Source: a virus. From it: a stretch of DNA of 37,598 nt. The notes under the pieces are model-generated. The model did not search any database and was not told the origin of the DNA. It was given only the letters and a program-made list of their open reading frames with translations. The stretch lies in the IMG/VR virus record IMGVR_UViG_3300017824_000026, positions 1 through 37,598 of that record; one strand, 5' to 3'. Shown piece by piece: positions 1 through 37,598 of the stretch (position 1 is the stretch's first letter; the number at the start of each line of letters is the position of its first letter). The translations under genes and the position numbers were made by a program.

Positions 1-603
1 CAAAGACTTACCAACACCAGTACCAGCAAGAACAATGTTCAATGTTTTGCGTGATAAACCACCCTTTGTGATCTTATTGAATAGATCTAGATCGAATGGA
101 ATCTTTTCTTCAACACGATGATAAAACTCATAACGACTTTCAAAGTCATTGATGTAATCGTGACCAACATGATTGTCAAATGATACGCCCAACGCTTCAC
201 TCAGAATAGTTGGGATGGCATCTTGTTGGTATGTTTTATTTCTACCATCAATAATAGAAATAGACTGAAGAATAGCATTGTAGACTGCTTTGTCTTTACA
301 AAACTTCTCTGTGGAAGAAACCATCCACTCTTCACTGGTAGGTTTTACATAGTTTAGATTGTCAATAAACGTGCCAATCTCAGCTACTTCTTTATCATTC
401 AGATCCTTACGGTTTCCGATTTCAATAGACAGTATCTCTTTGGTCAATGGTTTATTATATTTCTCAAAGAACTTAACGATTTCTTCTGATAATACTTGTT
501 CCTTTCTATCAGTAAAGTATTCTGGTTTAATGAATGGTATTACTTTCCTGCAATACGTCTCATCCTCAATCAAATTACTTAAAATCGTTTGTTCTATTCT
601 CAT
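1..603 (-). CDS. 41: gp41 DnaB-like replicative helicase (5' part; runs off the window)
   Basis: The reading frame starts at ATG 603 and stays open to the window edge, giving the first 201 residues. It reads MRIEQTILSNLIEDE at the start and ends in the Walker A segment LAGTGVGKSL, preceded by DLFNKITKGGLSRKTLN. This matches the T4 gp41 arrangement, where the N-terminal domain is followed by the RecA-like ATPase core. gp41 is the hexameric 5'-3' helicase of the T4 replisome and partner of primase gp61. The start overlaps the stop of the upstream 92-aa gene as ATGA, so translation is probably coupled. The order uvsX, small gene, 41 is that of T4. The C-terminal half, with Walker B and the DNA-binding loops, lies outside the window. 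Confidence 0.95.
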   Translation of the reverse strand, partial: MRIEQTILSNLIEDETYCRKVIPFIKPEYFTDRKEQVLSEEIVKFFEKYNKPLTKEILSIEIGNRKDLNDKEVAEIGTFIDNLNYVKPTSEEWMVSSTEKFCKDKAVYNAILQSISIIDGRNKTYQQDAIPTILSEALGVSFDNHVGHDYINDFESRYEFYHRVEEKIPFDLDLFNKITKGGLSRKTLNIVLAGTGVGKSL

Positions 604-878
604 TCAGTCCCACCAGTATATGTCAAATTGTTTTGCATCAAGCCACCATTGAGTAGTTCGACTAGAATGTCACCAATGTAATTCCTGAAGTCCTGATTGT
701 TGGTGTCTTCATTAGTTGGATTGTGGTGAACATCATAGTCAAACTTTACTCGGAGAACGTCTGCATCTTCAATGAGACGAACTCCACCGTAAGTATAGAT
801 TATACCACAATATGGTTCCAATGTCAACTCAACGACATCGAAACCATTTATCTGGTCATCACGAACTCGGTAAGTCAT
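600..878 (-). CDS. Small protein in the T4 gene 40 position
   Basis: A 92-aa acidic protein lying between uvsX and 41, overlapping the uvsX end by 20 nt and the 41 start by 4 nt. In T4 this slot is gene 40, a head-vertex assembly chaperone. The C-terminal segment FRNYIGDILVELLNGGL is helical and hydrophobic, and the N-terminal part (VVELTLEPYCGIIY) looks like beta strands. There is no signal peptide or catalytic motif. The gp40 assignment rests on position and size, because I could not confirm sequence similarity by eye. The ribosome-binding site is weak, so it is probably translated by coupling from uvsX. Confidence 0.6.
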   Translation of the reverse strand: MTYRVRDDQINGFDVVELTLEPYCGIIYTYGGVRLIEDADVLRVKFDYDVHHNPTNEDTNNQDFRNYIGDILVELLNGGLMQNNLTYTGGTE

Positions 879-1944
879 CTAACACATCCAGTGCTTCGAT
901 CTGTTCAGAAATATCTTCATCCTTGATAATCTGACTTGTAGCGATAGCATACTTGTCTTTGACAAAGGTGTAAAAACTCTTTTGTGCGATAATAGGCATC
1001 CAGAATTCTTTAGTGTCTGTATCTTTGATGCGATACTTTTTATCTTCCACTTCTCCAGTTTCTACATCCACCTTTGAGTACCAGCCATTAGATGGTTTAA
1101 CTACATGACCTGACTCAATAGCCAGATCAAGGAGACCAGACCACTTAGATATACCCCCATCAAACCGAACACTAACAGGAATCTTCGACTTCTCACGTAC
1201 ATAGCGAGATTTTTCAACGTTGATGATAAAGTTATAACCGACAATGTCTGCTCCTTCTTTGTCTTGCTGACGACCAAGAATAAAAATGTTGTCAGCTGAA
1301 TAATATGAACCAGTACCACCACCAACAATATCTTTCGGGAACAAACCGATTTCTTTGTATGTGTGGTTAACTACTACCATTGGAATGTCTTTCAGAGACA
1401 GATGTGGCGTGACCATACGGAACAGAGACTTCATCTGTTTCGCACGAGACATATCTGCAACTGCTTTAGCATTCATGGCATCTTCTACTTCTTTCTTTGA
1501 AGCCAAGTTACCAATAGAGTCAATAACAATAATGACATGTTCACCACGCTCAATCTGATCCATCTGTTGCATGATGTCGAACTTCAGTTGTTCTACATCG
1601 GTAATAGGAGTATGAAGAACACGAGAGGTATCAATACCGAATGAGTCAAAATAAGACTGTGGAGTACCAAACTCGCTATCGTAGAATAAAAGAACAGCAT
1701 CTTCATATTTGTCCAGATAAGATTTTGCCATCAGTAGACTGAAGGCAGTTTTGAAGTGTTTGGATGGTCCAGCCCACATAGTAAGACCTGGAGTAAGACC
1801 ACCATCAAAACGACCAGACAACGCAACGTTGATGATCGGAATTGAAGTAGGAATCATATCCTTCTTCGTGAAGAACTTACTGTCCTTCAGAATAGCAGTA
1901 TCCTTAATGGTGCTATTCTTTTTAAGTTTCTCAAGAATACTCAT
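859..1944 (-). CDS. uvsX: UvsX RecA-like recombinase
   Basis: A 361-aa strand-exchange protein that polymerises on ssDNA and drives recombination-dependent replication with UvsY and UvsW. The P-loop reads AGPSKHFKTAFS, the UvsX-specific Walker A variant (T4 has GPSKSFKS). Walker B lies in HVIIVIDSIGNLASKKE, and VVVNHTYKEIG is the following conserved strand. I chose the ATG at 1944 (MSILEKLKKNS) over an in-frame ATG five codons upstream, because 1944 forms a TAATG overlap with the thioredoxin stop, the junction type used throughout this genome. The C-terminus is acidic (EDISEQIEALDVLDDLPSS), as in T4 UvsX. The gene is probably co-transcribed from the promoter upstream of thioredoxin. Confidence 0.97.
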   Translation of the reverse strand: MSILEKLKKNSTIKDTAILKDSKFFTKKDMIPTSIPIINVALSGRFDGGLTPGLTMWAGPSKHFKTAFSLLMAKSYLDKYEDAVLLFYDSEFGTPQSYFDSFGIDTSRVLHTPITDVEQLKFDIMQQMDQIERGEHVIIVIDSIGNLASKKEVEDAMNAKAVADMSRAKQMKSLFRMVTPHLSLKDIPMVVVNHTYKEIGLFPKDIVGGGTGSYYSADNIFILGRQQDKEGADIVGYNFIINVEKSRYVREKSKIPVSVRFDGGISKWSGLLDLAIESGHVVKPSNGWYSKVDVETGEVEDKKYRIKDTDTKEFWMPIIAQKSFYTFVKDKYAIATSQIIKDEDISEQIEALDVLDDLPSS

Positions 1945-2189
1945 TATCCAACCATCCATTTCTGTAGTTCGCCAGCAGGTAATGCGCCTGTCTGTCGTTT
2001 CATCTCTGTGCCATCTTCTGATACCATGATAAGAGTTGGAACACTACGCACACCATACTTGATGGCAGTTTCGTTGTTCGTATCAATATCAATATTCTCG
2101 ATATCTGGAAGATCGCCCATTCCTTCTAGGGTCGCACTCAACGCTTTGCATGGACCACACCAATCAGCATAAAATTTTAATACACGCAT
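1944..2189 (-). CDS. Thioredoxin-like protein
   Basis: An 81-aa thioredoxin fold with the active site WCGPC at residues 10-14 and the cis-proline segment VRSVPTLIM. It is shorter than bacterial TrxA (about 105 aa) because the first beta strand and helix are trimmed. That makes it closer to the minimal phage thioredoxin/glutaredoxin class that reduces ribonucleotide reductase. No nrd gene lies in the window, so the partner is unknown. A strong AAGGAG site precedes ATG 2189 and a TTGTCT-N17-TATACT promoter lies just upstream. The stop overlaps the uvsX start, placing redox and recombination functions in one operon. Confidence 0.93.
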   Translation of the reverse strand: MRVLKFYADWCGPCKALSATLEGMGDLPDIENIDIDTNNETAIKYGVRSVPTLIMVSEDGTEMKRQTGALPAGELQKWMVG

Positions 2190-2214
2190 TTACTTCTCCT
2201 TATTAATACATATT

Positions 2215-2243
2215 AGTATACAGCATAAAACACTACAAGACAA
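2215..2243 (-). promoter_or_regulatory. Sigma70-type promoter of the thioredoxin-uvsX operon
   Basis: On the minus strand TTGTCT (2238-2243) is followed by a 17-nt spacer and TATACT (2215-2220). It sits between the end of the oxygenase gene and the thioredoxin start, about 26 nt before the ATG. It belongs to the family of 17-bp-spacer promoters in this window. Confidence 0.75.
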
Positions 2244-2244
2244 G

Positions 2245-2808
2245 TTAGACATTTGGTCCAACAAACCATCCTACTAATGCTTTTCGTGTACCCTTAGTGA
2301 CTGGCTCAACTTCGTGCAATAAATCTGCGTCAAATAGAGCAATAGTCCCTTTAGTTTTTTTCACACTTCGTTTCTCAGGACAGAAGATAGAAAGATCTCC
2401 ACCCTCATAATCCTCTTCGTCTGATAGTTGAATTGTGAAAGAAAGTTTCCTACGATATCCACCCATAAAATCTTTATCATCGTAATGTGCTTTGTAGTGC
2501 CCATTCTCTTCTGAATTGTAGATTGAATACTGTAGAGGTTCAATAAAGTATAATTGTTTACCAAACCCTGACATGTTAGCAGGAACGACAAAGTTAGCAA
2601 GTTTTTCATATAACCATCGTGTGTCTTCATTTGCATGTAGCCATTTGATGTCAGAAGAACGATATACTTCTTCATTATCACCCTGCACTGCTCCACCCTG
2701 CTCCAGTTCAAATGCCTCAGCATTCTTTTCTAGTCGTGCGATATCTTCGTCATTTAGAAAATTATCAAGCACCTTCACCGACATATAATTTTGTAATAGC
2801 CAATACAT
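2245..2808 (-). CDS. 2-oxoglutarate/Fe(II)-dependent oxygenase (prolyl-4-hydroxylase-like)
   Basis: A 187-aa single-domain dioxygenase. The iron triad is visible as H108-Y-D110 (KAHYDDKDF) and H165 (DADLLHEVEPV), with R175 (KGTRKALVGWF) positioned to bind 2-oxoglutarate. The GGDLSIF segment is typical of the double-stranded beta helix in P4Hc proteins. Such genes are common in marine T4-like phages, but the substrate (protein, nucleic acid or lipid) is not known. It starts at ATG 2808 in a TAATG overlap with the DNA polymerase stop, so it is translated after gp43. It needs host 2-oxoglutarate and iron. Confidence 0.9.
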   Translation of the reverse strand: MYWLLQNYMSVKVLDNFLNDEDIARLEKNAEAFELEQGGAVQGDNEEVYRSSDIKWLHANEDTRWLYEKLANFVVPANMSGFGKQLYFIEPLQYSIYNSEENGHYKAHYDDKDFMGGYRRKLSFTIQLSDEEDYEGGDLSIFCPEKRSVKKTKGTIALFDADLLHEVEPVTKGTRKALVGWFVGPNV

Positions 2809-5312
2809 TATCCGAAAAACTCCTCTAGGTTAGCTTCCTCTTGCGCTCTCCACCCAAGAGGTTCAATAACAATTTGAATAGCATCAATGAATGTTTTTTC
2901 AAACTGTTTGTCATAGTCTATGTATGAGGTAAGTTCAAACTCTTTGGGGAGTTCAGAAGGAAACGCAATAATATCCTCCTGAAAAGGGTTTGGCTTTTTA
3001 ACATACACAAATTTAATTTTATCACCAGAACGAATTGGTTGATACTTATTTTCTAGACCAATTCTCTTAACGTGATGGTTGAACAATAACGCACCCCTAA
3101 TATGGATAGGAGTACCCTTTGTGTAAATTGGAGAACCTGAATACTTCTTAATGTCTCCAACAGAACGAGGGAAAGCAATCGCATCTACTGGCAATTTCAA
3201 AAATTGCTGTCGGAAAGAATCCACAAAGTCATGTAACTTAGATTTATCTCCGCTCAAAATAACTGGGATAGCATCACGCAACTTATCACGAATAACTGCT
3301 GGAGTGGATGACTTAACCATCTCCAAACCCATAACCTTTACTTTTGGTTTTGCATACTGCACACCCTCAGAGTTATGGACGTTCATAACATAACGTTTCT
3401 TGGCAGTCCAGATAGCTGTGTCAGCCAAAACTTCTCGCTTCATAACCATCTTCTGCGAATACGCATTCATGTATTCAGCTAGTTCCTGATAGCCAGAATC
3501 AATAAATGGCTGGAAGATATCTTCGCAGATCTTGTCCATGTATTTGATCTTGTCCTCAGTACTTTTCTCAGGACAAACTTTTTCGATCAATGATTCGAGA
3601 GTAAGATAGATTGAGTCAGTGTCAATCGCAATCACAAAGTCTTGACCCTCAGTCTTAAGTGTCTTATTCATGAATGCGTTTAATTTGTTTGCCATCCAAC
3701 GAATGGATAACTGACCAGAAGTCGTAATACCTTCAGCCATACGCAGATCAAAGTAGCGGAAGTATTGGTTACCCATCGCACCATAAGCAGAGTTCAACGC
3801 AATCTTCATAGCCATCTGCAGGTTATTCAAACGAGAGATTTCTTTGAGTAGTTGAACCTTACTTTTATCGTGCTGATATTCCTGTTCGACTTTCAACATC
3901 TGTTTCTTGAATTTCGAACGGTTCACATACATCTGGTTCATCAACTCAGGCATGAATCCTTGAAACTCTTTCGTGTAGCACCAACCATTGGCAGTCAACG
4001 ATAAGTCTCTGCGATGGGCATATGATGTATCAACTTCACGGTTCAATAACTTATCCACAGTACATGAAATCTTCTCGCTAGTCAGAGTCTCTGGCGAGAT
4101 GTTGTACTGCATAATCAAGTGAGGATACAGAGAGTTCAAGTCAAAAGAAGCAACCCAGTTATGTTTACCGACCAATGGATCTTTAACATACGCACCTTCG
4201 AACTGAGCATCTTTATGTGAGTCGCTCTTTTGAGGGATAACAATATTCTTCTTACGTAGGTGGTTGTAGATGATAGTGTCCCACATACGAACCTGAGAGA
4301 AAACATCTTCATAATTGATGCCAGCGTTGTACGCCATCGTAAGATGAAGTTCAATCAGACGCATCTTATCTTCTAGTTGATCAACCAACTCTACGTCACG
4401 AATGTTATAGTCAACAAACTTGTCCCAGTGTTGGGTGTAGAATTCTTTGAACGTAGATCCAGGATTCTGTAGTTTGTTAGAGCCAAGTTCCTGTTCAGCG
4501 ATGTAATCCAGTCGATAGGATTCTTGCTTTGAGTATGTATACTTTTGATACAGCTGGAGATAATCTAGCTGAGCAATACCCATAATTGTGTAGTGGATTT
4601 CTTCACTACCTTTAATGAAAGTCTTACGCTCATTGATATAACCCCATGGTGAGAATTTCTTAGAGAACGATTCACCAAGTTCACGATCAACCCTGCGGAC
4701 AAGGTAAGGAACGTCAAAGAAGTCAGTATTCCAACCAGTGATAATGTCTGGATAGTTTTCCTGCCACCAGATCATGAATTCCTTGAGCATTGATAACTCA
4801 GAAGTGAATGCACGATAATCTACATTATCACGATTGTTGTTATGCAAATCACCAGTTGGAGAGTAACCAAACGTAGTTACATTCTTAGTGGCAAGATCCT
4901 TAACTGTGATCAGAAGAACTTCTTCGTTAGCAGATTTAATATCAGGGAAACCATGTTCAGTTGAAGTTTCAATATCGATAGTGAACACTTTGATGTGATC
5001 CATATCAAATCGAATTTCCTCTGGATAGTTATCGCTGATATACTGATACGCATAGTTAGTTTGACCATAGATGTCAAACCCAGACACATCACTATATCGT
5101 TTAACGAAGTCTCGTGTCTCTTTGATAGTTCCAGGACGAACCTCATCAACAATATTATTCTCTAAGGTACGCCACTTAGATGAGACTTGATCTTTTGAGT
5201 TAACATAAAGTGTTGGATAAAAGTCAATCTTACGGCGATACGGTTTGCCGTTTTCATAACCACGAACAAAGATCTTATCGCCAACAGGCTGTACCGAAGT
5301 ATAAAATTCCAT
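2808..5312 (-). CDS. 43: gp43 family-B DNA polymerase
   Basis: An 834-aa replicative polymerase with a 3'-5' proofreading domain. Exonuclease motif I is FTIDIETS (D113, E115), motif II GWNTDFFDVPYL and motif III YNIRDVEL (D306). Polymerase motif A is FDLNSLYPH (391-398), motif B K-IALNSAYG (503-512) and motif C DTDS (564-567), followed by KKRYVMNV. The C-terminus LEEFFG is a hydrophobic clamp-binding tail like that of T4 gp43, which would dock on gp45. I chose ATG 5312 (MEFYTSVQPVGDKI) because it aligns with the T4 N-terminus and forms a TAATG overlap. An in-frame start 14 codons upstream lies inside the preceding gene. No intein or intron is seen, and the length is slightly below T4's. Confidence 0.98.
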   Translation of the reverse strand: MEFYTSVQPVGDKIFVRGYENGKPYRRKIDFYPTLYVNSKDQVSSKWRTLENNIVDEVRPGTIKETRDFVKRYSDVSGFDIYGQTNYAYQYISDNYPEEIRFDMDHIKVFTIDIETSTEHGFPDIKSANEEVLLITVKDLATKNVTTFGYSPTGDLHNNNRDNVDYRAFTSELSMLKEFMIWWQENYPDIITGWNTDFFDVPYLVRRVDRELGESFSKKFSPWGYINERKTFIKGSEEIHYTIMGIAQLDYLQLYQKYTYSKQESYRLDYIAEQELGSNKLQNPGSTFKEFYTQHWDKFVDYNIRDVELVDQLEDKMRLIELHLTMAYNAGINYEDVFSQVRMWDTIIYNHLRKKNIVIPQKSDSHKDAQFEGAYVKDPLVGKHNWVASFDLNSLYPHLIMQYNISPETLTSEKISCTVDKLLNREVDTSYAHRRDLSLTANGWCYTKEFQGFMPELMNQMYVNRSKFKKQMLKVEQEYQHDKSKVQLLKEISRLNNLQMAMKIALNSAYGAMGNQYFRYFDLRMAEGITTSGQLSIRWMANKLNAFMNKTLKTEGQDFVIAIDTDSIYLTLESLIEKVCPEKSTEDKIKYMDKICEDIFQPFIDSGYQELAEYMNAYSQKMVMKREVLADTAIWTAKKRYVMNVHNSEGVQYAKPKVKVMGLEMVKSSTPAVIRDKLRDAIPVILSGDKSKLHDFVDSFRQQFLKLPVDAIAFPRSVGDIKKYSGSPIYTKGTPIHIRGALLFNHHVKRIGLENKYQPIRSGDKIKFVYVKKPNPFQEDIIAFPSELPKEFELTSYIDYDKQFEKTFIDAIQIVIEPLGWRAQEEANLEEFFG

Positions 5313-5884
5313 TAAGCAGTCCCATACATTAACATCATAGCATCCAAAGCGCAATCGTGCACAGGATGGTGTTTGATCACATCTTCACGTAGAAAGGTAG
5401 GATGATCAACATTACAATAACCATTAGTTGATCCAGTGAAGCAATCAATAGCTGTTCTCACGTCACGCCACTTATTATACGGCATAATTGGTTGCAAGCC
5501 AAGTTTATTTGTAAGACTATCAATAGACATCTGATCAAGAGATCCCCTAGCCCAGATCGTATGTTCATGGTTAGGATCATACTTATCTACATATCGTTGT
5601 AGAATTTCCACGGCTAGTTCGGCAGGGATATCTTCATCTTTGTTCGAATCAAAAGAAACTGCACGAGCATATTGGTGTTGATCTTTCCACCAATTTAAAG
5701 TATCTTTTGATACTGTTCGATCGAGTCTCTGTATCTGATCTTTAGCATTTAACTTAACAAAGCAGGCATCGTCCAATAATTTTTGGTAGTCTGGTTGCTC
5801 TGCTGGGTCAAAGTAAATAATTGCCGCAGACAGAATTACTGTAGTCGATTCAGTAGACAGAGTCTCAACATCGAACATGAACAT
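5312..5884 (-). CDS. dexA: DexA-like 3'-5' exonuclease (DEDDh family)
   Basis: A 190-aa RNase H-fold exonuclease. The first acidic pair is in MFDVETLSTES (D and E near residues 5-7), a middle aspartate is in ARGSLDQMSID, and HDCALDAMML near the C-terminus supplies the DEDDh histidine and last aspartate. WARGSLDQ and NKWRDVRTAIDCF resemble the T4 DexA/exodeoxyribonuclease VIII-like group. It probably degrades DNA or RNA 3' ends to recycle host nucleotides. GAGGGA precedes ATG 5884, and a second ATG two codons in is equally possible. The stop overlaps the polymerase start. The name rests on motifs and neighbourhood rather than full alignment. Confidence 0.75.
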   Translation of the reverse strand: MFMFDVETLSTESTTVILSAAIIYFDPAEQPDYQKLLDDACFVKLNAKDQIQRLDRTVSKDTLNWWKDQHQYARAVSFDSNKDEDIPAELAVEILQRYVDKYDPNHEHTIWARGSLDQMSIDSLTNKLGLQPIMPYNKWRDVRTAIDCFTGSTNGYCNVDHPTFLREDVIKHHPVHDCALDAMMLMYGTA

Positions 5885-5887
5885 ATA

Positions 5888-6037
5888 TTATCCCTCATCC
5901 TTTAGGAATTCTTTGATAAAGCGCATCACTTGAAAGTATTTTTGAAATACCATCTCCTGATCGCCATCGGATGGGTGTTGAGTTTCAACAACAAACCCAT
6001 TTGATACTGCACGTACCACAATTGTTTTAGTTTCCAT
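5888..6037 (-). CDS. Small hypothetical protein, 49 aa
   Basis: A short ORF starting at ATG 6037 (METKTIVVRAVSNGF) and ending in QVMRFIKEFLKDEG. Its start overlaps the upstream gene's stop as TAATG, and its stop lies 4 nt before the exonuclease start. The GAGGGA of its last codons serves as that gene's ribosome-binding site. These couplings support a real gene despite its size. It has an N-terminal beta-hairpin-like half and a basic/aromatic helix (VFQKYFQVMRF). I recognise no family. Confidence 0.75.
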   Translation of the reverse strand: METKTIVVRAVSNGFVVETQHPSDGDQEMVFQKYFQVMRFIKEFLKDEG

Positions 6038-6348
6038 TACATTTCCTTTTTTACATTATTACCATCTTTATCAAGATCATAAACGTTTTGGAGTTTTAAT
6101 TCATTGCTCCATGGTCGAAGATAATCATTATCTTCATCAAACTGCGCAAGCAGTTCTTCTTCACTCAGGATACGCATAGATGAAATTTGTTCACCGATGT
6201 GTTCTTGAGAAAATTCTTCAACATCTTCACAGGTAACACTGTCACCTGCCCATTCTTTTGCTTTTGCATCATCAAAGTCTGCAGGAACTGATACCGCATA
6301 CCGAATACGAAAAGATGAAATAGCATCAACCAGTATGTACTTTTTCAT
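6037..6348 (-). CDS. Hypothetical acidic protein, 103 aa
   Basis: Starts at ATG 6348 (MKKYILVDAISSFRIRYAVSVP), with GGAG seven bases upstream. An in-frame TTG two codons earlier is less likely. The N-terminal 25 residues alternate like beta strands. The rest is strongly acidic and helical (VEEFSQEHIGEQ, EEELLAQFDEDNDYL). It overlaps the upstream gene by 23 nt and the downstream 49-aa gene by TAATG. No signal peptide or enzyme motif is seen. It belongs to a run of small early genes under the promoter at 7012-7040; the function is unknown. Confidence 0.75.
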   Translation of the reverse strand: MKKYILVDAISSFRIRYAVSVPADFDDAKAKEWAGDSVTCEDVEEFSQEHIGEQISSMRILSEEELLAQFDEDNDYLRPWSNELKLQNVYDLDKDGNNVKKEM

Positions 6349-6547
6349 TAACAAACTCCAGATTTGTTTTGATAGTTTTGAAGGTACGTCTACGTTTATC
6401 GAATGTCATCGGCTTCGAGAAGATCGTCATCTTAGGAGAACCATTCTTGATATAACCGACCATTTTATACATACTATCATCTACAAGGTAAACATGATTC
6501 TTTTGATTTGGAGAATCCCATTTGGTAGTTTCTAGTATAAGTTTCAT
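6326..6547 (-). CDS. Hypothetical basic protein, 73 aa
   Basis: Starts at ATG 6547 (MKLILETTKWDSPNQ), which overlaps the upstream stop as ATGA; longer in-frame extensions would run deep into that gene. The protein reads as a series of short beta strands (HVYLVDDSMYKMVGYIKNG) with a basic centre (DKRRRTFKTIKTN), so nucleic-acid binding is conceivable but unproven. It overlaps the next gene by 23 nt. I recognise no family. Confidence 0.72.
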   Translation of the reverse strand: MKLILETTKWDSPNQKNHVYLVDDSMYKMVGYIKNGSPKMTIFSKPMTFDKRRRTFKTIKTNLEFVNEKVHTG

Positions 6548-6987
6548 GCAGCCACCTGCATAGTCTTGAAGTAAGAATATGGCAACCCATGCAGGTAAGA
6601 GAAGTATTCCCAATCTCCACCAGCTTCGCTACCATCCATGATCCAGCGCAGTGCTGTCTCACGATTACCTGCACCCATACAGATAGTATTGACAACATGC
6701 TTTTCGAACGCAGTGATCGCTTCAGCTTGCGCAGCTTTTTCACGTGCAATAACTTCTGTCAACTGCTTATCGAGCGAATCAATTTCAGCTTCCAATTCTT
6801 TGATAGACATAGAACTCATGTCCATAAAACGAGGACGGATGCCATGCACTTCTTTGTACATGTCCCAGATGGTTGTCTCCAAAAGATACCTCTCGAGATC
6901 TTCTGCAGTGTAGACTTCATATGATGCCCAATGCTCCAGATCTTGAGTAAGTCCAGGAATAGTAGCGAGTTTTTCTGTAAGAGTCAT
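6544..6987 (-). CDS. Hypothetical protein with central coiled coil, 147 aa
   Basis: Starts at ATG 6987, chosen because GAGGTG lies six bases upstream; an ATG six codons earlier lacks a good site. Residues around SIKELEAEIDSLDKQLTEVIAREKAAQAE, about 45 of them, form a charged heptad-like helix suggesting a dimeric coiled coil. The last third (GAGNRETALRWIMDGSEAGG) is a compact segment. It is the first gene after the promoter at 7012-7040 and is coupled by ATGA to the next gene. I do not recognise a family. Confidence 0.8.
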   Translation of the reverse strand: MTLTEKLATIPGLTQDLEHWASYEVYTAEDLERYLLETTIWDMYKEVHGIRPRFMDMSSMSIKELEAEIDSLDKQLTEVIAREKAAQAEAITAFEKHVVNTICMGAGNRETALRWIMDGSEAGGDWEYFSYLHGLPYSYFKTMQVAA

Positions 6988-7011
6988 ATCAATCACCTCA
7001 TTCATACATAC

Positions 7012-7040
7012 ATTATACAACAACTATTGAAAAAAGTCAA
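7012..7040 (-). promoter_or_regulatory. Sigma70-type early promoter
   Basis: TTGACT (7035-7040) - 17 nt - TATAAT (7012-7017) on the minus strand. It drives the small-gene run that begins at 6987. The -35 box overlaps the stop codon of the upstream 56-aa gene. Both hexamers are near consensus. Confidence 0.85.
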
Positions 7041-7207
7041 GCACTAATTTCATTGTTAGCGTAGTGCTCATCCATCTCCAGAATCTCTAGTTCTCTGGAG
7101 AGGACAGCCGAATGGCTAGAGTTATTTTTGTACAGGGTTTCAGCGAATGCCCCTAGATCCTGTAGGGTCATTTTTGAGACAGCTTTTGCGAGGGTTTCAT
7201 AGTCCAT
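7037..7207 (-). CDS. Small hypothetical helical protein, 56 aa
   Basis: Starts at ATG 7207 (MDYETLAKAVSKMTLQDLGAF) with an AAGAGA site upstream; an in-frame TTG six codons earlier is less likely. It is predicted all-helical and acidic toward the end (EILEMDEHYANNEISA). The phrase SKMTLQDLGAFAETLY loosely recalls short regulatory-type phage proteins, but I cannot assign a family. It has its own promoter (7237-7265), and its stop lies in the -35 box of the next promoter. Confidence 0.7.
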   Translation of the reverse strand: MDYETLAKAVSKMTLQDLGAFAETLYKNNSSHSAVLSRELEILEMDEHYANNEISA

Positions 7208-7236
7208 AATCAATCTCTTTTTCAAGTTTGTAAGTT

Positions 7237-7265
7237 ATTATACAACACTTTTCTGAAAAAGTCAA
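7237..7265 (-). promoter_or_regulatory. Sigma70-type early promoter
   Basis: TTGACT (7260-7265) - 17 nt - TATAAT (7237-7242) on the minus strand, about 30 nt before the 56-aa gene. The initially transcribed region contains ACAAACTTGAAA, shared with the promoters before 15250 and 16554. Confidence 0.85.
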
Positions 7266-7276
7266 CAACTTTATGC

Positions 7277-7314
7277 AATAAAAATCCCCTGTAAATTCAA
7301 CAACTTACAGGGGA
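7277..7314 (-). terminator. Rho-independent terminator
   Basis: A perfect 10-bp stem (TCCCCTGTAA with TTACAGGGGA, 7285-7294 and 7305-7314) and 10-nt loop, followed on the minus strand by a T-rich tract (7277-7284). It lies just downstream of the Sm-like gene and insulates the next promoter. Confidence 0.88.
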
Positions 7315-7339
7315 GATTCGTGGGGCTAGAAACTGGGGG

Positions 7340-7642
7340 TTAACCCTTCAGGATCCCCTTTGGAGGGACGATGAGACCGCTCCCAAAGATACGATTGTAT
7401 TCATTGAGCATCTCACTAGCTGGAGTAGCCGATGCAGCTACAGCTAGGCGATTGATATCAACCTTTTCTCCTTCAGCATAGGGCATAAATGGTGCGATTC
7501 CAACACCAACTTTACCGTTACCCTGATCTGTCATCATAATTGATGCAGGTTTATCTACAGTGTAATGTGTGTCGGTTTCAGTAATCTGATTACCAATAAC
7601 CTCTTCTCCACTGATCATTTTATATACTTTTACTTCACTCAT
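7340..7642 (-). CDS. Sm-like (LSm) small-barrel protein, copy 1
   Basis: A 100-aa protein starting at ATG 7642 (MSEVKVYKMISGEEVIGN). The pattern is a strand with K-x(4)-GEEVIG, then DTHYTVDKPASIMM, then an APFMPYAE segment and a C-terminal helix (ASEMLNEYNRIFGSG) ending in a strand (LIVPP). It recurs in marine T4-like phages and fits the Sm-like barrel; an Sm-like protein of putative cyanophage origin is known. Such proteins usually form rings and bind RNA, but the RNA targets here are unknown. A second, longer copy lies at 22509-22907. The fold assignment is by pattern recognition only. Confidence 0.6.
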   Translation of the reverse strand: MSEVKVYKMISGEEVIGNQITETDTHYTVDKPASIMMTDQGNGKVGVGIAPFMPYAEGEKVDINRLAVAASATPASEMLNEYNRIFGSGLIVPPKGILKG

Positions 7643-7841
7643 TATAATCTCCAATTAGTTCGATAAATTCAGCAGCATCAGTTGGGTTATAGAAAACTCT
7701 TGTTATCAATGTCCCACTGTATCTGTTTTGTGCCATGATGAGAATTTGTATGTTCTCGTAAATAGAAACGTTCACTAACCACTGACCATGCAGCGTTTGC
7801 GGAAAAACAATCATGTCTGGGGTTATTTGTACGTCATCCAT
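7635..7841 (-). CDS. Hypothetical protein, 68 aa
   Basis: Starts at ATG 7841 (MDDVQITPDMIVFPQ) and overlaps the Sm-like gene by 8 nt. No ribosome-binding site is evident. Only 15 nt separate the ATG from the end of tRNA-Pro, and a CATAAATA-like box (7848-7855) sits just before it. The protein is short and beta-rich (GQWLVNVSIYENIQILIMA, GTLITRVFY) with a C-terminal acidic helix (DAAEFIELIGDYNE). It may be read from processed tRNA-operon RNA. No family is recognised. Confidence 0.6.
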   Translation of the reverse strand: MDDVQITPDMIVFPQTLHGQWLVNVSIYENIQILIMAQNRYSGTLITRVFYNPTDAAEFIELIGDYNE

Positions 7842-7856
7842 AATCAATATTTATGT

Positions 7857-7933
7857 TGGTCGGAGATGTAGGATTCGAACCTACGACCCTCTGCTCCCAA
7901 AGCAGATGCGCTACCAGACTGCGCTAATCTCCG
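7857..7933 (-). tRNA. tRNA-Pro (UGG)
   Basis: A complete cloverleaf with acceptor stem CGGAGAT/ATCTCCG, anticodon loop TTTGGGA (anticodon TGG), T-loop GGTTCGAATCC and an encoded 3' ACCA. It is the last tRNA of the operon driven from 8644-8672. Confidence 0.95.
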
Positions 7934-7941
7934 ATATAAAC

Positions 7942-8026
7942 TGGTGGAGAAGGTGTGACTCGAACACACAATGCCAGAGGCGGTGGATTTACAGTCCACT
8001 GGGGTTACCAATTTTCCTACTTCTCC
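7942..8026 (-). tRNA. tRNA-Tyr (GUA)
   Basis: A class II tRNA of 85 nt with acceptor GGAGAAG/CTTCTCC, anticodon loop CTGTAAA (anticodon GTA), a long variable arm, T-loop TTCGAGT and encoded ACCA. Its first ten bases overlap the end of the SGNH hydrolase gene; the TAG stop occupies tRNA positions 8-10. Confidence 0.95.
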
Positions 8027-8439
8027 AAAGTACCATTAGTTTGTGCTGCCAATTTCTTGTAACCCTTATAAGTCGGATGGACGCCATCAGGACTTATATC
8101 AGTTTCTGGTCTGGAGATAACCACATCTCCAAATTCTTCAGCAACACGTTTCACTGCTTCTACCTGTGCGGGTTTTAGTTTACCGCTGGGCAGTAACCAA
8201 AACACTTGATCTGCTTTGGCTACTGTCCGTAGCATACGAATGTTCTCTTCTGTCTTGATGCCTTTGTAGTCGTTAGCACCTAAACTGATAACCAACGTGC
8301 GAGCAGGTTTTAGGCTATTGAGATGACGTTCGTTCCATACTTTGGAATTGATTCCGCTCTTAACGATTGCCGCACATTCTTTTCGTACTTGACTAACTCC
8401 TACTGCGATGCTATCTCCTACGATCAAACATTCTAACAT
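8017..8439 (-). CDS. Small SGNH/GDSL-family hydrolase
   Basis: A 140-aa single-domain hydrolase with all four family blocks: GDS (Ser10 nucleophile), a strand before the oxyanion glycine, GAND (Asn56), and DGVHPT (Asp118, His121). It has no signal peptide, so it probably acts in the cytoplasm or is released at lysis. The substrate cannot be read from sequence; an ester of lipid, glycan or peptidoglycan is possible. A strong TAGGAGG site precedes ATG 8439. The gene sits inside the tRNA operon, between tRNA-Thr and tRNA-Tyr, and its 3' end overlaps tRNA-Tyr, so 5' processing of the tRNA should cut the end of this mRNA. Confidence 0.85.
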   Translation of the reverse strand: MLECLIVGDSIAVGVSQVRKECAAIVKSGINSKVWNERHLNSLKPARTLVISLGANDYKGIKTEENIRMLRTVAKADQVFWLLPSGKLKPAQVEAVKRVAEEFGDVVISRPETDISPDGVHPTYKGYKKLAAQTNGTLEK

Positions 8440-8455
8440 ACCGCCTCCTATAAAA

Positions 8456-8530
8456 TGGTGCCGATGAAAGGAATCGAACCTCCAACCTACTGATTACAAA
8501 TCAGTTGCTCTACCGTTGAGCCACATCGGC
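8456..8530 (-). tRNA. tRNA-Thr (UGU)
   Basis: Acceptor GCCGATG/CATCGGC, anticodon loop TTTGTAA (anticodon TGT), T-loop GGTTCGATTCC and encoded ACCA. It lies 16 nt upstream of the SGNH start codon. Confidence 0.95.
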
Positions 8531-8535
8531 AATTT

Positions 8536-8611
8536 TGGCTCCCTCTGGTGGGCTCGAACCACCGACCCACAGATTAACAGTCTGTTGCTCTACCAACTGA
8601 GCTAAGAGGGA
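8536..8611 (-). tRNA. tRNA-Asn (GUU)
   Basis: Acceptor TCCCTCT/AGAGGGA, discriminator G and encoded CCA. The anticodon loop is CTGTTAA (anticodon GTT) and the T-loop GGTTCGAGCCC. It is the first gene after the tRNA promoter. Confidence 0.95.
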
Positions 8612-8643
8612 ATGCACACTTGCATGGGTATTTACTAAGTTCT

Positions 8644-8672
8644 ATTATACATGAATATTTGTTACATGTCAA
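8644..8672 (-). promoter_or_regulatory. Sigma70-type promoter of the tRNA operon
   Basis: TTGACA (8667-8672) - 17 nt - TATAAT (8644-8649) on the minus strand, 32 nt upstream of tRNA-Asn. It matches the bacterial consensus in both hexamers. Confidence 0.88.
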
Positions 8673-8690
8673 GCAAAAAGGTATTTATTA

Positions 8691-8718
8691 CAAAAGAAAA
8701 GGGAGACCGAAGTCTCCC
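8691..8718 (-). terminator. Terminator with UUCG tetraloop
   Basis: GGGAGAC-TTCG-GTCTCCC followed by TTTTCTTTTG on the minus strand. It ends transcription of the secreted-protein gene, just before the tRNA promoter. Confidence 0.92.
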
Positions 8719-8741
8719 TTGTTTCTCTCTCTCCAGTGAGA

Positions 8742-9020
8742 TTAGTTTACTGGACGATAGTAGTAGTCACGATTCTCGCCAGAGAACATGTTCTGCATGT
8801 CAGCGTTGCCATCAGCATCGAAGTTTGCTTCAGTATTAGCAGAAGCAGAGAAGTTCATATTAAAGGTTGCAACACCACGACCCTTTGCATCACTGTTCAT
8901 CTTAGTAGTAGCACCACCTGCGTGGTTGCCGTTACCATCATCGAAGAATGCGTGTGCTGGACCAAAAGTAAAAAGGGTAATACCCAATGCAATTGTTGAA
9001 TAAGCGAATAAATTTTTCAT
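8742..9020 (-). CDS. Secreted small Gly/Asn-rich protein with signal peptide
   Basis: A 92-aa protein starting at ATG 9020 (MKNLFAYSTIALGITLF) with GGAGGG upstream. Residues 1-24 form a signal peptide: a lysine near the start, a hydrophobic core, and a likely signal-peptidase I site after GPAHA. The mature part begins FFDDGNGNHAGG and is rich in Asn, Gly, Asp, Ala and Phe, ending MFSGENRDYYYRPVN, without cysteines. Its composition recalls small periplasmic sulfur-globule-type proteins of proteobacteria, which I infer only loosely. It is monocistronic, with its own promoter (9097-9125) and UUCG terminator. That isolation and the bacterial look suggest acquisition from a host. Confidence 0.8.
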   Translation of the reverse strand: MKNLFAYSTIALGITLFTFGPAHAFFDDGNGNHAGGATTKMNSDAKGRGVATFNMNFSASANTEANFDADGNADMQNMFSGENRDYYYRPVN

Positions 9021-9096
9021 AAATCCCTCCAAGGGAAAGTGTCCTCATCACGAGGAGTTAAAAGATATACTAAAAGAGTCTCAACTCTTGTGTATT

Positions 9097-9125
9097 AGTA
9101 TACGCTTATTTAGTAATATTTTCAA
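9097..9125 (-). promoter_or_regulatory. Sigma70-type promoter of the secreted-protein gene
   Basis: TTGAAA (9120-9125) - 17 nt - TATACT (9097-9102) on the minus strand. The leader is about 70 nt long. It contains AAGAGT-TGAG-ACTCTT followed by TTAG (9074-9089), a small hairpin that could attenuate or stabilise the message, and then a CCTC/GAGG hairpin near 9043. Confidence 0.7.
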
Positions 9126-9167
9126 GTTTTTCAACAACTTTTTACACTGAAATTTTTTATGGGGGTA

Positions 9168-9365
9168 TTACTTATTTTTATGGTTCAACATAAGTGCTTT
9201 CGCTTCTTTATGATATCCCATGTTTGCCAACTGAGCAGCAGCACGAGCACGACCCATAGTCTCAAATACTGAGATAATTTTTTCAAAAACTCTTGCCATT
9301 ACATTGCGGACTTTGATACAGAAGTTACAAGTAACTTCCCAATACATTTGTGCGAGCGATTCCAT
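9168..9365 (-). CDS. Small DUF1127-associated protein, 65 aa
   Basis: A basic helical protein. Its segment VFETMGRARAAAQLANMGYHKEAKALML is of a type found in proteobacterial small proteins encoded next to DUF1127 genes. The start ATG 9365 overlaps the stop of the upstream DUF1127 gene (TAATG). There is no signal peptide. In bacteria, small DUF1127 proteins have been linked to RNA turnover and stress or phosphate responses; whether this holds in a phage is unknown. Confidence 0.65.
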   Translation of the reverse strand: MESLAQMYWEVTCNFCIKVRNVMARVFEKIISVFETMGRARAAAQLANMGYHKEAKALMLNHKNK

Positions 9366-9550
9366 TACACTACTCTCCTATAAACTGCTGTGTTTCCTTT
9401 TGCGATTTCGTAAATATCATTACGACCAATACCAATATCTCGCAGTTCCTTATCAGTCAGCTTTGATAGTTGTTCAACAGTCTTTTGAATGTTACGGTAA
9501 TCAGCTATTTGTTCTTTCACTCTCTCCATCATTTCAATTAATCGGTTCAT
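9365..9550 (-). CDS. DUF1127-domain small protein, 61 aa
   Basis: The C-terminal half reads LSKLTDKELRDIGIGRNDIYEIAKG, the classic DUF1127 signature (Leu-rich helix, then DIGIxRxxI). The N-terminal half is a basic helix. DUF1127 proteins are typical of proteobacterial chromosomes, so this looks host-derived. A GAGAAG site precedes ATG 9550. The gene forms a two-gene unit with the next one downstream (9168-9365). Confidence 0.85.
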   Translation of the reverse strand: MNRLIEMMERVKEQIADYRNIQKTVEQLSKLTDKELRDIGIGRNDIYEIAKGNTAVYRRVV

Positions 9551-9590
9551 TTTACTTCTCTTTCTTTAGTCTTTTAGACACACGTAATTG

Positions 9591-9619
9591 AACCCTACCT
9601 TCTTGTGAAAGGTAGGGTT
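9591..9619. terminator. Inverted repeat downstream of hsp20; possible terminator
   Basis: An 11-bp perfect stem (AACCCTACCTT with AAGGTAGGGTT) and 7-nt loop. On the minus strand it is followed by CAATTACG, which lacks a U-tract. On the plus strand it is followed by TTTTCTCTT. It therefore looks like a plus-strand terminator although no plus-strand gene precedes it. It may also act as a 3'-stabilising hairpin for the hsp20 message. Confidence 0.5.
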
Positions 9620-9648
9620 TTCTCTTAGTTTATTAAATCGTTGTCACA

Positions 9649-10086
9649 TTAAGCGATTTCGATTTTTTTAGGCTTTTTGTCCTCTGGAATGATACGTTCT
9701 AGAGAGACTTTTAATAGTCCATTGATCATCTCAGCATTCTTTACCTCAACTTGATCATTGAGTGTAAACATGCGAGTGAATGGACGGAACGCCAAGCCTT
9801 GGAATAGAATATTAGTTTCTTCTTCTTTGGCATCGGTGTTACCTTTGATGACAAGTTTGTCACCTTCAGTTTCGATTGTGATATCTGTTTTACCGAATCC
9901 AGCAACAGCCATCTCGATGACGTAGGTATTCTCGTCAGTTTTCTTGATGTTGTATGGAGGGTAATTTGGGATGTTCTTTGCAACTTCGTCATGAATTTTA
10001 GTCATGCGATTTAAGACGTCATCAAAGCCAACATAGAACTTATCAAAGTCTTTGAAAGAATCCTGAAATGGTTTTAGATATGTCAT
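9649..10086 (-). CDS. HSP20/alpha-crystallin small heat-shock protein
   Basis: A 145-aa sHSP. The alpha-crystallin domain runs from about YPPYNIKKTDENTYVIEMAVAGF through GDKLVIKG to NGLLKVSLERIIPE, with the conserved GLLKVSL strand. The C-terminal KKIEIA supplies the I-x-I tail motif that caps the domain. It starts at ATG 10086 (MTYLKPFQ) behind AAAGGAG. IbpA-like chaperones hold aggregating proteins and are frequent in marine T4-like phages. The gene follows the phasin-like gene by 1 nt, so both share the structured leader at 10344-10478. Confidence 0.94.
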   Translation of the reverse strand: MTYLKPFQDSFKDFDKFYVGFDDVLNRMTKIHDEVAKNIPNYPPYNIKKTDENTYVIEMAVAGFGKTDITIETEGDKLVIKGNTDAKEEETNILFQGLAFRPFTRMFTLNDQVEVKNAEMINGLLKVSLERIIPEDKKPKKIEIA

Positions 10087-10087
10087 A

Positions 10088-10309
10088 TTACTCTCCTTTA
10101 CTCTTTGTGAACATTTTATCCACAGTAGCTTCCGCTGCTGCACCAGTTACTTCCCAAGCAGTCTTAGCGACTTGCTTAGTGAAAGCAGTTTGTGCGTCTA
10201 CGAAATTTTGTAGGGGAGTTTTGACAGTTTCGTCTTTGACGAATGTCGAGAGCCAAGATGATTTGGCATTTTGAATGGCATCAATAGCCATGTTTGCGTA
10301 CATTAGCAT
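10088..10309 (-). CDS. Phasin-like small helical protein, 73 aa
   Basis: Starts at ATG 10309 with GGAGAAACTAA upstream. The core NFVDAQTAFTKQVAKTAWEVTGAAAEA is amphipathic and Ala/Thr-rich, like bacterial phasins, which coat polyhydroxyalkanoate granules or act as general amphipathic chaperones. The protein is shorter than typical phasins (over 100 aa), so the match is only suggestive. Coupling to hsp20 fits a stress or chaperone role, since phasins and HSP20 are both recorded on granule surfaces. The alternative is simply an uncharacterised amphipathic helix protein. Confidence 0.6.
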   Translation of the reverse strand: MLMYANMAIDAIQNAKSSWLSTFVKDETVKTPLQNFVDAQTAFTKQVAKTAWEVTGAAAEATVDKMFTKSKGE

Positions 10310-10343
10310 TTAGTTTCTCCTATTAAGCGAGTTTTAGTTATAC

Positions 10344-10478
10344 ACCACCCCGAAGGCATGGGAATCCTTGGTTTGTTTAGCCAGAGCCAAGGCTGCTGGT
10401 TTAACGCCTTATACCGTAGCGTCAAACGGTTCCCAAGGTAGTGGGAAAATTGGGGTGGTAGTTTTGACTGGACTACCA
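10344..10478 (-). ncRNA. Structured 5' leader, candidate riboswitch-type element, before phasin-like/hsp20
   Basis: On the minus strand ACCACCCC (10452-10459) can pair with GGGGTGGT (10344-10351), closing about 116 nt. Inside are TGGGAA/TTCCCA (10430-10435 with 10359-10364), an 8-bp hairpin TTTGACGC/GCGTTAAA (10419-10426 with 10400-10407) and CCTTGG/CCAAGG (10387-10392 with 10366-10371). A competing upstream hairpin TGGTAGT/ACTACCA (10472-10478 with 10456-10462) uses bases of the closing stem, so the two cannot form together. That arrangement fits a switch. The element ends about 35 nt before the phasin-like ATG. Marine-phage leader motifs such as manA (recorded near ibpA-type genes) and wcaG are candidates, but I cannot assign a family. 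Confidence 0.6.
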
Positions 10479-10527
10479 ACCAGATTTGATGTCGTTACGA
10501 ACTTGGGTTAAAAACACGAAACAAGAA

Positions 10528-10543
10528 CTGGATCACCTCCTTA
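10528..10543 (-). promoter_or_regulatory. Sixteen-nt complement to the 16S rRNA 3' end (extreme Shine-Dalgarno)
   Basis: The minus strand reads TAAGGAGGTGATCCAG, the complement of the bacterial 16S 3' terminus CTGGATCACCTCCTT(A). Ordinary sites here pair over 4-7 nt. No substantial ORF follows; only very short frames (for example a 22-codon GTG-initiated frame spanning it) are present. It lies between pqqA and the structured leader. Confidence 0.5.
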
Positions 10544-10578
10544 CGTACGATGAAAGTAATCACACATCAAATTCCTTA

Positions 10579-10650
10579 CTACTTATTCATTACGTACATC
10601 GTAACTTCAAAGCCAAAACGCATTTCTGTTGCTACAGGTTTTGTCCACAT
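10579..10650 (-). CDS. pqqA: PqqA, precursor peptide of the cofactor PQQ
   Basis: A 23-residue peptide starting MWTKP and containing FGFEVTMY. PqqA peptides of methylotrophs and pseudomonads have the same length and the same MWTKP start and E-V-T-x-Y core. The conserved Glu15 and Tyr19 are the residues that PqqE cross-links to form pyrroloquinoline quinone; both are present with the correct three-residue spacing. AAAGGAG lies six bases before ATG 10650, a strong site. No pqqB-E gene is in the window, so the peptide would have to feed host enzymes. One PqqA is used up per PQQ made, so extra peptide could raise cofactor supply for PQQ-dependent methanol or alcohol dehydrogenases. A structured leader lies just upstream (10684-10769). 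Confidence 0.9.
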   Translation of the reverse strand: MWTKPVATEMRFGFEVTMYVMNK

Positions 10651-10683
10651 ATGCTTCTCCTTTCTTCGAAATCTCGCAGATCG

Positions 10684-10769
10684 GAGGGGAGCCAGAGGCA
10701 AGTCCACCTTGAGCGGTATTGGAACGAGCTAACCGTTGACTCGCACGGATGTGTTAAGGCATCACCCTC
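10684..10769 (-). ncRNA. Possibly structured leader upstream of pqqA
   Basis: A GC-rich non-coding stretch between the 57-aa gene and pqqA. On the minus strand GAGGG (10765-10769) can pair with CCCTC (10684-10688). Inside are small hairpins such as GATG/CATC, CGGT/ACCG and CAAG-GTGGA-CTTG. The stems are short and the model is tentative. No ORF longer than a few codons with a start site covers it, which leaves a regulatory RNA as the simplest reading. Confidence 0.4.
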
Positions 10770-10773
10770 AGTA

Positions 10774-10947
10774 TTACTTAGTCTCCGCAGGAGCCTCTTT
10801 TGCCTCAGCTTCTGCAATCGCAGCAACCTGTGGCTCGCCCTGCTGTTTAATTTTGTTAATGAGTAACACAACATCCTCAAATGGGTGCTTACCTAGCACA
10901 CGAAGAATAGTATTTGCTTCCTCTACGGTCAATTCAAGTTTAATCAT
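10774..10947 (-). CDS. Small conserved marine-phage-type protein, 57 aa
   Basis: Starts at ATG 10947 (MIKLELTVEEANTILRVLGKHPF), overlapping the regA stop as ATGA. The text LELTVEEANxILRxLGKxPFEDVxxLINKIKQQ looks like a compact helical domain that recurs next to regA/62/44 in marine T4-like phages, as far as I recall. It is followed by an Ala/Glu-rich tail (AAIAEAEAKEAPAETK). The function is unknown. Translation is probably coupled to regA. Confidence 0.8.
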   Translation of the reverse strand: MIKLELTVEEANTILRVLGKHPFEDVVLLINKIKQQGEPQVAAIAEAEAKEAPAETK

Positions 10948-11360
10948 TTTTTCTTTCCTATGTTATATTTTGGAACAAGTTCCCACTGGTCTTTTTCTTT
11001 GTAAGAGACCACCTTAATTTGAGACAAAGATGCCTTCTGTTCAGCTTGGGTAGGAGTAACAATACTTAGTAGTTCCCAATCGCCAAGCAATCCAGCGATA
11101 GCATTTCTGCGCTCAATATCACCAGAAGTGATATTCGATTCTTTACCGTCAAGAGCAAACAACTCTTTAAAGTGGACGATAAAGTACCTACCTTGCTTAT
11201 GTAAAATATGGCAAGATTGATAAAGTTTTTGTTCTTTTCTGGAAGCGATGCCAATACGTGTTAACGTTTCTCGTACTTTAAGAAAGTTATCTGGCTCAGG
11301 CAGCGTAATCTCTAACATGGACTCTGGTGTCCAGTCATAGTAAATCATTTCAACGCTCAT
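10944..11360 (-). CDS. regA: RegA translational repressor
   Basis: A 138-aa protein aligning with T4 RegA (122 aa) over NFLKVRETLTRIGIASRKEQKLYQSCHILHKQGRYFIVHFKELFALDG, which forms the RNA-binding core. RegA binds the ribosome-binding sites of early mRNAs, in T4 including those of 44 and 45, and shuts off translation. An N-terminal extension of about 15 residues (MSVEMIYYDWTPESML) is extra relative to T4. ATG 11360 is preferred over a GTG four codons upstream because GGTGG lies before it and the gp62 stop is adjacent. The operon order 45-44-62-regA is as in T4. Confidence 0.96.
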   Translation of the reverse strand: MSVEMIYYDWTPESMLEITLPEPDNFLKVRETLTRIGIASRKEQKLYQSCHILHKQGRYFIVHFKELFALDGKESNITSGDIERRNAIAGLLGDWELLSIVTPTQAEQKASLSQIKVVSYKEKDQWELVPKYNIGKKK

Positions 11361-11361
11361 T

Positions 11362-11742
11362 TTATTTTCCACCTTTATATAATTTGTCTCTAATTATTTG
11401 TATTTGCTCGGACGTCAAAACATCCAGTGCACGTTTCGCTTTCTCACTGGAGTATTTATAATATTCCATGATAAGTTTCAAATCATCAGTGAAGGCATCT
11501 TTCTTATGCCATTTGCTGAATCTTTTACGCTTTGTAGCACTATTTAGCAAAAAAGAAAATTGGAGACTAGAAGGTAGTTCATGCCTTACGTTCATCTCAT
11601 TAGCCAGAAGAATTGTATCTGGAAAATAAGACAAGCCACGATTAACAATAAACGCATTATAATCTTTTTCAGCTTGAGGATCTTTGAACAGATCCTCTTT
11701 CGTCATATTGATAGCATTTAAAAAATCAAAAGGTGTCATCAT
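11362..11742 (-). CDS. 62: gp62 clamp-loader small subunit
   Basis: A 126-aa protein with TPFDFLNAINMTKEDLF at the N-terminus, YNAFIVNRGLSYFPDTILLANEMN in the middle and a basic KRKRFSKWHKKD segment. This matches T4 gp62 in position, and the NxxLSY-FPD-ILxANExN block is characteristic. One gp62 assembles with four gp44 to load the gp45 clamp. The protein is shorter than T4 gp62 (187 aa), as in marine relatives. It starts at ATG 11742 (or 11739), overlapping the gp44 stop. Confidence 0.93.
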   Translation of the reverse strand: MMTPFDFLNAINMTKEDLFKDPQAEKDYNAFIVNRGLSYFPDTILLANEMNVRHELPSSLQFSFLLNSATKRKRFSKWHKKDAFTDDLKLIMEYYKYSSEKAKRALDVLTSEQIQIIRDKLYKGGK

Positions 11743-12692
11743 TTAAACCTACATTGCGCCATAATCTCAGTCAGTGCTGCCATAGTATTTAGTTCTTGGT
11801 CAGCAACGAACGCAGATTTATATTGATAGTCAGCTAAGATGAGCACCATTTGTGGAATGCTAGCAGGTTCCATGGCACCTGAAGAAGTATCGTACAGGTG
11901 ACGAAACAACTCCGTAGATTCCATGTCGCTGTTTTTGGCAACCCACTTACGAACCTCTCCGAAGTTTTTATCTTTCAAGTCACGCAGAAGAGACTTGTAT
12001 GATTCTTCAGAAAGGTTCACAAGGATCGCAGAGTCGATCTTACCAGTAACAGAATATCGTTGAAGTTCATTTAACATACGACGATAATCTGGGAAGAACT
12101 TAGTGATAAGTTCTGCGACTACTTTAGGATCAAATTCAACACCCTCTTGTGTGAGGATTTGAGTAACTCTCTTGAAAAACTGTCCAGCAACCTTTTGTTT
12201 CTCAGCACCATCAATCTTGAATTCAATCACAGAACAACGACTGTGAAGTGGATCAATGATACGGTTCTTAAAGTTACAGGTAAAGATAAACCGACAGTTG
12301 TTTGAGTATTCCTCAATAAAGTTACGCAAAGCAGGTTGAACCGATTGTGGGTTCATGTAGTCAGCTTCATCAATGATAACTACTTTTTTGGCATCAGTCA
12401 ATGATACGCTAGTAGCAAATCCTTTGATGGTGGTACGAAGAACGTCAATCGAACGACCCTCTTCAGAACCATTCACTACGATATACTCAGCACCAACTTC
12501 ATTACACAGTGCCTTTGCTACAGTAGTTTTACCGACACCAGCAGTGCCAGACAACAACAAAGTCGGCAGTTCTCCTTGTTTAACATACTGACGAAATGTT
12601 TCCTTCATGCTATCAGGAAGGATACAATCATCAATCTTTTGTGGACGATACTTTTCTACCCACAAAAACTGTTCATCACGTTTTTCAATCAT
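11739..12692 (-). CDS. 44: gp44 clamp-loader ATPase subunit
   Basis: A 317-aa AAA+ ATPase. Walker A is GTAGVGKT (49-56), Walker B VVIIDEAD (104-111), and the SRC motif carrying the arginine finger in trans is HSRCSVIEF (150-158). WVEKYRPQKIDDCILP near the start is the clamp-loader signature. It drives loading of gp45 onto primer-template junctions together with gp62. GGAGAA precedes ATG 12692. The end of a 29-codon GTG-initiated frame overlaps the start. Confidence 0.98.
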   Translation of the reverse strand: MIEKRDEQFLWVEKYRPQKIDDCILPDSMKETFRQYVKQGELPTLLLSGTAGVGKTTVAKALCNEVGAEYIVVNGSEEGRSIDVLRTTIKGFATSVSLTDAKKVVIIDEADYMNPQSVQPALRNFIEEYSNNCRFIFTCNFKNRIIDPLHSRCSVIEFKIDGAEKQKVAGQFFKRVTQILTQEGVEFDPKVVAELITKFFPDYRRMLNELQRYSVTGKIDSAILVNLSEESYKSLLRDLKDKNFGEVRKWVAKNSDMESTELFRHLYDTSSGAMEPASIPQMVLILADYQYKSAFVADQELNTMAALTEIMAQCRFK

Positions 12693-12778
12693 AGCATTCT
12701 CCAGTCATAATATAAAATAAGAGAGCAGTTTTCGGTCATGCTCAGGACTCTTGGCTGCGTAGTCTTCAGTGTACTCAC
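12689..12778 (-). CDS. Possible 29-aa leader peptide ORF before gp44
   Basis: GTG 12778, with AAGG upstream, opens a frame reading STLKTTQPRVLSM and ending ILYYDWRML, whose TGA overlaps the gp44 ATG. The overlap type fits real genes in this phage. The nucleotide sequence also contains TTCGGT/ACCGAA flanking about 35 nt, so a structured leader or RegA operator is the alternative. The LxYYDW phrase also occurs near the RegA N-terminus, perhaps by chance. Confidence 0.3.
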   Translation of the reverse strand: MSTLKTTQPRVLSMTENCSLILYYDWRML

Positions 12779-12806
12779 CGAACCTTACCACGCCTTACAT
12801 CCAAGA

Positions 12807-13460
12807 TTAAAAAGTGGAGTCTGCTTCCACGGCAACGTAGTAAACCAGATCGCTCGAAGCTGATTGAATGCGAGAGATTTTACGAGAGGACAAACTTACC
12901 TGATAGTCTCCAGGAAGCATCTTCAAGTTCTCTACTTTCAAGTTCACTTTGAACGTCTTATCGGTTGCGCCTACATCTGCGCTGTAAGAGTTACCAGTGG
13001 CATTCTTTTTGTCACCGACAACAATACTCATAACGCTACCGTCGCCAACAACTGCTACATCTGATGCACGTAGGACAGAAGCAGTTTTATGAATCATACC
13101 TAACATAGAAGCAGTCATCGTAAAGTCAATGTCAGACTCAGGGAATGTGATCGACTTTTGAGGAACGGTAAGGACAGAAGGATCTGCTGCAAAGTACTTG
13201 ATGCTGTTTGAACCTTCTTGAATCGTAACATACTTCTCTTGGAAAGTTAGTTCAGGATCATCGAACAGCGACATCGCACCAAGGAATTCATTCAAGTCGT
13301 AGATACCAAAGTCAGGGAATGATTCACCGACAGTAGCATCAGCCATGATGTTCTTTTGTGCAGAGATGGTTGAAAGTTTATTACCTTCTTTGAGAAGAAT
13401 GTTGGAGTTGATTCCAGCAAAGTTCTTAAAGAGAGCGAGTGTTTCTTTAGATAGTTTCAT
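12807..13460 (-). CDS. 45: gp45 sliding clamp
   Basis: A 217-aa processivity clamp (T4 gp45 is 228 aa). It opens MKLSKETLALFKNFAGINSNILLKEGN and has the beta-rich, motif-poor pattern of gp45, with conserved DFGIYDLNEFL and LPGDYQVSLSSRKISRI segments. The trimer tethers gp43 and in T4 also activates late transcription with gp55 and gp33. It has a dedicated promoter (13489-13517) and an AAGGG site before ATG 13460. The 115-nt gap to gp44 may hold a regulatory RNA or small ORF. Confidence 0.97.
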   Translation of the reverse strand: MKLSKETLALFKNFAGINSNILLKEGNKLSTISAQKNIMADATVGESFPDFGIYDLNEFLGAMSLFDDPELTFQEKYVTIQEGSNSIKYFAADPSVLTVPQKSITFPESDIDFTMTASMLGMIHKTASVLRASDVAVVGDGSVMSIVVGDKKNATGNSYSADVGATDKTFKVNLKVENLKMLPGDYQVSLSSRKISRIQSASSDLVYYVAVEADSTF

Positions 13461-13488
13461 AATTTACCCTTTTCAATTTTGTAGATGT

Positions 13489-13517
13489 ATTATACATCAT
13501 ATTACATTGTATGTCAA
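13489..13517 (-). promoter_or_regulatory. Sigma70-type promoter of the gp45-44-62-regA operon
   Basis: TTGACA (13512-13517) - 17 nt - TATAAT (13489-13494) on the minus strand. The transcribed start contains ACATCTACAAAATTGAAA, nearly the same as at 15282 and 16586. The -35 box overlaps the stop of the peroxiredoxin gene. Confidence 0.88.
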
Positions 13518-14074
13518 GCGTTCTCAAGATATTCAAGAACTTTTTCAGGGGTAGAGTTTACATATGGATCTGTCTCACAATTGTTCATGATTCCATCCTC
13601 TGCACCCATATATTCAATAATTCCATCGTTGACCACCATAGCATAACGCCATGATCGAACACCGAAACCCAAGTTATCTTTTGCTACCAAAGCACCCATT
13701 CCAGCAGTAAACTTACCAGAACCATCAGGGATAAACTTGATGTTCTTAACCTTTTGATGGATCATCCACTGGCGCATAACGAATGTATCGTTAACAGAAA
13801 TAACGTATACCTCATCAACACCTAAGGATTTCATCTTGTCATAATTTTGTTCGAATCCAGGAACCTGAAAAGTCGAACATGTTGGTGTGAATGCGCCTGG
13901 AAGTGAGAATACTACGACACGTTTACCAGAAAAGATATCTGCTGTCGAGAGTTCTTTCCACTCAAAGGGATTTTCTCCACCGTTTGTTTCGTCCACATAA
14001 CAGATATCTTTACCATCTGTGCGAACACGGTACAGAAAATTTGTTTGTGGAACACCATCACCAACTCCAATCAT
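13514..14074 (-). CDS. Peroxiredoxin (Prx5/AhpC-TSA type)
   Basis: A 186-aa thiol peroxidase. The peroxidatic motif is PGAFTPTCS with Cys66, the hallmark P-x3-T-x2-C, and the helper arginine is probably in GVRSWRYAMVV. SLPGAFTPTCSTFQVPGFEQ and VYVISVNDTFVMRQW are typical of the Prx5/hybrid class. A second cysteine (NNCETD) near residue 168 could resolve the disulfide. It would detoxify H2O2 or organic peroxides during infection, perhaps with the phage thioredoxin as reductant (inference). GGAG precedes ATG 14074. Confidence 0.93.
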   Translation of the reverse strand: MIGVGDGVPQTNFLYRVRTDGKDICYVDETNGGENPFEWKELSTADIFSGKRVVVFSLPGAFTPTCSTFQVPGFEQNYDKMKSLGVDEVYVISVNDTFVMRQWMIHQKVKNIKFIPDGSGKFTAGMGALVAKDNLGFGVRSWRYAMVVNDGIIEYMGAEDGIMNNCETDPYVNSTPEKVLEYLENA

Positions 14075-14083
14075 ATATTACTC

Positions 14084-14359
14084 CTACTTGTTATGATCTT
14101 GATCATGTGTATGTAATGCGATCAAGGCATAATGTAAGACCTTCAATAGATCTTTACGATTAAACCCTTCTTTCTTACCATAACGTTGAGTATACTTGAT
14201 AACATTTCCTAGACAGAAACCCATGCCGTGACCACTATCGATAATAAACTCAGTTGTCTGAATATTATTTTGCGAATAATGTTCGCCATAAGTTGAATCA
14301 ACATATTCTTGAAGTTCCTTAATCAAAGAATCTTCACTATATTTGTAGTCTATTGTCAT
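14084..14359 (-). CDS. DUF3310-like small protein
   Basis: A 91-aa protein whose core GMGFCLGNVIKYTQRYGKKEGFNRKDLLKVLHYALIAL matches the DUF3310 pattern GNVIKYxxRxGKKxxxxxDLxKxxxY. The family includes T7 gp1.7, described as a nucleotide kinase, and is widespread in phages. The N-terminal half (LQEYVDSTYGEHYS) is variable. GGAG precedes ATG 14359, and the gene ends 10 nt before the peroxiredoxin start, so they share a transcript. Biochemical activity here is inferred only from the family. Confidence 0.72.
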   Translation of the reverse strand: MTIDYKYSEDSLIKELQEYVDSTYGEHYSQNNIQTTEFIIDSGHGMGFCLGNVIKYTQRYGKKEGFNRKDLLKVLHYALIALHTHDQDHNK

Positions 14360-14373
14360 ATACTCTCCTAATG

Positions 14374-14404
14374 ATAAAAGAGGAGGGGGAAAGAATTCCC
14401 CCTC
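14374..14404 (-). terminator. Rho-independent terminator
   Basis: A perfect 9-bp stem GAGGGGGAA/TTCCCCCTC with a 4-nt loop, followed on the minus strand by CTCTTTTATC. It lies directly after the HTH gene. Confidence 0.82.
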
Positions 14405-14422
14405 TCACCAATTTCTCTCTAA

Positions 14423-14692
14423 TTAACGAGAGAAGACGTCTGCACCAAAGAGGGCTGCAGCTGCTGCGACCATCTTACGTGATGGTTGACCCAAGCGATA
14501 CTTGGTCACGACAGAACCGTCTGATAGTTTAGCGTCATTACCGTAGATCGCAAAGCCAGCGTTACGTAGTGTACGAACTGCTTCATGCGGATTCTTTAGA
14601 GAATACGTGCTAGCAATTTGTTTAGCCGTAAGGATACGACCAGATTTAAATGCCGTCAGTAGCTTGTCAGTTTTCGATTCAGTTTTACTCAT
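14423..14692 (-). CDS. Winged-helix/HTH-like small protein, 89 aa
   Basis: Residues 10-70 read as a winged helix: DKLLTAFKSGRILTAKQIASTYSL (helices 1-2), HEAVRTLRNAGFAIYGN (recognition helix), then a beta wing with VVTKYRLGQPSRKM. The C-terminus is Ala-rich. Marine T4-like phages often carry such a DNA-binding protein, presumably for transcriptional control, but the targets are unknown. GGAG lies seven bases before ATG 14692. Terminators on both sides make it monocistronic or a terminal gene. Confidence 0.7.
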   Translation of the reverse strand: MSKTESKTDKLLTAFKSGRILTAKQIASTYSLKNPHEAVRTLRNAGFAIYGNDAKLSDGSVVTKYRLGQPSRKMVAAAAALFGADVFSR

Positions 14693-14721
14693 ATAATATC
14701 TCCATGATATGCCATCATAAC

Positions 14722-14760
14722 AAAAAAATCCAGAGGGTGGGATGGCTCAACACCCTCTGG
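14722..14760 (-). terminator. Strong rho-independent terminator
   Basis: CCAGAGGGTG/CACCCTCTGG (10 bp) with an 11-nt loop, followed by ATTTTTTTG on the minus strand. It ends the transcript of the 159-aa gene. Confidence 0.92.
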
Positions 14761-14770
14761 TTAAACAGAA

Positions 14771-15250
14771 TTAATAGTAGTTGGAAGTATCCACGCCTAC
14801 ATCAATTCCAGCTTCACGACAGATGTCGCTGAAGTCATTGTTGAAGTCGTAATCTTCGACTTCCAAAGACTCATCAATGATTTTCTGAAGACGATTTTCT
14901 TCAGGATCTACAGTCACGATGGTCTTTGCAGCAAGGGAAGCAACCTTAGCCTTTGCTGCTTTAACAGGGTTAGAACGAATTGTCTCGTCTCGAGCGAACG
15001 ATGAGAGTTCAGCTTCTGAGGGAATTGGCAACTGGTACTGACCTCGAGCGATCTTGTTCTTAGCGAACAACCAGTTAGGGTAACCAATCTTTTCACCCTT
15101 CTTACCTTCTCGCTGGTCACGCAATTCGTAATAAATCGCAGCGCATTCTTTCAGCGTGATGGTAGGATCAGTTTTGTATTGTGGGCTATGCTCAATGACA
15201 GCAATCACAAAACGCTTCTGGGCACGAGACAAGGTATCAAATTTCAACAT
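14771..15250 (-). CDS. Hypothetical protein sharing the CobS-like N-terminal domain, 159 aa
   Basis: An N-terminal helix-rich region followed by IGYPNWLFAKNKIARGQYQLP, which parallels KYPLWLMANKVGRGLYAID in the adjacent CobS-like protein. The shared pattern is YPxWLxxxNKxxRGxY. There is no ATPase domain; instead it has an Ala/Lys-rich linker and an acidic C-terminus (VEDYDFNNDFSDICREAG). It could be a partner or adaptor of the AAA+ protein, or a free-standing copy of its N-terminal domain. GGAG precedes ATG 15250. Its promoter and initially transcribed sequence are nearly identical to those of the CobS-like gene. Confidence 0.7.
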   Translation of the reverse strand: MLKFDTLSRAQKRFVIAVIEHSPQYKTDPTITLKECAAIYYELRDQREGKKGEKIGYPNWLFAKNKIARGQYQLPIPSEAELSSFARDETIRSNPVKAAKAKVASLAAKTIVTVDPEENRLQKIIDESLEVEDYDFNNDFSDICREAGIDVGVDTSNYY

Positions 15251-15281
15251 AATGTATTCTCCATTTCAAGTTTGTAGATGT

Positions 15282-15310
15282 ATTATACACCATAAAATCC
15301 AAAAAGTCAA
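15282..15310 (-). promoter_or_regulatory. Sigma70-type promoter with conserved leader
   Basis: TTGACT (15305-15310) - 17 nt - TATAAT (15282-15287) on the minus strand, then ACATCTACAAACTTGAAA leading into GGAG. It drives the 159-aa gene. Confidence 0.88.
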
Positions 15311-15340
15311 CAACTATTTGCATCTTTTTTCAAGTATTTT

Positions 15341-15376
15341 CCTCTGTAAAATCAACAACTTACGACTCTACAGAGG
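15341..15376 (-). repeat. Inverted repeat downstream of the CobS-like gene
   Basis: CCTCTGTA/TACAGAGG (8 bp, 20-nt loop) with no T-tract on either side, so it is a poor intrinsic terminator. Its interior on the minus strand contains GTAAGTTGTTGA, also found in the terminator loop at 7285-7314 and just upstream of several -35 boxes. Confidence 0.5.
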
Positions 15377-15384
15377 AATAACCC

Positions 15385-16554
15385 TTAATATGGTATGTTA
15401 TTCTCCTCAACTTCAGGTTCTGCAGCAGGGATTTCGTTATACGACTCTTCAGGAGTCGCTGCAGGGTTTGCTACAGCATCGTACAGAGACATAAATGCTT
15501 GCTTAGTCGATGTATCGAAACGATTGCAGCAGAGTTCAACAGCTTTAGTCTTTTCTCGGAAGATGGAGTATGCACGAACGATATGAGTCAGACGCCGAGT
15601 AGTGATAGTTTCATCCACGCCACCATCATCGAACGTTTTGCGAATCGCTTCAGCCCACTTTACAAGTGTCTCTGAATACTCTACATCCAAACAATCGTAG
15701 TGAGTCATAAGGTTCTGGACGATCTTGATCTCAGTACGAGATCCAGGATATTCCTGATCAAACGTAACAGCGAATCGTTCCAAGAATGCTTCGTTCAGTA
15801 CGTTTGTACCGATGTAACGACCATCGTCAGAACCTTTACCTTTGGTGTTCGCTGTAGCGATGATGTTGAAACCAGCTGCAGGAACAATCATCTCGTTGTT
15901 GAGTTTGAAATAGTATGGCTTACCTTCAAGGATAGGCTGCAGACACAAGAGAGTGTTCGCAGAGCCAGCATCAATCTCGTCCAGAAGGAGGGTTGTACCA
16001 GTACGCATTGCGATAAGAACTGGACCTTCGACCACTTGAATGTTTCCATCCACCAAAGTCTTCGAGCCGATGAGTTGTTCTTCATCTGTCATCATGTTGA
16101 GGTTAACACGAATCAGAGGACGCTTCTGCTTTGCGCAGATTTGTTCGATCATGGTTGATTTACCATTACCAGTTGGACCACTGATGTAGGCAGGGTAGAA
16201 GATCTTAGACTTAATAATGTTCTCAAGATCTTTGTAGTTACCGAAAGGTACAAAGTTTTTATCCACAGCAGGGATCAATGCTTTAGTGTCTGAATAATCC
16301 ACAATAAATGACTCACTAACAGGTTCTTGTTTTAGGGCAAGGTTGCCGACGACAGCAGCACCACCATCAATAGCATACAAGCCACGCCCAACTTTGTTAG
16401 CCATCAGCCACAAAGGATATTTGGTGGTGTTCATCGCACCCATCACTTCCACAAGTTGTGGACGACTGACACGACCAGAAGATTTCAGATCAGGAAACAT
16501 CTCATACATCTTAGTTTCAAAATCTGTAACGAATTGAGTATCACGCTTTGCCAT
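15385..16554 (-). CDS. cobS: CobS/MoxR-like AAA+ ATPase
   Basis: A 389-aa AAA+ protein. The N-terminal domain (residues 1-62) has the YPxWLxxxNKxxRGxY motif. The ATPase core has Walker A GPTGNGKS (126-133) and Walker B LLLDEID (189-195), followed by FNIIATANTKGKG (sensor 1) and LNEAFLERFAV with the arginine finger. CobS-type proteins are annotated as cobaltochelatase subunits and are common in T4-like cyanophages. The presence of the AAA+/VWA pair without the large CobN chelatase subunit argues against a complete chelatase. It more likely works as a MoxR-like chaperone with the CobT-like protein. The tail (EPEVEENNIPY) is acidic. GGAG precedes ATG 16554. Confidence 0.88.
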   Translation of the reverse strand: MAKRDTQFVTDFETKMYEMFPDLKSSGRVSRPQLVEVMGAMNTTKYPLWLMANKVGRGLYAIDGGAAVVGNLALKQEPVSESFIVDYSDTKALIPAVDKNFVPFGNYKDLENIIKSKIFYPAYISGPTGNGKSTMIEQICAKQKRPLIRVNLNMMTDEEQLIGSKTLVDGNIQVVEGPVLIAMRTGTTLLLDEIDAGSANTLLCLQPILEGKPYYFKLNNEMIVPAAGFNIIATANTKGKGSDDGRYIGTNVLNEAFLERFAVTFDQEYPGSRTEIKIVQNLMTHYDCLDVEYSETLVKWAEAIRKTFDDGGVDETITTRRLTHIVRAYSIFREKTKAVELCCNRFDTSTKQAFMSLYDAVANPAATPEESYNEIPAAEPEVEENNIPY

Positions 16555-16585
16555 AATATAGACTCCATTTCAAGTTTGTAGATGT

Positions 16586-16614
16586 ATTATACATCAGTTT
16601 TTACAAAAAGTCAA
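16586..16614 (-). promoter_or_regulatory. Sigma70-type promoter of the CobS-like gene
   Basis: TTGACT (16609-16614) - 17 nt - TATAAT (16586-16591) on the minus strand, with the conserved ACATCTACAAACTTGAAA leader. Confidence 0.88.
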
Positions 16615-16629
16615 CAACTTTTTTCACTT

Positions 16630-18885
16630 TTACGCAATTAAATCAACGAATCGTGTCAGAAGAACACGAGAGGTTTTCTTCGTATTCAGAAACTTGGAGA
16701 AGTTTCTTGCAAGTCTAGTAGAGGTCATATCAGAAGTTGCATTCAATTCTTCGATAGTGATCTTCTGTTTGTTTCGTGGAACCAGAAAGAATTCGTCTCG
16801 TCCAGTACCTGTGAGCGAATAGTACCCTTTGTCCTTGAATGAAGCACGAACATTGGTCAGTTCTTTATCTGCCTTCCAAGTATCAGCCCAACTCAGGTTT
16901 TTATTGACCATAAAACCATCTCGAATAGAACTACGATTTGATTCAACGATGTAATAACCCATAGTGGTAACACCCCAACGATCCTTGATCATCTTGTTCA
17001 ACATGATTGTCTGAGCATATGAATCGTTAGTCATTTCATATGTTTTTTGGGTAGTACGATCAGTGATGAAGTGGCGACATTTGTATGCCACACCATCAAC
17101 ATAATTTCTGTTATGCAAACTACCATTTTCAGTATGCAGGTTCGAACCTGCACCATCAGAAAGGGTAATCAATGAAACTTTCTCTGCAGATGTTTCTTTG
17201 ATAAAGTCACCCATGTATGTATAAACCCAAGCCAGTGCTTCATTCAGAGGTGTTTGTGCAAGACCATATCCACGGCTCATGAAAAATCTCCAGTCTTTCA
17301 ATCTGCGTGTCATAGTATTGAATTCGCTGCTAGTCATCTTACTTGACAGCAGTTCCAACATATTGAAGTCGAAAGAGGACACATTAATATAGGGAGCAGT
17401 GCCAGCGTCTTTATTATAATCTTTCTCACGCTGTGCAGAATACTTTTCGTACGCAGCTTTGTATTTCTCTAAACCAATGTTTTCAGCATGGGACATATTA
17501 CGGTATCCATTGGTAAATGCTAAGACTTTGTATGGAATCTTGGCACGGTTGCAGAACATAGCAAGGTTAATGACCTGCGATAGTGTGTCCCTAATAATGC
17601 GATCCATAGAACCTGACCAGTCCACAAGAATCATCATAGCGTGGTTCTTACCTTCAGGAAGGATAGTGATGCGTTTGAACAGATCGTCTTTGATTTTATA
17701 ACCATAGATTTTACCCATGTTCAAAGATCCTGACTTTGAAGTCTGTGCACGTTTGAATAGCTGTGCAGACTTCTTCATCTCAAACTCTTTAACCATGTAG
17801 TTGACTACATTTTGAGAATCACGAATGAATTGATCATACTCAGCATCAACTTTCTCATTCATCTCGTCATATCCAGAGCGGAATTTCTCAAGATCAGTTT
17901 CGTTAATAACATTTTTATAAGAAACGACAGGAGAGATATAATACTCACCGAATTCCCAGTTGATGTATTGGGTATTCATATCAGCTGCTTCTTCAAGACG
18001 TGCGTCCATCGCTTTCTGAGTTTTTGCTTCTAAAGAATCTTTGGTGTAATCAGATTCTTCATCTAACTCATTATATGAATCCAAAGGTGCAAATGTTTCA
18101 GGAGTGGAATCTCTGTCGATAGTACCTTCATCTAAATGGTTTTTGTTATCAGGGGCTGGGGTAGTCCCAGATCCAAAATCATCTTCAGTCTGGTCGTATG
18201 AGTCATCATATTCTGTGTCGTCTTCATACATTTCAGAATCCGCATCATCATAATCTTCTTCTTGAGCATCCTCTTCCATTTCACCATTCTCGATAGCGAT
18301 ACGCAATAGTTCTTCTTGTTCTTCACGCTCTGCATCACGCTTTGCTTTAGCCCAAGCAAAAATATCGTTAGCAAGTTTGACAACTTCTGGAATAGTCTCA
18401 AGACGTTCAGCACGTTGGATAAAGTTACGCTCATCAGAGTCGAAAGTAACTTTGCTGGACAATCCTACTTTGAACCACAAATTGATTCTGTCAATAAGAA
18501 TTTGTTCGTTGACATTACCGTCCACGTCAAAGAAATTCTTTTCGTTGATTTGGCGATAGCCTTCAGCCATACGGCGACGAAGTCCAGGATATTTGCGCTT
18601 GATTAACTTTTCAATACGAACATCTTCGAGGACGTTCATGTAGCCACGCAAAGAAGGGTTTTGTTTGATTGGTGCGCTGTACTGATCATTGTCAGTATAA
18701 AGCGCATGCCCTACCTCGTGTGCGATCAACATGTCTTCAATCTCTGGAGACATATCTTTCCACATAGGAAGGGTAAGAACACGGGATTTTACATCAAAGG
18801 ATGCTGTCGAAACGTTAGACCGAACTACAGTAACGTTTTCTGTAGCCAGTAGTTTCGCAGAAAGATCAGAAGCAATAACAGTCAT
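16630..18885 (-). CDS. cobT: CobT-like metallopeptidase/VWA-domain protein
   Basis: A 751-aa protein in three parts. The N-terminal part carries HEVGH (56-60) and then VLEDVRIEKLIKRKYPGLRRR (from about 85), the zinc-peptidase-like HExxH...E pattern seen in CobT-type proteins. Residues about 185-300 are an acidic, low-complexity linker. The C-terminal VWA domain has the MIDAS motif VDWSGS (421-426) and LITLSDGAG. AAA+/VWA pairs remodel or activate metalloproteins in bacteria. In T4-like phages the pair is frequent but its target is unknown. It has its own promoter (18912-18940) and GGAG before ATG 18885, next to the AAA+ partner, but is expressed as a separate unit. Confidence 0.85.
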   Translation of the reverse strand: MTVIASDLSAKLLATENVTVVRSNVSTASFDVKSRVLTLPMWKDMSPEIEDMLIAHEVGHALYTDNDQYSAPIKQNPSLRGYMNVLEDVRIEKLIKRKYPGLRRRMAEGYRQINEKNFFDVDGNVNEQILIDRINLWFKVGLSSKVTFDSDERNFIQRAERLETIPEVVKLANDIFAWAKAKRDAEREEQEELLRIAIENGEMEEDAQEEDYDDADSEMYEDDTEYDDSYDQTEDDFGSGTTPAPDNKNHLDEGTIDRDSTPETFAPLDSYNELDEESDYTKDSLEAKTQKAMDARLEEAADMNTQYINWEFGEYYISPVVSYKNVINETDLEKFRSGYDEMNEKVDAEYDQFIRDSQNVVNYMVKEFEMKKSAQLFKRAQTSKSGSLNMGKIYGYKIKDDLFKRITILPEGKNHAMMILVDWSGSMDRIIRDTLSQVINLAMFCNRAKIPYKVLAFTNGYRNMSHAENIGLEKYKAAYEKYSAQREKDYNKDAGTAPYINVSSFDFNMLELLSSKMTSSEFNTMTRRLKDWRFFMSRGYGLAQTPLNEALAWVYTYMGDFIKETSAEKVSLITLSDGAGSNLHTENGSLHNRNYVDGVAYKCRHFITDRTTQKTYEMTNDSYAQTIMLNKMIKDRWGVTTMGYYIVESNRSSIRDGFMVNKNLSWADTWKADKELTNVRASFKDKGYYSLTGTGRDEFFLVPRNKQKITIEELNATSDMTSTRLARNFSKFLNTKKTSRVLLTRFVDLIA

Positions 18886-18911
18886 AATATATCTCCAACG
18901 TTTGTAGATGT

Positions 18912-18940
18912 ATTATACAACACTTCTTAGAAAAAGTCAA
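18912..18940 (-). promoter_or_regulatory. Sigma70-type promoter of the CobT-like gene
   Basis: TTGACT (18935-18940) - 17 nt - TATAAT (18912-18917) on the minus strand, followed by ACATCTACAAACG, a shortened form of the conserved leader. Confidence 0.88.
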
Positions 18941-18979
18941 CAACTTTTTTCAAAAAATTTTATTTTTTATTGCAAAGGG

Positions 18980-20698
18980 TTAGCCAGACGCTATCGTGGA
19001 GAAATCATGCTGCTTCTCAAACTTAATCACAGATCGGAATTTATCAAATAGCTGATCACCCTTGTGACTTATTACAAAGATATTTGTATTCTCTCCAAGA
19101 GATCCCATTAGATTTAAGAAGTAATCTGTTCCAGCGGAATCCAGAGAAGAATCAAAGATCTCATCAAGAATTAGTAAGTTAGTGTTAACAGAGTTTTTCA
19201 TCTTAGCGATCTGTCGCCAAGTGAAAAGAATGGACAAATCAATACGCATCTTTTCTCCTTCTGAGAAACTAGCGTAGGTAAACTCATCACGGAATCGTGA
19301 CTTAACAATCTCATTAAACGATTCGTCTAATTCAAAATGGATATAAGCATCCATAGATTGTAGATATTTATTAATTAACTTATTCATTACAGGAAGGTAT
19401 TCCCGAATGATAGCCGTTTTAATTCCTGTATCTTTTAACAATTGAGAACTAATTTCTTCCATATTTCGTTCTGCAATTAATGTCTTTTTAGAGGCAATTT
19501 TCTGTAATGCCAATTCTGCCAATTCTTTCAGTTTATTCTTTTCAATGTCAATATCAGTTGTTTCTGATTTAGTTTTATTAATCTCGTTTTCAAGTTCTTT
19601 AATTTGTTTATTGACAATTGTTACAGTCTGATTCTTGGTAGATAACTCAATGTTTTTATCAGTGATCTGCTTTTGAATTGCAGCTAGTGCAGCCAAGTCT
19701 TCACGAAGGGTAGTAAGTTTATTCTGTAGATTACCTGATTTGGTATTGAATTCTTTGATCTCGTTTTCAAGTTCATTAACCTTGTTCTGTTTGAATGACA
19801 GATCAAGTTCTTGACTACATGTTGGACAAGAATCGTTCTTTTGATAAAATTCGATATGCTCAGCACACCGATTTTGTTTCTCTTCTAAGATGTTTTGTGC
19901 GCCTGAAGCAATACGCAACTCATCTTCGATAGCACCCTTACCAGTCACACTCTCTGTTAGAGTTTTAATATCCTCTAACAACACATCAATCTCTGCTTGC
20001 GTTTCTTCAATAAGTGCTGTGTTCTGTTTGATCTTACTTTCAACAACTTTAATTGAATCAGTCTTTGCTTTGGAGATAGTCTGAATAAGTGTTTGTTGAG
20101 AATCAACTTTGGTTTTTGCGTTAGAGATTTCAGACTCTACACGAATGATAGCATCTTTGGTAGCACTACCACGCTCTTTCAATAACTGATTCATCGTGCT
20201 GAAGATACGAATGTCTAGGATGTCTTCAATAACATCACGTCTCTGCAGCGGAGAAAGTTGCATGAATGGAACAAATGAAGCAGAACCAAGGATAACAACC
20301 TGTGTGAATGTTTTGTAGTTCAGCTTTAAGATCTGTTGTTCCAACACCTTCTGGTAGTCTTTAACAGCAGCGTCTTGATTGATCAATTCACCGTTCTGCA
20401 TTATGTTAAAAACGTTTGGTTTGATACCACGTTCGATAACATATTTGTTTCTGCCGATGGTAAACTCAACAGTAACCATACAGTTCTTTTGATTGATAGA
20501 GTTGATTAGCTGATTCTTCTTAACGTTTCGGAATGGCTTACCGAACAGAGCAAAACAAAGCGCATCTAGAATGGTGGATTTACCCTCACCGTTCTTACCA
20601 ACAATAAGAGTGGTTGTGGAACGATCTAGTTTTACAGTTGTCTGTGCGTTGCCTGTGGAAAGAAAATTCTTCCACGATACCGAATTAAAAATTATCAT
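18980..20698 (-). CDS. 46: gp46 recombination nuclease ATPase (Rad50/SbcC-like)
   Basis: A 572-aa SMC-type ATPase. Walker A is GKNGEGKS (34-41), the Q-loop is near QVVILGSASFVPFMQL, and the zinc hook is CPTC (291-294) at the apex of two coiled coils. The signature motif is YASFSEGEKMRIDLS, and Walker B/D-loop is NLLILDEIFDSSLDS. With gp47 it resects DNA ends for UvsX-driven recombination and helps degrade host DNA. The start ATG 20698 overlaps the gp47 stop (TAATG). Length and layout match T4 gp46. Confidence 0.98.
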   Translation of the reverse strand: MIIFNSVSWKNFLSTGNAQTTVKLDRSTTTLIVGKNGEGKSTILDALCFALFGKPFRNVKKNQLINSINQKNCMVTVEFTIGRNKYVIERGIKPNVFNIMQNGELINQDAAVKDYQKVLEQQILKLNYKTFTQVVILGSASFVPFMQLSPLQRRDVIEDILDIRIFSTMNQLLKERGSATKDAIIRVESEISNAKTKVDSQQTLIQTISKAKTDSIKVVESKIKQNTALIEETQAEIDVLLEDIKTLTESVTGKGAIEDELRIASGAQNILEEKQNRCAEHIEFYQKNDSCPTCSQELDLSFKQNKVNELENEIKEFNTKSGNLQNKLTTLREDLAALAAIQKQITDKNIELSTKNQTVTIVNKQIKELENEINKTKSETTDIDIEKNKLKELAELALQKIASKKTLIAERNMEEISSQLLKDTGIKTAIIREYLPVMNKLINKYLQSMDAYIHFELDESFNEIVKSRFRDEFTYASFSEGEKMRIDLSILFTWRQIAKMKNSVNTNLLILDEIFDSSLDSAGTDYFLNLMGSLGENTNIFVISHKGDQLFDKFRSVIKFEKQHDFSTIASG

Positions 20699-21756
20699 TA
20701 AACAACCTCAAGATTGATGGCTTCTGTGTAGAGTCCACGCATATATGTTTTCACAGCTTCCTTATCAACATCAGTTTCTACTGAGTCAATGTAATTAGAA
20801 AGAACGCTTAACGTATCTTCAAGATTGATAGATTCGTCCTGCAGTTCACCATTATCAAATTCTGATAAGTCTTCAACAATTTTAATGTCGTGACAACCTA
20901 GAGTATACAACTTATGAACGAATTTGTCAAATTTATAGTAGTCAGTTTTATTGAGAACTACAACCTTAACGATAGAATCTTCCAAACTAAGTGTGTCTAG
21001 ATCTACAGGTTCTTGCTCTTTGTCGTCATAGACAACACGCTTAAACATCTTGTAGGGATTTTCAACAAACTCTAATTTTCGTGTTTCTAGATCAAAGAAG
21101 TGAAAACCTCGTGGATCATCATAGTCATTCCACGTCATCTCGTATGGGTTTCCGAGATAGTAAATCTGCCCATCATCAGACTTGTGATGATAGTGACCAC
21201 TGAATACCATATCAAATTTCTTGAAGATATTTTTCGAGATACCTTCTGCTGATACTTGTCCACGATGCATAACAAAACCTTCAATCTCGAAGTGTCCCAT
21301 ACAGATAGTGGATGTAGAATTTTCCATCACTTCCAATGTTCGTGTATAGTTGTCAGCGCAGATCCATGGAACGAAACAAATTTCATAACCATTGATGTCA
21401 AGGGTTGATGCTTCAGATAGGATCTCGATGTTACCGTATTCACGCAGTAGTAATTCTGGAGAGTTTACTTCATTGGTGTTTTTAAAGTAGGTATCATGAT
21501 TGCCTGCGATCATGTAGATCTTAATACCACGCTCTTCCAACTTATCAAACCACATTTTCTTTGCACGATCCAGCGCATAAAAGTTCATATACTTTCTGCG
21601 ATCAAAAGTGTCTCCTAACACAAGCAGCGTATCAACACCACTTGCATCAAGAGCAGGAAAGAATGTGTTTTCGTAAAATTTCTCGTAGAAGTCAAGAAAC
21701 GCAACGCTGTCGTTACGTGCACCAAAATGCTGGTCGGTGATAATGGCAACTTTCAA
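20698..21756 (-). CDS. 47: gp47 recombination nuclease (Mre11/SbcD-like)
   Basis: A 352-aa calcineurin-type phosphoesterase. The metal-binding motifs are ITDQHFG (D8, H10), VLGDTFDR, IAGNHDTY and MVFSGHYHHK. It is the nuclease partner of gp46. The start is TTG 21756 (KVAIITDQHFG follows), supported by GGAG seven bases upstream and by alignment with the T4 N-terminus, since the first in-frame ATG lies after the catalytic motifs. It begins 1 nt after the gp55 stop. The C-terminal capping domain is acidic, as in phage homologues. Confidence 0.98.
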   Translation of the reverse strand: MKVAIITDQHFGARNDSVAFLDFYEKFYENTFFPALDASGVDTLLVLGDTFDRRKYMNFYALDRAKKMWFDKLEERGIKIYMIAGNHDTYFKNTNEVNSPELLLREYGNIEILSEASTLDINGYEICFVPWICADNYTRTLEVMENSTSTICMGHFEIEGFVMHRGQVSAEGISKNIFKKFDMVFSGHYHHKSDDGQIYYLGNPYEMTWNDYDDPRGFHFFDLETRKLEFVENPYKMFKRVVYDDKEQEPVDLDTLSLEDSIVKVVVLNKTDYYKFDKFVHKLYTLGCHDIKIVEDLSEFDNGELQDESINLEDTLSVLSNYIDSVETDVDKEAVKTYMRGLYTEAINLEVV

Positions 21757-21757
21757 T

Positions 21758-22348
21758 TTAGTTCTCCGAATCGTCTAAGTTCTCCATATCATCCGAAGGA
21801 TCATCATCGGTGTCAATAAAGTCTTCAAGAGATACATGGTTAGATTTTGCTTTTTTCGCTGCAGCACGTTGTTCACGTTTACGTTCAAAGAAATCGTCAA
21901 CTTGGTGATTGGACTGCATATGTTCCATGTATGTGTTGTGGAACAGGTTAGAATCTTCACCATCCTGTACGTCAAACAACTCCATAGGAAGTTCTTGAAT
22001 CATCTTACCTTTGATGTAAGTTTGTTTCTTTTCTTTTTGGATTCTACGCAAGAACGCATAGTAGATAATCTGAGTGAAATAGGCGAATGGATTATTAGAT
22101 TTAGCTGGGTCAAAGTTATCAATATACTGGAGACAGTTTTCAATACCGTCCGAGATCATTTCTTCACGATAACTGTAGTTAATAAAATTTGGTTTGTACG
22201 ACAGGTGTGTAGCAATCTTTAGGATACACTCTCCGATATAGTTACTCACTATCGGTTTGGGTTTGTCTTTCAGTTTAGCTTCTGTGACTTTCGATCGGTA
22301 CTCAACAATCGCTTCCAAAAACTTTTTATTATCTACATAGTGCGCCAT
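21758..22348 (-). CDS. 55: gp55 sigma factor for late transcription
   Basis: A 196-aa sigma-70-family protein. The region SYREEMISDGIENCLQYIDNFDPAKSNNPFAYFTQIIYYAFLRRIQKEKKQTYIKG is conserved sigma region 2 as in T4 gp55; it recognises the late -10 element TATAAATA with host RNA polymerase and the gp45 clamp. A long acidic tail (SLEDFIDTDDDPSDDMENLDDSEN) carries the clamp-interacting end. It has its own early-type promoter (22383-22411), which fits middle or early synthesis before late genes fire. The AGGAAG site lies a little far from ATG 22348. Confidence 0.95.
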   Translation of the reverse strand: MAHYVDNKKFLEAIVEYRSKVTEAKLKDKPKPIVSNYIGECILKIATHLSYKPNFINYSYREEMISDGIENCLQYIDNFDPAKSNNPFAYFTQIIYYAFLRRIQKEKKQTYIKGKMIQELPMELFDVQDGEDSNLFHNTYMEHMQSNHQVDDFFERKREQRAAAKKAKSNHVSLEDFIDTDDDPSDDMENLDDSEN

Positions 22349-22382
22349 TAAATTAAATCTTCCTATTTCAATTCATACATGT

Positions 22383-22411
22383 ATTATACAACACTTCATT
22401 CAAAAAGACAA
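22383..22411 (-). promoter_or_regulatory. Sigma70-type promoter of gp55-47-46
   Basis: TTGTCT (22406-22411) - 17 nt - TATAAT (22383-22388) on the minus strand, about 35 nt before gp55. The leader ACATGTATGAATTGAAA is a variant of the conserved one. Confidence 0.82.
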
Positions 22412-22443
22412 CCAACTAAATTGCAACATTGCAACCCTAGCTG

Positions 22444-22472
22444 TTGACAAATGCTTGACGATGGGGCATAAT
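22444..22472 (+). promoter_or_regulatory. Plus-strand sigma70-like promoter in the gp55/Sm-like gap
   Basis: TTGACA (22444-22449) - 17 nt - CATAAT (22467-22472) on the plus strand. It is flanked by the inverted repeat AACCCTA (from 22433) / TAGGGTT (from 22480) and by a direct repeat ATTGCAAC-ATTGCAAC upstream. No convincing plus-strand gene follows; transcription would run antisense into the Sm-like gene. Confidence 0.55.
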
Positions 22473-22508
22473 AGCGGAGTTAGGGTTGATGATGAGATAG
22501 ATTGTTAC

Positions 22509-22907
22509 TTAGTGATATTTCTTTCTAACCTCTTCAGATACAGCGACATACTCTTCTTCGTCTTCTTCATAGGATTCATCCTCCCAATCACCCAGAGATG
22601 CATCACCTTCTTCAGCAGAACGCACGACAAGTTTTCTAAAATGAGTAATCATATCATTACTTAGCGGAAGTTCATATACAATAAATTTATTCTTTAATTC
22701 ATATTCAGCATGGTCAGAGAATTGACACAATGGCATCGCTGTGAATCTTGACGTCACTGTATCCTCTGATGCCTTTTGCATTAACATGTTTATAAGCATA
22801 GGGTACAAAACAGTTGTAACTTCTTCAGTCTCGGCTATCTTCAATGCCATGACCTGTTCTCCAGTTGACAACTTTAATACAACGTACTCTGAGTTTTCAT
22901 TTTTCAA
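22509..22907 (-). CDS. Sm-like (LSm) protein, copy 2, with acidic tail
   Basis: A 132-aa protein. YVVLKLSTGEQVMALKI and TVLYPMLINM, then MPLCQFSDHAEYELKNKFIVYELPLSNDMITHFR, give the same order of elements as the 100-aa protein at 7340-7642 (K-x(4)-GExV, YP/KP strand, P[FL]xx[YF] segment, C-terminal helix). The last 35 residues are strongly acidic (DWEDESYEEDEEEYV). The start is TTG 22907, overlapping the uvsW stop as TTGA; the nearby ATG is out of frame. The likely role is RNA binding in a ring, inferred from the fold. Confidence 0.6.
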   Translation of the reverse strand: MKNENSEYVVLKLSTGEQVMALKIAETEEVTTVLYPMLINMLMQKASEDTVTSRFTAMPLCQFSDHAEYELKNKFIVYELPLSNDMITHFRKLVVRSAEEGDASLGDWEDESYEEDEEEYVAVSEEVRKKYH

Positions 22908-24388
22908 GATAAATCCACTTCTACAATTTTTAATCTAAATTGTTCTTCAGCGTAAGTTTTGTAACGTTCAGCTGCATGATTTAGAGTGTGGTTCTTCCAC
23001 GACTTCCAATGCAAATCATCAGCAAGATCATATAGATTACAAGACGTCTTACCATTCTTCAGTCTCAATCCACGCCCAATACTCTGCAAATTGCGTATCT
23101 TACTTTTAGAAGGGGACGCAAAAATAACGTTCTCAATTGACGGTATATTAATCCCAGTCGAGAAAGTCCCGAACGATGCAATAATGATAGCATCTTCCTC
23201 CCCCTCGCAGATATGCCTAATTGCCTCTCGATCAGATGTTTGGGTGCCACCATAAACGAAAAATACTTTGCGATTCTCATGGACTTTTTCTTTAATCAAA
23301 TCGTGTAAAATTTTACCATGTTTTTCAACAAACTGGAACAACACTAGCGTATTACCCTCACTCTTGACTGCAAGGTTGCGAATAAAATTATTTCTTTTAT
23401 CGTTACCAACGATCCAAGCCATTTCATCTTGATATTGGGTATTCTTCATTTCCTTTCGGATTTGTTCAGGATACTTTAAGATGACGCAAGTTATTTTTAA
23501 CTGTGCAAGTCTACCACTGTCCATTAGTTCTTTTGTGGTAGTAACACGATGTACTGGACCAAAAATTCCTTCAAGTGTTAACCGATGAACCTTCTTGTTA
23601 TCTATTGTTCCAGTAGTTCCTATTCTATAATCAATGTGGTCAAGTTTAGCCATAACATCAGTCAAGGACTTTGCTTTGAATTGATGCGCCTCATCGCCCA
23701 CAATAGCATTAAACTGTTTGAACCAAGACTTTGGTTGCTTATATACTGACTGCCATGTTGTGATTAAAACATTCTTGGTAAAATCTCTTGTGAAACCACT
23801 GTATAGTTTCTGGCAGTTCTTTCCAACATCCCATCCATTTGCAGTTGAGTAGTCTTGAAAGTCAGCGTATAGTTGTTCAACTAGAGATGTTGTTGGAACA
23901 ACAATGATACATTTCTTATCTTGCTCAAGCAACCACCTTATAGATGAGTAGATGATTAGGGATTTCCCCGACGCAGTCGGCGATAGTAAGAGAGTTCTTT
24001 TTTTGTTAATTGCAGTAGAGATTGCATCGAACTGGTAGTCTCGTACGGTGATTGGCTCATTTCTCGACTGTGGATTGAGATCGTCAACCCATTGTCGTAA
24101 GTCATCGTCATTGATTGCACTTTGTACGGCGAGTTGATTAGATACTGATAATTCATAATCGTTCCTTTTAGCAAATTCTTTGACATAGTCTACAAGACCG
24201 ACATACAAGGTTTTGCGCAATGGATCGTATAATCTTACCTTACCATCCCATAACCTCGCTTTATACTGTGGAGTAAATCTAGCTCCAGGATATTCATAGG
24301 TGAAGAAGTCACAAAGTTCCTGTTCAATGCTGGCATCACCAAATACTCGAACATAAACCTCATCTAGTTTTTCAATACGAATCTTCAC
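22904..24388 (-). CDS. uvsW: UvsW DNA/RNA helicase
   Basis: A 494-aa superfamily 2 helicase aligning with T4 UvsW from its small N-terminal domain (VRVFGDASIEQELCDFFTYEYPGARFTPQYKARLWDGKVRLYD) through motif I SPTASGKS (136-143), motif II DEAH (232-235) and motif VI QSIGRGLRLKNGK. UvsW unwinds R-loops and branched DNA, and in T4 it switches replication from origin- to recombination-dependent. The start is GTG 24388, 3 nt after the uvsY stop; the reading frame aligns with T4 from there. T4 has a late promoter for uvsW; none is obvious here. Confidence 0.97.
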   Translation of the reverse strand: MKIRIEKLDEVYVRVFGDASIEQELCDFFTYEYPGARFTPQYKARLWDGKVRLYDPLRKTLYVGLVDYVKEFAKRNDYELSVSNQLAVQSAINDDDLRQWVDDLNPQSRNEPITVRDYQFDAISTAINKKRTLLLSPTASGKSLIIYSSIRWLLEQDKKCIIVVPTTSLVEQLYADFQDYSTANGWDVGKNCQKLYSGFTRDFTKNVLITTWQSVYKQPKSWFKQFNAIVGDEAHQFKAKSLTDVMAKLDHIDYRIGTTGTIDNKKVHRLTLEGIFGPVHRVTTTKELMDSGRLAQLKITCVILKYPEQIRKEMKNTQYQDEMAWIVGNDKRNNFIRNLAVKSEGNTLVLFQFVEKHGKILHDLIKEKVHENRKVFFVYGGTQTSDREAIRHICEGEEDAIIIASFGTFSTGINIPSIENVIFASPSKSKIRNLQSIGRGLRLKNGKTSCNLYDLADDLHWKSWKNHTLNHAAERYKTYAEEQFRLKIVEVDLS

Positions 24389-24391
24389 TTA

Positions 24392-24829
24392 TTACATTCC
24401 TGCTAGAAATTTCTTCCATTCAACAGCTGTTTTGATTTGCCAGTCTCTTGCTTTCAGCTGTGTCATGATAGACTCCAAACAATATATCATTGCCTCGAGA
24501 TATTCTATTCTGACTTTAATGGTATTTAGTTCAGTATCCCCATGTAAGAACTCATCCATTTCGTTCTTCAAAGGTTTTACTCCTTGCCACTGCTCCCATC
24601 CTAGATTCTGTAATTCATCACGTGACATTTCACCACGGTAGTAACGAAACTTATTCTTGCGCAGAATGTTATGATCCGACTGAAGTTTTGTGTGCTTCAG
24701 CTTTACGTTCATCAATAGACGAAGATATTTTGCGTGGAGTTTGGGTGTTGTGGTAGAATGCTCACCGAGATAATTGTCGTCAATTTCACAATCGGTTGCC
24801 CACATATCTTGAATTTCATTAATGTCCAT
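24392..24829 (-). CDS. uvsY: UvsY recombination mediator
   Basis: A 145-aa protein (T4 UvsY is 137 aa). Helical regions KLHAKYLRLLMNVKLKHTKLQSDHNILRKNKFRYYRGEMSRDELQNLGW and the C-terminal IEYLEAMIYCLESIMTQLKARDWQIKTAVEWKKFLAG match UvsY; the RDWQIKxAxEWKKFxxG end is diagnostic. It loads UvsX on gp32-coated ssDNA. GAGG precedes ATG 24829. A GGTGTC/GACACC hairpin (24847-24862) lies between the stop of the upstream structural gene and this start. Position between gp23-linked genes and uvsW is as in marine T4-likes. Confidence 0.95.
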   Translation of the reverse strand: MDINEIQDMWATDCEIDDNYLGEHSTTTPKLHAKYLRLLMNVKLKHTKLQSDHNILRKNKFRYYRGEMSRDELQNLGWEQWQGVKPLKNEMDEFLHGDTELNTIKVRIEYLEAMIYCLESIMTQLKARDWQIKTAVEWKKFLAGM

Positions 24830-24870
24830 AATTTACCTCACGTTGTGGTGTCTAGTGACACCGTATCATC

Positions 24871-24877
24871 TATTTAG
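24871..24877 (-). promoter_or_regulatory. Possible late-type promoter before uvsY
   Basis: CTAAATA on the minus strand overlaps the stop codon of the upstream structural gene, 42 nt before uvsY. It matches the box at 25441-25447. One short motif is weak evidence. Confidence 0.35.
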
Positions 24878-25410
24878 TCTAAGAATTTATAGTACCCATA
24901 GCGGAATGTTGCATTACCGACCATGTAGTTAACATCTGTATTTGAAGAAGCAAGAACCAATGACTCTAGCGAGATTGGAAACAAGTCTTGAAATTGAATT
25001 GTAGCAACAGGACTATTTAAATTATCTAGGATCTGTAGCGTTGCTTGAGAATAGTTCTTTGAAAGTTCTAGGTAAGATGATGTTTGATCATTGCCAACTA
25101 GATCTTTATATTGTTCATAGTCTTGTGGGAAACCTAAAGCGATCATCCAGTTGTAGATTGCTCGATAGTTTGCCATAGAGGTATCAATAAGAAACTGTAC
25201 TGATAGCTGATCATATGTGATAGATTCTCCAGGAACTGGCTCTAATCTAAAGGGGTTAGCTAACTCAGGTGCACCCAACATAATTCCAGGAAGATTTACC
25301 TGCTGGCAAAAATAGGTTACTTCTGGCAGTTTTGTTATTTCAAACCTAAACCCATTCGGTGAGAGTGGATTGATGTCTGATGGTATTGGGCATGAGATTG
25401 TCGTTGCCAT
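24874..25410 (-). CDS. gp19-like tail-tube-family structural protein
   Basis: A 178-aa protein beginning MATTISCPIPSDINPLSPNGFRFEITKLPEVTYFCQQVNLPGI. The N-terminal strand pair and the later DQLSVQFLIDTSMANYRAIYNWMIALGFP and ISLESLVLASSNTDVNYMVGNATFRYGYYKF follow the T4 gp19/gp54 tail-tube fold pattern. It is distinct from the gp19 at 31551-32144. Marine T4-like phages carry such extra tube-fold proteins after gp23; its place in the virion (tube, initiator or terminator) is not known. A CTAAATA box lies 31 nt upstream, and GGAAT precedes ATG 25410. Confidence 0.72.
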   Translation of the reverse strand: MATTISCPIPSDINPLSPNGFRFEITKLPEVTYFCQQVNLPGIMLGAPELANPFRLEPVPGESITYDQLSVQFLIDTSMANYRAIYNWMIALGFPQDYEQYKDLVGNDQTSSYLELSKNYSQATLQILDNLNSPVATIQFQDLFPISLESLVLASSNTDVNYMVGNATFRYGYYKFLD

Positions 25411-25440
25411 ATTCAGATTCCATTAACGTTTGTTACATAC

Positions 25441-25447
25441 TATTTAG
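25441..25447 (-). promoter_or_regulatory. Late-type promoter before the gp19-like gene
   Basis: CTAAATA on the minus strand, 31 nt from ATG 25410 and directly after the gp23 terminator. This position favours a real promoter of the gp55-dependent type (T4 TATAAATA). Confidence 0.55.
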
Positions 25448-25449
25448 GA

Positions 25450-25479
25450 ATAAAAAAAGAGGGATCCGAAGACCCCTCT
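25450..25479 (-). terminator. Terminator with UUCG loop after gp23
   Basis: AGAGGGGTC-TTCG-GATCCCTCT (9 pairs, one G-U) followed by TTTTTTTATT on the minus strand. It ends the prohead/capsid operon. Confidence 0.93.
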
Positions 25480-25489
25480 AAAAGTAGAC

Positions 25490-25532
25490 CTGACTATTGT
25501 CAGTCTAAGCGGTGGGGATACTTAGTCCCCAC
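25490..25532 (-). repeat. Two further hairpins between gp23 and its terminator
   Basis: On the minus strand GTGGGGA/TCCCCAC (25512-25532) comes first after the gp23 stop, then CTGAC/GTCAG (25490-25503). Neither has a T-tract. They probably protect the 3' end of the very abundant capsid mRNA. Confidence 0.65.
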
Positions 25533-25542
25533 TTCTTATGAC

Positions 25543-26844
25543 TTACATCAAGTTCGTAACTTTAACTCTACGGTAGTAGTAGTTTTCGTTTGAAGTTAGA
25601 CCGCCTGAACCGTCTAGTGAAACGAATGGGTTAGCAACTAGACCGTAACGAGTCTTAAAGCCAATTTTTGGCTGGAAGCTGTTAGGATCTACAGCACGAA
25701 CCAACTGGAGTGGTACGTATGGGCAGTAGAACAAGCCAGCGTCAAAAGCAGAAGTGCCTTTGTAACCAACTGTGAAGTACTGGTCAGCTGAGACGTTAGC
25801 TGAATATGGATCAACATACACTTTGTACTTGCCGTTCAATACGCCAGCGAAAGTAGTAGAAGTGTCGTCAACATTCAAGCCAGTGCTCAATGCAGGAGCG
25901 TAGTCAAGAACACCAGCCATGGCTAGAGCGGAAGCAACATCAGCTGAACAGATGATGAAGTTACCACGACCACGACGTGTCAATTGACCGATAGCGTTTG
26001 CTTCACGCTCGATTTGGAACAATAGACCTTTGAATTTCTCAACAGACCAACGACCGTTTGAGTCAACGTCCAAGTCGAAAGTACCAACAGTAGCTGTACC
26101 AACTTGTGCTCCAGGCTTAGCAGTGCGATAAACGGTACGAACAACTTCACGGTTGATCTCACCGAGGATCTCAGAAGAAAGAATGTTGCTCAATTCGCCT
26201 TCAGCGTCAAGACCATGAACAGCTTTCATGTCCTGTGCCAATTCGATTGAGTACTCAGCTTTCAACGCACGAGTCTGAGCAGTTACGCTGGTCTTCTCGA
26301 TTGAGAAAGCCATCGCACCGAAAGTACCGTCACCAGTACCGCCTTGACCTAGACGCTCAGCAGCAGCGGTAGTCATACCAGTGCCAGTAGTGTCTGTGCC
26401 AGCTGCTGGGTTAGAACCAGCGTGAGTGCCTGTACCAGAGAAATCGGTATCGGCTTCGTTGAACAATGCTTCAGCACCGTTCTGTGCACCGTAGCGTGAC
26501 TTCATTGCGAAGATCAAGCCAGTAGGTTGGGTCATTGGCTGAACGCCAGCGATGTCATAAGCGATAAGCTGTGGCATTGCACGACGAACGAGGCTGATTA
26601 GGATTGGATCGTAACCAGCAACAGTACCTGTGTTAGCACCAGCTTCGCCACCGAGAGCGATACCAGTACCGCCAGCGTTGGTTGGAGCAGCTTCGTGCAA
26701 GATACCAGCTTGTTTAGCCATTTCACGCTCTTGGTTTTCCAAAAGAACGGCTGTTACTTCTCTGCGGTATTGATCCGCAATCTTTGGAGCACCCTCATGT
26801 TCGAGGATCGGTGCCCACTTTTTTACTAGGTCATTACGTGACAT
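25543..26844 (-). CDS. 23: gp23 major capsid protein
   Basis: A 433-aa HK97-fold precursor. The N-terminal delta domain ends at the prohead protease site around ILHE|AAPTN (after Glu51), matching the (I/L)xE cleavage rule of gp21. Core segments YDPILISLVRRAMPQLIAYDIAGVQPM, PTGLIFAMKSRYG and LKAEYSIELAQDMKAVHGLDAEGELSNILSSEILGEINREVV are typical of gp23. A Gly/Thr/Ala-rich insertion (residues about 134-165) likely forms a surface loop. AAAGGA precedes ATG 26844, 12 nt after the gp22 stop. Three hairpins follow the gene. No gp24 vertex gene is seen nearby. Confidence 0.98.
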   Translation of the reverse strand: MSRNDLVKKWAPILEHEGAPKIADQYRREVTAVLLENQEREMAKQAGILHEAAPTNAGGTGIALGGEAGANTGTVAGYDPILISLVRRAMPQLIAYDIAGVQPMTQPTGLIFAMKSRYGAQNGAEALFNEADTDFSGTGTHAGSNPAAGTDTTGTGMTTAAAERLGQGGTGDGTFGAMAFSIEKTSVTAQTRALKAEYSIELAQDMKAVHGLDAEGELSNILSSEILGEINREVVRTVYRTAKPGAQVGTATVGTFDLDVDSNGRWSVEKFKGLLFQIEREANAIGQLTRRGRGNFIICSADVASALAMAGVLDYAPALSTGLNVDDTSTTFAGVLNGKYKVYVDPYSANVSADQYFTVGYKGTSAFDAGLFYCPYVPLQLVRAVDPNSFQPKIGFKTRYGLVANPFVSLDGSGGLTSNENYYYRRVKVTNLM

Positions 26845-26856
26845 TTTAGTTTTCCT

Positions 26857-27921
26857 TTATTGCTTGTGTGAAAGGACTGATAGATACGCTTTCATCTGAG
26901 GAGTGTGAACAACCTCTTCTGTCAACGATTCTACAGGCTCATCTGTTACTACTGATTCAACGATTGAGTCAGTTTTGCTCTTGTTCGTGAAGTAATTTTC
27001 ACGGATTGTCTGTACTTTACTCTTGAAAGTTTCAGCACTGTCAAAAGAAATTTCTTCGACTAGACCTACGAATTTCTCACGCTCAGTGGCAGAGAGACCT
27101 TCTGATAGATCAGCAACGACTTCTTTACGAGTCGCTTCGTCAATTACTTTCTTCATCTTTACATTAACGGCAACTTGCTCATTAAATTTTTCTTCGAGTT
27201 CTTCGATCTTGGATTCCATTTCACCAAGAACATCGAAACGCTCTTCTGGAACATCAATATAATGCTCTTCGAAAAGACTCTTCAAGCCACCTACGAAATT
27301 CTCAAGAATTTCAGACTTCATACCACGCTCAAGGGCTAATTCATTCTGTGCAATCCACTGCTCGGCAACATAACCGAGATATCCATCAACCTGTTCAACA
27401 AGACCCTCTACATTCTTCGCAACTTCCTCATTGAGGCGTGTTTCGAATTCTTCTTCGATGCGAGCAATTTCTTCGTTTACACGAGTCATTACTGCTGCTT
27501 CAAAAATTGTTTCAGCTTTCGCTTTGAATTCTTCTGAAAGGTCTTCACCGTTAACCAATGCATCGATATCTTCTTTCATAGCCTTCTTGCTTTCAGCAGT
27601 GGCTTGATAGTTTTTACGAGCACCTTTAACAGCACCGTCCATAGCACCAGTAACTGTACCAACAGCACCAGTTGCTACGCCAGCAACCTTCTTAACGACA
27701 TTGACGGCTTTTTGTGCTACATCGCCAATACCTTCTTCGAGTTCTTCAGCATCGTCAGCAACTACTTCATCAGTAGCTTCTACTTCTTCAGCTGCTTCTT
27801 CTTCGTTTGTATCTTCTGAAATTGTTTCGATTTCTTCTTCAGCCACAGCTTCGACATTTTCTGCCAGCCCCTGCTTTTTAGATTCTTCGAGCAACTCAGC
27901 AATTCTTTGTTCAATTGACAT
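26857..27921 (-). CDS. 22: gp22 prohead core scaffold protein
   Basis: A 354-aa, highly acidic, helix-rich scaffold. The N-terminus has a Glu-rich low-complexity region (residues 20-65), then a Gly/Ala/Val-rich segment (VAGVATGAVGTVTGAMDGAVKGA), then long charged coiled coils (FEAAVMTRVNEEIARIEEEFETRLNEEV). The place between 21 and 23 and the composition identify it. It assembles the prohead core and is digested by gp21. The Gly/Ala segment is unusual and could contact the membrane or the portal (inference). CAGGAG precedes ATG 27921, and a perfect TATAAATA box lies 40 nt upstream. Confidence 0.92.
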   Translation of the reverse strand: MSIEQRIAELLEESKKQGLAENVEAVAEEEIETISEDTNEEEAAEEVEATDEVVADDAEELEEGIGDVAQKAVNVVKKVAGVATGAVGTVTGAMDGAVKGARKNYQATAESKKAMKEDIDALVNGEDLSEEFKAKAETIFEAAVMTRVNEEIARIEEEFETRLNEEVAKNVEGLVEQVDGYLGYVAEQWIAQNELALERGMKSEILENFVGGLKSLFEEHYIDVPEERFDVLGEMESKIEELEEKFNEQVAVNVKMKKVIDEATRKEVVADLSEGLSATEREKFVGLVEEISFDSAETFKSKVQTIRENYFTNKSKTDSIVESVVTDEPVESLTEEVVHTPQMKAYLSVLSHKQ

Positions 27922-27960
27922 TGTTATCTCCTGTAAACTGGATAGTTCTTATGTAACTAT

Positions 27961-27968
27961 TATTTATA
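27961..27968 (-). promoter_or_regulatory. T4-type late promoter of gp22-gp23
   Basis: A perfect TATAAATA on the minus strand, in the gap between gp21 and gp22. An ATAGTT/AACTAT hairpin (27942-27960) covers the start of the transcript. Confidence 0.72.
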
Positions 27969-27970
27969 AT

Positions 27971-28621
27971 TTATCTGATTTTACTCAGAAAATTTTGGAA
28001 AGCGACGATTTTCGCCTCCTCTAATTGCCTAGAGGACGCCTTCTTGATAAAAGATCTCGTTTCCTCAATATGTTTTTCCACAAACTTTCCATCAACAAAA
28101 ATCCACTCCTTACCTTCCATAATACCCTCAACATAGGCATCAGGGGCAGATGGATCTGCTACAATATCTGCAGCGGTAGACAACATAAAGTCATCTTGTA
28201 CGATCTGAATCCCATTCTGACCAGTCTTCAGGGATCCCATCGCTCTACTAGAAACACCAAGGTTGGCACCGCCATCAAGTAAACCTTTAGCGATATTACC
28301 CATTGGAGTATCTAGAATCTTTGCCTTGCCGATGTAGTTAGTTCCTTCTTTACGAAGGCTAACGATCATGTGGCTTACACGATCAAGATTGATCGTTGGT
28401 GTGTCAGGATGACCCAACTCACCATATGCACGATTACGCTCGACATATTCTTTAATGTAACGGTTCACTTCTTTATCCATTGTTTGCTCTGGATACATAC
28501 GACCGTTACGGTTTTTTAATTCTGCTTGAAGAAACACACCTTCGATGAAGTGTTGTTTCTTACCGTTTTTTTCTTCGACAATAAGTGTATTGGCGTCAAA
28601 AACTTCTTTAATAAGTTTCAT
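27971..28621 (-). CDS. 21: gp21 prohead core protease
   Basis: A 216-aa serine protease of the phage prohead (herpes assemblin-like) family. RNGRMYPEQTMDKEVNRYI and YGELGHPDTPTINLDRVSHMI carry the catalytic His (about residue 71), and NLGVSSRAMGSLK carries the Ser (124/125). It cleaves gp22, gp23 and other core proteins after xxE during head maturation. GGGAG precedes ATG 28621. The size matches T4 gp21. Its own C-terminus is probably trimmed by autoprocessing. Confidence 0.96.
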   Translation of the reverse strand: MKLIKEVFDANTLIVEEKNGKKQHFIEGVFLQAELKNRNGRMYPEQTMDKEVNRYIKEYVERNRAYGELGHPDTPTINLDRVSHMIVSLRKEGTNYIGKAKILDTPMGNIAKGLLDGGANLGVSSRAMGSLKTGQNGIQIVQDDFMLSTAADIVADPSAPDAYVEGIMEGKEWIFVDGKFVEKHIEETRSFIKKASSRQLEEAKIVAFQNFLSKIR

Positions 28622-28624
28622 TTG

Positions 28625-29041
28625 TTAGCTCCCAGCTACTGCAGGATTGTCGTATACGCTAAACTGTTCAATCTCAACAGTAGTTGAGAAGCCATCTACT
28701 TTACGTAATACGAGATAAAGTTGTGCATCACCAGTAATAACTACATCAATGTCTGAGTCATTTTCTACGTTATCCGTAAAACCCATATCATTGAATTGTG
28801 CAGCATCCACAATTGGACCAGCAAGGGTTAATACCTTTACGCTATTTCTGGAAACAACGATAGTAGCACCAGTAGAAGCGATAACATGAAAGCCAACGAT
28901 ATTTGCCTTTGGTGTACCAGAAGGTGTAAGTACCTGACCAGCTGCTGTAATATCAGCAGCAAGATCAATAGCATATGTGCCAGCATCTGACAGTTTAACC
29001 ACTGCCTCTTGATGCGTTTTTTTCAATACCGTTTTAGCCAT
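28625..29041 (-). CDS. Putative virion or head protein of unknown role, 138 aa
   Basis: Between the prohead core genes and gp21. The protein is beta-rich (AGTYAIDLAADI, NIVGFHVIASTGATIVVSRNSVKVLTL, DSDIDVVITGDAQLYLVLRKV) and starts basic (MAKTVLKKTHQEAVVKL). Such a pattern fits a head decoration or fibre-like jelly-roll protein. T4 has no gene in this slot. It has no transmembrane or signal segment. GAGGACTGAG precedes ATG 29041, and the start lies 1 nt before the upstream stop. The structural role is inferred from location only. Confidence 0.75.
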   Translation of the reverse strand: MAKTVLKKTHQEAVVKLSDAGTYAIDLAADITAAGQVLTPSGTPKANIVGFHVIASTGATIVVSRNSVKVLTLAGPIVDAAQFNDMGFTDNVENDSDIDVVITGDAQLYLVLRKVDGFSTTVEIEQFSVYDNPAVAGS

Positions 29042-29042
29042 C

Positions 29043-29570
29043 TCAGTCCTCTAAAATTTCTATGACTTTTATAAAGTTGTCGACAGACTCTTTCATAAAA
29101 GCAACTAATACTTCTTTATCTTTCAGTTTATTTAGCTTATCTATAGAGTCCTCGCTAATAGCAATGACAGACGAATCGTCTAAACTGAAGTGCATCTTAT
29201 TTTCTACAAGAGTGTCAATATTATTTAGTTTTCTAATTTCGATAACTACTGGATCAATTGTGAAGGCATTAGAAGAAGCAAGTGTCTTATAGTTTTCGAT
29301 AAGTGTATTTGTTACTTTTATTTTATGCTTTTCTTTGATAATACTAGCTATTTTTGTATCAGATAGTTCTTCGTATATTTGTTTCGATATTTCTTCTTCA
29401 AGATTGTTCGAAATATTCTCTTGCTTAATGTATTTTCTTGCTTCTTCTAATTCTGTGAAGTCAGTTTTGGCACCATCAATATAGATAAAACCTTCAGACA
29501 TAGTGACACGATGACCATAACAGTATGTATGGTCTCCGTATACTTGTTTTGAAAACTGACTAAAGTTCAT
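29043..29570 (-). CDS. Hypothetical prohead-region protein (gp68 slot), 175 aa
   Basis: Starts at ATG 29570 (MNFSQFSKQVYGDHTYCYGHRVTMSEGF), 1 nt after the upstream stop; a longer in-frame extension runs inside that gene. The N-terminal part is beta-rich (GFIYIDGAKTDFTELEEARKYI), and the rest is Lys/Glu-rich helix with Ile/Leu spacing suggestive of coiled coil. In T4 the gene before 21 is 68, a prohead core protein; the role here is a positional guess. Base composition is more AT-rich than in the neighbours (many Lys, Ile and Asn codons). Confidence 0.65.
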   Translation of the reverse strand: MNFSQFSKQVYGDHTYCYGHRVTMSEGFIYIDGAKTDFTELEEARKYIKQENISNNLEEEISKQIYEELSDTKIASIIKEKHKIKVTNTLIENYKTLASSNAFTIDPVVIEIRKLNNIDTLVENKMHFSLDDSSVIAISEDSIDKLNKLKDKEVLVAFMKESVDNFIKVIEILED

Positions 29571-29571
29571 T

Positions 29572-29937
29572 TTATTCTGCAGTTTCTTCTTGTTTCGGTT
29601 TTGGAAGTTTAACCAAATGTTTACCACTCGCATCTTGGTGAACGGTGCCATTATGAGTCTTAGCATGTTTGTCAGCAGTTGCTTTGTCAAACATTCCAGC
29701 ATCATGGTATCCTTCTTTGGATCGACCAGTACCATCTTTGTTTAAGTAGTTTTCTTCAAGATCAGTTTCTTCATAGTCTTCTGCAATAGCAGGTTTAAAC
29801 ATATTTTGTGCTACTTCTTGGCGCATTGCGTCCAACTTAACACTCAACTTCTCTGCCATCGCTGCGGCAAATGCGGTTTCTGTGTTGACGGCATCACCTG
29901 ATACCATAGCGTCTACTAAATCATTTACTGTACTCAT
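29572..29937 (-). CDS. Prohead core-like protein (gp67 slot), 121 aa
   Basis: MSTVNDLVDAMVSGDAVNTETAFAAAMAEKLSVKLDAMRQEVAQNMF is the standard N-terminal helix-pair module of marine phage prohead core proteins next to gp20. It is followed by an acidic stretch (AEDYEETDLEENYLNKDGTG) and a His/Lys-rich tail (DKHAKTHNGTVHQDASGKHLVKLPKPKQ). The ATGA overlap with gp20 and the order 20-67-68-21 of T4 support a core role. It is probably cleaved by gp21. Confidence 0.7.
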   Translation of the reverse strand: MSTVNDLVDAMVSGDAVNTETAFAAAMAEKLSVKLDAMRQEVAQNMFKPAIAEDYEETDLEENYLNKDGTGRSKEGYHDAGMFDKATADKHAKTHNGTVHQDASGKHLVKLPKPKQEETAE

Positions 29938-31520
29938 TCTTTATTATCTCCTGTACTTGTTGGTGCTTCCTGCGTTTCCGCTGGAGCATTTTGCTGCAGA
30001 TAGGTCTGTTGCGCTGTTTGCGTAACACCTGCCATTGTCCCATCAAACTCACGATTAGCAACGTGATCTTCTAGTTCGCCTTCGATCTGTTTCTCGATCT
30101 CGTCAATTAGCTCTTCTGGCATCTGTAAGATGTTCTTTCTTACCCAATCCATTGAATAGTATTTACCAATGTAAGGCTCGACTGATTGTAGTAACTGAAG
30201 TCTTTGTGTAAGAATCTCGCTGTCTTTTAGTTCAGCGTAGTGATTATCTTCTAAGAAGTCAAACCGCATGAACGTACTAAGATCATCCCATTCTTCTTCT
30301 TTGATAATATTCTTTGCTACTAGCTGTACACGCAATGCATGGGCAAACAATTTAGCAAACTTCTTACGTAGTCTAACAATAAACTTATTAAACTTAACTT
30401 CATCACGACTAATTTCATTAGAACGACCGATTGAGAAACCTTGCTGTTGCTGGAGTCTACTAATAGGAACGTTCAATGAATGATACAATTTCTGTTGGAA
30501 GTATTCAATGTCTTGGATCTCACCAAGGTTTTGACCTCCAGGAAGTGTAGTAATTTCTGTACCTTTACCACCTTCACGTCTTGGCATCCAGAAGTCTTCC
30601 ATCATTGATAGATGGCGACGATCGTCTCGGACTTCACCAGTAGTAGCATCATAAACAATCTTGTTACGGAACTTGTTCATGATGTCAGTTACATACTGCT
30701 CTGCCTTCAATTTAGGTAAGTTACCGACATCCACATAAAAGATTCTACGCTCTGGCGCACGACTAATTCGATAGATGACCAGTGAATCTTCAATCATTTT
30801 TAACTGATTGACAGGCTTGATTGCCTTGTGTAGATATGATAACACCATACCTGTATTCTGATCAATCACACCAGAAGGGATGTGAATAACAGAATCGGTA
30901 GATAACTTGATGCCTTGGGTGGTATTTTCCGTAATACCTTTATCATTGTACAAGTAGTATTCTTCAACACTCTTTACAACTTCAACACCCTTTGCATTCT
31001 TTTCTTTTTTAACGTTTTTGATCTTACGAATTTTTCGTGGATCAATTTGTCTTAGCTCGACAATACCACCTTTTACATTATTCTGATCAATCAGAACATG
31101 GAAGTATAAACGACCATCAACATACCAGTTACGGAATAACTCATGTCCACGATCTTCGAACTTCAAGACTTTAAGAACGTGTTCGTATTCTTCTTGAATC
31201 TTTTTCTTAATATTGTCTGAAACTTTTACGTCATCTAAAACAATCTCAACAGATTTGTCTTTTTCATGAGCAATGATTGCTTCATTAACAATATCTTCAA
31301 TAGCACCGTCACAGTCACTGTATTGAGCAACTTCACGATATCTCCTCAGAAGGTCATTTTCGTTTTTAACGATGCCTTCAAGATCCATGACTGCGCCATA
31401 ATAGCCCCCAGCATTTACGCCAGAGGATACTACGGTCGAGCCATCGGAAGAATCAGGTGCTACAACTGAGGGTAGCACCCTTTCCTTTTTCCGAGATATT
31501 TCAAAACCAAATATTTCCAT
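29934..31520 (-). CDS. 20: gp20 portal protein
   Basis: A 528-aa dodecameric portal at the unique head vertex. Typical segments are YREVAQYSDCDGAIEDIVNEAIIAHEKDKSVEI, FRNWYVDGRLYFHVLID, ELRQIDPRKIRKIKNV, YRISRAPERRIFYVDVGNLPK and LPGGQNLGEIQDIEYFQQKLYHSLNVPISRL. It initiates head assembly, and gp17 docks to it for packaging. The C-terminal 40 residues are Gln/Thr/Ala-rich. AGGGAT precedes ATG 31520. The size matches T4 gp20 (524 aa). Confidence 0.98.
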   Translation of the reverse strand: MEIFGFEISRKKERVLPSVVAPDSSDGSTVVSSGVNAGGYYGAVMDLEGIVKNENDLLRRYREVAQYSDCDGAIEDIVNEAIIAHEKDKSVEIVLDDVKVSDNIKKKIQEEYEHVLKVLKFEDRGHELFRNWYVDGRLYFHVLIDQNNVKGGIVELRQIDPRKIRKIKNVKKEKNAKGVEVVKSVEEYYLYNDKGITENTTQGIKLSTDSVIHIPSGVIDQNTGMVLSYLHKAIKPVNQLKMIEDSLVIYRISRAPERRIFYVDVGNLPKLKAEQYVTDIMNKFRNKIVYDATTGEVRDDRRHLSMMEDFWMPRREGGKGTEITTLPGGQNLGEIQDIEYFQQKLYHSLNVPISRLQQQQGFSIGRSNEISRDEVKFNKFIVRLRKKFAKLFAHALRVQLVAKNIIKEEEWDDLSTFMRFDFLEDNHYAELKDSEILTQRLQLLQSVEPYIGKYYSMDWVRKNILQMPEELIDEIEKQIEGELEDHVANREFDGTMAGVTQTAQQTYLQQNAPAETQEAPTSTGDNKE

Positions 31521-31550
31521 TATGTATCCCTATAATATCTTATAATCTAC

Positions 31551-32144
31551 TTATGCGCCTACTGGGAAAGTACCTACTGGAGTATCAATAGAAACATTGA
31601 TACCGAAGCCAGCAGATGCGCCAGTATTAGACGTAAAGTAGTTAAAGGTAAATTCGACATCAAATTGTTCGATAGCATTTTGCTGCTCATAGTCAAGAGC
31701 AATTGCACCGATATTGGTAGGCATAGCATCGATAAAGGTATACTGTTTAATAGTAGCACCGTTACGATCAAGCTGCTCAACCAATAGATCTACTTGATAA
31801 TCTGAAGGGTTAACACGACCATCTGTTGTGTTGTAGTTTTGGATGCCTGACTGCCACTGCTCAAGAGCATTGCGGATGCCAAACGTTGTGTCGTTATAAA
31901 CTGACACAGTCCACGGTTGGAAAGTACGTTCGCCAGCAAAGTTCACAGGACGACCACGATAAAGCACTGGAAGTACTTCGATCGTGGAAGCAGGTAGCTG
32001 AGCAGCTTTACAGAGGAATTGTCCTCTTGCGCCAGCAACCTGTCCTAGTGTAACATATGATGGAAACGCTAATGTAACACGGAACTGATTGGGACGTGCA
32101 CCGCCACCAATCATCTGTGCTTTGAAATCACTAATATTAGCCAT
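31551..32144 (-). CDS. 19: gp19 tail tube protein
   Basis: A 197-aa tube subunit. Segments RPNQFRVTLAFP, QFLCKAAQLPASTIEVLPVLYRGRPVNFAGERTFQPWTVSVYNDT and IGAIALDYEQQNAIEQFDVEFTFNYFTS match T4 gp19-type tubes. It polymerises inside the sheath. GGAGACTTAA precedes ATG 32144, and a CATAAATA late box lies 26 nt further up. It is somewhat longer than T4's 163 aa, due mostly to the C-terminal extension (NVSIDTPVGTFPVGA). Confidence 0.96.
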   Translation of the reverse strand: MANISDFKAQMIGGGARPNQFRVTLAFPSYVTLGQVAGARGQFLCKAAQLPASTIEVLPVLYRGRPVNFAGERTFQPWTVSVYNDTTFGIRNALEQWQSGIQNYNTTDGRVNPSDYQVDLLVEQLDRNGATIKQYTFIDAMPTNIGAIALDYEQQNAIEQFDVEFTFNYFTSNTGASAGFGINVSIDTPVGTFPVGA

Positions 32145-32169
32145 TTAAGTCTCCTTGTCTGTTCTTATC

Positions 32170-32177
32170 TATTTATG
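32170..32177 (-). promoter_or_regulatory. Late-type promoter of gp19
   Basis: CATAAATA on the minus strand, 26 nt before ATG 32144, close to the T4 late consensus TATAAATA. Confidence 0.6.
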
Positions 32178-32180
32178 CTC

Positions 32181-34403
32181 TTAGCCACCGATCTCGCTAA
32201 AGTTAATAGCAGAACGAGCAGCAATAAAGTTTAGAGTGATAAAGTTGATAGAACGGTTTGGTTTGACAAAGATGTCAGCCACGAATTCGTTACGATCAAT
32301 GATTTCACCTGTATTGTTTGTTTCATCACACTTAACACGGAAGTCAATGATACCACGACGACCCTGAACATCACGCAAGAATGGTTCTACTAAGTTGCGG
32401 AACTGAGCACGTGTGAAACTGTCGTTAAATTCAAACAACTGGAATTTAGCAGCAGTAGCCACAGCTTTTTCCATAACGATGAACAAACGACGAACGTTGA
32501 TTCTGTCGAACGCAGAAGGTTTAGCCAACATTGTCTTATCACCAAAGAGAACTGTGCCCTCTCCAGGGAATGAAACAACAGGGTTAACACCATTTTTGTA
32601 CAACTCATCACGTTGTGTTTTGCTTGGGTTTACAGCTAGTTTAACGACACTCTTGATTTGACCACGATTCAAACCACTTGGTGAGAACCAAGGATCGTTA
32701 GTGTAGTCAGTACGAGCACATAGACCAGCAACGTCAGCATTCAATGGGATCCAACGATAGGTATCGTTGTAGCGATCGTATTGATACTTGTAACCAGAAT
32801 CGATAACACCGTATGAAGAACTTGGTAGTGCATCACGGTAAGTATTGATTGCTGTGATTTGAGTAGAAGTTGAACCTTGGATAACTTCACCAGTTGAATT
32901 GTCTTCTGGGGATACACAAGCGATACAATCAAGTCTTACTTCAGCGATGTTTTGGATAACGTGAGCAGCAACAGTAGCTGATGCTTTACCAGCCATGATC
33001 AAACTAACGTCATATTGTTCTGCATTAACAAACAAGTTAAAGGCAGCAATTTTTTCAGCATCAGAAGCACCGAAAGCGTTAACACCACCAGATAGTGAGG
33101 AAGAGATAACAGCGTTCAAATCTAGGAACTTGCTTGAAGCATCAGCACCAAGAGCAGCACCAACAACACCAGCTGCAGGAGCAGCACCACCAATTGTGGT
33201 AGCCATGTTTGTTGTATGATCCATCCACCAGATGTAATCTGAACGACCATTCACAACATCACGGTAGAAGTTGTTAGTTCCGTCAGAACGTTTGGCATCA
33301 TTTGCCTTTGAGACAAAAGCGAATTTTTCGATAACTGTACCAGCAGCACCAGTGAAAGCACCATCTTCGTCAATAACGATAATGTGCATTTCATCATTCA
33401 TGCCACCAACAGAGGCAGCGTATGTAGAAGTTCCTGGAGCAGAATCAAATTCAGCTTTGTATGCCCATGTTGCGTAGTTTTTAGCATCAGCCATTTCTAC
33501 ACGAAGTGAGTCACCCATTACACCAGCGTATTTTGCAGCCCACTCGCCAACAACACCAGCACCAGCACCGAAAGCAGTAATGTAATGTTCGCCATTGCGA
33601 ATCAAAACACCGCCAACAGCGATTGAAACATCTAGTGAAGGAGCAGAACCACCTGCAGGAACAGTAACAGTTACTGTTGGAGCAGTGATGTAACCAGTAC
33701 CAGCAGTGTCAACTGTGATGCTAGAGATAGATGAACCACCAACAGTGATAGCACCGATTGCAGCACCGTTACCGTCTGGGTCAGAAATTGTAACAGTTGG
33801 GGTAGCTTGATAACCAGAACCACCGTCTGTGATAGTGATACCAGTGATAACACCAGACACTTCAGTAACAGTAGCAGTAGCACCAGTACCTGAGTCGCCA
33901 GCTGCAGCAGTAATTGTAACTGTTGGAGAAGTGTAACCAGTACCACCTGATGTCAAGGCGATAGCAGTGATTTCACCACCAGAAATGTTTGCAGTACAGA
34001 CTGCTTGAATACCACCAGCAACATCTGGAGCACTCACAGTAACTGCAGGAGCAGCACCAAGCGAGTCAAAACCAGAACCACCAGCGGTAACAGTAACAGC
34101 GGAAAGACCACCTGTTTTTGTTGCCACAGCATTTTTCATGCCAGCGGTTTCTACTCGAGTGAGTAGCAAGTTATTAGTGTATGACAGGAAATTTGCAGCT
34201 GTAAAGAAAGAGACCGCTGTCGAGGCATTCGGCTTACCGAATCTTTGAACGAGCACATTCTCTGAAGATACCGTAGAAGGCTCCATTACTGGACCCCAGT
34301 TAAACTCGCCCGCAAACGCACCCACAGATGTTGAAACTGCTGGAACGATTGACGAGAAATCTTTTTCTACGACTGCAACGCCTGGAGATAATTGAAACGG
34401 CAT
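32181..34403 (-). CDS. 18: gp18 contractile tail sheath protein with repeat insertion
   Basis: A 740-aa sheath subunit (T4 659 aa). The N-terminus LSPGVAVVEKDFSSIVPAVSTSVGAFAGEFNWGP and the C-terminal block FLRDVQGRRGIIDFRVKCDETNNTGEIIDRNEFVADIFVKPNRSINFITLNFIA are the conserved sheath core. Between residues about 99 and 268 lies an insertion of four beta-repeats of the form ITxITxxxGGSGYxxxPTVTI. The insertion probably forms a surface-exposed domain on the sheath. GGAG precedes ATG 34403, and a late box (34456-34463) lies upstream. Confidence 0.97.
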   Translation of the reverse strand: MPFQLSPGVAVVEKDFSSIVPAVSTSVGAFAGEFNWGPVMEPSTVSSENVLVQRFGKPNASTAVSFFTAANFLSYTNNLLLTRVETAGMKNAVATKTGGLSAVTVTAGGSGFDSLGAAPAVTVSAPDVAGGIQAVCTANISGGEITAIALTSGGTGYTSPTVTITAAAGDSGTGATATVTEVSGVITGITITDGGSGYQATPTVTISDPDGNGAAIGAITVGGSSISSITVDTAGTGYITAPTVTVTVPAGGSAPSLDVSIAVGGVLIRNGEHYITAFGAGAGVVGEWAAKYAGVMGDSLRVEMADAKNYATWAYKAEFDSAPGTSTYAASVGGMNDEMHIIVIDEDGAFTGAAGTVIEKFAFVSKANDAKRSDGTNNFYRDVVNGRSDYIWWMDHTTNMATTIGGAAPAAGVVGAALGADASSKFLDLNAVISSSLSGGVNAFGASDAEKIAAFNLFVNAEQYDVSLIMAGKASATVAAHVIQNIAEVRLDCIACVSPEDNSTGEVIQGSTSTQITAINTYRDALPSSSYGVIDSGYKYQYDRYNDTYRWIPLNADVAGLCARTDYTNDPWFSPSGLNRGQIKSVVKLAVNPSKTQRDELYKNGVNPVVSFPGEGTVLFGDKTMLAKPSAFDRINVRRLFIVMEKAVATAAKFQLFEFNDSFTRAQFRNLVEPFLRDVQGRRGIIDFRVKCDETNNTGEIIDRNEFVADIFVKPNRSINFITLNFIAARSAINFSEIGG
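33600..34109 (-). repeat. Four GSGY-type beta-repeats encoded inside gp18
   Basis: Protein repeats of 40-45 residues: AVTVTAGGSGF..PAVTV, AIALTSGGTGYTSPTVTI, GITITDGGSGYQATPTVTI and SITVDTAGTGYITAPTVTV. The same module occurs twice in gp14. Confidence 0.85.
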
Positions 34404-34455
34404 TGTTGTTCTCCTTGTTAATAAGTTTTACCTAGACAACCTTATGTCTACATTT

Positions 34456-34463
34456 TATTTATG
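34456..34463 (-). promoter_or_regulatory. Late-type promoter of gp18
   Basis: CATAAATA on the minus strand in the gap between gp17 and gp18, 53 nt from ATG 34403. A TAGAC/GTCTA hairpin lies between it and the ribosome-binding site. Confidence 0.6.
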
Positions 34464-34475
34464 TTTTTTGGCTTT

Positions 34476-36053
34476 TTAGAAATTTAATGGCGCAGCTTCT
34501 TCGCCCCCATCGTCATAAAAGCCGAACGGTGTCAATTCATTTTCGATAGCTGTAATTTGTTTCTCGTACATCATTTCCCGTAGGTTAACATTATTTAGTT
34601 CCTTAAAATAACTGTTGGTTGTTAGCCAACTAAACAGCACCAATGGCATAACCAAATCGTCATGATATCCATCATCTGCAGAGTAAGACCCCTTCATCTC
34701 AATAAATGTTGAGATTTCAGAGATAGTATCTGCGTCACTTATTAGTAGTTTATTTTCTTCGACTAAAGACTTAAAGTTATGACACCCAATTCTTTTAACT
34801 TTTTTGTCCGTAGTCACACCCAGTTGAGTTTTACCTCCTCCGAAACCACCAGAAACTACTTGTCCAGAAGTGCTTCTATTTACAAAAATGATGTTTTCAT
34901 ATTCTAATTCAGTGTATAGAATATGCGCAACTTGTTCGCTAACGTTAGTTTCGACAAGAACAAATGCTTGGTTGTAGTCCATTGCCACTTTGTATATAAT
35001 GTTCGGGTAAAGCAGGGGACTAATATTGTTGTTTCTATACTTAGCGACTAATTTATAAGGCACTTCGGTAATATCAATAACAACAAATGCGGAGTAGTCA
35101 CCACCTACGCCATTAGCTACGTCAGCAACTATGGTATAAATGTGACCAGAATCTGGTTTATCGTATACGTCTAAACCATCTTTTTCGTAGATTGGGACAT
35201 CTACGCTCAATCTTGCGATAACATCAGAACGAATCAATGTTAGCGATGAACCAAGGAAATTACACAAAACCTCTTGGTTGAATTTCAATTCGCCGAGCAT
35301 CGCTTTCTGTTCTTCTGCCCATGCTTCATCACGTCCAGGAATATCTGAATATGGAATGAATAGTGGTATAAAACCATTACGACCCTTTTCAGCATCGTTC
35401 CAAAACTTCCAGAAGTGGTTGTACCCAAGTGGGGTAGAACTCAAAAGAATCTTTGTTGTTTGACCAGCAGAAATGGTAGGATAAACAGACGTGAAGAATT
35501 CTTCGGCAACTGTGTTTGGAATAATCGCAGCTTCGTCAACATATAGCATGTTTACAGATTTACCACGAATGCCTGATGCTGAGGTAGCTGCAGTAAATAC
35601 TTTGCTACCATTTTCTAATTCAATATCACCCTTGTTCCATGTAGTAACACCAGCTTGCATCCATAGTGGCAATAGTTCGTACATCTGTTGATAACGAGAC
35701 AGAACTTCTCTTGCTGCTGTTGCTTTGTTAGCTAGAATTGCTACAGTTTTATTTGCTTGGAATATTGTGTACCAAAGAATATATGCAGCAGAGGTAGTTG
35801 TCTTACCTTGCTGGCGTCCTTCCATAAGAATAACTCTACGGTTATTGTGGATGACGTTAATTTTATTAACCTGACATGGGTACAGATCAAATTTCTGTAG
35901 ACCATGATCAAGTGTTACGATATAACAATAATTACGTATAAAGTAAATAGGATCTTGAGAACACTTCAAATACTCTTGAACGTTCTCTTGGGTGAATTCA
36001 ACTTGTACACCAGCAGCTTTTAGGTTGCTATTCGAATTATAAATTTCAGCCAT
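34476..36053 (-). CDS. 17: gp17 terminase large subunit
   Basis: A 525-aa packaging motor. Walker A is EGRQQGKTT (78-86) and Walker B MLYVDEAA (169-176), with coupling motif LLSSTPLG. The RNase H-like nuclease domain starts near IVADVANGVGGDYSAFVVID and ends with the last acidic cluster GYHDDLVMPLVL. It translocates DNA through gp20 and cuts concatemers. ATG 36053 overlaps the gp15 stop (TAATG). A gene 16 small terminase, which precedes 17 in T4, is not found in this slot. Confidence 0.98.
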   Translation of the reverse strand: MAEIYNSNSNLKAAGVQVEFTQENVQEYLKCSQDPIYFIRNYCYIVTLDHGLQKFDLYPCQVNKINVIHNNRRVILMEGRQQGKTTTSAAYILWYTIFQANKTVAILANKATAAREVLSRYQQMYELLPLWMQAGVTTWNKGDIELENGSKVFTAATSASGIRGKSVNMLYVDEAAIIPNTVAEEFFTSVYPTISAGQTTKILLSSTPLGYNHFWKFWNDAEKGRNGFIPLFIPYSDIPGRDEAWAEEQKAMLGELKFNQEVLCNFLGSSLTLIRSDVIARLSVDVPIYEKDGLDVYDKPDSGHIYTIVADVANGVGGDYSAFVVIDITEVPYKLVAKYRNNNISPLLYPNIIYKVAMDYNQAFVLVETNVSEQVAHILYTELEYENIIFVNRSTSGQVVSGGFGGGKTQLGVTTDKKVKRIGCHNFKSLVEENKLLISDADTISEISTFIEMKGSYSADDGYHDDLVMPLVLFSWLTTNSYFKELNNVNLREMMYEKQITAIENELTPFGFYDDGGEEAAPLNF

Positions 36054-36799
36054 TAAAACTCAGATTCCCAATTTTCACTCGCTACTGTTGCTGTGGTAGT
36101 ATCACCAGTTGCGACATACGTTCTGTTTGGATTAGACAAGTCTTCATTCTCGCCAATTTTAGCAGTAACTTGATCAATAATACCCTGATTCGATACTGGA
36201 CCAAACATGTTAACCTTCATAGTGAAAGTTAGGGTATGCGTCACAAAACGTCTCATGTTAAAGTCACCATCGTATTCATCAGTAACTGCAACACTATTTA
36301 GAATAATTGGTGTGTCCAGTTTGATATTCATTTCTGGGATAGCATTAACAGTTAACGTATATTCAGGAGTGAACGTTGGTAAAATCTGTTCAATAATCTG
36401 TAGACCATCTTCTTGGGTCTTTGTAATAACATAAAGAGAAATGTCTAGGTTGTACGGTACTGGTGAAAACATAGTTTTCTTATTCAGCGTACCATCACCA
36501 CACTCAATCTGAGACATTCTGTTGGTTTTTCTCATTGGATCATAACTGTATCCAATAATTTCGAACGACATTCTTGGTAAAGAAGTGTATGTGTGCTGAT
36601 CAAGATTTGGATCTTGCTCTAAACGAACTAGCCATTTTTCTTTAGGTGCATACGCTAGTGGAACTTTTAGACGCTGTGCTGTAGTTCCTGTTACAGAGTC
36701 ACCTTCTTTTCTATCAATGTAGATGTTACTAAAAAGTTTACCGAATGCAACGATAGACTTTCTAATTATTCCATGATAGTGAACGTTACCATTAAGCAT
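36053..36799 (-). CDS. 15: gp15 tail sheath stabiliser/completion protein
   Basis: A 248-aa protein that caps the tail and joins it to the neck. It aligns with T4 gp15 (272 aa) over YHGIIRKSIVAFGKLFSNIYIDRK, KVPLAYAPKEKWLVRLEQDP, SLPRMSFEIIGYSYDPMRKTNRM, SPVPYNLDISLYVITKTQEDGLQIIEQILPTFTPEYTLTVN and YDGDFNMRRFVTHTLTFTMKVNMFGPV. It overlaps gp14 and gp17 by TAATG junctions, so 14-15-17 is one translational chain. Confidence 0.96.
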   Translation of the reverse strand: MLNGNVHYHGIIRKSIVAFGKLFSNIYIDRKEGDSVTGTTAQRLKVPLAYAPKEKWLVRLEQDPNLDQHTYTSLPRMSFEIIGYSYDPMRKTNRMSQIECGDGTLNKKTMFSPVPYNLDISLYVITKTQEDGLQIIEQILPTFTPEYTLTVNAIPEMNIKLDTPIILNSVAVTDEYDGDFNMRRFVTHTLTFTMKVNMFGPVSNQGIIDQVTAKIGENEDLSNPNRTYVATGDTTTATVASENWESEF

Positions 36800-37598
36800 T
36801 AAACTTCTCCGAAGGGATTAGACTCATTAAACAAAATGTCCTTGGCTTCTTCATCGAAAGACATGTTATCACCATAACTTTCGACTTTATCAATATCAAC
36901 TTCGATCGTACAAGTAGCTTGAGCACCTACCCCATCGCCTCCGACAAAGGTAACGACAGGTGGTGTGCTATATTGTTGCCCACCAGCAGTGACATTTACT
37001 GCAGTAATGATTCCATCAGTAACAACTGCTGTCGCAGAAGCACCGTAGCCACTAGATGATAATAATTGTACTTCAGGCACAGATGTATATCCAGAACCAC
37101 CATTAGTTACAGTGATTGTAGTAACTGCTCCATACTTGGAACGAGTTGTGTTTGTGGTGAATGATTTTAGTGACTCGAATTCATCAACATCTTTAATGCC
37201 TGTATCAATTCGTTCACTGCTGTACTGGAACAATTCAACCTGTAATTTGTAAACGTATAGTTTACCTAGTTGATAGAAAGGATCCTGATGTTGTACAAAT
37301 TTGATCTCAAACAGTCCTCCTGTGAGAGGAAAGTACAATAAATCGCCTTCATTTGGTCTATTTGGAAGCGTTGTTGCGCCATAGCGACCAATTAGTTGTT
37401 CCCAACGTCTACGTGCCACTGTTAGTGTGGCAGACTGTTCCATAGCAAGACCAAACTTCTGAATGAACGCACCTTGTCCTTCGAAACCATCTACGTTTTC
37501 TAGATACATTTCGATAGGAAAAGATGATGTGAATTTACTTAGACGATCTTCACCAAGAATATTGTCTTTAGAAATAAGAGTCCTTGGAATGTAACGAA
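36799..37598 (-). CDS. 14: gp14 neck protein (5' end beyond the window)
   Basis: The frame is open to the window edge, so the internal ATG at 37509 is not the true start. The upstream 29 codons read RYIPRTLISKDNILGEDRLSKFTSSF, which continues the T4 gp14 alignment ([25 protein letters not shown]). Then come VDGFEGQGAFIQKFGLAMEQSATLTV and GDLLYFPLTGGLFEIKFVQHQDPFYQLG, both conserved. After these sit two GSGY-type repeats not in T4, and the end has SFDEEAKDILFNESNPFGE, matching the T4 C-terminal SSPFD type. gp14 forms the neck with gp13, which should be just outside the window. Confidence 0.93.
   Translation of the reverse strand, partial: RYIPRTLISKDNILGEDRLSKFTSSFPIEMYLENVDGFEGQGAFIQKFGLAMEQSATLTVARRRWEQLIGRYGATTLPNRPNEGDLLYFPLTGGLFEIKFVQHQDPFYQLGKLYVYKLQVELFQYSSERIDTGIKDVDEFESLKSFTTNTTRSKYGAVTTITVTNGGSGYTSVPEVQLLSSSGYGASATAVVTDGIITAVNVTAGGQQYSTPPVVTFVGGDGVGAQATCTIEVDIDKVESYGDNMSFDEEAKDILFNESNPFGEV
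36910..37128 (-). repeat. Two GSGY-type beta-repeats encoded inside gp14
   Basis: TTITVTNGGSGYTSVPEVQL and ITAVNVTAGGQQYSTPPVVTF, each followed by a Gly-rich turn and an ATA/ATC strand. They are of the same kind as the gp18 repeats. Confidence 0.8.

Follow-up and report, generated by a model that had tools for sequence, protein, structure and literature searches.

Why would a T4-like phage encode the precursor peptide of a host cofactor, and encode it in a gene of only 72 nt? The question arises from a short ORF in a 37,598-nucleotide stretch of viral DNA (IMG/VR record IMGVR_UViG_3300017824_000026, positions 1 to 37,598; hereafter the window). The first-pass annotation, made from the letters alone, had read this ORF as PqqA and had proposed that the phage supplements precursor supply so that methanol or alcohol oxidation continues during infection. 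In known PqqA peptides, the Glu and Tyr of an E-x3-Y motif become PQQ. One PqqA is consumed per PQQ, while the enzymes of the pathway are catalytic.

Identity of the 23-codon ORF

The ORF occupies exactly 10579-10650. No strand had been named for it; we place it on the minus strand, where it reads from 10650 to 10579 with an ATG start codon and a TAG stop, and the plus-strand frame of the same interval is without any such peptide. Its features are as follows.

10579..10650, minus strand: pqqA, 23 codons plus TAG, MWTKPVATEMRFGFEVTMYVMNK (PF08042 1.5e-9, TIGR02107 3.5e-9, translation)
10594..10608, minus strand: E-x3-Y core, Glu15 to Tyr19 (sequence)
10657..10663, minus strand: ribosome-binding site AAAGGAG, with a 6-nt spacer to the pqqA ATG (sequence)

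The PqqA reading proved significant in profile searches. Specifically, the peptide matched Pfam PqqA (PF08042) at E=1.5e-9 and 38 bits over 19/19 model positions (curated cut-off, 21.1 bits) and the NCBIfam equivalog TIGR02107 at E=3.5e-9 and 36.3 bits (cut-off, 20 bits). It was the sole PqqA-family match in a six-frame search of the 37.6-kb record, and 14 control genomes gave 0 matches to the family. A PDB search with the peptide returned no match. The ORF also has the size and form of PqqA, being short (about 22-29 residues for the family), free-standing and equipped with a ribosome site, and E15 and Y19 stand at the E-x3-Y spacing. The strong AAAGGAG site described at first pass is indeed present at 10663-10657, 6 nt before the ATG. 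The identity of the peptide as PqqA is thus supported by two curated profiles, and on these sequence grounds we regard the ORF as a genuine phage pqqA.

Genomic setting

Around pqqA, Pfam recognised regA, a clamp loader A subunit and Hsp20, which together indicate a T4-like replication module and bear out the assignment of the genome to the T4-like phages. In transcriptional order, the clamp loader genes and regA are followed by a 57-aa gene and pqqA, and then by a non-coding stretch, a 73-aa gene and hsp20.

10944..11372, minus strand: regA translational repressor, upstream neighbour (PF01818 5.7e-48)
10774..10947, minus strand: conserved 57-aa gene, function unassigned, upstream neighbour (detected in most related loci with tblastn)
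10332..10475, minus strand: non-coding stretch from pqqA to the next gene, ends approximate, related to a conserved structured element of other T4-like loci (alignment and fold)
9649..10143, minus strand: hsp20, at the downstream end of the pqqA interval (PF00011 3.7e-19; ORF taken from a GTG)

The true start of hsp20 may be an internal ATG, and the 57-aa gene at 10774..10947 had no PHROG match. A contig from another assembly (L122, in the 48-kb record G001) is 99.9% identical to the window across 12.8 kb and has the same pqqA, and related T4-like contigs with diverged DNA hold pqqA in the same regA-hsp20 interval. The flanking T4-like genes, together with the recurrence of this interval in viral contigs, place pqqA in a phage genome rather than in host DNA.

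Elsewhere in the window are genes for a thioredoxin (1944-2189), a redoxin (AhpC/TSA; 13514-14074) and a DUF1127 protein (9365-9550), as well as a weak GDSL-hydrolase-like match below cut-off (8017-8439). The last 17 kb of G001, mostly beyond the window, contain large structural-type ORFs as judged by eye, and no metabolic gene was noticed there by the same inspection.

T4-like relatives and selection

We sought relatives with DNA patterns, tblastn and profile searches; many of the viral records are fragments. The same micro-ORF, for which a search of related genomes had been suggested, was present in further T4-like contigs as well as in methylophage isolates. A search with the clamp loader protein returned 49 records, 9 of them with PqqA, and among 39 loci spanning regA to hsp20 the gene was in the interval in 8 and missing from 31. 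On the gp44 tree, four changes of pqqA state are needed, only one of which is forced by starred branches, so the tree does not establish repeated gain within the T4-like phages.

Viral pqqA is under purifying selection: pN/pS was 0.26 across 108 distinct viral copies when computed on codons outside the searched motif (values inside it are search-biased and were excluded), and 0.18 over codons 2-23 for 7 distinct copies from T4-like phages, which had been collected without selecting for the motif. The E-x3-Y pair is invariant in 122 viral 23-aa copies, in most of which both residues are fixed by the search motif. Loss of this pair in relatives, named at first pass as evidence that would speak against PqqA, was seen in none of the copies collected. 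An SD-like site lies upstream in 116 of the 122.

pqqA in other phages

The core FGFEVTMY occurs in at least 120 IMG/VR contigs. When the window peptide was used as a tblastn query against 50,697 phage records, 12 matches were obtained, 10 of which are credible. Nine of these are Methylophilales isolates (Venkman, P19250A, MEP301, MEP401, MEP402 and four Melnitz isolates), and the tenth is a metagenomic podovirus genome from Manatee Spring. All nine cultured phages with a credible match therefore infect Methylophilales; cyanophages, coliphages and pelagiphages were absent from the matches in this collection. Other Methylophilales phages listed in the taxonomy were likewise not among the matches, either because the collection may not hold them or because they may be without the gene, and a Methylobacterium PqqA query (an approximate sequence) added no phages. 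Two records labelled 'Acinetobacter phage' (CAKLQF020000010.1 and CAKLQH020000055.1) were set aside; the former was judged bacterial, as it contains a whole pqq operon (pqqB, pqqC, PqqD and a radical SAM gene) next to ppk.

At first pass it had been anticipated that gene callers would miss an ORF of this size, and in 10/10 credible records the pqqA site is indeed unannotated or labelled 'hypothetical protein'. In Melnitz and in MW202481, the ORF called at the site is on the opposite strand. PHROGs holds no family matching phage PqqA. The main texts of the Melnitz, MEP301, MEP401/402 group and Venkman papers do not mention PqqA, and PQQ appears in one of the four as a medium component only.

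The carriers have little else in common. Most pairs share 0-8 similar ORFs (23 for Venkman and MW202481), and the window shares 0 with the cultured and podovirus carriers, in a comparison of MEP402 and MW202481 over 40 kb and of the window as a partial genome. By taxonomy, Melnitz belongs to Kyanoviridae and MEP402 to Zobellviridae, and the Melnitz pqqA has as neighbours a tRNA-Leu and a gene with a gp5 OB domain, outside any regA-hsp20 interval. The few shared proteins, together with the differing placements and neighbourhoods, suggest several acquisitions of pqqA.

Host genomes

The pattern EMRFGFEVTMY was searched in 84,980 genomes, one per species, and the matches listed were mostly from Methylophilales or from unresolved betaproteobacteria titles, with few others. 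Eighteen genomes of this kind have 1-12 pqqA copies each, and the three host genomes tested have a single pqqC each. Published counts for Methylophilaceae agree, with 3-12 pqqA copies and, typically, a single set of the remaining pqq genes (PMC4109929). Since hosts multiply pqqA and not the enzyme genes, this arrangement fits a dosage limit on the precursor. In Methylotenera mobilis 13 (G079), we counted twelve scattered pqqA genes on one chromosome and a single pqqC, a mismatch with the published table, which gives strain 13 a count of 4 pqqA and Methylophilaceae 7 a count of 12 (PMC4109929).

A Methylophilaceae genome (L248) encodes the very same 23-aa peptide as the window, and the closest cellular DNA matches the window pqqA at 66/72 bases. 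With the same peptide type present in Methylophilaceae, the window gene is related to a host metabolic gene. The host of the window phage is most likely a methylotroph of the Methylophilales, judging from these related genes. Infection of Methylophilales by every cultured credible carrier provides indirect but strong evidence for the methylotroph link.

PQQ pathway genes and earlier reports

The first-pass annotation held that only the substrate is carried, without the PqqB-E enzymes. For PqqB, PqqC and PqqE, the three enzymes covered by the search, this stands: 34 viral records with pqqA (G001 included) gave no match above cut-off to any of them, and pqqB, pqqC and pqqE do not lie beside viral pqqA as in a PQQ biosynthesis operon. 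The PqqC search detected pqqC in the three host genomes used as controls. A weak PqqE match in G055 was below cut-off and was rejected.

A PQQ-dependent methanol dehydrogenase was found in 1/34 of these records, the 72-kb G050 (IMGVR_UViG_3300025120_009955; L036/L329/L340-L342), which combines it with pqqA and formate dehydrogenase alpha. The other 33 gave none, and six of them (five isolates and the podovirus) were searched whole. G050 also contains ribonucleotide reductase, GroEL, a CsgG-like curli gene, a phage exonuclease and a virion-protein match.

Phage-encoded PqqA has already been published, and the window is not the first case. Coutinho et al. (2020; PMC7678222) described PqqA in VP_266, a T4-like virus population from Lake Baikal with Methylophilaceae as its assigned hosts, and proposed the same methanol-oxidation role for it; viral pqqA is listed in a 2026 study as well (PMC13188868). 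VP_266 and the window are both T4-like, encode the PqqA precursor and share this proposed role. VP_266 differs in encoding a methanol dehydrogenase, which the window and its near-identical 48-kb counterpart G001 are without.

Proposed role and alternatives

An infecting phage would make PqqA inside a methylotroph, most likely one of the Methylophilales, where host PqqD, PqqE, PqqB and PqqC would convert the phage peptide to PQQ. As the cofactor of host methanol dehydrogenases, this PQQ would allow methanol oxidation and energy supply to continue. With host transcription shut off, the precursor would be exhausted first, while the catalytic enzymes could outlast the shut-off. Because PqqA is the sole component consumed one per cofactor and the enzymes are catalytic, the phage need carry the substrate only, and pqqA alone would be the cheapest way of sustaining PQQ synthesis. 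We consider it likely that the phage in this way resupplies the consumed part of PQQ synthesis and sustains host methanol oxidation, with translation, processing and benefit as the inferred steps. This reading is supported by the two profiles, the restriction of isolates to Methylophilales phages, pN/pS, the ribosome sites, the host copy numbers, the failure to find PqqB, PqqC and PqqE in the 34 records searched, and the methanol dehydrogenase that accompanies pqqA in G050 and in the Baikal virus. The 31/39 related T4-like loci without pqqA at this position count against it.

The peptide might be a real PqqA whose PQQ mainly serves a dehydrogenase of the phage's own, some other quinoprotein or the redox protection of infected cells. 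G050, with its PQQ-dependent methanol dehydrogenase and formate dehydrogenase, and likewise the Baikal virus would fit such a use, as would the thioredoxin and redoxin genes of the window; we nonetheless think it unlikely, given that 33/34 pqqA-bearing records, six of them searched whole, yielded no such dehydrogenase. Substrate carried without enzymes could alternatively signify interference with the host, in which excess or altered PqqA would slow PQQ synthesis by occupying PqqD/PqqE or would have a signalling role. Against this stand the host type of the peptide, identical over 23 aa in a Methylophilaceae genome, and viral copies that bear nothing marking them as inhibitors, which render it very improbable. 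Host genomes with many scattered pqqA copies offer ample material for chance acquisition, and the gene is missing from many near relatives of the window phage, as would be expected of a functionless passenger. Such a passenger would hardly be under purifying selection, retain ribosome sites, occur in several little-related phage lineages and keep its position across T4-like phages whose gp44 has diverged, and we give this explanation scarcely any credence.

Relation to known systems and significance

Melnitz, Venkman, P19250A, MEP301, MEP401 and MEP402 resemble the window in having a free-standing pqqA of 23-24 codons with a ribosome site, and differ from it in that their pqqA is not annotated as such and has other gene neighbours. 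The extra pqqA copies of Methylophilaceae belong to the same peptide class and are also lone genes away from pqqBCDE; unlike the window gene, they are chromosomal and number 1-12 copies. Cyanophage psbA is a host-type gene thought to sustain energy metabolism during infection. By analogy viral pqqA may do the same, with the difference that psbA encodes a fast-turnover protein and pqqA a consumed cofactor precursor.

In the literature that could be searched, the recurrence of unannotated pqqA across cultured methylophage lineages is not stated. That pqqA-only carriage may be a general, convergent trait of Methylophilales phages is a view for which we find the case evenly balanced: unrelated lineages would each have taken up the consumable while relying on the host for the catalysts, and the gene would have been overlooked as too short for usual annotation. 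Viral pqqA is missing from deposited annotations and PHROGs, and this gene of 72 nt may help to pick out, among unassigned viral contigs, the phages of methanol-oxidising Methylophilales. It also allows a clean test of whether phages resupply the consumed, rather than the catalytic, parts of host metabolism, for which Melnitz, Venkman and MEP301 provide cultured phage-host pairs already on hand.

RNA and regulatory signals

The pqqA leader (10651-10776; z -0.5) and the 254 nt downstream of pqqA (z -1.1) folded no better than shuffles and thus provide no support for a PQQ riboswitch. Promoter and terminator scans were at chance level, 1/122 pqqA copies has TATAAATA at a distance of up to 60 nt, and Rfam found four tRNAs in the window and nothing else. 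The single-sequence fold of the window's non-coding stretch was no better than shuffles, and Rfam gave no match for the related element in the loci tested. At least 16 T4-like loci (L124, L126, L135, L141, L146 and L153 among them) have this element, which is independent of pqqA and is placed after the 57-aa gene or pqqA and ahead of the gene that follows. Its hairpins show some two-sided changes (for example GCTGGA...AACCAGC), and it terminates in the leader AACTCGCTTAATAGGAGAAA.
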